From Solirubrobacteraceae bacterium (GTDB lineage: Bacteria > Actinomycetota > Thermoleophilia > Solirubrobacterales > Solirubrobacteraceae), in assembly GCA_017882445.1 (NCBI GenBank), contig JADGPK010000001.1:105130-169129 (forward strand): a stretch of 64,000 bases of DNA. The letters run 5' to 3'. A program made the position numbers and the translations under genes. Every line of letters starts with the position of its first letter. The first letter of the stretch is position 1. Under the pieces are notes generated by a model. The model was not told the origin of the DNA, did no database searches, and saw only the letters and a program-made list of their open reading frames with translations. Positions 1 to 64,000 of the stretch are shown one piece after another.

Positions 1-12
1 CTCGAGCTGGAC

Positions 13-1134
13 TCAGGCGAAGAGATGGTCGGCTATCCCTGCCAGGCCGAGGAGATCCTGGACCTCTTCATCTAGGTGCGGGACGAGGATCGGCTCCCGC
101 TCGCTCAGCGATCTCGACAGCCGATCGATCGTTTCCCGATCGCGTCGCGCGAGCACGTCGAAGTCGGCGAGGTTGCTCGCCACCTTCGCCGCCAGCGCCG
201 CGCCCAGCTCGCCCTCGAGCAGCTGAGCGACCTCCTGCACTGAGCGTCCCCGCAGTCCCTCTCGATTGACGCGGTTGACGATCAGCTCGCCTCCTGCCAT
301 GCCTGCCGCCGCGAGCTGCTCGGCGAGGAACACGGCCTCCCTCGCCGGCTCGAGCTCCGGTGAGGTGACGATCAGGAAGGCCGTGTGCGGGGAGCGCAGC
401 AGCGCCGCAACACCCCGCGTACGCTCTCCGAAGCCGTCGAGCACGCCCGTCAGGGAGCGGAAGAAGCGCGACAGCTCGCCGAGCATGTCCACGCCGGTTA
501 TGCGCGCGAAGATCGCAAAGATCAGCGCGGTGCCGCGGCCGAACAGGCGCGCGGTGAGCCCCCCGGGCGCGAGGAACACCTGCAGTGCGCGCCCGTCGAG
601 GAACCCCAGCAGGCGGTTGGGGGCGTTCAGGAAGTCCAGCGCGTTGCGCGAAGGGGGCGTGTCGAGCACGATCACATCGAAGTCGTGCTCCTCGTAGAGC
701 TCATACAGCTTCGCGATCGCGCTCAGCTCGTGGGATCCGGCGACCGCTGTCGAGAGCTCGGTGTAGACCGGGTTGGCGAGGATCTCCTCGCGCGCGCGCT
801 CGTCGGGCGCCAGGCGGGTGACGATCTCGTCGAAGGTCCGCTTGGCGTCGAGCATCATCGCCCACAGCTCGCCCTCGATCTCAACGCCCTGTGCGGCGAG
901 CCTCGCCGAGTCGATCCGGTGGGGCTCCCCGGAGAGCTCCTCCAGGCCGAGGGCCGACGCAAGGCGCTTGGCCGGGTCGATCGTGACCACCGCGACCTTC
1001 TGTCCGCGCGCCGCGAGACCCAGAGCCAGCGCCGCCGAGGTGGTCGTCTTGCCCACTCCACCGGCCCCCACGCAGACGAGCACCCGCTTGCCCCTCAGCC
1101 GTCCCCGCAGTCCGTGCTCGGATTTCGCGCCCAT
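13..1134 (-). CDS. ArsA/GET3-family ATPase
   Basis: Cytosolic P-loop ATPase of the ArsA/GET3 (SIMIBI) family, 373 aa. The N-terminus carries a deviant Walker A, GAGGVGKTTTSA (about residues 23-34), followed by the VAVVTIDPAKRLASALG block typical of the family; VIVLDTPPS is the Walker B region. Actinobacteria usually carry ArsA-like proteins without arsenite pump genes, and no arsB or arsenic gene lies here, so arsenite transport is unlikely. A role in membrane-protein targeting or envelope biology is only an inference. It is transcribed away from the ParA-like gene across a gap of about 90 bp. The start is the ATG at the 1134 end. Partner genes to its right in its own direction lie outside the window. 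Confidence 0.9.
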   Translation of the reverse strand: MGAKSEHGLRGRLRGKRVLVCVGAGGVGKTTTSAALALGLAARGQKVAVVTIDPAKRLASALGLEELSGEPHRIDSARLAAQGVEIEGELWAMMLDAKRTFDEIVTRLAPDERAREEILANPVYTELSTAVAGSHELSAIAKLYELYEEHDFDVIVLDTPPSRNALDFLNAPNRLLGFLDGRALQVFLAPGGLTARLFGRGTALIFAIFARITGVDMLGELSRFFRSLTGVLDGFGERTRGVAALLRSPHTAFLIVTSPELEPAREAVFLAEQLAAAGMAGGELIVNRVNREGLRGRSVQEVAQLLEGELGAALAAKVASNLADFDVLARRDRETIDRLSRSLSEREPILVPHLDEEVQDLLGLAGIADHLFA

Positions 1135-1223
1135 GTCGGGATCGTAGTTCCCGTGCAGGAATCGTCCCCTGCTATGCGAATACCCACCGGACGGCTTTCC
1201 AGCAATCGAGTATCGGAGCCCCT

Positions 1224-1991
1224 GTGGACGGAAAGGCCAAGGTCATCGCATTCGCCAACCAGAAGGGCGGCGTGGCGAAGACGACAACCACGCTCAACCT
1301 CGCCGCTGCTTTTGCGGAGGAGGGCCACCGCGTGCTCTGCGTGGACATGGACCCGCAGGGCAACCTGACGATGTCCCAGGGAATCGACCCGGACACGCTC
1401 GAGAAATCGATGTACGACGTTCTCGTGCACAAGGTGTCGATCCGCGAAGTGATCCGCAAGCGCGAGATCGACATCGCATGCGCTTCGATCGATCTCGCCG
1501 GCGCTGAGATCGCGATGTCGACGATGATCGGCCGCGAGCGCTCGCTGCAGAAGGCTTTGGAACCGATTCTCGACGACTACGACTTCATCTGCATCGACAC
1601 GCCGCCGAGCCTGGGCCTGCTGACGATCAACGCGCTGACGGCCGCCGACAAGGTGATCGTCCCCGTGCAGTGCGAGTATCTGTCCATGCGTGGGCTCATC
1701 CAGCTGCAGAACACGCTCGCGATGATCCGCGAGAACCTCAATCCGGGCGTCGACATCGAGGGTATCCTTCCGACGTTGGTGGATTCGCGCACGATCCACG
1801 CCAAGGAGGCGATCGAGATCCTCGAGGAAAACTTCGGCGACCGCGTGTTCGCCTCGCGCATCCGCAAGACGGTCCGTTTCGCAGAGGCGCCGGTGAAGGG
1901 GATGTCGGTCCTCAAGTACGAGCCCGACGGAGTCGCGGCGCAGTCCTATCGGCAACTCGCGCAGGAGGTTCTCACCAATGGCCAACGCTAA
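1224..1991 (+). CDS. ParA/Soj-like ATPase
   Basis: ParA/MinD-superfamily ATPase of 255 aa. The N-terminus reads IAFANQKGGVAKTTTTLNLA, a deviant Walker A with the signature first lysine, and CIDTPPSLGLLT is the Walker B stretch. The length fits chromosomal ParA (Soj). No parB follows. Instead the next gene is ftsZ, whose ATG lies inside the last codons of this gene (14-nt overlap), so the two are probably translationally coupled. The GTG start was chosen because it begins right before the conserved KVIAFANQKGG block. The job could be positioning of the divisome, as for MinD-like proteins, or chromosome segregation; coupling to ftsZ favours the former, as inference. Confidence 0.9.
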   Translation: MDGKAKVIAFANQKGGVAKTTTTLNLAAAFAEEGHRVLCVDMDPQGNLTMSQGIDPDTLEKSMYDVLVHKVSIREVIRKREIDIACASIDLAGAEIAMSTMIGRERSLQKALEPILDDYDFICIDTPPSLGLLTINALTAADKVIVPVQCEYLSMRGLIQLQNTLAMIRENLNPGVDIEGILPTLVDSRTIHAKEAIEILEENFGDRVFASRIRKTVRFAEAPVKGMSVLKYEPDGVAAQSYRQLAQEVLTNGQR

Positions 1992-3429
1992 GCGCGCGAG
2001 CATGCGCGAAGGGCCTCTCGCCGCCCTCTTCCGCAAGACCGAAGGGGTCGAGGACCAGGGAGCCGACGCGCAATCCACGCAAGAGGGCGGGCCGTCGCCT
2101 GCCAGCGAGGCGCCCCAGGCGCCTCCGGCCGTCCATCCGCGTGAGAGCGGGCTACCCCATCCGGCCCTGGGCCCATCGTCGCAGTCTCCCCAGGAGGAGG
2201 GGCGCGTGCCATCCCCGCAGGAGCGTCTGCGTCATGCATTCTCCTCGGAGATACCCGAGAACGTCCTCGAACGGATGCCAACGCGTCCTGCGCTCGACGA
2301 CTATACGCGTGGGCGTCGGGTTCACGCGAGTGCGCCTGAAACGGTCGGAAAGCCGATCATCCGCGTGGTGGGCGTCGGTGGAGCCGGCGTCAACGCGGTC
2401 AACCGCATGGTCGAGGCCGAGGTCGAGGGCATCGAGTTCCTGGCCGTCAACACAGACCTGCAGTCGCTGCAGCAGTCCACGGCCGACATCACGCTGCACA
2501 TCGGCGCGGAGCTGACCAGGGGCCTGGGCTCCGGCTCGGACGCCAACATCGGCCGGCGCGCGGCGATGGAGGATTACGACCGCATGAAGGCGCTGTTGAA
2601 GGGCTCGGACATGGTCTTCATCGCCGCCGGTGCGGGCGGCGGCACCGGGACCGGCGCCGCGCCGATAGTCGCCCGCATCTCTCGTGAGATCGGCGCATTG
2701 ACCGTGGCGATCGTAACCAAGCCCTTCGGCTTTGAGGGCTCGCGCCGGCGCGAGCAGGCCGAGGACGGCGTGGGCGCCCTGGCCGCCGAGGTCGACACGC
2801 TGATCGTGGTTCCCAACGACCGCCTGCTCGGCGTGCTGGACAAGCAGACAGCGATGGTCGAGGCCTTCCGCGTGGCCGATGACGTCCTGCGCCAGGGCGT
2901 GCAGGGGATCTCGGACCTCGTGACTCTCCCCGGCCTGATCAACCTCGATTTCGCCGACGTACGGACGATCATGAGCGACGCCGGCAGCGCGCTGCTCGGC
3001 ATCGGCATGGGCGTCGGCGAGAACCGGGCGACCGAGGCAGCCATACAGGCCGTCTCATCGCCTCTGCTAGAAACGTCGATGGAGGGCGCGCGATCGATCC
3101 TCCTGTCGATCACCGGCGGGACCAACCTGTCGCTATGGGAGGTCAACGAGGCTGCCAAGTCCGTCTCGGAGGCCGCCCACCCGGATGCCAACATCATCTT
3201 CGGGGCGATGGTCGACCAGACGCTCGACGACCAGGTGTGGGTCACGGTCGTGGCCACCGGCTACGGCGACGAGGGCAGGCGCAAGAGTGTCAGCCGTCTC
3301 AGAGAGCCAGCAGCGGCCGGCGAGGTGCGGGTCCAGCGTGCCGGGACGCCGCGCCCGGCCCGAGAGTCGCGTCGCGGCGGCCTTGCGGTGGATGAACTCG
3401 ACGTGCCCGAGTTCATTCCCAACCTGTGA
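1978..3429 (+). CDS. ftsZ: cell division GTPase FtsZ with N-terminal extension
   Basis: Tubulin-like GTPase that forms the Z ring. The GTPase core starts only at about residue 123 (IIRVVGVGGAGVNAVNRM). The tubulin signature GGGTGTGAAP, the PNDRLL stretch and the T7 loop NLDFADVRTIM are all intact, so it should be active. The C-terminal peptide LDVPEFIPNL resembles the actinobacterial FtsZ tail that binds SepF or other partners. What is odd is an N-terminal extension of about 120 aa, rich in Pro, Ser and Glu, that opens with a short hydrophobic motif (GPLAALFRKT). An internal ATG at 2002 is an alternative start but would not remove the extension. The gene overlaps the parA-like gene and is not next to murein genes. 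Confidence 0.93.
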   Translation: MANAKRASMREGPLAALFRKTEGVEDQGADAQSTQEGGPSPASEAPQAPPAVHPRESGLPHPALGPSSQSPQEEGRVPSPQERLRHAFSSEIPENVLERMPTRPALDDYTRGRRVHASAPETVGKPIIRVVGVGGAGVNAVNRMVEAEVEGIEFLAVNTDLQSLQQSTADITLHIGAELTRGLGSGSDANIGRRAAMEDYDRMKALLKGSDMVFIAAGAGGGTGTGAAPIVARISREIGALTVAIVTKPFGFEGSRRREQAEDGVGALAAEVDTLIVVPNDRLLGVLDKQTAMVEAFRVADDVLRQGVQGISDLVTLPGLINLDFADVRTIMSDAGSALLGIGMGVGENRATEAAIQAVSSPLLETSMEGARSILLSITGGTNLSLWEVNEAAKSVSEAAHPDANIIFGAMVDQTLDDQVWVTVVATGYGDEGRRKSVSRLREPAAAGEVRVQRAGTPRPARESRRGGLAVDELDVPEFIPNL

Positions 3430-3626
3430 GGGTGCGCCGGCCGGCGCGGCGCGGCTCACACGCGTCGGTATAGGCCGATCAGCCGATCGGGGATCCGGCG
3501 GCCGATCCTGGTGGGAGGCAGCTCGACGACGGCCTCCTCGCCCGGCCCGGCTGCAAACGCTTGCAACGTCCACCGCCACGGCTCTGCACTCCGCACGGGT
3601 GGGGTCGTCTGTGGTATCGCTCAGCA

Positions 3627-5099
3627 ATGGGAGATGCCGAGAAGGGAGTGGTAGCGGCCGGGCATCCGCTGACCGCCCAGGCCGGCGCGAGGGTGCTCAG
3701 GGAAGGAGGCAACGCCGTCGACGCCGCCGTTGCGGCGATGCTCATGTCGTTCGTCACCGAGCCGCTGCTGACCGGGCTCGGGGCCGGTGGGTACATGCTC
3801 GTGGCGGGCGGCGGGATGAGGCCCACGCTGCTCGACTTCTTCGTGCAGGCGCCCAGTCGCAGCAACGACGGCACGGAGGCGGAGCTGCATGCGATCGACG
3901 TGTCCTTCGGAGACGCCGCCCAGAAGTTTCACATCGGCCCGGCCTCCTGTGGGGTGTACGGCACGCCCGCGGGCGTGTGCGAGGCGGTCGGCAGATGGGG
4001 CACGGTGCCCCTCGAGCACCTGGCCGCGCCGGCCGCCAGGCTCGCACGGGATGGGGTCGTGCTCAACGCCGGCCAGGCGTACGTCGCAAAGATCCTCGCC
4101 GACCTGTTGACCTCCACGCCCGAGTGCGCGGCCCTGTGGGCGCCCGACGGTCACATCCTGGTGGAGGGCGAGATGCTCCGCAACCCCGAGCTCGGCGACG
4201 CGCTGACGCGTCTGGCGCGGGATGGCGCAGAGCCGTTCTACCGGGGCGACATAGCGAGGGAGGTCCGCGACTGGTTGCTGGCCCGAGGCGGATCGCTGAG
4301 CGGCGAGGACCTCGAGGGCTATCGCGCGGTCGAGCGCGAGCCGGTCAAGATGGCCTATCGCGGTCGCGAGATCCTCACCAACCCGCCGCCCTCGGCAGGT
4401 GGAACGCTTCTCGCCTATGCGCTTGCGCTGCTGGATCGTGGTCCCGCGCCGCCGACCCTGCGGGGCGTGGTCGCGGCGATGACCGCGGCGCAGTCCGAGC
4501 GCACGCCGGAGTTCGTCGAAGGCCTCGACCAGCCTGGCTTCCTGGAGCGATTCCTGGCGACCCGCCTGGGCTCGACAACGCACATCTCCGTGATCGACGC
4601 TGAGGGCCGTGGGTGCAGCGTGACCACCACCAACGGTGAGGGCTCCGGGGTGGTGGTGCCGGGCACGGGGATGCACATCAACAACGTGATGGGCGAGGAG
4701 GATCTCAACCCGCTGGGCTTCCACCTCCACCCTGCGGGACGGCGCATGCCCAGCATGATGGCCCCTTCGATGGTGATGCGCGAGGGCGAGGTCGAGCTGG
4801 TGCTGGGGAGCGCCGGCTCCAACCGCATCCGCTCGGCGCTGCTGCAGATGATCGTCGCGGTGGTCGACCGCGACATGCCGGCGCGGGAGGCCGTCGACTC
4901 CCCGCGTGTGCACGTCGAGGACGGCGTCATCTTCGCCGAGCCGGGGATCGACATTGAGGGGCTGGACCCGGAGCTGCGCGTGGTGCGCTTCGGGGCGCTG
5001 AACCTGTTCTTCGGCGGGGTCCAGGCCGCGCTTCGGCGCGGGGAGATCCTGAGCGGCGCGGGAGACCCGCGTCGAGGCGGCGTCGCGGTGACACTCTGA
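3627..5099 (+). CDS. gamma-glutamyltransferase family protein
   Basis: Ntn-hydrolase of the gamma-glutamyltranspeptidase family (490 aa from this start), which cleaves or transfers gamma-glutamyl groups such as those of glutathione analogues. Family blocks are present: GGNAVDAAVAA near the N-terminus, GLGAGGYMLV, and the autoprocessing site TTHISVID, where the second Thr would become the N-terminal nucleophile of the small subunit. No signal peptide is visible, unlike secreted GGTs, so it may act in the cytosol or be a specialised amidohydrolase of the same fold. The ATG at 3627 was preferred over the upstream GTG/ATG ORF start because the conserved region begins right after it and a TATCGC box lies 6 nt before it. 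Confidence 0.85.
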   Translation: MGDAEKGVVAAGHPLTAQAGARVLREGGNAVDAAVAAMLMSFVTEPLLTGLGAGGYMLVAGGGMRPTLLDFFVQAPSRSNDGTEAELHAIDVSFGDAAQKFHIGPASCGVYGTPAGVCEAVGRWGTVPLEHLAAPAARLARDGVVLNAGQAYVAKILADLLTSTPECAALWAPDGHILVEGEMLRNPELGDALTRLARDGAEPFYRGDIAREVRDWLLARGGSLSGEDLEGYRAVEREPVKMAYRGREILTNPPPSAGGTLLAYALALLDRGPAPPTLRGVVAAMTAAQSERTPEFVEGLDQPGFLERFLATRLGSTTHISVIDAEGRGCSVTTTNGEGSGVVVPGTGMHINNVMGEEDLNPLGFHLHPAGRRMPSMMAPSMVMREGEVELVLGSAGSNRIRSALLQMIVAVVDRDMPAREAVDSPRVHVEDGVIFAEPGIDIEGLDPELRVVRFGALNLFFGGVQAALRRGEILSGAGDPRRGGVAVTL

Positions 5100-5509
5100 G
5101 ACCCTGTGCCTCACTCTGCGCGCTGACCGTCGTCGTGGCGCTCGGCGCCTGCACGGGCGTGAAAGCCGCCGACCTGTTCATCGTCTATCGCAGCGGCTCC
5201 ACCCCGCACGCGCGCCTGACGATGCTCGTCAACGAAGAAGGCGATGTGCACTGCAACGGTGGGCCGACGCTGAAGCTGAGCGACTCGCAGCTCGTGCGGG
5301 CACGGGCCATCCAGGAAGAACTCCACGACGCCGCCACCAACCACCTGTCATTGGCGCCTGGGGCCGGATCGGTGCTCAGCTACTACGTCCGCGAGGAGAA
5401 CGGGAACGTCCGCTTCAGCGACAACTCCGCGGGCCGGCCGCCGGTCCTGCGCCAGCTCCAGCTGTTCGTGCTGCAGACCGCCCAGCAGGTCTGCCATCTC
5501 CCCGAATAG
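5096..5509 (+). CDS. small lipoprotein, unknown function
   Basis: I do not recognise the mature domain. The ORF track starts at GTG 5135, which would cut the signal peptide in half. Reading the same frame further upstream gives RPCASLCALTVVVALGACTG, a near-ideal lipoprotein signal peptide with lipobox LGAC. No ATG, GTG or TTG precedes it in frame, but CTG at 5096 overlaps the TGA of the gamma-glutamyltransferase gene (CTGA). I therefore propose a CTG start and translational coupling, giving 137 aa. The mature part has two more cysteines and a mixed hydrophobic pattern. Coupling suggests a link with the upstream gene, which is inference. The start is uncertain; the coding frame is fairly sure. 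Confidence 0.65.
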   Translation: MRPCASLCALTVVVALGACTGVKAADLFIVYRSGSTPHARLTMLVNEEGDVHCNGGPTLKLSDSQLVRARAIQEELHDAATNHLSLAPGAGSVLSYYVREENGNVRFSDNSAGRPPVLRQLQLFVLQTAQQVCHLPE

Positions 5510-5525
5510 CTCCTCGCCCTTCGGC

Positions 5526-6440
5526 CTACTCGCCCGCCCTGGGCTTGTGTGCGGCGAGCAGCAGGTTGTAGAAGATCGCAGCCGGCAGTCGCGACTCCAG
5601 CAGCCTGCGGTCGAGCTCCTGGAGCATCAGGTAGCCACGGTAGGCGTACAGGCGCCACGCCCACGGCACCTCCTCGGGGTCCGCGGTCGCCTCCAGCGTG
5701 CGGTTCGTCCAGCCGAACCAGTTGGCCAGCAGCTCCTCGCCGCTGACGCGCACGTCCTGGAAGCCCGCGCCGCGGGCGATCCGGGCGAGTTCGCCCGGGG
5801 CGAAGGCGTGGACGTCCACAACACGCTCGAGCGCTGCGTCAGACTCCTCGCCGTCGGCGGTGGGCGCGCGTCCCGCGCCCAGGGCGCGGCGCCAGAGCGG
5901 GGCGATCGTGGTCGCGAAGCGCTTTGGGACGCTGGCCAGGCGATCGCCGTATCGCGACGGCTCGCCCGCGAACACCAGCGTGCCGCCCGGTGCGAGCACG
6001 CGCCTGAACTCGGCGAATGCGCGGGGGAGATCGGGGATGTGGTGCAGGACGGCGTGGCCCAGCACGAGATCGAAGCTGGCGTCCGCAAAGGGCAGGCGCT
6101 CGGCGTCGGCCGGCTCGGTGCGCACTCCGAGCCCGAGGCGCCGTGCGTTGCTCTGAAGAGTTTCGAGCATGCCCGCAGAGATGTCGCTGCAGGTGGCCTC
6201 CCCGATCAGTCCGGCGCGCAGAAGGTTCAGCGTGAAGTAGCCCGTCCCCGAGCCGATCTCCAGCGAGCGCGCGTAGTGGCCGGGCTCGCGCCCGAGCGCC
6301 TTGCTCAGCTTGGCCGTGACCTGGCTCATGCCGAGCTCGCCGAAGTCGATGCCCCACTTGGAGTCGTAGTGCTCAGCCGCCACGTCGTGGTAGCGCGTGT
6401 TGGCCACTCGGATCTCCTCGGCGCTCAGGGCGGGCGGCAC
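5526..6440 (-). CDS. class I SAM-dependent methyltransferase (MGLP-locus type)
   Basis: Class I SAM methyltransferase of 304 aa. Motif I is LEIGSGTGYFTLNL, the post-I acidic region is TCSDISAGM, and LVLGHAVLHHIPD is motif IV. The C-terminal third (WRLYAYRGYLMLQELDRR) is outside the methyltransferase core and reminds me of the Rv3037c-type enzyme in the mycobacterial MGLP locus; that match is from memory. It is divergent from a second methyltransferase and a GH57 enzyme, so methylation of a glucan is the best guess. The substrate is unproven. Confidence 0.85.
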   Translation of the reverse strand: MPPALSAEEIRVANTRYHDVAAEHYDSKWGIDFGELGMSQVTAKLSKALGREPGHYARSLEIGSGTGYFTLNLLRAGLIGEATCSDISAGMLETLQSNARRLGLGVRTEPADAERLPFADASFDLVLGHAVLHHIPDLPRAFAEFRRVLAPGGTLVFAGEPSRYGDRLASVPKRFATTIAPLWRRALGAGRAPTADGEESDAALERVVDVHAFAPGELARIARGAGFQDVRVSGEELLANWFGWTNRTLEATADPEEVPWAWRLYAYRGYLMLQELDRRLLESRLPAAIFYNLLLAAHKPRAGE

Positions 6441-6452
6441 GGGGTGGCACCA

Positions 6453-6458
6453 TATACT
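6453..6458 (+). promoter_or_regulatory. -10 hexamer TATACT
   Basis: A strong -10 sequence in the gap between two divergent methyltransferase genes. It sits 8 nt before GTG 6467, which opens a 17-codon reading frame, so the transcript may begin at or near that codon. No clear -35 is visible. Confidence 0.5.
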
Positions 6459-6466
6459 CGCGCGCC

Positions 6467-6520
6467 GTGCCCGCGCCTTCCAACCCCCGCCTGATCCTGT
6501 CGCGCGAGCGTATCTATTGA
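6467..6520 (+). CDS. possible 17-codon leader peptide
   Basis: A short frame from GTG reading MPAPSNPRLILSRERIY, then TGA at 6518. The stop overlaps the TTG start of the downstream methyltransferase (TTGA). It follows the TATACT box with leaderless spacing. It could be a leader peptide that delivers ribosomes to the methyltransferase start. It could also be chance, or the sign of a frameshift joining it to the downstream gene. Too short for homology evidence. Confidence 0.35.
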   Translation: MPAPSNPRLILSRERIY

Positions 6521-7326
6521 CACCAACCCTGTACCTGCAGCGAGATCAGCCCGAGGGCGTACCCCCGCTGGCGCTCACCGGCGAGCGCACGCTCCCGGAC
6601 GTGCCCGCGGAGAACTATTGGTTTCGCCGCCACCTCGTCGTCTACGAGTGGATCGCCGCGCGGACGGCCGGCATGCGCGTCCTCGACATGGCCTGCGGCG
6701 AGGGCTACGGGACCGATGTGCTCGCGCGCACAGCTCAGAGCGCGGTCGGCGTGGACGCCAACCCGGAGGCCCATGAGCATGCCCGCCTGCGCTACTCGCG
6801 GGCGAACCTCCGCTTCGTGCGCGACATGGTCGGCAGCTTCGCCGAGGAGGCCGACGCGGTGGTGTTCCTCCAGACGATCGAGCACATCGAGGAGCCCGGC
6901 GCGGTGCTCGACCATTTCCGCTCGCTCGTCGCGCGCACGGGCACACAGCCCCGAGGCCCGGGTTCCGCAGTGCCCGGGACGGTCTTCGTCTCCACCCCCA
7001 ACGTGCTCACGCTCGCGCCGAAGGGTGCTTCACGGTCTGGCAACCCGTGGCACGTGCACGAGTACCGCGCCGAGGAGTTCGCGGCGCTTTGCCGCGAGCA
7101 CTTCGCGAGCGTGGAGATCCACGGGCTGTTCCACGCACGCAAACTCCGCGCGCACGAGCTTGCCCTGCGGGCGGGCTGGGATCGCGTGCACCGGCGCCTC
7201 GGCCTGACCAGCCGCTTCTACGACTGGTTCACACCGGCTATCGCCTCCTCCGACTTCACGTTCCGCGCCGCCCACGAGGCGGATCTGGATCTCGCGCTGG
7301 ACTTCGTCGCGGTGTGCCGGTCGTGA
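6517..7326 (+). CDS. SAM methyltransferase, Rv3030-like (MGLP locus type)
   Basis: Class I SAM methyltransferase, 269 aa from TTG. The distinctive N-terminal block LTGERTLPD...ENYWFRRHLVVYEW followed by VLDMACGEGYGTDVLA (motif I) is what I remember of Rv3030, a methyltransferase of mycobacterial MGLP synthesis. The ORF-track start at 6397 lies inside the opposite-strand gene. The TTG start overlaps the stop of a 17-codon frame. The stop overlaps the GTG of the GH57 gene (GTGA), so the two are co-translated. A short Gly/Pro-rich insert (near GTQPRGPGSAVPG) lies before the conserved VSTPNVLTLAPKG. Likely role: O-methylation of a glucan or its precursor. Confidence 0.8.
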   Translation: MTPTLYLQRDQPEGVPPLALTGERTLPDVPAENYWFRRHLVVYEWIAARTAGMRVLDMACGEGYGTDVLARTAQSAVGVDANPEAHEHARLRYSRANLRFVRDMVGSFAEEADAVVFLQTIEHIEEPGAVLDHFRSLVARTGTQPRGPGSAVPGTVFVSTPNVLTLAPKGASRSGNPWHVHEYRAEEFAALCREHFASVEIHGLFHARKLRAHELALRAGWDRVHRRLGLTSRFYDWFTPAIASSDFTFRAAHEADLDLALDFVAVCRS

Positions 7327-8831
7327 GCGCGACCGATCGAAGATCGGCCAGCGACCGCGGCGCGCTGGCGATCGTCCTGCACACACACATGCCCTACGTG
7401 GAGGGCTTCGGGACGTGGCCCTTCGGGGAGGAGTGGCTGTGGGAGGCGATGGCCGGCTGTTACCTGCCGCTGCTCGACCTGCTCGATGACGGCGCACCGC
7501 TCACGCTGTCGCTGACCCCGGTGCTCTGCGATCAGCTGGAAGCCGCCGCGATCGAGGAGCGCTTCACGACATTCGTGCAGGAGATCCGCCGCGTGACCCA
7601 CGAGCAGGACGCGGCCGGGCTGCGAGCCGGCGGGTACGAGACGCTGGCGCGCGAGATCGAGCGCTCATCGTGCGACTACACCGGTGCGCTCGAGAGCCTG
7701 CGGCGGCGGGGCGGCGACCTGCTCTCGTCGCTCGGCCGCCACGCCCAATGGACGTCATCGGCCACCCACGCGATCCTTCCCCTCCTGGCCACCGACGCGG
7801 GTGTGCGTATCCAGGTGCAGATCGGCGTGGACGCTCATCGCCGCCGCTTCGGCGCCGGCTGGCGCGGCGGCTTCTGGTTGCCCGAGTGCGCCTACGCGCC
7901 GTGGCTCGTGCGGGCGCTGAGCGACGCGGGTGTGAGCAGCGTGTGCGTGGAGCTGACCAACCGCTTCGGCCTGGGCGCCAACGAGCATCTGCGCCCGATC
8001 GCCGATGGCTCCGGCGTCCTCTTGGTCCCGATAGATCGCGCCACGATCTCGCTGTTGTGGAGCGACAGCGGCTATCCGGCGAGCGGCGCCTACCGCGACT
8101 ATCACCACCACACCGTCCATCACCACACGCCGTGGAACAACGACGGGCGGGCCTACGACCACGCCGAGGCGCTCGTCCTGGCGCGCGAGCATGCGGCCGA
8201 CTTCGTCTCAAGGACGCTCACTCGTCTGGATGACGCAAACGCCGCGGCGCCTTCTGGGGAGGGCTTGCCGGGGGGTGGGCTCCTCGTCTGCGCGTTCGAC
8301 ACCGAGCTGTTCGGGCACTGGTGGTACGAGGGCCTCGCCTGGCTTCGCGCCGTGGTGGCGGAGTGCTCGGCGCAAGGGCTCGAGCTGCTGCGATTGGACG
8401 ACGCGCTGCAGCGCACGGAGCCCGTTTGCGTAGCCGACATGGACGCCGAGCAGCCCCACGGCACCCCCGATCGGTTGGCGCCGCTCGAGGGCTGGGCGGC
8501 GAGCAGCTGGGGCAAGGACGGCGATCTGTCGACCTGGTCGGGGCCCGCGGTCGCCGAGATGGCCTTCGCCGTGCGCGCCGCAGAGCTCGAGGTGGTGAGG
8601 GCGGGCGCGCACGCGAGCGCCGCTGCGGTGCGGGAGCTGCTCGCGCTGCAGGCCAGCGACTGGCCGTTCATGGTCTCACGCGGCGTTGCCGCCCCCTACG
8701 CGCGTGAGCGCTTCGAGGGTCACCGCCAGGCGCTCGTCGGGGCGCTCGCCGACGGCAGGTCGGCCGGGGTGGGGGGGCTGCGCAACATCGCGCCGCACGC
8801 CGAGCCCGCGTCGCTCCTCGTTCCCCTGTAG
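7323..8831 (+). CDS. GH57 alpha-1,4-glucan branching enzyme
   Basis: Glycoside hydrolase family 57 with the DUF1957-type C-terminal helical domain, 502 aa. Conserved regions in order: HTHMPYVEG (region 1), GFWLPECAY with the catalytic nucleophile Glu (region 3), FDTELFGHWWYEG with the acid/base Asp (region 4), and ASSWG (region 5). This matches branching enzymes that cut and re-join alpha-1,4 glucans in the cytosol; Rv3031 of the mycobacterial MGLP locus is of this type. GTG 7323 overlaps the stop of the preceding methyltransferase. The His-rich DYHHHTVHHHTPWN loop is also typical of the subfamily. An alpha-1,4-glucosyltransferase partner is not present in the window. Confidence 0.9.
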   Translation: MSATDRRSASDRGALAIVLHTHMPYVEGFGTWPFGEEWLWEAMAGCYLPLLDLLDDGAPLTLSLTPVLCDQLEAAAIEERFTTFVQEIRRVTHEQDAAGLRAGGYETLAREIERSSCDYTGALESLRRRGGDLLSSLGRHAQWTSSATHAILPLLATDAGVRIQVQIGVDAHRRRFGAGWRGGFWLPECAYAPWLVRALSDAGVSSVCVELTNRFGLGANEHLRPIADGSGVLLVPIDRATISLLWSDSGYPASGAYRDYHHHTVHHHTPWNNDGRAYDHAEALVLAREHAADFVSRTLTRLDDANAAAPSGEGLPGGGLLVCAFDTELFGHWWYEGLAWLRAVVAECSAQGLELLRLDDALQRTEPVCVADMDAEQPHGTPDRLAPLEGWAASSWGKDGDLSTWSGPAVAEMAFAVRAAELEVVRAGAHASAAAVRELLALQASDWPFMVSRGVAAPYARERFEGHRQALVGALADGRSAGVGGLRNIAPHAEPASLLVPL

Positions 8832-8926
8832 GGCCCGTGATAGAGAGCCGCCCACACCAGGCCTATCGAGAGGAGCCGTTGATGTCAGCTTGCGAGCGAG
8901 GGCCGTCCGCGGCCTGAGCAGTGGCT

Positions 8927-9616
8927 CTACTCCCAGCGCATCGAGCGGGGCGTGCTGCGCATGCGCAGCACGCGAGCGGGAGCGCCGGCGACGACGGCGT
9001 TCGCCGGGACCTCGCGGGTGACGACCGAGCTGGTTCCCACGACGCTGTTCTCGCCGATGCTAACCCCGCGCAGGACGCACGCCCCATAGCCCATCCAGAC
9101 GTTGTGTCCCACGCGCACATCGCGCATGTAGATCCCCTGTGAGCGGATCGGGCGCTCGACCTCTGTGACGCCATGGTCGAAGTCGATCAGCATCACCCTG
9201 TCGGCGATGATGCACTCGCGCCCGATCGAGACGTGCTGGTAGGCCGAGATGGTGCACTCCTGGCCGATCACGGTCTTGGCGCCGATGCTCACTTCTCCCT
9301 CGTGCACGCGTATCTTGCTCGCGTGTCCGATCCACGCCCAACGGCCGATTCGCAGCGTCGCGTCACGGCCGATCTCAAACTTGACGCGCGGGCAGATGAA
9401 GCAGATGCCGTCGGTCTGCAGACGCCTCCCGAAGCGGAGCTTCAGCCACACGAACCTCGCCAGCAGGCTCGCGTATCCCGGCCTGAGCATGTGATTGGCC
9501 CGCATGAAACGCGCTAGCGCGAGCGGTCCGCCGCGCAGCGGAGCGGGCGCCCCCCGCGGCTGCCCGGCGATCTCCTCGCTCGGAGTCTCGGCGGTAGGTT
9601 CGACAACGAGCGCCAT
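8927..9616 (-). CDS. left-handed beta-helix acyltransferase (MGLP-locus type)
   Basis: Hexapeptide-repeat (LbH) acyltransferase of 229 aa. Repeats such as IGRWAWIGHASKIRV, VSIGAKTVIGQECTI and VRVGHNVWMGYGACVLRGVSIG build the coil, and the end NAVVAGAPARVLRM is the usual cap. IDFDHG holds the likely catalytic His. The sequence resembles the Rv3034c-type acetyltransferase of the MGLP locus. I chose ATG 9616; the ORF-track start at 9688 would overlap meaB. It converges on the GH57 gene, with 95 bp between that hold only a small GGCCG/CGGCC hairpin and an 11-codon frame with a good RBS. Predicted role: acylation of a glucan or glycolipid. Confidence 0.82.
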   Translation of the reverse strand: MALVVEPTAETPSEEIAGQPRGAPAPLRGGPLALARFMRANHMLRPGYASLLARFVWLKLRFGRRLQTDGICFICPRVKFEIGRDATLRIGRWAWIGHASKIRVHEGEVSIGAKTVIGQECTISAYQHVSIGRECIIADRVMLIDFDHGVTEVERPIRSQGIYMRDVRVGHNVWMGYGACVLRGVSIGENSVVGTSSVVTREVPANAVVAGAPARVLRMRSTPRSMRWE

Positions 9617-9672
9617 CGCCTGGAATCGTAAGGGACCGCCCCCCGGGGCGGCCCTGCGATGATGCGCGCTCG

Positions 9673-10659
9673 ATGACCGAGCCGTCACTCGCCCAGCGCC
9701 TGCTCAACGGCGACCGCCGCGCGCTCGCGCGCGCGATCACGCTCGTCGAGGACAACCGGCCGGAGGGCTGGGACCTCGTCCGCGAGGTCTACCCGCACAC
9801 CGGTCGCGCGGAGGTGGTGGGCTTCACAGGACCGCCGGGGGTGGGAAAGTCGACGCTGATCGGCGCGCTCACCAAGGCACGCCGGCAAGCCGGGCGAACG
9901 GTGGGGGTGCTGTCGATCGACCCGTCCTCTCCGTTCACCCACGGCGCGCTGCTGGGAGACCGCATCCGCCTGTCAGAGCACTTCCTGGACCAGGGGGTGT
10001 TCATCCGCTCGATGGCCAACCGCGGCGCCCTCGGCGGCCTGTCGGAGGCGGCGTTGCAGGCTGCCCTGCTGCTCGACGCGGCTGGGCGCCAGGACGTGTT
10101 CGTGGAGACCGTGGGGGTCGGTCAGGCGGAGATCGACATCATCGATCACGCCGACACGATCGTGCTCGTGCTGATGCCCGGGTCGGGCGACTCGATCCAG
10201 GCGCTCAAGGCCGGCGTGATGGAGATCCCCGACGTGATCGTGGTCAACAAGGCCGACCATCCGCTCACCGACACGATGATCCGCGAGATCCGTGGGGTGC
10301 TCTCGCTCGCCAATGTGGACCGCACGGCCGAGGAGGTGCGCGGCAGCTGGCGGGTGCCGATCATCAAGACCGAGGCGACCCTGGGCCACGGGATCGATGA
10401 GCTCGTGGACAGCCTGCGCGAGCACCGCGCGCACATCCTCGCCGCCGGTCAGCTCCAGGAGCGGCGCAGGCGCAACCTGCACAACGAGGTCCTGGCGATC
10501 GCCACGGCGCGCATGCGCCGGCGCCTGGAGCAGGATCTCCAGAAGGATGACGAGTTCAAGCGCCTGCTTGCCGAGGTCGTCGAGCGGCGGCTGGATCCGG
10601 CGAGCGCCGCCTCGACCCTGCTCGAGCGCGCGGCGCTGCGCGGGCAGCCCGTCGGGTAG
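9673..10659 (+). CDS. meaB: MeaB/ArgK G-protein chaperone of methylmalonyl-CoA mutase
   Basis: SIMIBI GTPase (328 aa) that protects and reloads adenosylcobalamin-dependent methylmalonyl-CoA mutase. P-loop GPPGVGKSTLIGAL, SIDPSSPF and FVETVGVGQAEID (switch and Walker B) are diagnostic. VVNKAD is the G4 base-specificity motif. Length is typical. A stand-alone B12-binding domain lies 6 kb downstream; the catalytic mutase subunit is not in the window. The gene is divergent from the acyltransferase with a gap of 56 bp. Confidence 0.92.
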   Translation: MTEPSLAQRLLNGDRRALARAITLVEDNRPEGWDLVREVYPHTGRAEVVGFTGPPGVGKSTLIGALTKARRQAGRTVGVLSIDPSSPFTHGALLGDRIRLSEHFLDQGVFIRSMANRGALGGLSEAALQAALLLDAAGRQDVFVETVGVGQAEIDIIDHADTIVLVLMPGSGDSIQALKAGVMEIPDVIVVNKADHPLTDTMIREIRGVLSLANVDRTAEEVRGSWRVPIIKTEATLGHGIDELVDSLREHRAHILAAGQLQERRRRNLHNEVLAIATARMRRRLEQDLQKDDEFKRLLAEVVERRLDPASAASTLLERAALRGQPVG

Positions 10660-10705
10660 GCTCACCGGGGTCACTGTCAACGACGGCTTGACCCAGGAGC
10701 AACCG

Positions 10706-11152
10706 ATGGACTACATGAAACTGGTGGATAGGAGCTGGCCGGTGCTGGGCCCGCTGATGCAGGGTCACACCGCGATCTACCGCGCGAGTCACGGGCGGAT
10801 CGGTCACCGGTTTCCAGGCGCGCCGCCGATGCTGCTGCTCGACCACGTCGGAGCGAGGAGCGCCATCCGGCGAACGAGCCCGCTCGTCTACACGGAGGAT
10901 GGCGAGAATCTGATCCTCGTGGCCTCAAAGGGCGGTCATCCCAAGCATCCGGCGTGGTTCCACAACCTGTGCGCCAACCCCGACACGACCGTTCAGGTCG
11001 GATCGAGCGTCCGCAACGTCCACGCGCGTGTCGCGGACGCCGACGAGCGAGAGCGTCTGTGGCCGATGGTGGTGGCTGTCTACGGAGGCTATGAAAGCTA
11101 TCGCCGGCGCGCCGAGCGGGAGATACCGCTCGTGATCCTCGAACCGCGCTAG
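10706..11152 (+). CDS. F420-dependent nitroreductase/quinone reductase family (Ddn-like)
   Basis: Small split beta-barrel protein (148 aa) of the deazaflavin-dependent nitroreductase family (Ddn/Rv3547 type). The signature is SKGGHPKHPAWFHNLCANPDTTVQVG. Members reduce quinones or nitro compounds with F420H2, so its presence suggests that the cell makes F420. ATG 10706 has AGGAG 7 nt before it; the longer ORF-track version runs back through meaB and is not real. Its stop codon TAG shares the palindrome CTAG with the stop of the convergent acyl-CoA dehydrogenase gene. Confidence 0.87.
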   Translation: MDYMKLVDRSWPVLGPLMQGHTAIYRASHGRIGHRFPGAPPMLLLDHVGARSAIRRTSPLVYTEDGENLILVASKGGHPKHPAWFHNLCANPDTTVQVGSSVRNVHARVADADERERLWPMVVAVYGGYESYRRRAEREIPLVILEPR

Positions 11153-12297
11153 GCGCCGAGCGCCCGCGCGATCACCATCTGCTGGATCTCGTCGGTGCCC
11201 TCGCCGATCGTGAGGATCTTCGCGTCGCGGTAGAAGCGGCACACGGGGTACTCCTCGATGAAGCCGTAGCCGCCATGGATCTGGACGGCCTCCTCGGCGC
11301 AGCGCACCGCCAGGCGGCCGGTCTTCAGCTTGGCCTGGGCGGCCGTCAGGGTGAAGTTGCGTTTGGCGTCCTTCTCGAGGGCGGCCTTGTAGACGAGCAG
11401 GCGCGCGGCCGCTATCTCGCACGACATGTCCGCGAGCTTGCCCTGGATCGCCTGGAACTTCGAGATCTGCTGGCCGAACGCCCTGCGCTCCTTGGCGTAT
11501 CGCAGGGCCTCGTCGAGCGCGCCCTGGGCCAGCCCGACGCCCATCGCGGCCACGCCGATGCGCCCGATGTCGAGGATGTGCAGGAACTGCTTGAAGCCTG
11601 CGCCGCGCGGACCCAGGAGATTTTCCTCGGGCACGCGGCAGTCGGTGAAGGTCAGGGGGCGCGTGTCGGAGGCGTTCCAGCCCATCTTGCGGTAGGGCTC
11701 CCCTTGCTCGTAGCCCTCGGCGCCGTTGGGAACGATGATGTTCGAGATCTCCTTCGCTCCATCTGAGCTCTCGCCGGTGACTGCGGTGATGCACACGATC
11801 CCCGATATGTCGGTGCCGGCGTTGGTGATGAACTGCTTGGCCCCGTCGATCGTCCATTCGCCGTCGAGCAGACGCGCTCGGGTTCGCGTGTTGCCCGCGT
11901 CCGATCCCGCCTCAGGCTCGGTCAGGCCGAACGCGCCGAGCCTTTCGCCCGAGCACAGGCGCGGCATCCACTCGCGCTTCTGATCCTCGCTGCCGAACAG
12001 GTAGACAGGCTGGGTTCCCAGCGACGTGTGGGCGCACAGCGTGATTGCAACCGAGGAGTCGACCCGCGTGAGTTCCTCCACCGCGAGCGCGTACGCCAGC
12101 GTGTCCCCGCCGCCCCCGCCGTATTCCTCGGGGAAGGGAATCCCCATCAGGTTGAGCTTGCCGAGCTTCTCGACGATCTCATATGGAAACGACTTTGTCC
12201 GGTCGAGCTCCTCGGCCACCGGAGCGACCTCGCCCTCGGCGAATTCCCTGACCGTGCGCCGGATCAGCTCGTGGACAGGGGAGAGGTCGAAATCCAT
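11149..12297 (-). CDS. acyl-CoA dehydrogenase
   Basis: FAD flavoenzyme of the short/branched-chain acyl-CoA dehydrogenase family (382 aa), forming enoyl-CoA and handing electrons to ETF. Visible: the N-terminal helix DLSPVHELIRRTVREFAE, AFGLTEPEAGSD (FAD/substrate loop), TDCRVPEENLLG, and the C-terminal IHGGYGFIEEYPVCRFYRDAKILTIGEGT, which contains the usual C-terminal FAD site. The base position EGTDEIQ suggests a short-chain or branched-chain substrate. ATG 12297 starts the conserved MDFDLSP; ATG 12306 and GTG 12312 are alternatives. EtfBA and ETF-QO are 5-9 kb away. Confidence 0.93.
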   Translation of the reverse strand: MDFDLSPVHELIRRTVREFAEGEVAPVAEELDRTKSFPYEIVEKLGKLNLMGIPFPEEYGGGGGDTLAYALAVEELTRVDSSVAITLCAHTSLGTQPVYLFGSEDQKREWMPRLCSGERLGAFGLTEPEAGSDAGNTRTRARLLDGEWTIDGAKQFITNAGTDISGIVCITAVTGESSDGAKEISNIIVPNGAEGYEQGEPYRKMGWNASDTRPLTFTDCRVPEENLLGPRGAGFKQFLHILDIGRIGVAAMGVGLAQGALDEALRYAKERRAFGQQISKFQAIQGKLADMSCEIAAARLLVYKAALEKDAKRNFTLTAAQAKLKTGRLAVRCAEEAVQIHGGYGFIEEYPVCRFYRDAKILTIGEGTDEIQQMVIARALGA

Positions 12298-12325
12298 TGC
12301 GGGCATTCTCACAGGTACGGTCCTC

Positions 12326-12331
12326 TAGCAT
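12326..12331 (+). promoter_or_regulatory. -10 hexamer TAGCAT, leaderless spacing
   Basis: TAGCAT lies 8 nt before GTG 12340, which fits a leaderless transcript and decides that start. It lies between two divergent genes. Confidence 0.45.
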
Positions 12332-12339
12332 TGCCGCGA

Positions 12340-13137
12340 GTGAGCCGCGGGCGCCTGATCCTGGACGTGCTGCGCGGCGGACGCACGTTTCGCTATGGCC
12401 CCCACCGCTCCCAGCGCGGCGACCTGCGCCTCCCGAGGGGCCCCGGGCCCCATCGGGTGATGGTCGTGATCCACGGCGGCTCCTGGCAGGCCCGCTACGG
12501 GCGGGTCGTGATGCGTGGCCTGGTCGGCGATCTCCTCAGGCGCGGCTGGGCGACCTGGAACATCGAGTACAGGCGCGTGGGCAAAGGCGGCGGCTGGCCG
12601 CACACATTCGCCGATGTCGCGGCGGCGATCGACCACCTGGCCGAGATTGCGGCTCCTCTGGACCTCGCGCGCGTGAGCGTGCTGGGCCACTCGGCCGGCG
12701 GCCACCTCGCCCTGTGGGCGGCCGCGCGGGAGAACCTGCCGCCGGGTGCGCCGGGCTTCCGCGCAGGCGGGCCGCGGGTGCGCCTGCGCCGCGCCATCTC
12801 CCAGGCCGGCGTCTGCGATCTGACCGGCGCCTACAGGCGCTGGCGCGGAGGTGGGGCCGCGAGGTTGCTGATGGGGGGCGCGCCGGATGAGCTGCCGGAT
12901 CGCTACGCCGCGGGCGATCCGCTGCGCCTGCTGCCGCTGGGCATGCCCGTTCTGCTCGTGCACGGCATCGAGGACACCACGGTCTCCGTCGAGCTCAGCC
13001 GCAGCTACGAGCGGGCGGCGTCCGCGGCCGGAGGCGAGGTCGAGCTCGTGGAGATCGCCGGCGCGGCCGGTGCGCATCGGGCCCATATAGATCCACGCGG
13101 GAACAGCTGGGCCGAGGTCGCGCGGCGGCTGGACTGA
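12340..13137 (+). CDS. alpha/beta-hydrolase (esterase/kynurenine formamidase-like)
   Basis: Alpha/beta-hydrolase of 265 aa. It shows the oxyanion-hole motif VIHGGSW near residue 48, the nucleophile elbow GHSAGG, the acid in HGIEDTTV and a C-terminal AHRAHID His. HGGSW plus GHSAGG is typical of the BD-FAE/kynurenine-formamidase-like and carboxylesterase group. No signal peptide. The long ORF-track version from 12028 reads antisense through the acyl-CoA dehydrogenase and is not supported. The substrate cannot be told. Confidence 0.82.
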   Translation: MSRGRLILDVLRGGRTFRYGPHRSQRGDLRLPRGPGPHRVMVVIHGGSWQARYGRVVMRGLVGDLLRRGWATWNIEYRRVGKGGGWPHTFADVAAAIDHLAEIAAPLDLARVSVLGHSAGGHLALWAAARENLPPGAPGFRAGGPRVRLRRAISQAGVCDLTGAYRRWRGGGAARLLMGGAPDELPDRYAAGDPLRLLPLGMPVLLVHGIEDTTVSVELSRSYERAASAAGGEVELVEIAGAAGAHRAHIDPRGNSWAEVARRLD

Positions 13138-13152
13138 GGGCGGCGGCCGCGG

Positions 13153-14616
13153 TCAGGCGCCGTAGGAGCGCGCCAGCTCGACCAGCAGTCGCACGCCGTA
13201 GCCGGAGGCGCCCTTGCCGACGTACGCTCGGTCCAGGTCCCAGGCCGATCCGGCGATGTCGAGATGCGCCCAGGGGACTTCGCCGACGAAGTTCGACAGG
13301 AAGGCTCCGCCCACGATCGTGCCGGCCTTGCGTGCTTCCGGTGCGTTGTCGAGGTCGCCGTAGCGGCCCTTGAGCAGCTCGCTGTACTCGTCGTGGAGCG
13401 GCAGCCGCCAGACGATCTCCCCGCTGCGGTCTCCGGCGGCGGTGACTCGCTCAGCGAGCGCGTCGTCGTTGCTCATCAACCCGGCGTAGGTGGACCCCAG
13501 CGCGACGATCACCGCGCCGGTGAGCGTCGCCAGGTCGATGATCTGATCGGCGCCCTCGGCGACCGCGTGGCAGAGACAGTCGGCCAGCACGAGACGACCC
13601 TCGGCGTCGGTGTTGTTGACCTCGATCGTCTTGCCGTTGGCGGCCGTGACTATGTCGCCCGGCTTGATCGAGCGGCCGCTGGGCAGATTCTCGGTGGCGC
13701 CCACCACGGCCACGAGCTTGACCGGCAGCTGCAGTCGTGCGATCGCGCAGACCGCCTCGATCACGGCCGCGCCGCCGGACATGTCGAACTTCATCTCGGC
13801 CATCTTGGAGCCAGGCTTCAATGAGATCCCGCCGCTGTCGAACGTCACCGCCTTGCCGACGAAGCCCAGCGTGGGGCTGCTCGCGTGGGAACTCCTCAGG
13901 TCCTCGTAGCGGATCGTGATCAGCGCCGGCTCCTGCTCGGACCCCTGGGCGACGGCCGCGAAGGCGCCCATGCCGCGACCGATGATGGCCTCTCGCCCCT
14001 CCACCTCGACCGACAGCCCCGGGCCCTCCGCGCCGAGCGCCCTGGCATATTCGGCGAGCGCGGTCGGAGTGAGGTCGTTACCGGGCCGGTTCTGCAGATC
14101 GCGCGCCCTGTTGACGGCCTCGCCGAGGAGCGTCGCCTCCGCGACGGTCGCCTCGAGCCCGTCGGGTCCTGCGACGATCAGGTGCTCCAGGTGCTTCGGC
14201 GGGGCATCCTCTGGCCCGTTCTCCGCCGCGGACTTGTGCAGATCGAAGCGGTAATCGCTCAGGATCGTGCCCTCGACGAGCGCCGCGGCGATCGCGGGGT
14301 CGCTTCCGGAGGGAGCCTCCCAGCACAGCGTGCGCGTCGAGATCTCACGCGCCCGTGCGGCGGCCGTCGAGGCAGCCACGCGCGCGCGCTCGGGTGTGAG
14401 CTCCTTGCGTGCTCCCAACCCCACCACCAGCCAGCGTTTGCCGTCGGCGTGGGTCAGCGCGAGCGCCTTGAACGTGCGGCGGGCCTCGCCGGAGGCGAGC
14501 AGCTCCGCGAGCTCTGCGGGCGACTCCGGCGGGGCGCCCTCGTCCTCGAACACCCCAACCGCGATGGTGTCCGCATCGCTCGTCCGCGGGGGTTGGGCGA
14601 TCGAGGAGACGCGCAT
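13153..14616 (-). CDS. pepA: leucyl aminopeptidase (M17)
   Basis: Cytosolic two-metal aminopeptidase of family M17 (487 aa, normal length). The hallmark NTDAEGRLVLADCL is intact and supplies the metal ligands and catalytic Arg; the lysine site is in FVGKAVTFDSGGISLKP. It removes N-terminal residues and recycles peptides. The stop is 15 bp from the convergent esterase gene. Its start faces the thiolase gene across a 193-bp gap full of strong inverted repeats. Confidence 0.95.
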   Translation of the reverse strand: MRVSSIAQPPRTSDADTIAVGVFEDEGAPPESPAELAELLASGEARRTFKALALTHADGKRWLVVGLGARKELTPERARVAASTAAARAREISTRTLCWEAPSGSDPAIAAALVEGTILSDYRFDLHKSAAENGPEDAPPKHLEHLIVAGPDGLEATVAEATLLGEAVNRARDLQNRPGNDLTPTALAEYARALGAEGPGLSVEVEGREAIIGRGMGAFAAVAQGSEQEPALITIRYEDLRSSHASSPTLGFVGKAVTFDSGGISLKPGSKMAEMKFDMSGGAAVIEAVCAIARLQLPVKLVAVVGATENLPSGRSIKPGDIVTAANGKTIEVNNTDAEGRLVLADCLCHAVAEGADQIIDLATLTGAVIVALGSTYAGLMSNDDALAERVTAAGDRSGEIVWRLPLHDEYSELLKGRYGDLDNAPEARKAGTIVGGAFLSNFVGEVPWAHLDIAGSAWDLDRAYVGKGASGYGVRLLVELARSYGA

Positions 14617-14644
14617 CGGCCGCCACGATATCCGCCCGGCGAGC

Positions 14645-14678
14645 GATCCGCCCGTGCGGCCTGTCTCGCGGGCGGATC
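14645..14678. repeat. 10-bp perfect inverted repeat
   Basis: GATCCGCCCG at 14645-14654 is the exact reverse complement of CGGGCGGATC at 14669-14678, with a 14-nt loop. It lies in the pepA/thiolase divergent gap, 30 bp from the pepA start. It could form a hairpin in the pepA 5' UTR or be a protein site. Confidence 0.7.
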
Positions 14679-14682
14679 CAGA

Positions 14683-14731
14683 GGCTGCGCCCGCGACTGC
14701 GCCCGCGCTACGGCCCCCCGCGGGCGCAGCC
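14683..14731. repeat. competing hairpin: two left arms, one right arm
   Basis: GGCTGCGCCCGCG (14683-14695) is perfectly complementary to CGCGGGCGCAGCC (14719-14731), 13 bp. A second copy, CTGCGCCCGCG (14697-14707), can pair with the same right arm over 11 bp. The two foldings exclude each other. No T-run follows on either strand. Confidence 0.7.
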
Positions 14732-14809
14732 TGCGGGACCTACTAAGCGGTCCACTACCATTCTCGATCTCCGTCCCTGCCTCCCGACCTACAGGAGAGA
14801 CCCGCTCCC

Positions 14810-15985
14810 ATGCCCAAGACCGTGATCCTTGGCACCGCGCGCACCCCCATCGGCAAGATGGGCGGCGGCCTGTCCACGCTGGATGCCACCGAGCTCGGCG
14901 GTCTGGCGATCGGCGCGGCTCTCGAGCGTGCCGGGGTGGAGCCCGAGCAGGTCGAACATGTGGTCGTGGGGCAGGTGCTCCAGGCCGGGCAGGGCCAGAT
15001 TCCCTCGCGCCAGGCACAGATCAAGGCGGGCATACCCAAGGAGGTCTCCTCCGAGACGATCAACAAGGTGTGCGCCTCGGGGCTGCGCGCCACGGTGATC
15101 CTCGACCAGGCGATCCGCGCCGGCGACGTCCAGATCGGCGTGGGCGCCGGCATGGAGTCGATGTCCAAGGCGCCATACCTGCTTCCGCAGGCGCGCTTCG
15201 GCTATCGCATGGGCGACGCCAAGATGCTCGACGCGATGGTCCACGACGGCCTCACCAACCCGTTCTCAGGGCGACAGATGTTCGCCGAGGCCACCGAGAT
15301 CGGCGACGGCCTGGAGATCACCCGCGCCGACCTCGATCGCTGGGCGCTGCGCTCGCACGAGCTGGCGCTCAAGGCGATCGACGAGGGGCGGATGTCGGAC
15401 GAGATCGTCGCCGTGACGGTCAAGGGGCGCAAGGGCGACACGGTCGTCGATGTCGACGAGGGCCCGCGCCGCGATACCTCGCTGGAGGTCCTCGCGAAGC
15501 TCCCCGGTCTCCTGAGCAAGGAGGGGTCGCACACCGCCGGGAACTCGCCCGGCGTCAACGACGGTGGCGGCGCGCTCGTCGTGGCCTCCGAGGAATGGGC
15601 CGCGGCGAACGGCAAGGAGGCTCTGGCCGAGATCGTGACGCACGCGCAGAGCGCAAACGACTTCGCCTACCTGGCCACCACGCCGGCGAGCGCCGCGAAG
15701 AAGGCCCTGGAGAAGGCGGGCCTGCAGCCGGGGGACATCGACGTGTGGGAGATCAACGAGGCCTTCGCCTCGGTCACGCTCAACTCGATCCGCATCCTCG
15801 GCATCGACGAGGACAGGGTGAACGTGAACGGCGGCGCCGTCGCGCTCGGCCACCCGCTCGGCGCTTCGGGGGCACGCATCCTCGGCAGCCTCCTGCTCGA
15901 GCTGCGTAGGCGTGGCGGCGGCCTCGGCTGCGCCGCGATCTGCTCGGGCGGGGGTCAGGGCGACGCGGTGATCCTCAAGGTCTAG
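14810..15985 (+). CDS. acetyl-CoA C-acyltransferase (thiolase)
   Basis: Thiolase of 391 aa, condensing or cleaving acyl-CoA (beta-oxidation, ketone or polyhydroxyalkanoate chemistry). The nucleophilic Cys is in INKVCASGLRA (about residue 89), the active-site His in NVNGGAVALGHPLGASGARI, and the second Cys in AAICSGGGQGDA. AGGAG lies 12 nt before the ATG. The start codon of the HAD gene touches its stop by 1 nt, implying an operon. Which chain length it prefers cannot be told. Confidence 0.94.
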   Translation: MPKTVILGTARTPIGKMGGGLSTLDATELGGLAIGAALERAGVEPEQVEHVVVGQVLQAGQGQIPSRQAQIKAGIPKEVSSETINKVCASGLRATVILDQAIRAGDVQIGVGAGMESMSKAPYLLPQARFGYRMGDAKMLDAMVHDGLTNPFSGRQMFAEATEIGDGLEITRADLDRWALRSHELALKAIDEGRMSDEIVAVTVKGRKGDTVVDVDEGPRRDTSLEVLAKLPGLLSKEGSHTAGNSPGVNDGGGALVVASEEWAAANGKEALAEIVTHAQSANDFAYLATTPASAAKKALEKAGLQPGDIDVWEINEAFASVTLNSIRILGIDEDRVNVNGGAVALGHPLGASGARILGSLLLELRRRGGGLGCAAICSGGGQGDAVILKV

Positions 15986-16890
15986 TGGACGCGAGCGCAA
16001 ACGGCAGCAGCGGATCCCCGCCAGGCCGGCCGCGCGGCGCGGCGTTCTTCGATCTCGACAAGACGCTCATGGCAGGCTCCTCGGGCGTCTTCTTCGCCCG
16101 CGCCGCCTATGAGACGGGAATGATCTCTCGCGGACGCCTGGTTCAGGATGTGTATGAAAACGTGCGTTTTCGCCTGCTCGGGTCGACCGATGATCGCGCC
16201 GATGAAGTGCGAAAGCGCGTTGGCGAGATGATCGCCGGTGTGCGCGTGCGCGATCTGCAGCGCCTCTCGCCGCGGGTGCTTTCGGGCGTGTTGCCGCGCC
16301 TGTATCCACAGATGCTCGAACGCGCCTATGCCCACCAGGACGCGGGCTTGCCGGTCTACATCCTCACCGCCGCATCGCAGGAGATGGCCGATCTACTCGC
16401 TCGCGTGCTCGCCTTCGACGGGGGCCTGGGCTCGCGCTCGGAGATCGTCGACGGTCGCTACACCGGCCGGCCGGCCGGCCCGTTCAACTACCGCGAGGGC
16501 AAGGTCCTCGCGATGCGCGAGCTGGTCGATCAGAAGGGCATCGAACTGGACGCGTCATACGCCTACTCGGATTCCGAGTCGGACCTGCCGATGCTGCGCG
16601 CGGTACGCCACGCGGTCGTCGTCAACCCCGACGCCGCGCTTCGGCGGATAGCCGCGGAGGAAGGCTGGGAGGTTGTGGAGCTGGATCGCCTGAGACGGCG
16701 TCTGAAGGTGCTCGCCGCGCTCGGAGCCGGCACGGCGGTCGCATCGGTGGGGAGGGTCGTGCTGGGACGTGGCGGGTCCGTGCGCGCCGGTGCGCCCCGG
16801 CCGGCGTCTGGTGGCTCACGCGCCACACAATCACGCGCGTCTGCCCGTCGCGGCGGTTCGTCCGGCTCTCGCTGCCGGCGCCGGAGATGA
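15985..16890 (+). CDS. HAD-IB family phosphatase (SerB-like)
   Basis: Haloacid-dehalogenase phosphatase of subfamily IB (301 aa). Motif [15 protein letters not shown] has the two catalytic Asp residues, [10 protein letters not shown] is motif II, and [16 protein letters not shown] is motif IV. Such proteins range from phosphoserine to lysophosphatidate phosphatases. The C-terminal 60 residues contain a hydrophobic stretch ([19 protein letters not shown]) and then a basic tail, suggesting membrane association. GTG 15985 overlaps the thiolase TAG by one base. The substrate is unknown. Confidence 0.82.
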
Positions 16891-16921
16891 CGACGGGACC
16901 GCCTGCAGGCGGGTTGTGCCA

Positions 16922-16927
16922 TACGCT
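16922..16927 (+). promoter_or_regulatory. -10 hexamer TACGCT before the B12-domain gene
   Basis: TACGCT is 9 nt before ATG 16937, a spacing compatible with a leaderless or near-leaderless transcript. No RBS is seen in this gap. Confidence 0.4.
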
Positions 16928-16936
16928 GGGCCGCTG

Positions 16937-17368
16937 ATGTCGTCCACCGACTCAACCAAGCAGAGCAAGATCCGCGTCGTCGTGGCCAAGCCGGGCCTCG
17001 ATGGCCATGATCGCGGCGCCAAGATCATCGCGCGTGCGCTGCGCGACGCCGGCATGGAGGTCATCTACACCGGCCTGCACCAGACGCCTGAGCAGATCGT
17101 CGAGACGGTCATCCAGGAGGATGCCGACGCGGTCGGCCTGTCGATCCTGTCGGGCGCCCACATGACGCTCGTGCCGCGCGTCGTTGAGCTCCTGCACGAG
17201 CAGGACATCGACGACGTGGTCATCACCGTCGGCGGCACGATCCCGGCGGAGGACATCCCAGAGTTGAAGAGCCTGGGCGTCGCCGAGGTGTTCACACCCG
17301 GGGCGCCCACGCAGACGATCGTCGATTTCATTCGCGGCGCCACCGGCGGGCGGGCAGCACGTCACTGA
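16937..17368 (+). CDS. stand-alone cobalamin-binding domain of methylmalonyl-CoA mutase
   Basis: A 143-aa Rossmann-type B12-binding domain equal to the C-terminal part of methylmalonyl-CoA mutase. [16 protein letters not shown] carries the base-off ligand motif DxHxx[13 protein letters not shown] and [13 protein letters not shown] are the other cobalamin contacts. Split mutases (separate large subunit and B12 subunit) are known in archaea and some bacteria, so this is probably the small subunit and not a fragment. The large subunit is not nearby. The longer ORF-track version (16769) overlaps the HAD gene. MeaB at 9.7 kb is the matching chaperone. Confidence 0.9.
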
Positions 17369-17403
17369 TTGACTCGTCAGTCAACCGCTCGAAGCGGTAG
17401 GAT
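17369..17403 (+). promoter_or_regulatory. promoter/operator region of the etf operon
   Basis: TTGACT (17369-17374) and AGTCAA (17379-17384) form a 6-bp inverted repeat with a 4-nt spacer. A CCGCT/AGCGG repeat (17385-17397) follows, and TAGGAT (17398-17403) is a good -10. The TGACT-N4-AGTCA shape is like operators of TetR-family acyl-CoA regulators. No regulator gene is close. AAGGAG follows at 17421. Confidence 0.45.
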
Positions 17404-17438
17404 CGCACCCAACAGACCCCAAGGAGAAGCGTGAAGAG

Positions 17439-18230
17439 ATGAAGATATGCGTCCTGGTGAAGGAGGTTCCGGACGCCGCCGTCGAGAAGAGGATCGATTC
17501 CTCGACGGGGCGCATGGACCGCAGTGGGGAGAAGAACCTCAACCCGTATGACACGCACGCCATCGAGGCGGCGATGCAGATCAGGGAGGGCGGCGTGGTG
17601 CCGGTCGAGGAGATCGTCGCGGTGACGATGGGCCCCGACAGTGCGGTGCGCGCGCTGCACAAGGCGGTCTCGCTCGGCGCCGACCGCTCGGTGCACCTCT
17701 CAGACCAGGTGGTCGCCGGCTCGGACGTGGCCGCCACCGGCTACGCGCTCGCGAAGACTCTTCAGCGCGAGAGCCCGGACCTTGTGCTGCTGGGCCAGCA
17801 GTCCGACGACGGGGAGTGCTACACGATCGGCGCGGTCGTGGCCGAGTACCTGGGCATGCCGTCGCTGACGCAGGTGATCAAGATGGACATCGACTCCGAC
17901 AGCCTGCGCTGCGAGCGTCAGGCCGAGTACGGCTACGACACCGTCCAGATCAAGATGCCGGCGGTGATCTCGGTCGGCGACGCGATCAACGAGCCGCGCT
18001 ACCCGTCGCTGAAGGCGATCATGGGCGCCAAGAAGAAGCCGCTCGACACCGTCACAGCGGCCGACGTGAGCATCGACGCCTCGAAGGTCGGCGGCGAGAA
18101 CTCGGGGGCACAGTGGGTCGCTGCCAAGGCTCCGCCGGCGAAGGCCGCGGGGGAGATCATCGAGGACGAGGACACCGGCGAGACGGTCGAAAAGATCGTC
18201 GCCTGGCTCGACGAGCGCAAGCTCATCTAA
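17439..18230 (+). CDS. etfB: electron transfer flavoprotein beta subunit
   Basis: EtfB/FixA (263 aa), which binds AMP and with EtfA forms the soluble ETF that collects electrons from acyl-CoA dehydrogenases. The N-terminus KICVLVKEVPDAA and the LGQQSDDGECYTIG and MPAVISVGDAINEPRYPSLKAIMGAKKKPL stretches are typical. etfA follows after 17 nt with a strong RBS. In M. tuberculosis fixA/fixB lie beside the MGLP genes; here the two groups are 8 kb apart. The start is ATG 17439; GTG 17431 is in another frame. Confidence 0.95.
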   Translation: MKICVLVKEVPDAAVEKRIDSSTGRMDRSGEKNLNPYDTHAIEAAMQIREGGVVPVEEIVAVTMGPDSAVRALHKAVSLGADRSVHLSDQVVAGSDVAATGYALAKTLQRESPDLVLLGQQSDDGECYTIGAVVAEYLGMPSLTQVIKMDIDSDSLRCERQAEYGYDTVQIKMPAVISVGDAINEPRYPSLKAIMGAKKKPLDTVTAADVSIDASKVGGENSGAQWVAAKAPPAKAAGEIIEDEDTGETVEKIVAWLDERKLI

Positions 18231-18247
18231 GGAGGAGCTGAACTGAA

Positions 18248-19228
18248 ATGGCGAACATCCTGGTTTACGCGCTGCACTACGACGGCGCGATCAACAAGAA
18301 CTCACTCGGCGCCGTCTCAGAGGGCGCCAAGCTGGCCGCTGAGCTCGGCGGCGAGGCGCACGCGATCCTTCTCGGCGAGAACGTTCCCGAGGACCTGGCG
18401 GCGTCGCTCGGCAAATATGGGGCCAAGAAGGTGCTCGTGGCCGAGGGCCCCGAGGGCCTGGCGCAGCCGCTGGTCGACGCGATGGCCAGGGCGATCGCCG
18501 ACGGTGGCTATTCCTATGCGCTGTTCGGCGGCGGTCTGCTCGGCTTTGAGATCGGCGCCGGTCTGGCCGCGCGGCTCGGCGCCGGAGTGGCGATGGAGGT
18601 CACGGCCGTGCGAGCGGAGGGCGGCGAGCTGATCGCCGAGCGCCCGATCCTGGGCGATTCGGCGATCTCCGAGATCAAATACCGCTCCAACGTCGGGATC
18701 ATCATCAGCCGCCTCAACGCGTTCGAGATCAAGGAGACCGGCGGCGGCGACGCTCCGGTCGAGCGGCTCGACTTCGAGCTGAGCCAGCACGCCCTGCAGG
18801 CGACGATGGTCACGCGCGGTGAGCAGCGCGGGGCCGACGTGGACATCGAGGGTGCGAGTATCCTGATCGCCGGCGGCCGCGGCCTGGGCAAGGCCGAGGG
18901 CTTCCAGCTGTGTGAGGAACTGGCCGGCGCGTTCGGTGGCAACAGCGCCGTGGCAGCCACCCGTGCGGTGGTCGACGCGGGCTGGTACCCCTACGCCGCG
19001 CAGATCGGGCAGACGGGCAAGACCGTCGCACCGAAGCTGTACCTCGCCGCGGGCATCTCGGGCGCGATCCAGCACAAGGTCGGGATGCAGGGCTCGGAGA
19101 ACATCGTCGCGATCAACAAGGACGCCAACGCGCCGATCTTCGAATTCTCCGACCTCGGCGTCGTGGGAGACCTCAACAAGATCCTGCCCAAGCTGACAGA
19201 GGCTGTGAAGGCCAAGAAGGCCAGCTGA
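18248..19228 (+). CDS. etfA: electron transfer flavoprotein alpha subunit
   Basis: EtfA/FixB (326 aa). The C-terminal FAD domain is complete: [15 protein letters not shown], then [32 protein letters not shown] and the NKDANAPIF contact, all diagnostic. It is paired with EtfB and feeds the ETF-quinone oxidoreductase encoded 58 nt downstream. AAGGAGGAG lies before the ATG. Confidence 0.96.
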
Positions 19229-19286
19229 CCATGGTGGGCGCCGTCCACGCAAGGACGCCTCGACCCGACTCGCACAGGGAGGTCTG

Positions 19287-21032
19287 ATGATGTCCCGCCA
19301 CAGCTCAGACAACGGGAGGGTCGCACCGGCGGCCTTCCCGCCACCGGTGGACTCGCGCAGGGAGTTCATCAAGCACGGACTCGATCCCGAGGACGAGCTG
19401 ATCGAGGTCGGCGTGGCGATCGTCGGCGGCGGCACCGCGGGCCTCGCGTGCGCCAATCGCCTGCTTCAGCTGCTGGCCGACGATCCCGAGACGATGGAAC
19501 GTCTCGGCGAGGTGCCCGTGGCGGTCATCGAGAAGGCCAAGACCTGCGGCGGGCACTCCCTGTCAGGCGCCGTCATGCGCCCGGGCCCCCTGCTGGAGCT
19601 GTTCCCGGAGATGACCCGCGAGGACTGGCGCAAGGAGGGCTTTGCCTTCGGTGAGGTCAAGAAGGAGGCCGTCTACCTCACGCCCACGTCGAAGCTCTCG
19701 CTGCGGATCCCGACGCCGCCGCCGTTCAAGAACCACGGCAACGAGGTCATCTCGGTCTCGGCGATGGCGCGTTACCAGCAGCAGCAGGCCGAGGATGCGG
19801 GCGCCTACATCCTCACCGAGACCTCCGCGACGCAGCTGATCGTGCAGGACGGCGCCGTCGTGGGTGTGCGCTCCGGCGACAAGGGCCGTGGCAAGGACGG
19901 CGAGCCGCTCGGCAACTTCGAGCCGGGAACCGACATCAAGGCAAAGGCCACGGTGCTCGCCGAGGGCTGCTGGGGCCACATCACGGGCGCGGCGATCAAG
20001 GAGTTCGACCTCGCCGCCGGACGCGAGCCCCAGGTGTGGGAGCTCGGCGTCAAGGAGGTCTGGAAGGTGCCCAGGCCGCTCGACCGCCTGATCCACACGA
20101 TGGGCCCCTGGCCGCTGAAGATCTCTCACAAGTACGGGCAGATTGGCGGCACCTGGATCTACCCGATGAAGGACGAGAAGAGCGGCGAGGACCTCGTGAG
20201 CATCGGCTTCGTCGTCGAGCTCGAGTACGCCGACGCGACGACCTCGGCCCACGACCTGCTGCAGACGTTCAAGACGCATTCGCTCGTGCGCAAGATCCTC
20301 GAGGGCGGCGAGCGCGTCGCGTGGGGCGCCAAGGCGCTCCCCGGAGGCGGCTACTGGTCGATGCCCAAGCTCTCGATGCCCGGGGCCGTGCTGGTCGGTG
20401 ACGCCGGCGGCATGGTGGACACGATGGCGCTCAAGGGTGTGCACCACTGCATTCGGTCCGGCATGCTCGCGGCTGAGTCGATCTATGCCGCGCTCAAGCG
20501 CGGCGAAAAGAGCTTTGAGTCCTACGAGCAGGTGATCGAGGATTCCTCGGTGGGCAAGGAGCTGTGGGAGGTGCGCAACGCTCGCCAACCGCTGCAGAAG
20601 GGCCTTCTCCTCGGCGGCCCGCTCAGCGGTATCCAGCAGATCACCAAAGGCCGGCTGCCCGGTCGTGCGGGCTGGCATCGCAACGACGCCAAGCCGATGT
20701 TCATCGGCAAGACCAAGGACGTCTACCCCAAGCCCGACGGGAAGTACACCTTCGACAAGCTCTCCTCGGTGTTCATCACCGGGAACGCGACTCGCGACGA
20801 CGCTCCCAACCACATCCGGGTTCGTAAGCACGTGCCCCGAGAGATCGCGGAGACCTGGCGGTGGATGTGCCCCGCCGGGGTCTACGAGATCCCCGAGGAC
20901 GCCCCCGAGAAGGGCGATGTGGACGTGATCGTCAACTACACCAACTGCGTGCAGTGCGGTGCGATCACGGCCAAGGGGGGTCGCCTGACGGTACCTGAGG
21001 GTGGGGATGGGCCGCTGTATCAGGTGACCTGA
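19287..21032 (+). CDS. ETF-quinone oxidoreductase (FixC/FixX-like)
   Basis: Flavoprotein of 581 aa that oxidises reduced ETF and reduces quinone at the membrane. The FAD dinucleotide motif is [18 protein letters not shown] (about residue 43), with [16 protein letters not shown] following. The C-terminus is the ferredoxin-like cluster domain: MCPAGVYEI, then [16 protein letters not shown]. The family cluster uses CP(A)G plus CxxCxxC. Here I see one Cys in MCPAG and two in NCVQC, while the third Cys of the CxxCxxC is Ile, so one ligand appears to be missing. AGGGAGG precedes the tandem ATG ATG start. It ends the etfBA operon. Confidence 0.93.
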
Positions 21033-21113
21033 TCGCCCCGGACGCCCGCGAGAGAGACATCGGGTGTCAAGACGCACGAAACCTGAGCCCGTCCGGCGTG
21101 TTAGGAGGATGTG

Positions 21114-21635
21114 ATGCTTGTCACGTTCTCAGGCCAAACGACGCGGCGGCGCCTGCTGGGAGGCCCGCCCGTCTGTGCGCTCGCGCTGCTCTGCCTCGCG
21201 CAGGCGCCCGCGACGGTGGCCGCCCGGCTGCCCACGCGGGTGGGCGCCAGGGAGAAGATCACCGCCACGCTCGAGCAGTGCGTCACGGCTGTCAGTCAGG
21301 CCGAACGCTCGGCGACGTTCGCGGGCGAAATGACGACGATCGCAGGCAGCGCGCGCATGCAGATGCGGGTCGACGTGCTCGAGCGGATGCCCGGGGAAGC
21401 GCTCTTCCACGCCGTCAGCGCTCCAGGGCTGGGCGGGTGGCGCAGCTCTGCGCCGGGCGTGAAGGTCTACAGGTATCTCAAGCAGGTCACCAACCTGTCG
21501 GCGCCAGCGTTCTACCGCGGGGCGGTGAGGTTCCGCTGGCTGAACGCCAGGGGCCGGCTGATCACGGCCACGGAACTGCGCACGCCCGTCTGCGAGCAGC
21601 CGGCCGGCCCGGCTCCCGCCGCCCCGCTAGAATGA
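21114..21635 (+). CDS. secreted protein of unknown function
   Basis: I do not recognise the family. The 173-aa product starts with a signal peptide: TTRRRLLGG, then hydrophobic [12 protein letters not shown] and APATVAA, a likely cleavage site. The double arginine gives it a Tat-like look. The mature part is about 140 aa with two Cys and no obvious catalytic motif. ATG 21114 was chosen over GTG 21111 because AGGAGG (21103-21108) is 5 nt before it. The competing ORF 21098-21646 in another frame is Arg-rich and is a shadow. Confidence 0.7.
21628..21633 (+). promoter_or_regulatory. -10 hexamer TAGAAT before rpmE
   Basis: TAGAAT, close to the -10 consensus, is 9 nt before the rpmE ATG with no RBS between, so a near-leaderless transcript is likely. 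Confidence 0.5.
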
Positions 21636-21642
21636 TCGAACG

Positions 21643-21876
21643 ATGAAGGCCAAGATCCACCCCAACTACGCCGCAGCACACGTGCGCTGCACGTGCGGCA
21701 ACGAGTTCGTCACGCGCGCGACCAGAGACGAGCTTCATGTGGAGGTCTGCTCGAACTGTCACCCGTTCTACACCGGCAGGCAGAAGCTGATGGACACCGG
21801 CGGACGCGTGGAGCGCTTCCAGCGCCGCGCCGCCAAGGGTCGCCTGCACTCCGCACAAGCTCGGTCCGCTCAATAG
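21643..21876 (+). CDS. rpmE: 50S ribosomal protein L31 (zinc type)
   Basis: L31 (77 aa) with the zinc-binding Cys set C16-x-C18 (RCTCGNEF) and C36-x2-C39 ([10 protein letters not shown]). This is the zinc-dependent form, which many actinobacteria replace by a Cys-free paralogue when zinc is scarce. KIHPNY at the N-terminus and [17 protein letters not shown] are the classic blocks. It is followed after 4 nt by the DUF1385 gene, a common rpmE neighbour. Confidence 0.97.
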
Positions 21877-21880
21877 CTCG

Positions 21881-23011
21881 ATGTCCGCGCGTCCTGCCGC
21901 GGGTTCACCCACCGCGACGGCCGCGGTGAGCAGCGGGTCACAAGCAGGTGCGGCTGGACTCGAGGATGCCGTCGATCTGCCGGTCGATGGCATCCAGAAC
22001 GGGACTGTCGCGCTGGTCGACGGCCAGCTGAACGCCCAGCGCGATGCGCCGGTCGGCGGTCAGGCTGTTCTGGAGGGCGTGATGATGCGCGGCGTCTCCA
22101 ACTGGGCCGTGGCCGTACGCAAGCCCACCGCCGAGCAGCTGAGCGAGGGCGAGTTCTCCCCCGAGCAGGCCGCGAGGGGCGAGGTCGAGGTGAGCACGTT
22201 CCCTCTGGACTCGGCCATGAGGCGCCACCGTGTCCTGCGGCTGCCGATCGTGCGTGGTGTCGTCGCGCTCGGCGGATCGATGGCCATCGGCTTCCGCGCC
22301 CTGGAGATCTCGGCCAACGCGCAGCTCCCGGTCGAGGACGAAGAGGAGGCACAGGCGATCCCACGCGGGGTGTGGGCGGGAACGATCGTGGTCGCGCTCG
22401 CGCTCGCGATCGTGCTGTTCTTCCTCATCCCCGTCGGATTGACGAGCCTGATCAAGCGCCAGCTCGGCTCCTCGGTGCTGTTCTGGCTGGTCGAGGGCGT
22501 GCTGCGGACGAGCCTGTTCCTCGGGTACATGCTCCTGCTGTCCCGCGTGGGCGATCTGCGGCGAGTGTTCGAGTATCACGGCGCTGAGCACAAGACGATC
22601 TCGTGCTTTGAGGCCGGTCTCCCGCTGACGCCCGCCAACGCCAAGCGCTTCTCCCGGCTGCACCCGCGCTGCGGAACCAGCTTCCTGCTGGTGGTCATGA
22701 TCGTGGCGATATTCGTGTTCGCGCCGATCGGCCTGCCTGCGTGGTACTGGCTGCTGGCCACGCGCGTGCTCGGCGTGCCCGTGATCGCCGGGATCTCCTT
22801 CGAGCTGATCAAGTTCGCCGGGCGCAACCGCAACAGGCCCTGGGTGCGCGCGGTGATGTGGCCGGGGTTGAAGTTGCAGCTGCTCACCACGCGCGAGCCT
22901 GACCTCGACCAGCTCGAGGTGGCGATCGCTGCGCTTGAGGCCGTGCTCGAGCTGGAGACCCCGGGCGAGCTCTCGGCGGCCGACCTCGTCGGCGTCGAGG
23001 TCGTGGCCTAG
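21881..23011 (+). CDS. DUF1385 membrane protein (YqhQ-like)
   Basis: Integral membrane protein of 376 aa. The family hallmark GGQAVLEGVMMRG is near residue 58, followed by a VALGGSMAIGFRALEIS stretch. The hydrophobic segments GTIVVALALAIVLFFLIP and SLFLGYMLLLSRV, the EYHGAEHKTISCFEAG motif, and FLLVVMIVAIFVFAPI complete it. EYHGAEHKTI is highly conserved and may bind metal. The biochemical role is not established to my knowledge. The Ala/Gly-rich first 55 residues are variable, so the true start could be further in. It sits in the conserved rpmE-DUF1385-prfA-prmC order. Confidence 0.9.
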   Translation: MSARPAAGSPTATAAVSSGSQAGAAGLEDAVDLPVDGIQNGTVALVDGQLNAQRDAPVGGQAVLEGVMMRGVSNWAVAVRKPTAEQLSEGEFSPEQAARGEVEVSTFPLDSAMRRHRVLRLPIVRGVVALGGSMAIGFRALEISANAQLPVEDEEEAQAIPRGVWAGTIVVALALAIVLFFLIPVGLTSLIKRQLGSSVLFWLVEGVLRTSLFLGYMLLLSRVGDLRRVFEYHGAEHKTISCFEAGLPLTPANAKRFSRLHPRCGTSFLLVVMIVAIFVFAPIGLPAWYWLLATRVLGVPVIAGISFELIKFAGRNRNRPWVRAVMWPGLKLQLLTTREPDLDQLEVAIAALEAVLELETPGELSAADLVGVEVVA

Positions 23012-23016
23012 CTGTA

Positions 23017-23028
23017 GTTCCTAGGAAC
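23017..23028. repeat. 12-bp palindrome GTTCCTAGGAAC
   Basis: A perfect palindrome just after the DUF1385 stop; a further GGAACG copy follows at about 23051. It could be a regulator site for prfA or a transcript-end feature. No gene is contained in this 96-bp gap. Confidence 0.4.
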
Positions 23029-23094
23029 GTTCGGCAGCCGGAACGCTCCCTCCCCAGCCTCACACCCGCTCGCTGTGCCCGCGGCGTGGGCGCC

Positions 23095-23100
23095 TAGACT
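23095..23100 (+). promoter_or_regulatory. -10 hexamer TAGACT before prfA
   Basis: TAGACT is 7 nt before ATG 23108, so the mRNA would start at the A of the ATG. This supports ATG 23108 over the upstream ORF-track start. Confidence 0.55.
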
Positions 23101-23107
23101 GGCCCTC

Positions 23108-24157
23108 ATGATCGAAGAGCTCGTCAAGCAGATCGAGACACGCTTCGCCGAGCTGGGCGCTCAGTTGACCGACGGGGAGGTGATCTCCGACCGGGAGCGC
23201 TACGCGGAGGTCGGGCGCGCCTACAGCCAGCTCGAGCCCGCGGCCAAGCTGGCGGCTCAGTGGCGCCGCGCCCAGGATGACGCCGCAGGCGCCGAGGAGC
23301 TCCTGTCGGAGATGGGTGAGGACGCAGAGCTGCGCGAGGAGCTCCTCGACGCGCGTCGGCGGATCGGAGACGTCGAGGAGGAGATCCGCCTGGCGATGGT
23401 CGAGCGCGATCCCAACGACGAGAAGAGCGTGATCGTGGAAATCCAGGGCGGCGCCGGCGGCGATGAGGCCGGGCTGTGGGCGGGCGACCTCTACCGCATG
23501 CTCGTCCGCTACGCGGAACGTCGTGGATGGCAGTCCGAGCCGCTGGACATCGGCGACGGCAAGTTCACGTTCTCGGTGAAGGGGGACGGCGCCTATTCGG
23601 TATTCAAGTTCGAGGGTGGGACCCACCGCGTCCAGCGCGTCCCCCAGACGGAGTCCCAGGGCAGGATCCACACCTCCACGGCGACCGTCGCGGTGTTACC
23701 GGAGGCCGAAGACGTGGACGTGCATATCGACCCGAACGACCTGCAGATCGACGTCTACCGCTCCTCGGGCCCGGGCGGGCAGTCGGTCAACACGACCGAC
23801 TCGGCCGTCCGTGTGACGCACAAGCCGTCCGGCATCGTCGTCTCGATGCAGGACGAGAAGTCCCAGCTGCAGAACCGTGACAAGGCGTTGCGGGTGCTCC
23901 GCGCGCGCATGTATGAGCGCGCGCTCGCCGAGCAGCAGGCCGATCTCGCGGCCGACCGCCGCTCGCAGGTGGGGACGGGCGACCGCGCGGAGAAGATCCG
24001 CACCTACAACTACGGCGAGCGGCGCGTGACCGACCATCGCATCAAGTTCACGGTCCACAACCTCGATCAGGTCCTCGAAGGCGAGCTCGACGAGCTGACG
24101 GCAGCCCTCCAGGCCGACGAGAAGCGTAGGCGCCTGGAGGCGCAGGCAGCGGCGTGA
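23108..24157 (+). CDS. prfA: peptide chain release factor 1
   Basis: RF1 (349 aa) terminates at UAA and UAG. GGQ is in [20 protein letters not shown]-type context (residues about 220-230). The codon-recognition tripeptide of the PxT class reads PQT in [27 protein letters not shown], PVT and PET are commoner. Fits the family length. The stop overlaps the GTG of prmC, which modifies this protein. Confidence 0.96.
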   Translation: [349 protein letters not shown]

Positions 24158-24996
24158 GAGGCACGTCGGCGCATGACGCGCTCGATGGCGCGATCACGGC
24201 GATCGCCGCTGCCGGCTGCGAAACGCCCCGGCTCGACGCCGAAGTGCTGCTCGCGCACGTGCTCGGCGTGGGTCGCGAGCGGTTGTTCACCGACCGCGAC
24301 CTGACGGTGGAGGGTGGGGCGGTGCGCGCCTTCCAGGACGCCGTGCGCCGCCGCGCCGTGGAGCGCGAGCCCGTCGCTTACATCGTCGGAGTGCGCGGCT
24401 TTCGTCGCCTCGAGCTGGCAGTCGATCGCCGCGCGCTCGTGCCGCGAGGAGAGACCGAGCTGCTGGTCGAGGTCGGACTGGCACTCGGAATAGGGAAGCG
24501 TGTCCTCGATCTCGGCACGGGCAGCGGCGCGGTCGCGCTGGCGTTGAAGGACGAGCGCCCCGACCTGGACGTCACCGGCAGCGACGTGAGCGACGCGTCG
24601 CTCGAGCTGGCTCGTGCGAACTCGCAGCGCCTGGGCCTGGAGGTCCACTGGCTCCGCGCCGACCTGCTGGCGGGTGTGCCCGACGAGTTCGACGCGATCC
24701 TCGCCAACCTGCCCTACGTAGCCGACTCCGACCGCGCGGCGCTCGCCCCCGAGATCGCACGCCACGAGCCGCCCGGAGCGCTGTTCGCCGGGTCCGACGG
24801 CCTCGCCGTGATTCGCCGCCTGCTCGCGCAGCTCGAGCATCGCGAGCGGCTCGCCCTGCTCGCGCTCGAGGTGGGCGCCGGCCAGGCTCCCATCGTCGGC
24901 GAGCTGGTGCGCGGCGCGGGCTTCCAAGTGGTGGGGTACGAGCAGGACCTTGCGGGTATAGAGCGGCTAGTGATCGGGGAGCGCCGGCCCCAATGA
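24154..24996 (+). CDS. prmC: release factor glutamine methyltransferase
   Basis: PrmC (280 aa) N5-methylates the Gln of GGQ in RF1 and RF2. The N-terminal helical domain is followed by the SAM motif RVLDLGTGSGAVALAL. The substrate-glutamine motif, normally NPPY, reads NLPY here (ILANLPYVADSD). REPVAYIVGVRGFRRLELAVD and VPRGETELLVE are also typical. GTG 24154 overlaps the prfA stop (GTGA), and its own stop overlaps the ATG of the next gene (ATGA), so the three are tightly coupled. Confidence 0.94.
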   Translation: MRGTSAHDALDGAITAIAAAGCETPRLDAEVLLAHVLGVGRERLFTDRDLTVEGGAVRAFQDAVRRRAVEREPVAYIVGVRGFRRLELAVDRRALVPRGETELLVEVGLALGIGKRVLDLGTGSGAVALALKDERPDLDVTGSDVSDASLELARANSQRLGLEVHWLRADLLAGVPDEFDAILANLPYVADSDRAALAPEIARHEPPGALFAGSDGLAVIRRLLAQLEHRERLALLALEVGAGQAPIVGELVRGAGFQVVGYEQDLAGIERLVIGERRPQ

Positions 24997-25625
24997 CTTT
25001 CGAGCTCGACGAAGACGACGCCGAGCGCCTGCGGAGCTGCATGGCCGGCGGCGGGGTGGCCGTGTTCCCGACCGACACCGTCTACGGCGTCTGCTGCGAC
25101 CCCGACAACGAGGTGGCGGCGCGGCGCATCTACTCGCTCAAGGGCCGCCCGGCCAGGCGTGCGTGCGCGGTCATGTACTTCGCGCTCGAGCCCGCCCTGG
25201 AGGCGCTCGGCGAGCTCGATGACGCCGAGCGCGCGGCGCTGCGGGCGCTGCTGCCGGGCGGAGTGACGCTGCTGCTGGCAAATCGCTCCAACCGGTTTGC
25301 CGCCGCGTGCCGAAGCGACCCCTCCACGCTGGGCCTGCGCGTACCGCGCCTGCCCGACACCCTGCGGGCGCTCGGCTCGCTCGCCGATCCGGTGATGCAG
25401 TCGAGCGCCAACATCTCCGGGGAGCCCGACGCGCGAACCCTGGCCGAGGTCCCGCGCGGCCTGCTCGACGGCGTCGACCTCGTGCTCGACGGCGGCGAGC
25501 TCCCTGGCACGCCCTCAACCGTGGTGGACCTGCGTGACCTCGCCTCCGAGCGGCGCTGGCACGTGTTGCGGGAGGGAGCGCTGCCCAGCGAGACGGTGCG
25601 GGATCTGCTCGCGGCGGTGGGCTGA
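24993..25625 (+). CDS. tsaC: L-threonylcarbamoyladenylate synthase
   Basis: YrdC/Sua5-domain enzyme (210 aa) that makes threonylcarbamoyl-AMP for the t6A37 modification of ANN-decoding tRNAs. Visible: GGGVAVFPTDTVYGVCCD (substrate pocket), YSLKGRPARRACAVMYF where the family usually has KxRP, LPGGVTLLL, and SSANISGEPDARTL. There is no C-terminal Sua5 extension. The prmC-tsaC order is a conserved bacterial pair. Confidence 0.93.
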   Translation: MTFELDEDDAERLRSCMAGGGVAVFPTDTVYGVCCDPDNEVAARRIYSLKGRPARRACAVMYFALEPALEALGELDDAERAALRALLPGGVTLLLANRSNRFAAACRSDPSTLGLRVPRLPDTLRALGSLADPVMQSSANISGEPDARTLAEVPRGLLDGVDLVLDGGELPGTPSTVVDLRDLASERRWHVLREGALPSETVRDLLAAVG

Positions 25626-25647
25626 GCAAGAGGTCCCGCGCTCCTGC

Positions 25648-25653
25648 TAGCCT
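25648..25653 (+). promoter_or_regulatory. -10 hexamer TAGCCT of the riboswitch-glyA transcript
   Basis: TAGCCT positions a transcript start near 25660, exactly at the beginning of the riboswitch described next. Confidence 0.5.
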
Positions 25654-25659
25654 CGTTGC

Positions 25660-25736
25660 AGCTGCCGCGACTGGCGCAGAGAGGTGGAAGCGACCACCGG
25701 GAAGCGGCCAGCGAATCCGCCGCGCGCCTGGGCACA
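25660..25736 (+). ncRNA. ZTP (pfl) riboswitch upstream of glyA
   Basis: The leader carries the conserved core of the ZMP/ZTP (pfl) riboswitch: CGACTGGCG at 25668, a GGTGG/CCACC stem (25683-25687 with 25694-25698), CCACCGGGAAGCGG at 25694, and CGCCTGGGCA ending the element. GCGG (25704) can pair with CCGC (25717), matching the pseudoknot position. This class senses the purine intermediate ZMP/ZTP, which rises when 10-formyl-THF runs low, and turns on one-carbon genes; glyA is a known target. The glyA RBS (AAGGAG 25756-25761) is 20 nt downstream, so control of translation is plausible. There is no obvious intrinsic terminator. Confidence 0.85.
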
Positions 25737-25767
25737 GAAGTCCTCATCGCCTGCCAAGGAGAGCGCC

Positions 25768-27063
25768 GTGAACGAGCTGAGTCCCGACTACTTCAACCGC
25801 CCGCTGTCCGAGGTGGACCCCGAGATCGCCGATGTCCTGCGTGGCGAGCTGGAGCGAGAGCAGCGCACGCTGGAGATGATCGCCTCGGAGAACTTCGTGC
25901 CGCGCGCGGTGCTCGAATGCCAGGGATCGGTGCTTACCAACAAGTACGCCGAGGGTTACCCAGGGCGCCGTTACTACGGTGGCTGCGAGTGGGTGGACGT
26001 CTCCGAGCAGCTCGCGATCGACCGCGCCAAGGCTCTGTTCGGGGCCGAGCACGCCAACGTCCAGCCGCACTCCGGCTCGCAGGCCAACGCGGCCGTCTAT
26101 CACGCGCTGCTCCAGCCCGGCGAGACGATCATGGGCCTCTCACTGGCGCACGGCGGGCACCTCACGCACGGCATGAAGATCAACGTGTCCGGCCGGCTGT
26201 ATGACATCGCCGCCTACGAGGTCGACCGCGACAGCGGTCTGATCGACATGGACGAGGTCGCGCGCATCGCCCGCGAGCGCCGGCCCAAGCTGCTGCTGGC
26301 CGGCTGGTCGGCCTATCCGCGCCAGCTCGACTTCGCGCGCTTCCGCGAGATCGCCGATGAGGTCGGCGCGCTGCTGATGGTCGACATGGCCCACTTCGCC
26401 GGCCTGGTTGCCAGTGGGCTGCATCCGAGTCCGCTCGAGCACGGAGCGGACGTGGTCACGACGACCACCCACAAGACGCTCGGCGGTCCCCGCGCCGGGG
26501 TGATCCTCTGCAAGGAGCAGTTCGCCAAGAAGATCGACTCGGCCGTGTTCCCCGGCCAGCAGGGCGGTCCCCTGGAGCACGTCATCGCCGCGAAGGCGGT
26601 GGCCTTCAAGATCGCCGCAAGCGAGCTGTTCGCAGAGCGTCAGCGCCGGACCGTCGCCGGCGCCCGCGTGCTCGCGCGGGAGTTGATGCAGGCCGGACAC
26701 GGCGTGAAGGTGCTCACGGGCGGAACGGATGTTCACCTGATTCTCGTGGACCTGCGCGAGACCGAGCCGGCGCTGACGGGCAGACAGGGCGAGGACCGGC
26801 TGCACGAGATTCAGATCACCGTCAATCGCAACGCCGTGCCGTTCGACCCGCGCCCGCCGATGGAGGCCTCCGGTCTGCGCATCGGCACGCCCGCGCTGGC
26901 CACCCGCGGCCTGCAAGAGGACGATTTCAGCGAGGTTGGGCGGATCCTCGCCATCGCCCTCACGCCCGAGTACGAGTCCCGCGCCGCAGAGCTCGCCGAG
27001 CGGGTCGGCGCGATCGTGGAGCGCTACCCGCTCTATCAGGGCCTGGCTGCCGCCTCCGCGTAG
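25768..27063 (+). CDS. glyA: serine hydroxymethyltransferase
   Basis: PLP enzyme (431 aa) converting serine and THF to glycine and 5,10-methylene-THF. Visible blocks: [51 protein letters not shown], and the PLP-lysine site [18 protein letters not shown] 25768 was chosen because AAGGAG is 6 nt before it and the N-terminus then has normal length; the ORF-track start at 25684 lies inside the riboswitch. Expression is predicted to rise when folate one-carbon units are short. Confidence 0.96.
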
Positions 27064-27081
27064 AGGCCACGCCTGCCGGCG

Positions 27082-27122
27082 GTGGGCCACGCCGGGGCCC
27101 CCACGGCCGCGGCCGGGCCCAC
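27082..27122 (+). terminator. GC-rich hairpin after glyA
   Basis: GTGGGCC (27082-27088) pairs with GGCCCAC (27116-27122), and GGGGCCCC-type repeats lie inside. There is no U-tract, as is common for high-GC terminators, so this is only a candidate. Confidence 0.3.
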
Positions 27123-27172
27123 TCGGCTGAGTCGCTTGCGACCCCGGCGCCTGCGATGCTGTGCACGAGTCG

Positions 27173-28522
27173 ATGGTGCAACCAACCGAGCTCGAAGCGC
27201 TTTACGCGTTCCTCTTGGCCGCGGTCGTGACCGCGCTGCTGACACCGCTCACCATGCGGGTCGCGCAAACGGTCGGGGCGATGGACGAGCCGCGCGAGCG
27301 TGGCCTCTCAGATCGGCCGACGCCGCTCTTGGGCGGGCTGGCGATCTTCGCCGGCGTGCTCGTCGCGGCGCTCGTGTGGCTGCCCGGCGGCTATGGCAAA
27401 GACCACCAGCTTTGGCACGGTGTGCTGCTCGCCGCGGGGGTGATCACGCTCGTGGGCGCGCTCGACGATCGCTTCGATCTGCCGCCCGCCGCCAAGCTGG
27501 CCGGCCAGGTGGTGGCCGCCGTGATCGTCGTGAACTTCGGGGTGGCCGTCAAAGCCATAACGCTGCCGTTCATCGGCGAACTGGCTTTTCCCAACGCCGG
27601 CGTCACGAACGCCGGGCCGGTCCTGACGGTGATCGGCCTGGTTGCGATGATGAACGTGGTCAACTTCTCCGACGGGGTCGACGGCCTGGCCGCGGGCGTC
27701 TGCGTGATCATCGCCGCCGCGATGGCGGTCATCGCCTTCGATCTGAGCCGCCAGCAGCCAGGGGTGCTGGCCGCGCTGACGGCCGGCGCCGCACTCGGCT
27801 TCCTGCTCTTCAACTTCCCGCCAGCGTCGAGCTTCATGGGAGATTGTGGGGCCAACCTGCTCGGACTGCTGATGGGCGTGATCACGGTCGAGGCCGCTGT
27901 CAAGACGGCGGCGGTCGTCTCCTTCGTGCTGCCCCTTATCCTGCTCGCGGTGCCGTTCCTGGATACCACGTTCGTGGTGCTGAAGCGGTTGAAGTACAAG
28001 CAGCCGATCTACCGGTCGGACAGCGAGCACTTCCACCATCGGATGGCTCGCATCGGTTTCAGCAGCAGGCGGACGATCGCCTACCTGTACGCCTGGACGC
28101 TGATGCTCGCGGGCCTGGCGCTGGCGCTGCGGTTCGTCCCCTACAGCGACCACAAAGGCCACCTGCGCGGTGGCTGGACGCTCGTGATGCTCACGATCGG
28201 ATTGCTTGTCGTGGCTGCGAGCGTGTATCTCGTCTACGTGCTCGAGATCCTCAAGTTCAGGCGCCTGGACGCCGTGCGCCTGCGGCTGGCGCGTCCCGAT
28301 GCCTCACCAGCGGAGATCGAGGAGCACGTGGCCAAGCACCTGGAAACCGGTGAGTTCGAGGCTGTGTCGCAGGCCCGGGAGGCTGAGGTGCAGGTGCTGG
28401 ACGACACGGTGCACGGGGGGGCTGAGCAGCCCGTCGGCGAGCGGCAGATGGATGAGGATCGCGTAGGCGCAGAACAGGAGCGTGGCGGCGAGCAGGCGTC
28501 GATCGCCGCCGACGGCCGCTAG
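27173..28522 (+). CDS. WecA/MraY-family glycosyl-1-phosphate transferase
   Basis: Polytopic membrane enzyme (449 aa) of the MraY/WecA/TagO family, which links a UDP-sugar phosphate to undecaprenyl phosphate. Seen: the DEPRERGLSDRPTPLLGGLAIF cytosolic loop, GALDDRFDLPPAAKL with the Asp pair, NVVNFSDGVDGLAAG, and FMGDCGANLLGLLMG; the late loop YRSDSEHFHHRMARIGFSSRRT is the WecA-type HHH region. The family places it at the first step of wall-polymer synthesis (arabinogalactan or teichoic-type). After the last helix, a hydrophilic tail of about 90 aa runs antisense across the end of the convergent GT87-like gene (219-bp overlap); that tail is doubtful. The ATG was preferred to the GTG at 27161, which touches a GATGCT box. 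Confidence 0.9.
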   Translation: MVQPTELEALYAFLLAAVVTALLTPLTMRVAQTVGAMDEPRERGLSDRPTPLLGGLAIFAGVLVAALVWLPGGYGKDHQLWHGVLLAAGVITLVGALDDRFDLPPAAKLAGQVVAAVIVVNFGVAVKAITLPFIGELAFPNAGVTNAGPVLTVIGLVAMMNVVNFSDGVDGLAAGVCVIIAAAMAVIAFDLSRQQPGVLAALTAGAALGFLLFNFPPASSFMGDCGANLLGLLMGVITVEAAVKTAAVVSFVLPLILLAVPFLDTTFVVLKRLKYKQPIYRSDSEHFHHRMARIGFSSRRTIAYLYAWTLMLAGLALALRFVPYSDHKGHLRGGWTLVMLTIGLLVVAASVYLVYVLEILKFRRLDAVRLRLARPDASPAEIEEHVAKHLETGEFEAVSQAREAEVQVLDDTVHGGAEQPVGERQMDEDRVGAEQERGGEQASIAADGR

Positions 28523-29803
28523 CGGCAGCAGCCAGACCGCGTACCACGGCAGCAGCCAGGCGGTCGAGAGCAGCAGCGCGAGCGTCGCCCACCCGGCCGC
28601 GACGCGCCAGTCGGCGCCGCGCGCGGTGCGCCAGAGCGCGACGGCGAGCGCGAGGAGGAAGGCGACGACGTACAGGTGGCGCCACCAGCCCGGCGTCCCG
28701 CTCAGCCCGAACAGACGGGCGGTCTCCGCGGGGATGCTGTGGGTCGCCACGAGCTGCTGCTGCTCGCCCACCGCTCCCAGGAATCCGAGCGCGTGGACGC
28801 CGAAGCCGACCACCCCCAGGGCGGCGAGCGCCAGCAGGCTCAACGCGGCGCTGAGCGCCACCCCGAGGCGCTCGCGTCCGCGGGGAGCGGCGAGCAGTAG
28901 AAACGGCAGTACCAGGCCGGCCGTGAGCTTGACGCCCACTCCCGCGGCCAGCGTCGCCGCCCCGGTACGCAGGCGCGGGCTGCTACCGGCCGTCGCCGCC
29001 AGGGCGAGCGACAGCGCGAGGAGGACGAGCGTGTCGTTGTGCGCACCTCCGACCGCCAGCACCAGCAAGACCGGGTTCAGCCCGACGAAGGCCGCCGCCC
29101 AGGCCGGGCTTTGACCCAGGCGCCTTGAGGCGCGCGCGATCAGCGCAACCGCACCGAGGCTGCAGGCGGCTGCGACCGTCTTGAAGACCCAAAGCCCGCT
29201 CGCGAGTCCCAACGGGGCCGTTGCGTAGCTCGCGAGCGTGAACAGGGCGCCGTAGGGGGAATGCTTGAAGGGCCATCCCACGAACGTGAAGACGGGATCG
29301 GTGGGCGCTTCGGCGGCCACGTGGGTGTACGGATCCAGGCCGTGCAGGGCACCCATGCGCGCGAAGGCGAGATAGCCGAACACGTCCTGGGAGATCAGCG
29401 GCGGTCCGAGCGCCAGGATGACGTGCGCGAGCACGATCGCGGCCACCAGCGGACCAACCGGCAGCGTGCGCGCCGCTGTCAGCACGAGCAGGTAGCTCGC
29501 GCACATGATCAGCATCAGCGCCTGGAAGCGGCCGCTGCTGAGGCCGACGTCGAGGCCCTGTAGCGGGCCTGCCATCCAGGCGGGCCAGCCGCCGCTGCGG
29601 GCCGGGACGTACTGCGAGGGCGCCGTGGCCGCGCCGGCGCTCAGCAGGAAGACCGTTGTGAGGACGCCCACGAGGCCGAGTGCGCCGAGGATGCGCAGCG
29701 AACGTGCGGCCCGACGCGCGCCGGCCGCCGGGCCCATCTCGGCCGGTCCCCGGGCGGCGACGGGGACGCCGTGTAGTGGTGTCGCGCCCTGCACGCCGAC
29801 CAT
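28304..29803 (-). CDS. GT87-like polyprenol-phosphate mannosyltransferase
   Basis: Membrane glycosyltransferase of the GT-C fold (499 aa), DUF2029/GT87-like. About ten or more hydrophobic segments are visible. The large extracytoplasmic loop has [25 protein letters not shown], the D-x-(Y) type donor region of this family, and the HSPYGALF and [13 protein letters not shown] stretches. These enzymes use polyprenyl-phosphate mannose to build envelope glycolipids (PIM/LM-type) in actinobacteria. ATG 29803 is chosen; the 593-aa ORF-track version begins inside the divergent gene. It converges on the WecA-like gene with overlapping 3' ends. Confidence 0.85.
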
Positions 29804-29891
29804 TGTTACGTCTGCCCGAGATGCAAGTCTCCAGCGTGCTCGGTACCCTGTGTGCACAGCTGCGCCCGGCGGGGATCCCGTGTGTAGGCGT

Positions 29892-31910
29892 ATGGCTGCG
29901 CTTGAGCGTCCGAACCGTGGGCGTGCCCCCTTTATGCGACGTCGCAAACGCCAAGGCAACTCGCCCCGGAGTACGGGGCCGCGTCGCGTTCTGATCCTGT
30001 CAGCCGACGTAGGAGAGGGCCACGCGGCCGCCGCACGCGCCCTGGCCCAGCAGATCGAGGAGTCTCCGAGTCCGGCCGAGGTCACGATCGTCGACGGCCT
30101 CGACGCGATGGGGTCGCTGCTACGTCCGGTGGTGGAGGACGGCTACCGGGTGCAGCTGCGCTTCTTCCCATGGACCTACACGGCCATCTACTGGTTGCTC
30201 GAGCATGTCCTGCCTGTGCGGATGGTCGCCCGCAGGCTGCTGTGCCTGCTCGGCTCGCGTCCGCTGGCGCGCGTCATCGCCGCATACGACCCCGACGTGG
30301 TCGTCTCGACCTACCCGGCGGTCACGGTGGTGCTGGCACGACTGCGACGCATCGGCGAGGTGAGATGTCCGACGGTCGCCACGATCACCGATCTGACCGG
30401 CCTGTTCTTCTGGGCCCAACCCGGCATCGACATGCATCTGGTGATGTATGGCGAGTCGATGCGCTCGGTCGAGCGCATCGCCGGTCGCGGGAGCGTGCAG
30501 CTCGTGCGCCCGCTGATCTCGGCCGAGTTCCTGCAGCCCCGCTGCCCGATGGAGGCCCGCCGTGCGCTCGAGCTGCCCGAGGAGGGTCGCATGGTCGTCG
30601 TCTCCGGCGGAGGCTGGGGGGTGGGGGACATCGCGGGGGCGGTCGGCGAGTTCATCCGGGTGTCCGAGGTGAGCAGCATCGTCTGCCTGGCGGGACACAA
30701 CGACCAGCTCGCGACGAAGCTCAGGCTGGCGTTTGCCGATGAACCGCGCGTGCACGTGTACGGGTTCACGGACAAGATGCCCGACCTGTTGGCGGCCGCC
30801 GACGTGCTCGTACATTCGACCGGCGGGGTCACCTGCCTGGAGGCCAAGGCCGCCGGCACGCCGGTTGTCTCCTACGGGCTGCCTGTCGGTCACGCGCGCC
30901 TGAACACGCGTGCGATGGCCGCCCTGGATCTGCTCCTGCTGGCCAACGACACCGACGAGCTGCGCGAGCACGTACAGGCGAGCTTTGCCTCCGGCGAGGA
31001 CGTGCAGGCCGAAGCGACGCAGCTCTCCCAGCGGACGCAGGGCCCCACCGCGGTCGACGCGGTGCTGCAGGCGGCGCGACGGGTGCGGCCGATCCCCGCC
31101 TGGCAGCTGCGCCTGGCGGCGTTCGCGACCTGGGTGGCGCTCCTGTTCGGTGTGGGCTCGTGGATGATGTCCACCGACGAGGTGACCGCTGTGGCGTCCA
31201 AGCTGCTGCACGTCCACCCGCTCGTCCACGTCAACACCAGCCAGCCGGTCGTCGCTGTGATCGTGCACATGCCGGCGCGCAACGTCGCGCTGGTGGCCTC
31301 CGAGCTGGCCGCGCGAGGCATCCACGTCTCCCTGGCCGACGACGCCGGCGTGCCATCTCCCGGACGGATCGCCGCGCTCCGCGCGCTGGGCGACGAGCTC
31401 CTGCCGGAAGTGCCTGCATCGGCGCTGCTGCGCTGGGAGCGCACGCGAGGCACCCTGCGCTCGCAGGCGCGCGCCCTGGGTCTGCATCACAGCTTCTACT
31501 ACCTGCAGCCGCGTGGCGGGCTCTCAGTCGGTCAGCTGGTGCTCGCGCGCACCACCGGGGCCACTCCGGTACGCGGGACGCTGCGTCTGAGCGCCACAGG
31601 TCCGCTGCCTCAGCGTTCGATGCGCGCGGGCGACGTGCTCGTGGTCGAGCTCGACGGGTCGCCCGCGTCGGTGCTCGGACTGGAGCGCATCGTCGCCTGG
31701 CTGGGCTCGGACAGATTGAGCGCCGTACCGCTCGCGAGGCTCACTCGCTCCCCTTCCATCAGCGCCAGCAGCAGCGGCGATCGCGCCAACAGCGCCGCTC
31801 CGATGATCAGCAGCAAGAGCGACGCGCAGAGCGGAGCGCCGCCGAGGGGAGTGGACCCGAAGCGCTCGCCGAGCAGCAGGGGCGCGAGCACCACCGGGAC
31901 GACGGTCTGA
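29892..31910 (+). CDS. GT28 (MGDG synthase-like) glycosyltransferase fused to a NodB-like domain
   Basis: 672 aa. Residues about 30-400 are a MurG/MGDG-synthase type GT28: [23 protein letters not shown] (N-domain), [30 protein letters not shown], and the donor site [25 protein letters not shown]. Then comes a hydrophobic segment [19 protein letters not shown], and about 200 aa ending ...[22 protein letters not shown], which follows the pattern of a polysaccharide-deacetylase fold but lacks the Asp pair and the HxxxH, so it is probably inactive. The last 50 aa overlap the convergent transporter gene and are doubtful. Likely role: glycosylation of diacylglycerol or a similar lipid on the inner leaflet. 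ATG 29934 is an alternative start. Confidence 0.8.
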
Positions 31911-32605
31911 GTCACGAACACCACCGGCGCCACCTGGATCGCCGGGCGCGACTGCAGGGCGCTCATCTCGCTGAGCACACCGACCGCTGAGGCGGCGGCG
32001 GTCGACAGACTCCAGAGGGCGGCCGCGAGGAGGTGATGCCCGGAGAGGTCGTCAGAGGCGAGCTTCGTCGCCACGCCGCTCCAGCCGAACGCCAGTCCCG
32101 CTCCGATCATCGTCACCTCGGCCCTGGAGTGCCCGAGCGCGCGCAGCAGATAGGGCACGAGGCTGGCGAGACCGAGGCCGACGAGCACCAGCGTGATCGT
32201 CAGCTGCTCCGAGGTGTGGCTGGCGCTGCGTGGGGGCGCGAACAAACCGGCGCCGATCACGCCCATCACGATGGCGCACATCGCGAGGTGCTCGTATCTG
32301 CCGGCGTGCTCGCCGAGCATCCGCTCGCCGAGGAACATCAGCACCAGCAGGCCCGCGGCGAGCGCTGGCTGCACGACCACCAGGGGAGCGAGCAGCAGGG
32401 CCACGACCTGCAGCGGCCAGCCGAGCATCGAGAGCCCGGTGCCGAGCAGCCAGCGCGCCCGCTTGACCAGTCCCCAGGCAAGCGCCAGGCGCAGGTGCTC
32501 CTCGTGCGGCGCCTCCTTGGCGTCCATCGCCTGAAGCGCGATCCCTAGGCTGTAGAGGGTAGAAGCCCCCACAGCCGCCGCGATTCCCAGCACCAGATCG
32601 ACCAT
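31610..32605 (-). CDS. EamA/DMT-type membrane transporter
   Basis: 331 aa with about ten hydrophobic helices in two five-helix halves, as in the drug/metabolite transporter superfamily (EamA, NIPA-like). Helices such as [33 protein letters not shown] and [22 protein letters not shown] carry the internal-repeat L-GER ends typical of EamA. The final 45 hydrophilic residues lie antisense to the GT28-NodB gene and may be shorter in reality. Its ATG forms the palindrome CATG with the ATG of the divergent deacetylase gene. The cargo is unknown; the setting suggests a lipid-linked or small envelope precursor. Confidence 0.8.
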
Positions 32606-33323
32606 GTCCGCCCACGATCATCGCACTCACGGGAGCCCGATCGCGGGCGCGCTGGCCGGCGTGGCGGTCACGAGTTACCTGCTTCCGGGGCTGGCCGGGG
32701 CCTGGCCGGCCCTGCGCAGGCCGTTGGGGATCGAGGATTGCACGGCGAGCGGGCGGGGCTATGCGCTCACGTTCGACGACGGACCGCACGCGCAGGGCAC
32801 GCCGGCGGTGCTCGAGATACTCGGCCGCGAGGGCGTGCACGCGACCTTCTTCCTGGTGGGCGAGCAGGTGCTGCGCAACCCGGGCCTCGCCCGCGAGATC
32901 GTGCAGGCCGGCCACGGGATCGGACTGCACTGCCACCGTCACCGCAACCTGCTGCGCCTGACCCCTCGGCAGGTGCGCGAGGACATCTCCCGGGCGCAGG
33001 AGATCATCGAGTCGCACACCGGGCGCTCGCCTGAGCTCTACCGGCCTCCATACGGCGTACTCAACTCCGCGGCCCTGATGCTGGCGCGCGCACACGGCTG
33101 GCGCACGCTGCTGTGGAGCCACTGGGGTCGCGACTGGGAGGCCCGCGCGACGGCCGAGTCGATCGCGGCGCGCGTGAGCGGCGGTGTGGGCGAGGGCGCC
33201 GTGCTGCTGCTGCACGACGCCGATGACTACTCTGCGCCCGGCTCCTGGAGACGGACCGCGGCCGCCCTCCCGCGCGTGCTGGACACGCTCGCCGAGCGGG
33301 GTCTAGAGCCCACCGCGCCGTAG
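32604..33323 (+). CDS. polysaccharide deacetylase (NodB domain, CE4)
   Basis: 239-aa carbohydrate esterase family 4 protein. N-terminal hydrophobic VAVTSYLLPGLAGAWPAL suggests a signal anchor. The catalytic motifs are complete: TFDDGPH (motif 1, Asp pair), HCHRH (motif 2, H-x3-H metal ligands), RPPYG (motif 3) and LLLHDAD (motif 5). It would remove N-acetyl groups from peptidoglycan or another glycan outside the membrane. It follows the envelope genes and begins head-to-head with the transporter gene, leaving no room for a promoter if both annotated starts are right. Confidence 0.9.
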   Translation: MSAHDHRTHGSPIAGALAGVAVTSYLLPGLAGAWPALRRPLGIEDCTASGRGYALTFDDGPHAQGTPAVLEILGREGVHATFFLVGEQVLRNPGLAREIVQAGHGIGLHCHRHRNLLRLTPRQVREDISRAQEIIESHTGRSPELYRPPYGVLNSAALMLARAHGWRTLLWSHWGRDWEARATAESIAARVSGGVGEGAVLLLHDADDYSAPGSWRRTAAALPRVLDTLAERGLEPTAP

Positions 33324-33384
33324 CCCTCTCGACGCATCCAGCGTTTGCTCTGCGGCAGAGCGCTCGGCGATCTGGGGCGGCGGA

Positions 33385-33390
33385 TAACAT
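33385..33390 (+). promoter_or_regulatory. -10 hexamer TAACAT before a TTG start
   Basis: TAACAT is 7 nt before TTG 33398, an exact leaderless spacing, and supports the TTG as the true start. Confidence 0.5.
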
Positions 33391-33397
33391 CGACTGC

Positions 33398-34267
33398 TTG
33401 ACCACCGCGGTTTCGATCGAGACGAGTGGCCCAACCGTCGCTCTGGCGCCCATCGAAGCGCTCGCGCGGACGCCAGTTCGGACGCGCTGGTGGGTCGAGG
33501 GCCTGACCGTCATCTGGCTGGGGTGGGTGTATGACGCGATCACCAACCTCGCGCCGTTGCGCCTGCATTCGGCTTTGGGACACGCCCAGGGGATCCTGAA
33601 CCTGGAGCGGTCGCTGAACATCGCTCCCGAGCGTGCGCTCGACCGCTGGCTGGCGGGGCATCAAACGCTCGGACTGGCGATCTCCGACTACTACGACAAC
33701 GCCCACTTCCTCATCACCCTCTCGCTGCTCGGCTGGCTGTGGTGGCGGCGCGCCGACCTCTACCGGCCGCTGCGCAACTCGCTCGTGCTGGTGAACCTGC
33801 TCGCCTTCATCGTGTTCTGGCGCTATCCCGTGGCCCCGCCGCGAATGCTCGCGGGGTTCACCGACGTGGTGGCATCGACCCATGCCATCGGCTCCTGGCA
33901 CACGGGGGCTCTGGCTTCCCACGCCAACGAGCTCGCGGCCATGCCGTCGCTGCACATCGCCTGGGCGGTGTGGTGCACGGTTGCGCTCTGGCGGATGGGC
34001 ACCAGCCGATGGCTGCGAGTCGCGGCCGTGCTGTACCCGTGCACGACCGCCATGGCGGTGCTCACCACGGGAAACCACTTCGTGCTCGACCTGCTCGGTG
34101 GGCTCGCGGTGATGGCGGTGGCGTTCGGGATCGTGACTCTGCTGGGCGCTCAGCGGCGCGTGCCCGCAATCGCCGTCACTCGCACGCGCCCGTTTCTCGC
34201 AAAATCCGACCGTCACGCGTACCGCATGTCACAAACTTGTTACGAAGTTCAAGACCAGGTAGACTGA
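33398..34267 (+). CDS. PAP2-superfamily membrane phosphatase/transferase
   Basis: 289-aa membrane protein of the PAP2 (type 2 phosphatidic acid phosphatase / inositol phosphoryltransferase Aur1-like) superfamily. Motifs: RYPVAPPRML (C1-like), AMPSLHIAWAVW (C2, PSLH), and TTGNHFVLDLLGGLAVM (C3, GxHxxxD). At least five helices are visible. It may recycle undecaprenyl diphosphate or transfer a phospho-head group. TTG start chosen by promoter spacing. It lies between envelope genes and the atp operon. Confidence 0.87.
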   Translation: MTTAVSIETSGPTVALAPIEALARTPVRTRWWVEGLTVIWLGWVYDAITNLAPLRLHSALGHAQGILNLERSLNIAPERALDRWLAGHQTLGLAISDYYDNAHFLITLSLLGWLWWRRADLYRPLRNSLVLVNLLAFIVFWRYPVAPPRMLAGFTDVVASTHAIGSWHTGALASHANELAAMPSLHIAWAVWCTVALWRMGTSRWLRVAAVLYPCTTAMAVLTTGNHFVLDLLGGLAVMAVAFGIVTLLGAQRRVPAIAVTRTRPFLAKSDRHAYRMSQTCYEVQDQVD

Positions 34268-34338
34268 CCGCGCCGCCGCAGACAGTTGAGGGACACTTCG
34301 ACGGCTCCGCCGCAGCACAGCGGGGATTTTCTCGTCTG

Positions 34339-34344
34339 TAGAGT
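34339..34344 (+). promoter_or_regulatory. -10 hexamer TAGAGT, probable atp operon promoter
   Basis: TAGAGT lies 12 nt before ATG 34357 and is the best promoter candidate for the atp operon in the 290-bp gap after the PAP2 gene. No clear -35. Confidence 0.45.
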
Positions 34345-34356
34345 GGCCCTACCGAC

Positions 34357-34563
34357 ATGCCAGATTTCGATGCCAATGAGGATCCAACACGCCTGCCCGG
34401 CTCCAGCCCGGGAGAGGCCCGCTCGCCGGTGCGGCGCTTCCCCGAGACGGCCGGCGCGTGCCTGAGCACTCGGCGTGCGTGCGGCGTGGGAACCCCTCCG
34501 GCTCGGCGTCGGAGACGGTGGAGCACGGGTCACGGCGGACAGTCCCCCGGATCTCGAAGCTGA
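34357..34563 (+). CDS. possible 68-aa protein at the head of the atp operon
   Basis: Not recognised. It begins MPDFDANEDPTRLPG, an acidic, plausible N-terminus, then turns Arg/Pro-rich (PARRRRRW) with no membrane segment. It has the right place for an atpZ-like gene but not the features. Support: it starts at the expected spacing from TAGAGT, and its stop is one base before GTG 34565 of the atpI-like gene. Against: composition of the second half, weak RBS. Without it, 34268-34564 would be an empty gap of about 300 bp. Confidence 0.35.
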   Translation: MPDFDANEDPTRLPGSSPGEARSPVRRFPETAGACLSTRRACGVGTPPARRRRRWSTGHGGQSPGSRS

Positions 34564-34564
34564 C

Positions 34565-34954
34565 GTGGTCTACGTGCGCTATCTCGACGTGTGCCTGGTG
34601 CTCGCGACGGCCCCGTTCGTGCTCGTCGGAGGCATGCCCACGCTCGGCTACCTGATCGGAGCCGGTGCCTGGCTGGCGACCCGCGCCGGGACCGCGTTCC
34701 TGCATGCCCAGGCGCGTCGCGCGGGCGACGCCAAGGTTCGGGCCGGGCTGATGGTGGCCGCGCTCCTCGGTCGCGTATGGCTGGTCGCTCTGGCGATCAT
34801 CCTCGCCCGCTACGCGGGCAGCAAGGGCGACGGCATCATGGCGGCCGCCCTGCTCCTGGCCGCCTTCACGGTCTACCTCGCGATGTCATTCGTGACCCGC
34901 GACGGACCCATCCAGGGCGCTCCCCGGGCGTCGAGCAGGCCGAGCACGTCATGA
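34565..34954 (+). CDS. AtpI-like membrane protein
   Basis: 129-aa membrane protein with about four hydrophobic helices (CLVLATAPFVLVGG, LGYLIGAGAWLATRAG, LMVAALLGRVWLVALAIILARY, IMAAALLLAAFTVYLAMSF). Size, position right before atpB and topology match the poorly conserved AtpI family, linked to c-ring assembly or Mg2+ supply. GTG 34565 follows the preceding small ORF by 1 nt; GTG 34475 is the ORF-track alternative. The stop overlaps the atpB ATG (ATGA). Confidence 0.7.
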   Translation: MVYVRYLDVCLVLATAPFVLVGGMPTLGYLIGAGAWLATRAGTAFLHAQARRAGDAKVRAGLMVAALLGRVWLVALAIILARYAGSKGDGIMAAALLLAAFTVYLAMSFVTRDGPIQGAPRASSRPSTS

Positions 34955-35895
34955 ACGCCACCGCCTCCGAGCCAGCGCCGCCCACGGGCAGCGACCCCCG
35001 ACCCGCCTCGAACGTCAAACGGACGCTCCTGATCCTTGCCGCGGTCTGGATCGGCGGCATGGTCGCGCTGTTCCTGATCTTCGGCAGCGGCGGACGCAAC
35101 AACACCTACCAGCCCCAGAACGAGTTCAAGCTCGACAACTGGGTGCACCTGGGGGTCTTCTCGATCAACAAGGCGGTCCTCTACCTGTTCCTGGCAGCGA
35201 TCGCGACGTGCGTGAGCATGATCTACATCGCCCGGCGCATGCAGGCGCGGCCCAACAAGGTGCAGACGGCCGTGGAGGCGCTTTACCAGCTGATGCGCGA
35301 CAACATCGCCGGCGGCAACCTCGACGAGCGGATGGCCAAGCGCTGGTTCCCGTTCATCGGCACGCTCTTCCTCTTCATCATGTTCTCCAATCTCGTCGGC
35401 TACATACCGCTGCCGACCAACACCGAGCACAAGATCGACGTGCTCGGCCTGCACATTCCGTCCTTCTCGCTGTACGCCGCCACCGCCAACCTGTCGATTC
35501 CGTTGGTCCTGGCGCTGATGGTGTTCGTGTCCTACACGTTCGAAGGCATCCGTGCAAAGGGGCCGATCGGCTACCTCAAGGGCCTCGTGCCCGGCGGCGT
35601 GACGGGCGGCATGGCCGTGTTCATCTTCTTCCTCGAGGTGCTGTCCAACATCATGCGGCTGATGTCGCTCTCGATACGTCTGTTCGCCAACATCCTGGCG
35701 GGCCACCTGATCATCCTGTTCATGGCGGGTGCGCTCGCCGTGATCCTCGGGCTCTCAGCGCTGGCCTGGTTCACGATCCCGTTCGGCATCGCCCTGTTCG
35801 CATTCGAGGTCGGCTTGGTGGCCGCCCTGCAGGCGTTCATCTTTGCCACCCTCACCGCTATCTACCTCGGCGGCGCGGTCGCCGAGGATCACTAA
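34951..35895 (+). CDS. atpB: ATP synthase Fo subunit a
   Basis: Subunit a (314 aa), which forms the proton half-channels. The essential Arg is in SIRLFANILAGHL, and a late FEVGLVAALQAFIFATLTAIYLGGA helix carries the conserved Gln. The N-terminal 35 residues (Pro/Ser-rich) precede the first helix LILAAVWIGGMVALFLIFG. The ORF-track start at 34591 is not used; ATG 34951 overlaps the stop of the atpI-like gene. Confidence 0.96.
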   Translation: MNATASEPAPPTGSDPRPASNVKRTLLILAAVWIGGMVALFLIFGSGGRNNTYQPQNEFKLDNWVHLGVFSINKAVLYLFLAAIATCVSMIYIARRMQARPNKVQTAVEALYQLMRDNIAGGNLDERMAKRWFPFIGTLFLFIMFSNLVGYIPLPTNTEHKIDVLGLHIPSFSLYAATANLSIPLVLALMVFVSYTFEGIRAKGPIGYLKGLVPGGVTGGMAVFIFFLEVLSNIMRLMSLSIRLFANILAGHLIILFMAGALAVILGLSALAWFTIPFGIALFAFEVGLVAALQAFIFATLTAIYLGGAVAEDH

Positions 35896-35910
35896 AAGGA
35901 GCCAATCGTC

Positions 35911-36183
35911 GTGCATATTGCTTTCATCACCTTCCTGGCGGCTGTGACCGAAGAAACCGCCAAAGCGGGCAAGTCGATCGGACTCGGGGTCGGCGGCGGT
36001 CTCGGCGCCGTGGGCGCCGGCGTCGGCATCGGCATCATCTTCGGCAAGGCGATCGAGGCGATCACCCGTCAGCCCGAGATGCGCGACGAGATCACGCAGC
36101 TGCAGTGGCTGGGCTTCGCCCTGACCGAGGCGTGCTTCTTCTACGGGCTCGTGGCCGGCCTGCTCGCCGCGTTCATCGTCTGA
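35911..36183 (+). CDS. atpE: ATP synthase Fo subunit c
   Basis: Hairpin subunit c (90 aa) of the rotor ring. Helix 1 has the Gly-rich packing run GVGGGLGAVGAGVGIGIIFG, the loop is RQPE, and helix 2 has the ion-binding Glu in ALTEACFFYG. The Ser that follows Glu in sodium-binding rings is Ala here, so proton coupling is expected. GTG start with AAGGAG 9 nt upstream. Confidence 0.97.
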   Translation: MHIAFITFLAAVTEETAKAGKSIGLGVGGGLGAVGAGVGIGIIFGKAIEAITRQPEMRDEITQLQWLGFALTEACFFYGLVAGLLAAFIV

Positions 36184-36187
36184 CGCG

Positions 36188-36766
36188 ATGCTCGGCTCGC
36201 TCGCACATCTCCCAACATCGGGCACGCAGGTGATCGCCTCCAGTGGCGGCTTCTTGATCGAACCGGGCATCGGCCTGATGATCTGGACGCTGCTCGTCTT
36301 CGGGGCGACCATGTTCCTGCTTTCCAAGCTGGCGTTCCCGCGCATCAGCGACGCCCTGGGGCGCCGCCAGAAGGCGATCGAAGACTCGATCGACACGGCC
36401 GAGCGCACGCGGGTGGAAGCCGAGCAGATCCTCGCCGAGTACCGCGAGCGGCTGAAGGAGGCCAGGGCGCAGTCTGATGAGATCGTTCAGCGCGCGCGCC
36501 AGGCCTCAGAGGCGCACGAGCACGAGGCCAAGGAGCGTGGTCAGGAGATACTCGCCGAAGCCGCCAGGCGCGCCGAACGCGACATCGAGGCCGCCAGCAA
36601 GAGCGCGCTCGATGACATCCGCAGGGAGGTCGCCAACCTCACGATCATGGCCACCGAAAAGGTCACGCGCAAGACGCTGACAGACGCCGACCAGAGGCGG
36701 CTGGTCGAGGAGGCGCTGGGCGAGCTGGACTTCTCGGGCATCTCCTCCGGCGCGCAGCAGAACTGA
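36188..36766 (+). CDS. atpF: ATP synthase Fo subunit b
   Basis: Subunit b (192 aa), the peripheral stalk. One N-terminal membrane helix (GLMIWTLLVFGATMFLLSKLAF, about residues 30-51) is followed by a long charged helix with heptad character (RRQKAIEDSIDTAERTRVEAEQILAEYRERL). The stop TGA overlaps the atpH ATG by one base. Only one b-type gene is present, so a bb homodimer is expected. Confidence 0.94.
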   Translation: MLGSLAHLPTSGTQVIASSGGFLIEPGIGLMIWTLLVFGATMFLLSKLAFPRISDALGRRQKAIEDSIDTAERTRVEAEQILAEYRERLKEARAQSDEIVQRARQASEAHEHEAKERGQEILAEAARRAERDIEAASKSALDDIRREVANLTIMATEKVTRKTLTDADQRRLVEEALGELDFSGISSGAQQN

Positions 36767-37302
36767 TGGAGGAGCTCGCCCGGGTATACGCACGCTCGCT
36801 GTTCGAGGTCGGCCGCGAGCAGGGCAAGCTGGACGAGCTGCGCGAGCAGGTCGTCCAGTTCGCCGACGCGCTGGACGAGCACCGCGAACTGGCCGTGTTC
36901 TTCTTCTCGCCCTATTTCTCCTCCAAGGAGAAGCAGGAGGGGCTCGGACGGCTGTTGGAAGACGCCGATCCAATCCTCGTGAACTTCCTCGGCCTGCTGA
37001 TCGAAAACCATCGCATGCCCGTGATCTTCCGCATCCGCCAGGAGTACGAGCGCCTGTGGGATGAGGAGAACAAGATGCTGCCGGTGGAGATCACCAGCGC
37101 CATCGAGCTCGACCAGGCGACCACCGAGAGCCTGGGCAAGACGATCGGCGAGCGCGCCGGACGCAAGGTCACGTTGGCCGCGCGCGTGGACCCCGACATC
37201 CTGGGTGGCATCGTGGTCAGGGTGGGCAACTCGATTCTCGATGCCTCTATTCGCAACCGACTGGAGCAGCTGCGCAGGCACGTTGCCCAAGGAGCCTCTT
37301 AG
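36766..37302 (+). CDS. atpH: ATP synthase F1 subunit delta
   Basis: Delta subunit (178 aa) connecting the b stalk to the alpha subunits. The N-terminal helical domain starts [22 protein letters not shown], and the C-terminal conserved block [27 protein letters not shown] is diagnostic. Mycobacteria fuse delta to b; here the two are separate. Confidence 0.94.
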
Positions 37303-37310
37303 GAAAAGAC

Positions 37311-38864
37311 ATGCAGATAAATCCCGATGAGATCACCAGCATCCTGAAGAGTCGCATCGAGGGACTCGCCGGCGGACGGGCCGAGCTGACCGAGGTCGGC
37401 ACCGTGCTTTCCGTCGCCGACGGTATCGCGCGCCTCCATGGCCTTGAGAACTGCATGTCCTTTGAGATGCTCGAGCTCCCGCACGGGGTCACCGGCCTCG
37501 CTCTGAACCTCGAGTCGGACAACGTCGGCGCAGTGCTGTTCGGAGACTGGCAGCGGGTGTCCGAGGGCGACACCGTCAAGCGCACGGGCTCCCTGCTCGA
37601 GATCCCCGTCGGCGAGCAGCTGCTCGGGCGGATCGTCGACCCGCTCGGACGTCCGCTGGACGGCAAGGGAGACCTCGCCGTCGGTCAGACGCGCCCGGCG
37701 GAGTTCAAGGCCCCGGGCGTCGTTCAGCGCCAGCCGGTCAAGCAGCCGATGCAGACGGGGCTGAAGGCGATCGACGCGATGATCCCGATCGGCCGCGGCC
37801 AGCGAGAGCTGATCATCGGCGACCGCCAGACCGGCAAGACGGCGATCGCGATCGACACGATCATCAACAACAAGGACACCGGCGTGGTGTCCGTGTACGT
37901 CGCCATCGGCCAGCGCATGGCGACGGTCGTCTCGCTCGCGCAGACGCTCGACGAACACGGCGCCCTGGAGAACACGATCATCGTGGCCGCGCCAGCGGAC
38001 GAGGCGGCGCCGATCAAGTTCATGGCGCCGTACGCGGGTTGCGCGATGGCCGAGCACTTCCTCTACGACGGCAAGCACGCGCTGTGCGTGTATGACGATC
38101 TGACCAAGCACGCCTACGCCTACCGCCAGATGTCGCTGCTGCTGCGCCGCCCACCCGGTCGTGAGGCCTACCCGGGTGACGTCTTCTACCTGCACTCCCG
38201 CCTGCTCGAGCGCGCGGTCAAGCTCAGCGACGAGCTCGGCGGAGGCTCGCTGACGGCGCTGCCGATCATCGAGACTCAGGCCGGTGACGTCTCGGCGTAC
38301 ATCCCCACCAACGTCATCTCCATCACCGACGGGCAGATCTTCCTGGAGTCCGCGTTGTTCAACTCAGGCGTGCGGCCCGCGATCAACGTCGGCATCTCCG
38401 TCTCGCGCGTGGGCGGCAACGCCCAGATCGGACCGATGAAGAAGGTCGCCGGGCGGATCAAGCTCGAGCTCTCCCAGTACCGTGACCTCGAGGCCTTTGC
38501 GCAATTCGGCTCCGATCTCGATGCCGACACCCAGCGCACCCTCGCACGCGGCGAGCGGCTCGTGATGACGCTCAACCAGAACGAGCGGTCGCCGCTGCCG
38601 GTCGAGGACCAGACGGTTCAGATCTATGCCGCCACCAACGGCTTCCTCGACCGCCTGAACGTCGAGCGCGTGACCGCCTTCCTGCTCATGTTGACCGAAC
38701 GGATGCACTCGCAGCACACCGACATCCGCGCGAAGATCGCCGCGGGCGACTGGTCGGATGAGACCCAGAAGGCGGTGCACGACGCCGTCGACGCCTGCGC
38801 GCAGGACTTCGGCTATGACCTCGACGAGGAGGGCCAGCCGCTGGAGGAGGCCCAGGCGGCCTAG
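37311..38864 (+). CDS. atpA: ATP synthase F1 subunit alpha
   Basis: Alpha subunit (517 aa) with the non-catalytic nucleotide site. P-loop [15 protein letters not shown], the family signature near [14 protein letters not shown], and the Arg-finger region in that same SVSRVGG segment. It lacks the long C-terminal extension known in mycobacterial AtpA, which blocks ATP hydrolysis there; the end here is [12 protein letters not shown]. Confidence 0.97.
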
Positions 38865-38885
38865 CGCCGCTCGGGGCGAACTGCG

Positions 38886-39815
38886 ATGGCATCTCAGCGC
38901 GACGTCAAGAACAAGATCGCCTCGGTGAAGAACATCCAGAAGATCACGCGTGCGATGGAGATGGTCGCCGCCGCGCGGTTGCGGCGCGCCGAGCAGCGGA
39001 TCGCAGCGCTGAGACCGTACGCCGACGCGCTCAGGCGGATGACGCGCCAGGCCGCCCAGGCCGCCGGTGCGGAGGCGTCGCGTCTGCCGCTGCTGAGCGA
39101 GCACGAGTCCCAGGAGAGGGCGGGGCTGCTGCTGGTCACTGGCGATCGCGGCCTGGCGGGCGGCTTCAACTCGCAGATCGTCCGCGCGGGCATCCGCATC
39201 GCCGGCGAGCTCGGCGAGACGGGGCTGCAGAGCAGCTGGTATGCGACAGGACGTCGAGGGGTCTCCTCGTTGACCTTCCGCGGACTCGAGCTGAGCGGCA
39301 GCTACACGGGCTTCGCCGACCGTCCCGCCTACGCCGACGCTCGCACGATCGCCGACGACCTGATCGAGGCCTACATAGACGGCCGCGTCGACCGCGTGGA
39401 GATGGTCTACAACTCCTACATATCGCCCCTCACCCAGACGGTCACGCACGAGCGGCTCCTGCCCATCTCCCAGGCGACGATCTCCGGAGAGGAGAACGAC
39501 TCAGACGAACCCGAAGAGCGCGCCGTGGAGAGCGACCGATCGAAGATCGTCCAGCGTGCGCTGGTCAACTACGAGCCCGACCCCGAGGAGATACTCAAGC
39601 GGCTCGTTCCCGACTACGTCGAGATCTCGATATACCGGGCCCTCGTGGAGTCGACAGCGGGATTCTTCGGCGCGCAGATGACCGCGATGCGCAGCGCATC
39701 CGAGAATGCCGGCGAAATCATCACCGACTACACGCTGCAGATGAACCGTGCCCGCCAGGCCGAGATCACCCAGGAGATCATGGAGGTGGTCGCCGGCGCA
39801 GAGGGGTTGAGCTAG
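38886..39815 (+). CDS. atpG: ATP synthase F1 subunit gamma
   Basis: Central-shaft subunit gamma (309 aa). N-terminal helix VKNKIASVKNIQKITRAMEMVAAARLRRAEQRI and the C-terminal helix ITDYTLQMNRARQAEITQEIMEVVAGAEGL form the coiled-coil rotor. ITGDRGLAGGFN-type core (VTGDRGLAGGFNSQ) is present. A Glu/Asp-rich insert (GEENDSDEPEERAVESDRSK) sits in the Rossmann part. A 214-bp gap follows before atpD, unusual for this operon. Confidence 0.95.
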   Translation: MASQRDVKNKIASVKNIQKITRAMEMVAAARLRRAEQRIAALRPYADALRRMTRQAAQAAGAEASRLPLLSEHESQERAGLLLVTGDRGLAGGFNSQIVRAGIRIAGELGETGLQSSWYATGRRGVSSLTFRGLELSGSYTGFADRPAYADARTIADDLIEAYIDGRVDRVEMVYNSYISPLTQTVTHERLLPISQATISGEENDSDEPEERAVESDRSKIVQRALVNYEPDPEEILKRLVPDYVEISIYRALVESTAGFFGAQMTAMRSASENAGEIITDYTLQMNRARQAEITQEIMEVVAGAEGLS

Positions 39816-39867
39816 GACGGCCGCTGGCCTGCGCGATACTGGGTCCTCGGTCGCTCGCGTGCTGGAC

Positions 39868-39887
39868 GATCGGAGATCCCTCCGATC
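39868..39887 (+). repeat. 8-bp hairpin in the atpG-atpD gap
   Basis: GATCGGAG (39868-39875) pairs perfectly with CTCCGATC (39880-39887) around the loop ATCC. There is no T-run, so it may be an RNA-processing or attenuation element rather than a simple terminator. Confidence 0.5.
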
Positions 39888-39955
39888 TACGATCGGTACG
39901 CCACGCGAACTGCCTGTGCCCGCAAGGGTGCGTCCTTGTCTCGCTTGACCACCAG

Positions 39956-39993
39956 CCGTCCTTCGCACCACGAACCGTCCTTCGCACAACGAA
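39956..39993 (+). repeat. 19-bp tandem repeat upstream of atpD
   Basis: Two adjacent copies of CCGTCCTTCGCACMACGAA (39956-39974 and 39975-39993; one mismatch) end 36 nt before the atpD ATG. A partial CGTCCTTG copy lies at about 39931. Possible protein site or a slippage product. Confidence 0.6.
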
Positions 39994-40011
39994 CCAAACT
40001 TGAATAGATAA

Positions 40012-41926
<1,915 letters not shown>

Positions 41927-41927
<1 letters not shown>

Positions 41928-41948
41928 GCGCTGGACCCGCGTAGCGCC
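41927..41948 (+). terminator. candidate hairpin after atpC
   Basis: GGCGCT (41927-41932) pairs with AGCGCC (41943-41948) right at the atpC stop. There is no U-tract; a weak candidate for the end of the atp operon. Confidence 0.3.
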
Positions 41949-42014
41949 CCGGTTGGAAGACAGTCCTGACCGTTCAGCCGCAGGTCATACACATCGTTCC
42001 CCCATCTCACCCAC

Positions 42015-42020
42015 TAGCCT
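42015..42020 (+). promoter_or_regulatory. -10 hexamer TAGCCT before ugd
   Basis: TAGCCT is 10 nt before ATG 42031; there is no RBS in the gap. It supports the shorter start over the ORF-track one, which begins inside atpC. Confidence 0.45.
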
Positions 42021-42030
42021 TGGCCGCTCC

Positions 42031-43320
42031 ATGAGCGCGGCAAGCGAATCCATCGGTGTGATCGGCACCGGCTACGTCGGCCTGGTGACCGCGGCCGGTT
42101 TCGCGGAGCTCGGCAGAGACGTGTGGTGCGTGGACATCGACGCGGCCAAGATCGAGCGGCTGCGCCGGGGCGAGGTGCCGATCTACGAGCCGGGCCTGGA
42201 GGAGCTGCTGGCGCGCAACAGCGGGCGTGTGCACTTCTCCACCGATCTCAGCCACGCCCTGGAGCACGCGCAGCTGCTGTTCGTCGCCGTCGGGACCCCG
42301 CCAACCTACTCCGGAGACGCCGATCTCTCGGCTGTGCACGCCGTGGTCGACGCCATCCCCGCCTCCACGCGCCATGCGCTGGTGATGAAGTCGACCGTGC
42401 CGTGTGGCACCGGCGCCTCGCTGCAGCGGATCTTCGCAGAGCAGGGCAAGGCGGGGCTGGGATACGTCTCCTGCCCTGAGTTCCTCAGGGAGGGCTCGGC
42501 CGTTCACGACTTCCTGCACCCTGACCGTGTCGTCGTCGGCGACGACGGCGGCTGGGCGGGCGACGCGGTGGCGGAGCTCTACGCCCCCCTACAGGCGCCG
42601 CTGGTGCGCACGGACATCGCCAGTGCGGAGATGGTCAAGCTCGCCTCGAATGCCTTCCTGGCGACGAAGATCTCGTTCATAAACGAGATCGCCAACGTCT
42701 GCGAGGAGACGGGGGCCGACGTCGTCGAGGTCGCGCGCGGTATGGGCCTTGACGAGCGCATCGGCGCGAAGTTCCTGCAGGCGGGGATCGGTTTCGGCGG
42801 GAGCTGCTTCCCCAAGGACGTCGATGCGCTCAAGCAGCTCGCCGGCAACTCCGGCTACCACTTCCAGCTGCTGACGGCCGTGATCGAGGTCAACGACCTG
42901 CAGAAGCGCCGCGTGATCGGCAAGCTGCAGCGGCATCTCGGCGAGCTCGCCGGCAAGCGCGTGGCTCTGCTCGGACTCGCATTCAAGCCGAACACCGACG
43001 ACATGCGCGAGGCCTCCTCGCTGGTGCTCTCGGCGCGCCTGCGCGCGGGCGGGGCGGCGGTCAGCGCCTATGACCCGGTCGCCGAGGAGCAGGCCCGCAA
43101 GCTGGTATCGGGGATCGACTTCGCCGCCTCGTCGCTCGACGCCGTGCGCGACGCCGATGCAGCCGTCCTGGTCACCGAGTGGCGCGAGATCGTGGAGCTG
43201 GACTGGAAGCAGGTCGCGAGCAGCATGCGCGGCCGTGTGGTGATCGACGGGCGCAACGCCCTGGACCCGGACACCGTGCGCGCCGCGGGTCTGATCTACG
43301 AGGGAATCGGAAGGCGGTGA
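42031..43320 (+). CDS. UDP-glucose 6-dehydrogenase family protein
   Basis: NAD-dependent nucleotide-sugar dehydrogenase (429 aa), oxidising the C6 of UDP-glucose (or a related sugar) to the uronate. N-terminal Rossmann motif IGVIGTGYVGLVTAAGFAELG; the catalytic Cys is in GIGFGGSCFPKDVDAL; NAFLATKISFINEIANVCE and LGLAFKPNTDDMREA are family blocks. GDP-mannose or UDP-ManNAc dehydrogenase cannot be excluded. It heads a nucleotide-sugar run with the next two genes. Confidence 0.92.
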   Translation: MSAASESIGVIGTGYVGLVTAAGFAELGRDVWCVDIDAAKIERLRRGEVPIYEPGLEELLARNSGRVHFSTDLSHALEHAQLLFVAVGTPPTYSGDADLSAVHAVVDAIPASTRHALVMKSTVPCGTGASLQRIFAEQGKAGLGYVSCPEFLREGSAVHDFLHPDRVVVGDDGGWAGDAVAELYAPLQAPLVRTDIASAEMVKLASNAFLATKISFINEIANVCEETGADVVEVARGMGLDERIGAKFLQAGIGFGGSCFPKDVDALKQLAGNSGYHFQLLTAVIEVNDLQKRRVIGKLQRHLGELAGKRVALLGLAFKPNTDDMREASSLVLSARLRAGGAAVSAYDPVAEEQARKLVSGIDFAASSLDAVRDADAAVLVTEWREIVELDWKQVASSMRGRVVIDGRNALDPDTVRAAGLIYEGIGRR

Positions 43321-43333
43321 GCCCATCCAGGCG

Positions 43334-44425
43334 GTGATCCTGGTCGGCGGGCAGAGCACACGCCTGCGCCCGCTCACCTCGACCGTTCCCAAGCCGGTGG
43401 TGCAGCTCGTGGACCGGCCGTTCATCTCGTTCATGCTCGAGTGGCTGCGTGGGCACGGCGTCGACGACGTGATCATGTCGTGTGGCTTCCTCGCCGACAG
43501 CGTGCGAGGCGTGCTCGGAGACGGGTCGGACCTCGGAATACGGCTGCGCTTCGTCGAGGAGCCGGAGCCGCGCGGTACCGCGGGCGCGCTGAAGCTGGCC
43601 GAGCCGATGCTCGACGAGCGCTTCGTGATGCTCAACGGCGATGTCCTCACGGACCTGGATCTGACCAGTCAGATCGCCCAGCACGAGCAGACCGGGGCGA
43701 GGGCGACGCTCTCGCTGGTCGCCGTTCCCGACCCGAGCGCCTACGGCCTGGTCGTGCTCGAGGAGGACCACTCGGTCAGGGACTTCGTCGAGAAGCCGAG
43801 CTCCGACAGGATCGAGACCAACCTGATCAGCGCGGGTGCCTACGTGCTGGAGCGCGACGTGCTCGAGCTGGTGGCGCCCGACCGCAACGTTTCGATCGAG
43901 CGCGCGGTCTGGCCGTTGCTGATCGGCAACGGCCTGTACGGATTTCCCTCCGAGAGCTACTGGCTGGACATCGGCACGCCCGCTCGCTATCTGCAGGGGA
44001 CCTTCGACATCATCGAGGGCAACGTCAAGACCACCGTTCTGGAGCGTCTGGGCAGCGACTGGCTTGCCATCGACGATGGCGCCGAGGTCCGCGGAAGGGT
44101 GATCCCGCCCGCTGTGCTCGAGCGCGGCGTGCGCGTGGCGGATGGCGCCCACGTCGGCAGCCTCGTCGTCGTGGGCAGGGACGTCTCGATCGGCGCGGGC
44201 AGCATTGTCGAGCGGGCGGTTATCCTCCAGGGAGCCCGCATCGATGAGGGCTGTGAGCTACGCGACTGCATCGTCGCCGCTGGTTGCCGGGTGGGAGCGC
44301 GCACCAAGATCACCGGCGGCGCCGTGCTCGGCGAGGGCGTGAGCGTCGGGGCGGACAACGTGATCACGCGTGGGGCGCGTATCTTCCCTGGTGTTCAGTT
44401 GCCCGACGGGGCGATCCAGTTCTAG
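43334..44425 (+). CDS. NDP-sugar pyrophosphorylase with beta-helix domain
   Basis: Nucleotidyltransferase (363 aa) that activates a sugar-1-phosphate (mannose- or glucose-1-P). N-terminal signature LVGGQSTRLRPLTSTVPKPVV, metal Asp in MLNGDVLTDLDL, substrate loop VRDFVEKPS. A C-terminal left-handed beta-helix (VADGAHVGSLVVVGRDVSIGAGSIVERAVILQ) completes it. The family usually starts MQAVILVGG. In frame before GTG 43334 the DNA reads ATC CAG GCG, so three normal N-terminal residues are cut unless the unusual ATC 43325 is the start. It lies 13 nt after the dehydrogenase gene. Confidence 0.9.
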   Translation: MILVGGQSTRLRPLTSTVPKPVVQLVDRPFISFMLEWLRGHGVDDVIMSCGFLADSVRGVLGDGSDLGIRLRFVEEPEPRGTAGALKLAEPMLDERFVMLNGDVLTDLDLTSQIAQHEQTGARATLSLVAVPDPSAYGLVVLEEDHSVRDFVEKPSSDRIETNLISAGAYVLERDVLELVAPDRNVSIERAVWPLLIGNGLYGFPSESYWLDIGTPARYLQGTFDIIEGNVKTTVLERLGSDWLAIDDGAEVRGRVIPPAVLERGVRVADGAHVGSLVVVGRDVSIGAGSIVERAVILQGARIDEGCELRDCIVAAGCRVGARTKITGGAVLGEGVSVGADNVITRGARIFPGVQLPDGAIQF

Positions 44426-44472
44426 ACCAGAGCTACCCGCGGTCCGCGCAGAACCCGAGATTCTTCATACAC

Positions 44473-44517
44473 ATGTCCACCATCACCACCGCATCCCCGA
44501 AGGAGACCAGCAGATGA
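44473..44517 (+). CDS. possible 14-codon leader peptide
   Basis: ATG frame reading MSTITTASPKETSR, then TGA that overlaps the ATG of the PGI/PMI gene (ATGA). The RBS AAGGAG of the PGI/PMI gene lies inside it. It could couple translation or be fortuitous. Confidence 0.25.
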   Translation: MSTITTASPKETSR

Positions 44518-45596
44518 GCGACAGCGGCGCCACCGCGACACCCATCGCCGAGGAGCTCTCGCGCGCCGCGATCGCCCTCATCGACGCCTCCGACCAGCTC
44601 GGTGACGTGCTGGCGCTGCCCGAGCACCTCAGAGACGCGCTGTGGCGCGTCGAGTCGGCCATCATGCAGGACTGGGACACGGCCGCGGGCCTCGTCGTGG
44701 CCGGCATGGGCGGGTCGGCGATCGGCGGCGCCCTCGCGCGCGCCGCGCTCGGAGACCACGCCTCGCGTCCGATCTTCGTGACCCGCGCCTACGGGCTGCC
44801 GACGTGGACGACGCCGGACACGATGGTGCTGTGCGCCAGCTACTCGGGCAACACCGAGGAGACGCTCGCCTGCTACGAGTCGGCCGGCGCACTGGGCGCC
44901 AAGCGCACGGTCGTGACCACCGGCGGACGGCTCGCCGAGATGGCCCGCGCGGATGGCGTGCCCGTGATTCCGCTCCCCGGCGGCTTTCAACCGCGCGCGG
45001 CGGTCGCCTACATGATCGTGGCGGCGCTCGAGGTGGCGGCCCTCTGTGGCGCCGGTCCCAGGCTCGCCTCGGAGATCGACGTCGCGGCCTCGCACATCGA
45101 GCAGCTGGTGGCCGAGTGGGGCCCCGACGCCCCGGAGGACTCGCTGGCCAAGGTAGTCGCACGCGGACTGCTCGGCACCACGCCGGTCATCGCCGGAGCA
45201 GGACTGACCACGCCGATCGCCTACCGCTGGAAGACGCAGATCAACGAGAACGCCAAGCAGCCGTGCTTCTGGAACGAGCTGCCCGAGCTGGACCACAACG
45301 AGATCGTGGGATGGGAAGGAGCCCGTGACCTCGGACGCTTCTCGGCCGTGTTCCTGGACGACTCAGACGCCCACCCGCGGGTGAAGGAGAGGATGGACGT
45401 CACCGAGCGGCTGATCGCCGGAAGCGCCGCGGCGAGCTTCCGCCTGGAGACCCGCGGGCAGACGGCGATCGAGCGCGTGATCTCGCTGGTGCTGCTCGGC
45501 GATCTGGTCTCGGTCTACCTCGCAGCGCTGCGTGGTGTCGATCCTGGACCGGTCAAGATGATCGACGAGCTGAAGTCCGCGCTCGCCCAACGCTGA
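44514..45596 (+). CDS. bifunctional phosphoglucose/phosphomannose isomerase
   Basis: SIS-domain isomerase (360 aa) of the PGI/PMI type known from archaea and actinobacteria, interconverting fructose-6-P with glucose-6-P and mannose-6-P. VVAGMGGSAIGGALAR is the first phosphate-binding SIS motif, and ASYSGNTEETLACYE the second. NENAKQPCFWNELPELDHNEIVGWE contains the catalytic Glu and His. It supplies mannose-6-P for the two neighbouring pyrophosphorylase-type genes. RBS AAGGAG 9-10 nt before ATG 44514. Confidence 0.92.
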   Translation: MSDSGATATPIAEELSRAAIALIDASDQLGDVLALPEHLRDALWRVESAIMQDWDTAAGLVVAGMGGSAIGGALARAALGDHASRPIFVTRAYGLPTWTTPDTMVLCASYSGNTEETLACYESAGALGAKRTVVTTGGRLAEMARADGVPVIPLPGGFQPRAAVAYMIVAALEVAALCGAGPRLASEIDVAASHIEQLVAEWGPDAPEDSLAKVVARGLLGTTPVIAGAGLTTPIAYRWKTQINENAKQPCFWNELPELDHNEIVGWEGARDLGRFSAVFLDDSDAHPRVKERMDVTERLIAGSAAASFRLETRGQTAIERVISLVLLGDLVSVYLAALRGVDPGPVKMIDELKSALAQR

Positions 45597-47096
<1,500 letters not shown>

Positions 47097-47193
47097 CCGA
47101 CCCCCGCGAGGCGTCGCTGCCGATGCGTTCCTGCCGCCTCGCCGTCTCCGACGGAGTGCTCGTCTCGGCTCAGGCGGAGGACCGGAGCCGCAG

Positions 47194-48198
47194 ATGAGAG
47201 CGATGGTCCTTGCGGCGGGACTCGGCACGCGCTTGCGCCCGCTGACGTACGAGATCACCAAGCCGATGGTGCCCGTGCTCGACCGGCCAGTCATGGAGCA
47301 CATCCTCGACCTGCTCGACAGGCACGGCTTCGAGCGGGTGATCGCCAACCTGCACTACTTCCCTGACACGATCCGCGAGCACTTCGGCGAGCGGATCTCC
47401 TACCGCTACGAGCAGGAGCTGCTGGGGACCGCGGGCGGCGTGCGCGCGTGCGCGGAGTTCTTCGGCGATGGGCCGTTCCTGGTGATCTCCGGTGACGCGC
47501 TCACCGACATCGACCTGACGGCGCTCGTCGCGCAGCATCGCGAGACCGGGGGGATCGCCACGCTGGCGGTCAAGCAGGTGCTCGACACGCGCGAGTACGG
47601 CGTGGTCCTGCACGACCGCGAGGGGCGGATCACCGGTTTTCAGGAGAAGCCGACGGCCGAGGAGGCGCTCTCGAGCCTCGGCAACTGCGGAATCTACGTG
47701 TTCGACCCGCAGATCTTCGACTACTTCCCGCGCGAGCCGTTTGTGGACTGGGCCAAGGACGTCTTTCCGGCGCTGCTCGAGAACGACGTGCCGTTCCACA
47801 TCCACGAGGTGCGCGAGTACTGGAACGACATCGGCTCGCTCAGCGAGCTGAGGCAGGGCACCTTCGACGCGCTGCGAGGCGAGTTGCGCCTGGAGATCGA
47901 CGGCGCGGAGATCAGTCCCGGGGTGATCGTGGCCGGCGAGGAGTCGGAGCGCGGCCGGCTGCTCGGCGAGGACGCCATGATCGAGGGCCCCGCCTGGATC
48001 GGACGCGACGTGCGGATCGGCGCGGGCGTGCGGCTGATGGGGCCGATCGTGCTCGGCGACGGCGCGCAGATCGGCGACGGTGCACAGCTCCGCTCGAGTA
48101 TCGTCTTCCCGGGCACCGTGGTCGCCGCGGATTCGATCCTGATCGGAGCCATCGCCGGCCATAGCGGCATCCTCGAGAGCCTGCGCCGACGCGGCTAG
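47194..48198 (+). CDS. mannose-1-phosphate guanylyltransferase-like NDP-sugar pyrophosphorylase
   Basis: Nucleotidyltransferase (334 aa), a paralogue of the gene at 43334. Signature MVLAAGLGTRLRPLTYEITKPMVPV, metal Asp in VISGDALTDIDL, substrate loop ITGFQEKPTAEEALSS, and WNDIGSLSELRQGTFDAL. The C-terminal beta-helix is shorter. GTP:mannose-1-P specificity is likely from this motif set and the PGI/PMI neighbour but is not certain. The stop is 3 bp from the convergent ctaG-like gene. Confidence 0.9.
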   Translation: MRAMVLAAGLGTRLRPLTYEITKPMVPVLDRPVMEHILDLLDRHGFERVIANLHYFPDTIREHFGERISYRYEQELLGTAGGVRACAEFFGDGPFLVISGDALTDIDLTALVAQHRETGGIATLAVKQVLDTREYGVVLHDREGRITGFQEKPTAEEALSSLGNCGIYVFDPQIFDYFPREPFVDWAKDVFPALLENDVPFHIHEVREYWNDIGSLSELRQGTFDALRGELRLEIDGAEISPGVIVAGEESERGRLLGEDAMIEGPAWIGRDVRIGAGVRLMGPIVLGDGAQIGDGAQLRSSIVFPGTVVAADSILIGAIAGHSGILESLRRRG

Positions 48199-48201
48199 GA
48201 G

Positions 48202-49017
48202 TCAGGCGAGCTCGTAACGCTCGCGGCGCTCTTGCATGCGCTCGGACTCGGTCAGCGCCCGCACGAACAGCACCACGAGGGCGGTGCCCATCACCAGGGA
48301 CTGCTCGACGGCCATGACCAGGCCTGCGATCGACTGGTCGTCGATCGCCGAGATCCCCCAGATGCGCGCGTGGTGAACGTAGTAGGGGTAGAGCGCCGCA
48401 GGGGCGAACGCGAGCCCCATGCCCAGCGCCCCGACGAACAGCTTGGTCGTGGCCATGTACACGATCGGGCCCATGCCATCCAAGCGCAGGCGCGCGCGGA
48501 TGGGGGAGAGCAGGTGCCACCAGTACAACGAGCCGGCGACCACGAAGCTTGCGTGCTCGAGCAGATGCACGAGGGGATGGCGCACGGCGAGGTCGTAGGC
48601 GGCGGGGATGTGCCATGCCCAGATCGCAGATACGTAGAGGAGCACCGCGAAGGCGGGGTGAGCGACGGGCCCGGCACGGCGCTCCACCGCAGACACCGCT
48701 CGCGTGGCCGGTCGCAGGATCACCTTTGTGAGGCCCAGGATCGCGAGGATCGGCACGACGTCCAGGAGCAGCATGTGCTGGAACATGTGCCCGAAGAACA
48801 GCTGATCGGCGAGCGCGTCCAGCGGTGAGATCAGGGCGAGGAGGGCAACGAGCACCGAGGCCATGAAGCAGCACATGCGCCAGACGGGCGCCTCCTCCGC
48901 GCTGCGCGGCGATGGGCCCAGGCGCACCCGGCGCCAGCGTCTGGCATAGACGCCGGCGATGAGCGCAGCGCCGATCAGCGCGCCGGGGCTGATCGTCCAG
49001 GAGAGGTCGGGGCTCAT
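48202..49017 (-). CDS. CtaG-like cytochrome oxidase assembly membrane protein
   Basis: 271-aa polytopic membrane protein of the caa3-type CtaG/DUF1404 family involved in heme-copper oxidase assembly (copper delivery). About seven helices. Conserved His residues appear in FFGHMFQHMLLLDVVPILAILG, IWAWHIPAAYDLAVRHPLVHLLEHASF and YWWHLLSPIR, as expected for metal handling. ATG 49017 (MSPDLSW) was chosen over the ORF-track start, whose extra residues are basic and non-hydrophobic. No oxidase genes are in the window. Confidence 0.85.
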   Translation of the reverse strand: MSPDLSWTISPGALIGAALIAGVYARRWRRVRLGPSPRSAEEAPVWRMCCFMASVLVALLALISPLDALADQLFFGHMFQHMLLLDVVPILAILGLTKVILRPATRAVSAVERRAGPVAHPAFAVLLYVSAIWAWHIPAAYDLAVRHPLVHLLEHASFVVAGSLYWWHLLSPIRARLRLDGMGPIVYMATTKLFVGALGMGLAFAPAALYPYYVHHARIWGISAIDDQSIAGLVMAVEQSLVMGTALVVLFVRALTESERMQERRERYELA

Positions 49018-49199
49018 CCTGCTCGATTGTCCCACTCCGCCTGCGCCGGAGGCGAGGCGCCGCTCCCGGCTCTTGGCCGCGCTGCGGGCGGGCGTCCGCG
49101 AAGTCGCTGGACATGTGTTGAGAGCCATTTACATCCGCCGCGTGCAGGCGTAGCATCGAGTGCATCGCCAGAGAAAAGGCCGACCGAAGGGAGCCTGTG

Positions 49200-49541
49200 A
49201 TGCAAATCGACATCAAGGGTCGGAACGTCCCGGTCACCGACGAGCTGCGCACGCACGCGGAGCGCCGCCTGACCAAGGTCACGCGACAGGTCTCAGACCT
49301 CGCCCGCCTGGAGATAGAGATCTTCAAGGAGCCCAACCCGAGCGTGGCCGCCTGCCAAGTCGCCGAGGGCACGCTGTATCTGAAGGGCGTGACGCTGCGG
49401 GCCCGGGACGCAACGCCGGAGATGTTGCACTCGCTCAATCTGATGGTCGACGAGCTGGCGCGCCAGGTCAAGCGCCACCGCGACAAACTGCGTCGCCGCC
49501 GCGAGGCGCACGCCGCGGCCGCCACCCTGCCGTCGGTCTGA
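49200..49541 (+). CDS. hpf: ribosome hibernation-promoting factor, short form
   Basis: RaiA/HPF domain protein (113 aa) that binds the 30S decoding region in stationary phase. Start MQIDIKGRNVPVTDELRTHAERRLTKV, and the charged helix DELARQVKRHRDKLRRRRE are typical. It lacks the C-terminal dimerisation domain of long HPF, so it is a short form. ATG 49200 has AAGGGAG 6 nt upstream. hpf followed by secA and prfB is a common gene order. Confidence 0.92.
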   Translation: MQIDIKGRNVPVTDELRTHAERRLTKVTRQVSDLARLEIEIFKEPNPSVAACQVAEGTLYLKGVTLRARDATPEMLHSLNLMVDELARQVKRHRDKLRRRREAHAAAATLPSV

Positions 49542-49635
49542 GCGGCGGGAATCCAGCCGAGAGGAGGTGGGTCAGAGGTCGGTCGCGAGCCGGAGTCAGC
49601 CGCCGGCTCGCGGCGACCGTCGAAGCGTCGGAAGC

Positions 49636-49641
49636 TATCCT
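49636..49641 (+). promoter_or_regulatory. -10 hexamer TATCCT before secA
   Basis: TATCCT is 6 nt before ATG 49648, so the mRNA probably starts at or next to the A of the ATG. This selects 49648 over the ORF-track start at 49567. Confidence 0.55.
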
Positions 49642-49647
49642 TCGAGC

Positions 49648-52527
<2,880 letters not shown>

Positions 52528-52554
52528 CCCTGTAAGCGCTATCTCGCACGGCCG

Positions 52555-52584
52555 CTATCAGACCAGGTCAACCAGGTCTGATAG
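52555..52584. promoter_or_regulatory. 10-bp inverted-repeat operator of the Phd/PIN module
   Basis: CTATCAGACC (52555-52564) and GGTCTGATAG (52575-52584) are perfect reverse complements with a 10-nt spacer. The right arm overlaps the -10 TAGGAT (52582-52587). Typical of an operator bound by the antitoxin or toxin-antitoxin complex. It could also form a hairpin ending secA transcripts. Confidence 0.75.
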
Positions 52585-52587
52585 GAT
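52582..52587 (+). promoter_or_regulatory. -10 hexamer TAGGAT of the Phd/PIN module
   Basis: TAGGAT is 7 nt before GTG 52595, which argues for that start and for a leaderless mRNA. The ATG at 52586 lies inside the hexamer. Confidence 0.5.
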
Positions 52588-52594
52588 GGCGTGC

Positions 52595-52849
52595 GTGTCC
52601 GAGAAGTCAGTGGCGGCAGCAGTGACGGTGAGCGAGGCCAAAACACAGCTCTCCAGCCTGATCGAGCGCGTGACCGACGGCGAGGAGATCGTGATTCGTC
52701 GGGGCAAGCGCCCGGTGGCGAAGATCGTCGGGTACACAGCAGAGGCCAAGCGACGCAAGCCGGGCGCGTTGCGAGGGCAGATCTGGATGAGCGATGACTT
52801 CAACGAGCCGGATGAGGAAATCGAGCGCCTGTTCGGCATGCGCGATTGA
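52595..52849 (+). CDS. Phd/YefM-family antitoxin
   Basis: 84-aa antitoxin. The N-terminal half (AVTVSEAKTQLSSLIERVTDGEEIVIRRGKRPVAKIVGY) is the Phd/YefM DNA-binding fold, and the C-terminal half (QIWMSDDFNEPDEEIERLFGMRD) is the acidic toxin-binding tail. The GTG at 52595 is chosen from the promoter spacing; ATG 52586 would add three residues (MAC). Its TGA overlaps the TTG of the toxin gene. It probably represses its own operon through the inverted repeat. Confidence 0.88.
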   Translation: MSEKSVAAAVTVSEAKTQLSSLIERVTDGEEIVIRRGKRPVAKIVGYTAEAKRRKPGALRGQIWMSDDFNEPDEEIERLFGMRD

Positions 52850-53226
52850 GCCCACCCCTGCTTCTCGACAGCCACGCCCTGCTCTGGTGGCAGACCGATG
52901 ACCCTCGGCTGGGCACTGCCGCTCGCGAGGCGATGGAACGGCCAGACGCGGTGCTGGCGTTCAGTGTGGCGTCGATCTGGGAGCTCGGGATAAAGCGGGC
53001 GCAGAAGAAGCTCGATCTTCCCGAGACCCTGCTCGCCACCCTGGCTGAGGAAGAGTTCACCGAACTTCGGGTTTCGAGTGCTCACGCCCTGCTCGCGAGC
53101 GCACTCCCGTCGCACCATCGAGACCCGTTCGATCGGATGCTCGTTGCCCAAGCGCAGAGCGAGAGCCTCACGCTGGTGACCAACGACGCGCAGATCGCGG
53201 CCTACGAAGTGCCCGTCCTGTGGTGA
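52846..53226 (+). CDS. PIN-domain toxin (VapC-like)
   Basis: 126-aa PIN ribonuclease. The acidic active-site residues are present: D8 (LLDSHALLWW), E46 (SIWELGIK), D93/D96 (HRDPFDRMLVAQA) and D114 (VTNDAQI). This subgroup pairs with Phd-type antitoxins and cuts RNA, often tRNA or rRNA. TTG 52846 overlaps the antitoxin stop (TTGA). It sits between secA and prfB, so the module is an insertion into a core gene order; no mobile element borders are visible. Confidence 0.9.
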   Translation: MSPPLLLDSHALLWWQTDDPRLGTAAREAMERPDAVLAFSVASIWELGIKRAQKKLDLPETLLATLAEEEFTELRVSSAHALLASALPSHHRDPFDRMLVAQAQSESLTLVTNDAQIAAYEVPVLW

Positions 53227-53288
53227 TCCCGCCGCGTGCGCTTGAGTGGGTGCGGTGCGGTGGTGAGGGCACCCTCGGTTCGCGCTGA

Positions 53289-53294
53289 TAGCGT
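53289..53294 (+). promoter_or_regulatory. -10 hexamer TAGCGT before prfB
   Basis: TAGCGT is 6 nt before ATG 53301, leaderless spacing. It supports the upstream, frameshift-containing start of prfB. Confidence 0.5.
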
Positions 53295-53300
53295 GAGGGC

Positions 53301-54414
53301 ATGGCCACAGCCGCGCCAAGCGAGTCGACCCCTCAGCGCCTGGCTGCCATCCGTGAGCAGATGAAGCTGCTCGCGGACTATCTTTGACCCCGCTGAGCTG
53401 GCCGAGCGCGTGGCGACGCTCGAGGGGAAGATGGGTGAGACCGAGTTCTGGGAGGACCCCGAGCGGGCCGCCGCGGTGTCCTCCGAGCACGCGCAGGCAT
53501 CCAGGCGCCTGGAGACCTTCGCCGCGCTGCTGGCCGACGTCGAGGATCTCGACGGGCTGGCCGAGATGGCCGCCCAGGACGCATCCCTGCAAACGGAGGT
53601 CGACGAGCAGATCGCGTCGGTCGAGCAGCGACTGGCGGCGCTGGAGGAGCAGCGCCTGTTCACCGGACGCTACGACGCGGGCGACGCGCTGGTGAGCGTG
53701 AACGCGGGGGCCGGGGGCACCGACGCGCAGGACTGGGCGGAGATGGTGCTGCGGATGCTGATGCGCTGGGCGGAACGGCGCGGGTTCCAGGTGGGGCTGC
53801 TGGAGGTGAGCGAGGGGGAGGAAGCGGGCATCAAGTCGGCGACCTTCCGCGCCTCGGGCGAGAACGCCTACGGGCTGTTCGGAGCCGAGCGGGGCGTGCA
53901 TCGCCTCGTGCGCCTGTCGCCGTTCGACTCCGCGCACCGCCGCCAGACGAGCTTCGCCGGGGTGGAGGTCGCTCCGGTGGTCAAGGACACGGGCGAGATC
54001 GAGATCAACGAGGACGACCTGCAGGTGGACACCTACCGGGCCTCAGGCGCCGGCGGCCAGCATGTCAACAAGACCGACTCGGCCGTTCGCATCACCCACC
54101 GGCCGACGGGGATCGTCGTGCAGTGCCAGAACGAGCGCTCGCAGTCCTCCAACCGCGGCACGGCCATGGCGATGCTGCGAGCGAAGCTGCTCGAGCGCAA
54201 GGAGCGCGAACGCGAGCAGGAGATCGCAGCCGAGAAGGGCGAGGCGCAGGACGTGAACTTCGGCTCGCAGATCCGCTCCTACGTGCTACACCCCTACACG
54301 ATGGTCAAGGACCACCGCACGGGCCACGAGATGGGCGACGTCCAGCGCGTGCTCGACGGAGACCTCGACGGGTTCGTGCGTTCGTTCCTGCTCACGAGCG
54401 CCTCCTCGCGGTGA
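53301..54414 (+). CDS. prfB: peptide chain release factor 2, programmed +1 frameshift
   Basis: RF2, which terminates at UGA and UAA. The zero frame starts at ATG 53301 and hits TGA at 53385 after 28 codons in the context TAT CTT TGA C. Slipping +1 at CTT T continues as DPAELAERVATLEGKMG into the 53410 ORF, giving 370 aa, normal for RF2. The peptide anticodon SPF (RLSPFDSAHRRQTSFAG) and GGQ (SGAGGQHVNKTDSAVRITH) are intact. The autoregulatory CUU UGA C site is the classic one, but the Shine-Dalgarno-like stimulator is weak here (GCGGAC). Coordinates to join: 53301-53384 and 53386-54414. Confidence 0.95.
53379..53388 (+). promoter_or_regulatory. programmed +1 frameshift site of prfB
   Basis: TATCTTTGAC: the P-site codon CTT, the in-frame TGA, and the following C that makes TGAC a poor terminator. 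Low RF2 lets the ribosome shift to GAC and make more RF2. Confidence 0.93.
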
Positions 54415-55256
54415 GCGATGTGGACGAGCTCACCGCGCTGGTTGCGAGGGCGCTGGAAGAGGACCTTGGCGCGGGTGATGTGACCACGACGGCGACCGTC
54501 GTCGCGGACGCTCGCGCCCGCGCGCTGATCACCCAGAAGGCTCCCGGTGCGATCTACGGCCTGCGGGCGGCCGAGACAGCCTTCTCGCTGCTCGACCCTC
54601 AGGCGCGGATCGAGCGCCTGGTGGGGGAGGGCTCCTGGCGCGAGGACGGCGGGCCGGTGATGTCGGTGCAGGGGAATGCGCGTGCGCTGCTGAGTGCCGA
54701 GCGGACCGCCCTGAACTTCCTCGCGCATCTGTCGGGCGTCGCCACCATGGCCGCCCGCGCCGTCAGCGAGGTGCAGGGGACGGGGGCGAATGTGCTCGAC
54801 ACGCGCAAGACCACCCCGGGCCTGCGCGCGCTGGAGAAGGCGGCGGTCGCGGCCGGCGGCGCGGTCAACCACCGTGCGGGTCTGTATGACGCGATCCTGA
54901 TCAAGGAGAACCACATCGCCGCCGCGGGCGGCATCGCGCAAGCGGTCGGCCGAGCGCTCGCCGCAGCGCCCGAGTTGGCGGACACGCTCGAGGTGGAGGT
55001 GCGCGATGCACGGGAGATCGACGAGGCGCTCGCGGCGGGGGCGCGGCGCCTGCTGCTGGACAACATGGACGAGCCCCAGCTGCGCGCCGCGGTGGCCCAG
55101 GTGGCGGGCCGCGCGGAGCTAGAGGCGAGCGGCGGGGTGACCCTCCAGACGCTCGGGGAGCTCGCGCAGACGGGGGTAGAATGGATCTCGATGGGTGCGC
55201 TCACCCATTCCGCGCCCGCCCTCGACCTATCCCTCACACTGGAGGTCCTGCCATGA
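54411..55256 (+). CDS. nadC: nicotinate-nucleotide pyrophosphorylase (carboxylating)
   Basis: Quinolinate phosphoribosyltransferase (281 aa) forming nicotinate mononucleotide. Conserved: DVTTTATV near the N-terminus, TALNFLAHLSGVAT, the catalytic DTRKTTPGLRALEKAAV with Arg-Lys, VNHRAGLYDAILIKENHI, and EASGGVTLQTL for phosphate binding. GTG 54411 overlaps the prfB stop, and its own stop overlaps the nadA ATG. nadB is not in the window. Confidence 0.95.
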   Translation: MSDVDELTALVARALEEDLGAGDVTTTATVVADARARALITQKAPGAIYGLRAAETAFSLLDPQARIERLVGEGSWREDGGPVMSVQGNARALLSAERTALNFLAHLSGVATMAARAVSEVQGTGANVLDTRKTTPGLRALEKAAVAAGGAVNHRAGLYDAILIKENHIAAAGGIAQAVGRALAAAPELADTLEVEVRDAREIDEALAAGARRLLLDNMDEPQLRAAVAQVAGRAELEASGGVTLQTLGELAQTGVEWISMGALTHSAPALDLSLTLEVLP

Positions 55257-56332
55257 ACCTGCCCATGGCTCCAACCGTCTCTGCCGCGCCGGAGCTGTCG
55301 GTGAAGGAGATCGCTGGCATGCAGGATGAGGTGCGCGCGCTGGCGGCCGAGCGCCGGGCGGTGATCCTCGCCCACAACTACCAGGTGCCCGAGGTGCAGG
55401 ACGTGGCCGACTACGTCGGCGACTCGCTCGGCCTCTCGCGCCGGGCCGCAGCCGCCGACTGCGAGACGATCGTCTTCTGCGGCGTGCACTTCATGGCCGA
55501 GACCGCCTCGATCCTCTGTCCCGAGAAGACCGTGCTGATCCCAGACCTCGACGCAGGCTGCTCGCTGGCGGCATCGATCGACGCCGAGCAGCTGGCCGCG
55601 TGGCGGGCGCAGTATCCCCGGGGCGTGGTGGTCATGTACGTGAACACCACCGCCGAGGTCAAGGCGCTGACCGATTACTGCTGCACGTCTGCGAACGCCG
55701 TGGAGGTCGTGCGCCACATCTACGCGACCCACGGACCCGACACCGAGATCCTGTTCGGTCCAGACATGTGGCTCGGCGCATTCGTCGAGAAGGAACTCGG
55801 CCGGCGCATGCACGTGTGGGACGGCGAGTGCCACGTCCACGCGGGCATCCGTCCTTCGGACATCGAAGCCACTCGCGCTGCGCACCCGGGCGCGGACTTC
55901 CTTATCCACCCCGAGTGCGGGTGCTCGACCAGCGTGATGGAGTACGTGGCCGCCGGCGACGTGTCGGCCGAGGGGGTTCACATGTTCTCGACGGGGGGGA
56001 TGCTGCAATACGCCGAGCAGGCCGAGCGCGAGGCCGTCGCAAGGACGTCCGATCGGCGCGACGCGGGTCGTGGCGCCAACGGGTCCTCCTCGCCCGCACG
56101 CGCCCAGGCCGTGGTGGCGACGGAGATCGGCATGCTCTACCCCCTGCGCATGGCCGCTCCGGACATCGAATTCATCCCGGCCAACGCCGAGGCCTCGTGC
56201 AAGTACATGAAGATGATCACGCTGCCAAAGCTCCGCGACGCGCTGCGCGAGATGAAGTTCGAGGTGCGTGTTCCCGAGGAGATCGCTGTGCGGGCCAGGG
56301 TGCCCATCGACCGCATGGTCGCGATCGGCTGA
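55253..56332 (+). CDS. nadA: quinolinate synthase A
   Basis: [4Fe-4S] enzyme (359 aa) condensing iminoaspartate with dihydroxyacetone phosphate. AVILAHNYQVPEVQDVADYVGDSLGLSR is the family start. Three Cys ligands are in the expected places: DLDAGCSLAA, HPECGCSTSVM and EASCKYMKM. Between EQAEREAVA and VVATEIGML there is an Arg/Ser/Gly-rich insert of about 20 residues that other NadA lack. The gene order nadC-nadA without nadB implies that iminoaspartate is made elsewhere in the genome. Confidence 0.95.
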   Translation: MNLPMAPTVSAAPELSVKEIAGMQDEVRALAAERRAVILAHNYQVPEVQDVADYVGDSLGLSRRAAAADCETIVFCGVHFMAETASILCPEKTVLIPDLDAGCSLAASIDAEQLAAWRAQYPRGVVVMYVNTTAEVKALTDYCCTSANAVEVVRHIYATHGPDTEILFGPDMWLGAFVEKELGRRMHVWDGECHVHAGIRPSDIEATRAAHPGADFLIHPECGCSTSVMEYVAAGDVSAEGVHMFSTGGMLQYAEQAEREAVARTSDRRDAGRGANGSSSPARAQAVVATEIGMLYPLRMAAPDIEFIPANAEASCKYMKMITLPKLRDALREMKFEVRVPEEIAVRARVPIDRMVAIG

Positions 56333-56366
56333 GCTGTCGCGCGGGTCCGTCGACCGCGACGCAACA

Positions 56367-56382
56367 TTAGCGGATGCGCTAA
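56367..56382. promoter_or_regulatory. palindromic operator TTAGCG-N4-CGCTAA
   Basis: TTAGCG (56367-56372) and CGCTAA (56377-56382) form a perfect inverted repeat whose right arm overlaps the -10 TAACAT (56380-56385). Binding here, probably by the XRE protein encoded next, would block the promoter. Confidence 0.7.
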
Positions 56383-56385
56383 CAT
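56380..56385 (+). promoter_or_regulatory. -10 hexamer TAACAT of the XRE/NTase module
   Basis: TAACAT is 7 nt before ATG 56393, an exact leaderless spacing, and overlaps the palindrome above. Confidence 0.5.
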
Positions 56386-56392
56386 CGGGTGC

Positions 56393-56872
56393 ATGCAGGG
56401 CGCAGCAGGGCAGCTGATCGCGGAAATACGGCGCGAGAGTGGTCTCAACCAGGCCGAGCTGGCTCGCCGGGCAGGCCTGCCGGCGTCGGTGCTCAGCGCG
56501 TACGCGCGCGGCCGCCGCCAGCCGGGCGTGGACGCGCTCGCGCGCATCGCGGCCGCGGCCGACCTCGCGATCCGGATCGACCGGCGCGCCGATCAGGAGG
56601 AGCGCGAGCGGGCGGGGGAGGCTCCGGCGCAGGTGCCGTGGCTGGCCGACGGGCGAGCACGGCGGCGGCGCGCGTCGCCGGTCGGCTCTCCGCGGGACTC
56701 TGCCGCGGAGCGCCTCGAGCGGACGAGGGAGGCGTGGGAACGCGGAGGCGACGAGGGTAAGCAGCTGGATCGCCTCCGTGCGCGACGGATGAGCCACGAG
56801 CAGCGCATCGACGAAGGCCTCGCGCTCGCGCGCATCGCCGAGCAGCTCCAGGCCGGACGTCAAGCACGGTGA
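56393..56872 (+). CDS. XRE-family helix-turn-helix protein (candidate antitoxin)
   Basis: 159 aa. N-terminal XRE HTH: IAEIRRESGLNQAELARRAGLPASVLSAYARGRRQPGVDALARIAAA (residues about 9-55). A charged linker follows (RADQEERERAGEAPAQ), then a C-terminal helical part (LERTREAWERGGDEGKQLDRLRARRMSHEQRIDEGLALARIAEQLQ). Its stop overlaps the GTG of a nucleotidyltransferase-like gene (GTGA). HTH plus nucleotidyltransferase pairs (for example AbiE and MNT/HEPN relatives) often act as toxin-antitoxin or phage-defence modules; that role is inferred. Confidence 0.85.
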   Translation: MQGAAGQLIAEIRRESGLNQAELARRAGLPASVLSAYARGRRQPGVDALARIAAAADLAIRIDRRADQEERERAGEAPAQVPWLADGRARRRRASPVGSPRDSAAERLERTREAWERGGDEGKQLDRLRARRMSHEQRIDEGLALARIAEQLQAGRQAR

Positions 56873-57366
56873 GTGGGCGCGACGACTCCGCGCTGATCGG
56901 AGTCCTGATGGCCCATCAGGTGCCGCACGTCGTGATCGGCGGCTGGGCGGTGATCACGCACGGCTACGTGCGCTACACGCGCGACATCGACGTCCTGATC
57001 CCAGATTCTGCCGATGCACGCACTCGCGCGGCTCTCGCGATGAGCAGCGTCCACGCTCACAGGCTCGGCGGCGAGCGCATCCAGGCGGACAGCGAGCTGC
57101 CCGCGCAGGGCTGGCAGCTCGAAACCGATCATGGACGTATCGACCTGCTGCTGGAGGGAGAGCCGCCCCTGGATTTTGCGAGCGTGAGTTCGAGCGCGAT
57201 CCGCACGCAGATGGGCGAGCTCTCGCTTCAGGTCGCCGATCTGCCCCACCTCGTCGCCTTCAAGCGCCTGGCGGGGCGTCCGCACGACCGTGTCGACCTG
57301 GACGAGCTGGCGTCGATCAACGGCGGAGAGCTGCCGATCCTGGCGCTGCCGGGCATCGACGACTAA
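56869..57366 (+). CDS. nucleotidyltransferase-fold protein (candidate toxin)
   Basis: 165 aa. VVIGGWAVITHGYVRYTRDIDVLI holds the minimal nucleotidyltransferase signature: a GG motif followed by RDIDVLI with the two metal Asp residues. QVADLPHLVAFKRLAGRPHDRVDLDEL is the downstream block common to AbiEii/DUF6036-type proteins. These NTases can act as toxins by modifying tRNA or protein. It is co-translated with the XRE gene. The stop touches the stop of the convergent M16 gene with no gap. Confidence 0.8.
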   Translation: MSGRDDSALIGVLMAHQVPHVVIGGWAVITHGYVRYTRDIDVLIPDSADARTRAALAMSSVHAHRLGGERIQADSELPAQGWQLETDHGRIDLLLEGEPPLDFASVSSSAIRTQMGELSLQVADLPHLVAFKRLAGRPHDRVDLDELASINGGELPILALPGIDD

Positions 57367-58617
57367 CTAGAACTCCTCGACGCTGTGTGGGCCCACGCAG
57401 GCGACGGCCAGGTTGTCGGCCACGCCGTCCGCTACCTCGCGGACCTCGTCGTAGGTCACCGCATCGAGCGCGGCGATGGCAGCATCGGGGTCGATGTCCT
57501 CGCCGAAGACGATCGACTGGTTTGCCCCGTATCGGGCGACGGCGTTGGTGTTCTCAAACGCCAGCACCGTGCGGCCGGCCGCGTAGGCGCGCGCCCGCTG
57601 CACCTCCTCCTCGGTCGGGCCGTTCTTGCGCAGCTCGTCGACTATCTCGCGCATGCGCGTGTAGGCCTCCACGCACTTCCCCGACTCGAGGCCCGAGCCG
57701 AGTTGCAGGACGGGCACGTCGGCGAAGGTGTGGTCGACCGCATAGACCGAGTAGCACAGGCCGCGCTTCTCACGTATCTCCTCGAACAGGCGCGAGCCCA
57801 TCGAGCCTCCGAGGAGAGTCGAGTAGATCGACAGCGCTGCGCGCTCGCGGACGTCCGAGACAGTGATGTCGGGCCGGTAGATCATGCGCAGGTGCGACTG
57901 GTTGGTGTCGCGCTGCTCGACGAGCTTCTGCGGGTCGAAGTCCGGAGCGGGCAGGCAGGGCTCGGGCTCGGGCAGCGACGGAAAACGGGCGAAGCGCTCT
58001 TGCAGCTCCTCCTCGGCGGGCACGTGTTCGAGGTTCCCCGCCAGGAACGCGCCTCCCCGCGCGCCCGCCCAGCGGCGTTCGCGGAAGGCGACGATCCCCT
58101 CGCGCGTGAAGCTTCTGAGGTTCTGCTCTGCTCCCAGCACGGTACGCCCGAGCGGGTGCTCGCCGAAGGCCGCCCGGTCGATCAGATACTCGGCGACCAT
58201 CGACGGCTGGTCGAAGGCGCGATTGATCTCCTGGATCACGACACCGCGCTCGCGGTCGAGCTCCTCGGCGTCCAGTCGCGGGCGACCCACGAAGTCGGTG
58301 AGCAGGTCGATCGCCGCGCTCGCGCTCTCAGCGCGCACGGTGATGTGGAAGGCGACGAGGTCATGGCTCGTATAGGCGTTCAGCACGCCCCCGAGCCGCT
58401 CGGCCGTCTCGTTCACGTCCTTGTAGGTCGGGAACTTCTCCCCACCCTTGAACACGAGGTGCTCGAGGAAGTGGGCCATCCCGTTCTCATCGGCGCGCTC
58501 GTTGCGCGCGCCAGCGTCGAAGGCTACGAGCACCGTCAGCGCGCGGGTGCCGGGCAGCGCGATCCTGTGGATCGGCAGGCCGTTCGAGGGCACGGTGCTG
58601 GCTGTCACGCTCGCCAT
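57367..58617 (-). CDS. M16 family zinc peptidase
   Basis: Inverzincin peptidase (416 aa, PqqL/processing-peptidase type). The inverted zinc motif is HFLEH in MAHFLEHLVFKGGEKF (about residue 48), with the distal Glu in the helix ERGVVIQEINRAFDQPS. LGGSMGSRLFEEIREKRGLCYSVYA is the C-terminal family block. In many actinobacteria this gene follows the polynucleotide phosphorylase gene; here the gene upstream in its own direction is the divergent S41 protease. Role: degradation of small peptides, exact substrate unknown. Confidence 0.92.
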   Translation of the reverse strand: MASVTASTVPSNGLPIHRIALPGTRALTVLVAFDAGARNERADENGMAHFLEHLVFKGGEKFPTYKDVNETAERLGGVLNAYTSHDLVAFHITVRAESASAAIDLLTDFVGRPRLDAEELDRERGVVIQEINRAFDQPSMVAEYLIDRAAFGEHPLGRTVLGAEQNLRSFTREGIVAFRERRWAGARGGAFLAGNLEHVPAEEELQERFARFPSLPEPEPCLPAPDFDPQKLVEQRDTNQSHLRMIYRPDITVSDVRERAALSIYSTLLGGSMGSRLFEEIREKRGLCYSVYAVDHTFADVPVLQLGSGLESGKCVEAYTRMREIVDELRKNGPTEEEVQRARAYAAGRTVLAFENTNAVARYGANQSIVFGEDIDPDAAIAALDAVTYDEVREVADGVADNLAVACVGPHSVEEF

Positions 58618-58668
58618 CAGCCCACCCTAGAAGGTTCTCGCGGATCCCGGGCGCGCTCGCGCCTCGAC

Positions 58669-58674
58669 TACGCT
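58669..58674 (+). promoter_or_regulatory. -10 hexamer TACGCT before the S41 protease gene
   Basis: TACGCT is 11 nt before ATG 58686, near-leaderless. It favours ATG 58686 over the ORF-track start at 58674. Confidence 0.4.
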
Positions 58675-58685
58675 TGCCTGCAGCC

Positions 58686-59894
58686 ATGACCACGCCACAA
58701 CGACAGCCGCTGAACGCCGTGCTCGCGTTCCTGCTCCCGATCCTGCTCGTCTTCGGACTGTGGCTCGGCGGGCATCCGGAACACCTTCCCGGCTTCCTGC
58801 GCAGCACGTTCGTAGCCGATCACCAGACGCGGGTCGTCGACGAAGCGATCCGGCGAATCGCTCACGACTACTACCGCGCGATCCCCACCAACCAGCTGTC
58901 CAACGCCTCGATCTCCGGCGTGGTCTCGAGCCTAGGCGATCGCTTCTCCCACTATCTCACGCCAAGCGAATACCGGGAATTCAACGCTCCGCCGCACTTC
59001 ACCGGCATCGGTGTCGCCGTCGGTCCGGACCCCCGCGGACTGCTGATCGCACGCGTATTCGACGCCTCGCCGGCCATCCGCGCGGGCCTGAAGGCGGGCG
59101 AGCTGATCGTGGCGGTCAACGGGCGCACGCTCAAAGGCCTCTCCGGCGACGCCGCCACCGCGCTCATCAAGGGTCTGCCAGGAACAGACGTCGTGCTCCA
59201 GATCGAGACTCCGCGGACGCGCTCCGCACGCGCGAGCGTCCGCACCCTGAAGATCACGCGCGCGACGATCTCCGAGCCGGTGGTCGCCTCAGCCACGAGG
59301 ACCGTCCGCGGCGTCAGGCTCGGTGTGGTGGCCCTCGCGACGTTCAGTCCGGGGGCGCACGCAGAAGTTCGCGAAGCGGTCGAGCACGAGCTTCACGCGG
59401 GTGCGCGCGGGATAGTGCTCGATCTACGTGACAACGGCGGAGGCCTCGTCGAGGAGGCCCAGATGATCGCGAGCATCTTCATTCCCAGCGGGACGATCGT
59501 CAGCACGCGCGGGCGCACCCAGACGCCCGAGATGCTGATCGCGACCGGCGGCGCGATCTCGACGTCGATCCCGGTGGTGGTCCTCGTCGATGCGAACACA
59601 GCCTCGGCAGCCGAGATCGTCACGGCGGCCCTGCAGGACCATCATCGGGCAACCGTCGTGGGCACCCACACGTTCGGCAAGGGCGTGTTCCAGGAGGAGG
59701 AGTCGCTGTCCAACGGGGGCGCGCTCGACATCACCGTCGGGGAGTACTTCACCCCCGCCGGGCGCAACCTGGGCGGCGGCGGCGTCAAGGAGGGCGCCGG
59801 AATCACCCCCGAAGTGGCTCTCGGGAAGAACCAGGTGGACACACCGCACGGCGTCGATGTGGCGCTCGCGACGCTCGCTGCGAAGGTGAAGTGA
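58686..59894 (+). CDS. S41 carboxy-terminal processing peptidase (CtpA-like)
   Basis: Membrane-anchored serine protease (402 aa). One N-terminal helix (AVLAFLLPILLVFGLWLGG), then a PDZ domain (FTGIGVAVGPDPRGLLIARVFDASPAIRAGLKAGELIVAVNG, about residues 100-145), then the S41 core. The catalytic Ser is in NTASAAEIV and the Lys in THTFGKGVFQEE. It would trim secreted or membrane proteins outside the cell. The stop overlaps the RNase R start (GTGA). Confidence 0.93.
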   Translation: MTTPQRQPLNAVLAFLLPILLVFGLWLGGHPEHLPGFLRSTFVADHQTRVVDEAIRRIAHDYYRAIPTNQLSNASISGVVSSLGDRFSHYLTPSEYREFNAPPHFTGIGVAVGPDPRGLLIARVFDASPAIRAGLKAGELIVAVNGRTLKGLSGDAATALIKGLPGTDVVLQIETPRTRSARASVRTLKITRATISEPVVASATRTVRGVRLGVVALATFSPGAHAEVREAVEHELHAGARGIVLDLRDNGGGLVEEAQMIASIFIPSGTIVSTRGRTQTPEMLIATGGAISTSIPVVVLVDANTASAAEIVTAALQDHHRATVVGTHTFGKGVFQEEESLSNGGALDITVGEYFTPAGRNLGGGGVKEGAGITPEVALGKNQVDTPHGVDVALATLAAKVK

Positions 59895-61843
59895 GCGCCT
59901 CTCGCCCGCGCAGGCCCGGCGGCTCCAGCGCCTCGAGTCGACCCGCCCCCCCGGACGCCGTCGTGGCGGTGCTGGAGAGACGCGGGCGCTTCCTCGCCGC
60001 TGCGCCGCTGTTTGCGCGACCCGATCGAGTCGCCCCCTCACCGCGTAGGGGAGGCTCGGCGAGCATCACGCTGAAGTCCCTGCGCCCCGAACGGGGAGGT
60101 GGGCGTGATGCGCGTGCGGGGGACCTCGTCCTCGTGCAGGGCGCCGCCCGCGGGTCGACGGGGCGCATCGTGCGCGTCCTCGGTCGTCCCGATGTGGCGC
60201 GTGACGTGATCGAGGGGCTCATGCTCGATCGGGGTCTCAGGCGCGGCTTCGACCCGGCGGTGGAGCGCGAGGCGCGAGCCGCCGGCGAGCACGTCAGGAG
60301 CTCGCAGGGTGGCAGGCGCGATCTGCGCGGGCTGGCGACGTTCACCATCGACCCCGCCAGCGCCCGCGACTTCGACGACGCCATCTCGGCCGAAGAGATC
60401 GGAGATGGCACGACGCGGGTATGGGTCCACATCGCCGATGTCACAGCGCACGTGCGCGAGGGCTCGCTCGTCGACCGCGAGGCGCGCAGACGCGCAACGA
60501 GCGTGTATGTGCCCGGGGCGGTCGAGCCGATGCTTCCCCATGCCCTGTCGAGCGACGCCTGCTCGCTGATGCCCGGGGAGGACCGCCCGGTGGTGACCGT
60601 GGAGTTGGACCTGCGCGGCGCTCTCCTCGCAAGGGCCGCCTTCTACCGCTCCCTGATCCGCTCGGATGAACGACTGGACTACGAGCGCGTGGATCGCATC
60701 TTCGCGGGCGGCGAGTCGGCGGCCGAGCCGTGGCGGGAGCCTCTGCGGGCCGCGCGGGAGACGGCGGCGGCGCTTCAGCAGAAGCGCGAGCGGAGCGGCG
60801 CGCTGGTGGTGGAATCGGAGGAGCCCGAGATCTCTTTCGACGAGCAGGGCAACGTCGCGGCCATTTCCACCCGCGTGCAGACAGAGTCCCATCGCCTGAT
60901 CGAGCACCTCATGATCGCCGCCAACGAGGCCGTGGCGGCGCTGCTGGCCCAGCGCGAGGTGCCGTGCCTGTATCGCGTCCACGAGCGTCCCGAGCCCGAA
61001 CGTATCGCCCACCTGGCCGACCAGCTGGCCTCCCTGGAGGTGCCCACCCCGCCGCTGCCTGAGCAGCTGTCCGCCTCGCAGGCCGCCGAGCTCGTCGGCG
61101 AGATCTCAAGGAGGGTCGACGAGCACGTGCGGCGCACGGGCCGAGGACGGTTGGCGCTGAGCTCGCTCGTGCTCCGCTCGCTCAAGCAGGCCTACTACTC
61201 GCCCAGGAACCTCGGCCACGCGGGCCTGCATTCGGCCACCTACTGCCACTTCACGTCGCCCATCCGCCGCTACCCCGATCTGGTCTGCCACCGCGCGCTG
61301 CTCTCCGCGGTCGGCGCAGGGGAGCGCGCGCCGCGCGCCGGAGAGCTCGTGGAGCTCGGTGTGTGGACCTCCGAACGCGAGCGCGACGCCATGACGATCG
61401 AGCGCGACGCGGACGACATCGCGCGCTGCTTCGCCTTGGAGCGCACTCTCTACGAGGACGGCTTCGAGCAGGTCTTCGCGGGGGAGATCACCGGGCTGAT
61501 CTCCGCGGGCGCGTTCGTCGCCTTCGGCCCCGCCGGCGAGGCCGAGGGACAGGAGGTCGTGTCGCCGGCCTACGAGGGCATGCTGCCGGTACGGCTGTTG
61601 CGTGCTCCCCCCGCGACCACCGAGAGGACCCCCAGGGGCCGCAATCAGCGCCGATCTCACGGCACGAGGGACGCCGGTGGCGATCGGGACGGCGCACGCG
61701 AGTGGTGGGAGCTCAACGAGCAGGGCACCATCCTGCAGGGCGAGCGCACCGGGGCGACGCTGCGCTTGAGCGATCCGGTGGAAGTGCGGGTGGCGCGTGT
61801 GGACAGCGTCCGCGGACGCGTCGATCTCCTGCCGGCAGGCTAG
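59891..61843 (+). CDS. rnr: RNase R/RNase II family 3'-5' exoribonuclease
   Basis: RNB-domain exonuclease (650 aa). The catalytic block FTIDPASARDFDDAISAEE has the metal Asp residues, with IADVTAHVREGSLVDREARRRATSVYVPG following. SPIRRYPDLVCHRAL is the C-terminal RNB block, and a C-terminal S1 domain (EQVFAGEITGLISAGAFVAFG) completes it. An Arg-rich insert (TPRGRNQRRSHGTRDAGG) splits the S1 domain. RNase R degrades structured and tmRNA-tagged mRNAs; smpB is next and ssrA is 1.8 kb away, which fits that role. Confidence 0.94.
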   Translation: MSASRPRRPGGSSASSRPAPPDAVVAVLERRGRFLAAAPLFARPDRVAPSPRRGGSASITLKSLRPERGGGRDARAGDLVLVQGAARGSTGRIVRVLGRPDVARDVIEGLMLDRGLRRGFDPAVEREARAAGEHVRSSQGGRRDLRGLATFTIDPASARDFDDAISAEEIGDGTTRVWVHIADVTAHVREGSLVDREARRRATSVYVPGAVEPMLPHALSSDACSLMPGEDRPVVTVELDLRGALLARAAFYRSLIRSDERLDYERVDRIFAGGESAAEPWREPLRAARETAAALQQKRERSGALVVESEEPEISFDEQGNVAAISTRVQTESHRLIEHLMIAANEAVAALLAQREVPCLYRVHERPEPERIAHLADQLASLEVPTPPLPEQLSASQAAELVGEISRRVDEHVRRTGRGRLALSSLVLRSLKQAYYSPRNLGHAGLHSATYCHFTSPIRRYPDLVCHRALLSAVGAGERAPRAGELVELGVWTSERERDAMTIERDADDIARCFALERTLYEDGFEQVFAGEITGLISAGAFVAFGPAGEAEGQEVVSPAYEGMLPVRLLRAPPATTERTPRGRNQRRSHGTRDAGGDRDGAREWWELNEQGTILQGERTGATLRLSDPVEVRVARVDSVRGRVDLLPAG

Positions 61844-61846
61844 GCT
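61841..61846 (+). promoter_or_regulatory. -10 hexamer TAGGCT before smpB
   Basis: TAGGCT, overlapping the rnr stop codon, is 6 nt before the smpB ATG. It would make a leaderless smpB mRNA in addition to read-through from rnr. Confidence 0.45.
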
Positions 61847-61852
61847 CGGAGC

Positions 61853-62335
61853 ATGGCCAAGGGCAAGGGCAAGCGCAAGATCGGCGCCGGGGACGTGGCA
61901 TCCAACCGCTACGCCTCCCACCGCTACGAGCTGATCGAGCGGCTGGAGTGCGGAATCGTGTTGGAAGGCACCGAGGTCAAGGCTCTACGTACGTCCGGCG
62001 CCCAGCTGAAGGACGGCTATGCCGCGATCCGCGACGGGGAGCTGTGGCTGCACTCCGTGCACGTGCCTCCCTATCAGCCCGCCTCGCGCGAAAACCACGA
62101 ACCCGAACGGCCCCGCAAGCTGCTCCTGCACCGGCGCGAGCTCGACCGCATCGCCGCGCGCGCCAAGGAGCGAGGCCTGACGCTCGTGCCCACCCGCATC
62201 TACTTCACCGGTGCTCACGCCAAGGTCGAGATCGCCCTCGCACGGGGCAAGGATCTCTACGACAAGCGCCAGTCGATCCGCGAGCGCGAGACCAAGCGCG
62301 ACATGGAACGCGCCGTGCGCGAGGCCAGGCGGTAG
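61853..62335 (+). CDS. smpB: tmRNA-binding protein SmpB
   Basis: SmpB (160 aa) carries tmRNA to stalled ribosomes. NRYASHRYELIERLECGIVLEGTEVKALRTSGAQLKDGYAAI is the family start, and KERGLTLVPTRIYFTGAHAKVEIALARGKDLYDKR the core. The basic C-terminal tail (RETKRDMERAVREARR) enters the mRNA channel. Its RNA partner ssrA is at 63630-63990. Confidence 0.97.
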   Translation: MAKGKGKRKIGAGDVASNRYASHRYELIERLECGIVLEGTEVKALRTSGAQLKDGYAAIRDGELWLHSVHVPPYQPASRENHEPERPRKLLLHRRELDRIAARAKERGLTLVPTRIYFTGAHAKVEIALARGKDLYDKRQSIRERETKRDMERAVREARR

Positions 62336-62370
62336 GCCGGCCTGGAGTCAGATCGAAGCGCAGGCCCGAG

Positions 62371-63291
62371 TCAGATCGAGCGGAAGCTGTGGCCGGCCGA
62401 GCTGAGGATGTGCGTCTCGTGCATCCCGAACGCAAGCAGCGCGATCAGCCCGATGTAGACCACCCCGACGAGCATGCGGTTGCGGCGCGAGACGCGATAG
62501 TAGGCGGCCTGCTCGAGCGAGCGTGTCTTGCGCTGCTGCCAGCGCCGCCAGGTCTCCATGCCTCCGAACAGGACGATGATCAGCAGGATGGGGTTGGGAA
62601 ACACGAACACCATCGCTACCAGCGCACCGAAGCCCAGGAACCACATCCAGGGCGCCATCGCGGCCATCGCACGTCCACCGTCGAGTGGGACCACCGGCAG
62701 CAGGTTGAAGAGGTTCAGGAAGAACCCCACATAGGCGAGCGCTCGAAGCAGGTCGCTGTTCGTCGCCTCGCCGACCGCCAGGCAGACGCCCGAGCCGATG
62801 GTGCCGAGGATGGGACCGGCCAGTCCGACACGCGCCTCGGCGAGCGCGTTCTCGCCGAGCGACTTCGCCATGATCATGGCACCCAGGAATGGAACGAACA
62901 TCGGCGCGCTCGCCTTGATGCCCTCGCGGCGCAGCTGGATCACATGGCCCATCTCGTGCACGAACAGCAGCACCACGAACCCGGCCGCGAACGTCCAGCC
63001 CCAGAACAGCGAATAGGCGGCGACGGACACCAATGCCGTCCCGGCGGTCGTCAGCAGCTTCAGTTTCGGCAGCAGCAGCACTGCGCCTTTGATCGCAGCG
63101 AAGAACTTGGCCGCAAGCGCTCCGACCGCCGCCAGGGCGCTCCCGATCCGCCGGCGTACGTTGCCCGTCTTATGGCCGCCCGAAGCTCCAAACGGGTTCT
63201 CGCTGGGGTGCGCCGGGAGCACCTCCGCGTGGATGGGCGCCGCCGGTGCGACCGGTGCGCGCGCGGACAGGGAGAGCTCGCGATTGTCCAT
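62371..63291 (-). CDS. site-2 protease family membrane metalloprotease (M50)
   Basis: 306-aa intramembrane zinc protease. The zinc motif is HEMGH in LLFVHEMGHVIQLRREG (about residue 111), and NLLPVVPLDGGRAMAAM is the second conserved block with the third ligand Asp. About six hydrophobic segments are visible. The N-terminal 45 residues are hydrophilic. This compact form lacks a PDZ domain. It could cleave anti-sigma factors, but no sigma-factor gene is near. It converges on smpB with a 35-bp gap. Confidence 0.88.
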   Translation of the reverse strand: MDNRELSLSARAPVAPAAPIHAEVLPAHPSENPFGASGGHKTGNVRRRIGSALAAVGALAAKFFAAIKGAVLLLPKLKLLTTAGTALVSVAAYSLFWGWTFAAGFVVLLFVHEMGHVIQLRREGIKASAPMFVPFLGAMIMAKSLGENALAEARVGLAGPILGTIGSGVCLAVGEATNSDLLRALAYVGFFLNLFNLLPVVPLDGGRAMAAMAPWMWFLGFGALVAMVFVFPNPILLIIVLFGGMETWRRWQQRKTRSLEQAAYYRVSRRNRMLVGVVYIGLIALLAFGMHETHILSSAGHSFRSI

Positions 63292-63414
63292 GCCTTCATT
63301 GTCGCAGCACCCTTAAGCGTCGCCTAACGCGTCGCGCCCCCCGACAATGTCCCGGACCCGGGGTTCGCGGATGCATTTCTTGCGCAATGTGCGGGATCGA
63401 GTGGCGGGAGGGGG

Positions 63415-63443
63415 TTGCAATGGCCGGGGGTGCGAGCTAGCTT
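63415..63443 (+). promoter_or_regulatory. promoter of the candidate small RNA (TTGCAA-17-TAGCTT)
   Basis: TTGCAA (63415-63420) and TAGCTT (63438-63443) are separated by the ideal 17 nt. The predicted start, 7-8 nt after the -10, is G 63451, the first base of the closing stem of the RNA described next. This is the only place in the window where I see a clear -35 and -10 pair. Confidence 0.65.
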
Positions 63444-63450
63444 GGATCCA

Positions 63451-63573
63451 GACGCGGAACCGATCCGCAAAGAGCGAGGCCACCGAGGTGTGAGGCCGCG
63501 CCACCCACCGAGAAAGGCTCCCGAGCCGGACGAAGTGGGTTCCTCAAGTGGATCGGAACCGCGTCGTTTTTTT
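63451..63573 (+). ncRNA. candidate structured small RNA, about 123 nt, upstream of ssrA
   Basis: The 5' end GACGCGGAACCGATCC (63451-63466) pairs with GGATCGGAACCGCGTC (63550-63565): 7 bp, a two-base A-A internal loop, then 7 bp more, extended by G-U and C-G. The right arm is followed by G and seven T residues (63567-63573), so it works as an intrinsic terminator. Inside, ACCCAC (63503-63508) pairs with GTGGGT (63535-63540) around a GGCTC/GAGCC hairpin (63516-63527). I do not recognise it as 6S, SRP or RNase P RNA. No convincing ORF is present. It fills most of the 338-bp gap 63292-63629. Confidence 0.7.
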
Positions 63574-63606
63574 GCCGTGCGCCGGCTCGGGCCGCTGTGG
63601 TGCGGC

Positions 63607-63612
63607 TAGACT
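63607..63612 (+). promoter_or_regulatory. -10 hexamer TAGACT of ssrA
   Basis: TAGACT lies 17 nt before the mature 5' end of tmRNA, giving a short leader that RNase P would remove. The -35 region is not clear. Confidence 0.45.
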
Positions 63613-63629
63613 GAAGAAGCGACATTCCC

Positions 63630-63990
63630 GGGGACGACAGGCTTCGACGTGGTCGGCTCGTGGGGATGGTGGCGAGTCGAGGTCCCGGGCGGCCTCGTAA
63701 AACACCCGGGAAAAACATAAGTGCGGACTCTCACGAGTACGCCCTCGCTGCTTAGTCAATAGCTAAGCCGTGAGGTCTCGGGCCCCGCTTGCCTGCGGCG
63801 GGGAAGGCCGGGATCAGAAAGCAGGCTCACCCGGCGCGGTCCGCCTTCGCCAAGTCGGGGAAACTCAGGAGGCTGGTCCCCCACAACCCCGCCGGCGAGG
63901 CGAGTGGGGGACGAGATCAGAGCGCCGGCTACGCTCGTAGAAGCCATTCACACGCGATCACGGACGTGGGTTCGATTCCCACCGTCTCCA
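63630..63990 (+). ncRNA. ssrA: transfer-messenger RNA (tmRNA)
   Basis: The 5' end GGGGACG (63630-63636) pairs with CGTCTCC (63983-63989) to form the tRNA-like acceptor stem. Its third pair is G-U, the alanine identity mark. The T arm reads GTGGGTTCGATTCCCAC. The tag frame starts at GCG 63723 and reads ADSHEYALAA, then TAG at 63753; the ALAA end is the usual protease degron. The 3' CCA is not encoded (A then CTG), so it must be added by the CCA enzyme. It frees stalled ribosomes together with SmpB, encoded 1.3 kb upstream. One-piece, not permuted. Confidence 0.97.
63723..63755 (+). other. tmRNA tag reading frame (ADSHEYALAA)
   Basis: Ten codons from the resume codon GCG to TAG. The tag resembles the mycobacterial form ADSHQRDYALAA, with the centre shortened by two residues. 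Confidence 0.93.
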
Positions 63991-64000
63991 CTGGTTCAAC

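What the first reader, a model, noticed from the sequence alone, without database searches (positions are those of the whole stretch)
5526..9616. MGLP-like (methylglucose lipopolysaccharide) gene set outside the mycobacteria
Two methyltransferases, a GH57 branching enzyme and a beta-helix acyltransferase lie together. The same four gene types (Rv3037c, Rv3030, Rv3031 and Rv3034c types) occur in the M. tuberculosis MGLP locus, and several blocks match what I recall (for example LTGERTLPD...ENYWFRRH). In mycobacteria fixA/fixB adjoin that locus; here etfBA is 8 kb away. The cell may make a methylated, acylated alpha-glucan that binds acyl-CoA. The glucosyltransferase of the Rv3032 type is not in the window.
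Basis: partly seen in the sequence, partly recalled or inferred. Interest (0 to 1): 0.8.

Follow-up and report, generated by a model that had tools for sequence, protein, structure and literature searches.

The report
MGLP-type gene set in Solirubrobacterales
A soil actinobacterium far from the mycobacteria carries, and shares with its whole order, the gene set that mycobacteria use to build a methylated, fatty-acid-decorated sugar polymer, which suggests that this supposedly mycobacterial polymer (or a variant lacking one known step) is older and more widespread than thought.

Summary
MT1 (5526-6440 -), MT2 (about 6517-7326 +), a GH57 branching-type enzyme (7323-8831 +) and a left-handed beta-helix acyltransferase (8927-9688 -) are each reciprocal best hits of the Rv3037c-, Rv3030-, Rv3031- and Rv3034c-type genes in mycobacteria-type genomes. 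The missing Rv3032-type glucosyltransferase exists: in about half of the sampled relatives it sits directly behind the GH57 gene; in this genus it has moved (G000:C52:5562-6737, single copy) and is followed by an acyl-CoA ligase gene. A GT81 primer-type enzyme with a HAD phosphatase is also present. Named relatives are Solirubrobacterales (Thermoleophilia); the set is nearly universal there and also occurs in other actinobacterial classes. Differences from mycobacterial MGLP: no OctT octanoyltransferase, a GT81 closer to Rubrobacter mannosyl- than to mycobacterial glucosyl-3-phosphoglycerate synthase and absent from 12 of 39 near-complete cluster-bearing relatives, etfBA not adjacent, and no GH13 branching enzyme found in this genome. 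Best reading: an old actinobacterial pathway for a methylated, acylated alpha-glucan, a variant of the MGLP pathway. No chemistry has been done; 6-O-methylglucose must be looked for.

The parts
5526..6440 (-). MT1: SAM-dependent methyltransferase, Rv3037c type
   Evidence: Methyltransf_11; best hit in each of the seven f32 (mycobacteria-type) genomes is the MGLP-locus gene, E 1e-59 to 3e-69, next best about 1e-12; reverse best hit is the window gene, E about 1e-60
6517..7326 (+). MT2: SAM-dependent methyltransferase, Rv3030 type; TTG 6517 is the likely start (ORF open from 6397)
   Evidence: LTGERTLPD...ENYW motif invariant in 12 relatives; forward and reverse best hits with the f32 locus gene
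7323..8831 (+). GH57 alpha-glucan branching-type enzyme, Rv3031 type; GTG start overlaps the MT2 stop
   Evidence: Glyco_hydro_57 and BE_C; GFWLPE and FDTELFGHWWYEG align with the solved Thermus enzyme; only GH57 in the genome; forward and reverse best hits
8927..9688 (-). LbH: left-handed beta-helix (hexapeptide) acyltransferase, Rv3034c type
   Evidence: Hexapep, closest solved: maltose/galactoside O-acetyltransferases; best hit in each f32 genome is the locus gene, E 1e-27 to 1e-34; reverse best hit is the window gene; DFDH...PI..QGI motif shared with the f32 protein
9673..10659 (+). MeaB-type GTPase gene (my own naming from the sequence); conserved right-hand neighbour in the order, not claimed as a pathway part
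   Evidence: beside LbH in most relatives
17439..19228 (+). etfB and etfA; neighbours at 8 kb, probably not part of the set here
   Evidence: etf genes lie directly divergent from MT2 in f32 and several other families, but not within the fetched flanks of any of the 39 long named Solirubrobacterales loci

Best explanation
The genes are the Solirubrobacterales version of the mycobacterial MGLP locus (Rv3030-Rv3037c type), inherited from an old actinobacterial ancestor. Proposed mechanism: an Rv3032-type GT4, encoded elsewhere in this genus, builds a short alpha-1,4-glucan from a nucleotide sugar. The GH57 enzyme makes the alpha-1,6 link (initial link or branch). MT2, and probably MT1, O-methylate glucose units (6-O for MT2 by analogy with Rv3030). 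LbH transfers short acyl groups from acyl-CoA. A GT81 plus HAD phosphatase may provide a glycosylglycerate primer, but not in all relatives. The polymer would be cytoplasmic. Shown here: orthology, gene order, presence of GT4 and GT81, absence of OctT. Inferred: every catalytic step, the linkage and methyl positions, and any role in binding fatty acyl-CoA.
For: Best hits in both directions for all five proteins. Same order and orientation MT2-GH57-GT4, then LbH on the other strand, in the f32 genomes, in other families of other classes and in the window's order. Single GT4 orthologue in the own genome at E 7.5e-171; its best hit in each f32 genome is the locus gene (1e-55 to 1e-65, next best 1e-25 to 1e-32). 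GT81 above the NF010496 cut-off, 332 against 262 bits. Trees: Solirubrobacterales proteins separate cleanly from the mycobacterial ones for MT2, GH57 and GT4, so no recent transfer. Literature ties Rv3032 and Rv3030 to MGLP (PMC2674218, PMC4555173) and finds little or no role for Rv3032 in bulk alpha-glucan (PMC4981310).
Against: No chemistry. OctT is absent, although octanoate is invariably found on mycobacterial MGLP (PMC4555173). GT81 is missing above cut-off in 12 of 39 near-complete cluster-bearing relatives, and one genome (G024) has GT81 without GH57. The GT81 is nearest to Rubrobacter MpgS. In several family members GT4 lies in a TreY-GlgX-TreZ-GlgB cluster, so it may serve other glucans. 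MT1 and MT2 substrates are unproven even in mycobacteria, apart from the genetic evidence on Rv3030.
Confidence: 0.7

Rival explanations
1. GT4 and GH57 are simply this lineage's glycogen synthase and branching enzyme; the methyltransferases and LbH act on something else or are passive neighbours.
For: The own genome has no GH13 branching enzyme, so GH57 is the only branching candidate; in G026, G031, G034, G035 and G052 the GT4 lies with or near trehalose/glycogen genes; GT4 matches the glgA_Coryne model below its cut-off.
Against: MT2 overlaps GH57 by 4 nt and the four genes stay together across the order and in other classes; the mycobacterial counterpart of the GT4 has little or no role in bulk glucan (PMC4981310); relatives with their own GH13 GlgB keep the GH57 set.
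Confidence: 0.15
2. The set makes a methylated, acylated glycan other than an alpha-1,4-glucan, for example one primed by mannosylglycerate or a glycolipid head group.
For: GT81 is closest to Rubrobacter mannosyl-3-phosphoglycerate synthase and has PLAGE where M. tuberculosis GpgS has PLSGE (PMC2581804); OctT is absent.
Against: GH57 enzymes of this type and Rv3032-type GT4 act on alpha-glucans; 2 of 13 sampled order members have PLSGE, so the motif varies without loss of the locus.
Confidence: 0.12
3. Chance neighbours without a common pathway.
For: MT1 and LbH are in broad superfamilies; MT1 is divergently transcribed.
Against: Conserved over the order and in several classes; orthologues are also together in f32 genomes, in a different arrangement.
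Confidence: 0.02

Closest known systems
M. tuberculosis MGLP locus Rv3030-Rv3037c
   Same: Orthologues of Rv3030, Rv3031, Rv3034c, Rv3037c (and Rv3032 elsewhere in the genome); MT2-GH57 order and strand; LbH and MT1 on the opposite strand
   Different: MT1 lies on the other side of MT2; GT4 has left the locus in this genus; fixAB not adjacent; 30-42% protein identity; MeaB neighbour
MGLP initiation genes Rv1208 (GpgS), Rv2419c (GpgP), Rv2418c (OctT)
   Same: A GT81 of the same NCBIfam model is present, with a phosphatase gene beside it
   Different: GT81 nearer to R. xylanophilus MpgS; the phosphatase is HAD-type, not a histidine phosphatase; OctT not found in 12 of 12 Solirubrobacterales tested
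GH57 glycogen branching enzymes (Thermus, Thermococcus, Thermotoga)
   Same: Conserved catalytic regions and BE_C domain
   Different: The stretch between the two conserved blocks is about 34 residues shorter than in the Thermus enzyme; most GH57 enzymes also lack the flexible loop (PMC10346327)
Mycobacterial 3-O-methylmannose polysaccharide (MMP) cluster (MeT1-MmpH-pMeT3-ManT)
   Same: Polymethylated polysaccharide; two methyltransferases with a glycosyltransferase
   Different: No GH57 or LbH in that 4-gene cluster as described (PMC9883506); not searched for here

Membership tests
MGLP biosynthetic locus (Rv3030-Rv3037c type) | Rv3030-type methyltransferase directly followed by Rv3031-type GH57 | tested here: met
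   Best hits in both directions and same order and strand; 39 of 40 order loci
MGLP biosynthetic locus (Rv3030-Rv3037c type) | Rv3032-type GT4 at the locus | tested here: not met
   Absent from the window; present directly behind GH57 in 21 of 40 relatives; single orthologue elsewhere in the own genome
MGLP biosynthetic locus (Rv3030-Rv3037c type) | Rv3032-type GT4 in the genome | tested here: met
   G000:C52:5562-6737, forward and reverse best hits with the locus GT4 of f32 genomes
MGLP biosynthetic locus (Rv3030-Rv3037c type) | Rv3034c-type acyltransferase and Rv3037c-type methyltransferase nearby, opposite strand | tested here: met
MGLP biosynthetic locus (Rv3030-Rv3037c type) | fixA/fixB divergently adjacent to the Rv3030-type gene | tested here: not met
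   etfBA 7.75 kb away on the far side
MGLP pathway | GpgS (GT81) glucosyl-3-phosphoglycerate synthase | tested here: inconclusive
   GT81 over the NF010496 cut-off but nearest solved relative is R. xylanophilus MpgS
MGLP pathway | GpgP (Rv2419c histidine phosphatase) | tested here: inconclusive
   Not beside rsfS in the own genome, unlike f32; a HAD phosphatase sits beside GT81 instead; no genome-wide search was made
MGLP pathway | OctT (Rv2418c) octanoyltransferase | tested here: not met
   No match in the own genome and no match better than E 0.0028 (short stretch) in 11 relatives; clear in all seven f32 genomes
MGLP pathway | Product: polymer with 6-O-methylglucose and acyl esters | not testable with these tools
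   needs chemistry

The most novel reading that the evidence does not exclude
The MGLP pathway is an ancestral actinobacterial trait, not a mycobacterial speciality. In Solirubrobacterales it is nearly universal, runs without octanoylation and in part without the GT81 primer, and in this genus, where no GH13 branching enzyme was found, it may be the main alpha-glucan system, with a dedicated acyl-CoA ligase beside the glucosyltransferase.
Probability: 0.45. Interest if true: 0.75.

Novelty: new variant of a known kind. Interest (0 to 1): 0.6.

Why it matters
What MGLPs do in the cell is unsettled: knock-outs in mycobacteria did not show the expected effect on fatty acid synthesis (PMC2674218). 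Non-mycobacterial relatives that keep the gene set but lack OctT give a natural comparison: they separate what is conserved (GT4, GH57, two methyltransferases, acyltransferase) from what may be mycobacterial (OctT, perhaps GpgS). They also weaken the idea that the polymer is tied to mycobacterial lipid metabolism. No paper in the held library linked MGLP to this class.

Tried and rejected
Pfam and NCBIfam alone do not identify MT1, MT2 or LbH (generic families). PDB searches gave only distant, generic relatives of MT1, MT2 and LbH. Considered that GT4 is lost in this genus: rejected, it moved. Considered etfBA as the same linkage as in mycobacteria: rejected, in this order it was seen near the set only in the window's genus. 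Considered recent transfer from mycobacteria: not supported by the trees. In the LbH and MT1 trees the own-genome paralogues are long branches whose place is unreliable, so orthology rests on best hits and synteny, not on those trees. Considered the short GH57 loop as special: most GH57 enzymes lack it (PMC10346327). No structure prediction was run; sequence evidence sufficed.

Full report
WHAT IS THERE. The window holds MT1 (5526-6440, minus), MT2 (ORF 6397-7326, likely start TTG 6517, plus), GH57 (GTG 7323-8831, plus) and LbH (8927-9688, minus), followed by a MeaB-type GTPase gene. Domains are as claimed. MT2 and GH57 overlap by 4 nt. The GH57 keeps GFWLPE and FDTELFGHWWYEG, which align with the Thermus branching enzyme. 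It is the only GH57 in the genome.

WHERE IT COMES FROM. The window is G000:C1:105130-169129 of a 3.27 Mb draft genome. The 80 best named matches to the MT2 alignment are mostly labelled Solirubrobacterales, Solirubrobacteraceae or Thermoleophilaceae, among them the cultured Conexibacter, Paraconexibacter, Svornostia, Patulibacter and Solirubrobacter. Three records carry odd titles (Chlamydiae, Dormiibacterota, Bifidobacterium), and others say only Actinobacteria, Actinomycetota or bacterium.

CONSERVATION. GH57 was found in 55 of 61 genomes, 39 of 41 near-complete ones. In 40 fetched loci MT2-GH57 are adjacent in 39 and MT1 is divergent beside them in 37; LbH is present in 32, several of the rest being cut by contig ends. 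Among 80 named loci the commonest pattern, 30 times, is MT1- MT2+ GH57+ GT4+ LbH- MeaB+.

THE MISSING GLUCOSYLTRANSFERASE. In 21 of 40 relatives' loci a GT4 lies directly behind GH57 (one of them cut by a contig end). The own genome has one orthologue at G000:C52:5562-6737, 70% identical. In the window's genus it is followed by an acyl-CoA ligase gene in all ten sampled genomes (the ligase name is my own reading of the sequence). In G026, G031, G034 and G052 it lies beside TreY-GlgX-TreZ genes, and in G035 nearby. A GT4 of orthologue strength was found in 55 of 61 genomes.

COMPARISON WITH MYCOBACTERIA. A search over 397 genomes of the phylum found MT2 in 91. Its locus reads etfA- etfB- MT2+ GH57+ GT4+ LbH- MT1-, which fits the gene types described for Rv3030-Rv3037c (PMC2674218). 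The window's MT1 and LbH and the relocated GT4 find these locus genes as best hits with large margins, and the reverse searches return the window genes and the relocated GT4 (done against the window and fetched own-genome paralogues, not the whole genome). The same five genes lie together in genomes of other families and classes (L269, L272, L273, L281). Trees for MT2, GH57 and GT4 put the Solirubrobacterales in one clade apart from the mycobacterial one.

PRIMER AND TAILORING. A GT81 protein passes the NF010496 cut-off at G000:C84:8390-9196, beside a HAD phosphatase gene, with a truncated second copy on C200. Its best solved match is R. xylanophilus MpgS (5e-75), ahead of the mycobacterial GpgS (3e-57); it has PLAGE where M. 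tuberculosis GpgS has PLSGE, a motif linked to mannose exclusion (PMC2581804). Of the 39 near-complete relatives with GH57, 12 lack GT81 above the cut-off, so the primer gene is not tightly coupled to the set. Outside the order, 28 of 34 genomes with MT2 have it. OctT is clear in all seven f32 genomes and not found in the own genome or in 11 other Solirubrobacterales. The own genome has no match to the GH13 branching enzyme model.

INTERPRETATION. The set is orthologous to the MGLP locus and shares its core order. Because OctT was tested and not found, and the GT81 donor is open, I do not file it as MGLP proper but as an MGLP-type variant. Methyl position, acyl groups, primer and cellular role are inferred by analogy with Rv3030, Rv3031, Rv3032 and Rv3034c, of which only Rv3030 and Rv3032 have genetic support (PMC4555173, PMC4981310). 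I found no paper on MGLP in this class in the held library; the library lacks most subscription papers.

Noticed in passing
L102:6773-8413 (G000:C52), L103-L107, L110, L111, L116, L117: An acyl-CoA ligase gene directly follows the relocated GT4 in all sampled genomes of the window's genus; it may feed acylation of the glucan.
   Followed up: partly
L108, L109, L113, L114, L115: In other genera of the order the same GT4 sits at or near the end of a TreZ-GlgX-TreY(-GlgB) cluster, so it has moved between the MGLP-type locus and a trehalose/glycogen locus.
   Followed up: partly
G000 (whole genome): No protein matched the GH13 branching enzyme model at E <= 0.001 in the own genome or in six others sampled from its genus.
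   Followed up: partly
G000:C200:5346-6388 (L139): A GT81 fragment (55 aa, 90% identical to the C84 copy) with a nearly identical HAD phosphatase gene behind it: a truncated duplicate or assembly artefact.
   Followed up: no
window 1224-5099: A ParA-like gene, an FtsZ-domain protein with a long N-terminal extension and a gamma-glutamyltransferase-like gene (my own naming) form a block that stays left of the MT1-MT2 set across much of the order.
   Followed up: no
window 63630-63991: tmRNA gene with tag ADSHEYALAA at the right end of the window.
   Followed up: no
L301:7168-8397 (G000:C216): The gene behind rsfS, where mycobacteria have GpgP and OctT, looks like a secreted SGNH-type hydrolase; it is not an OctT match.
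   Followed up: no
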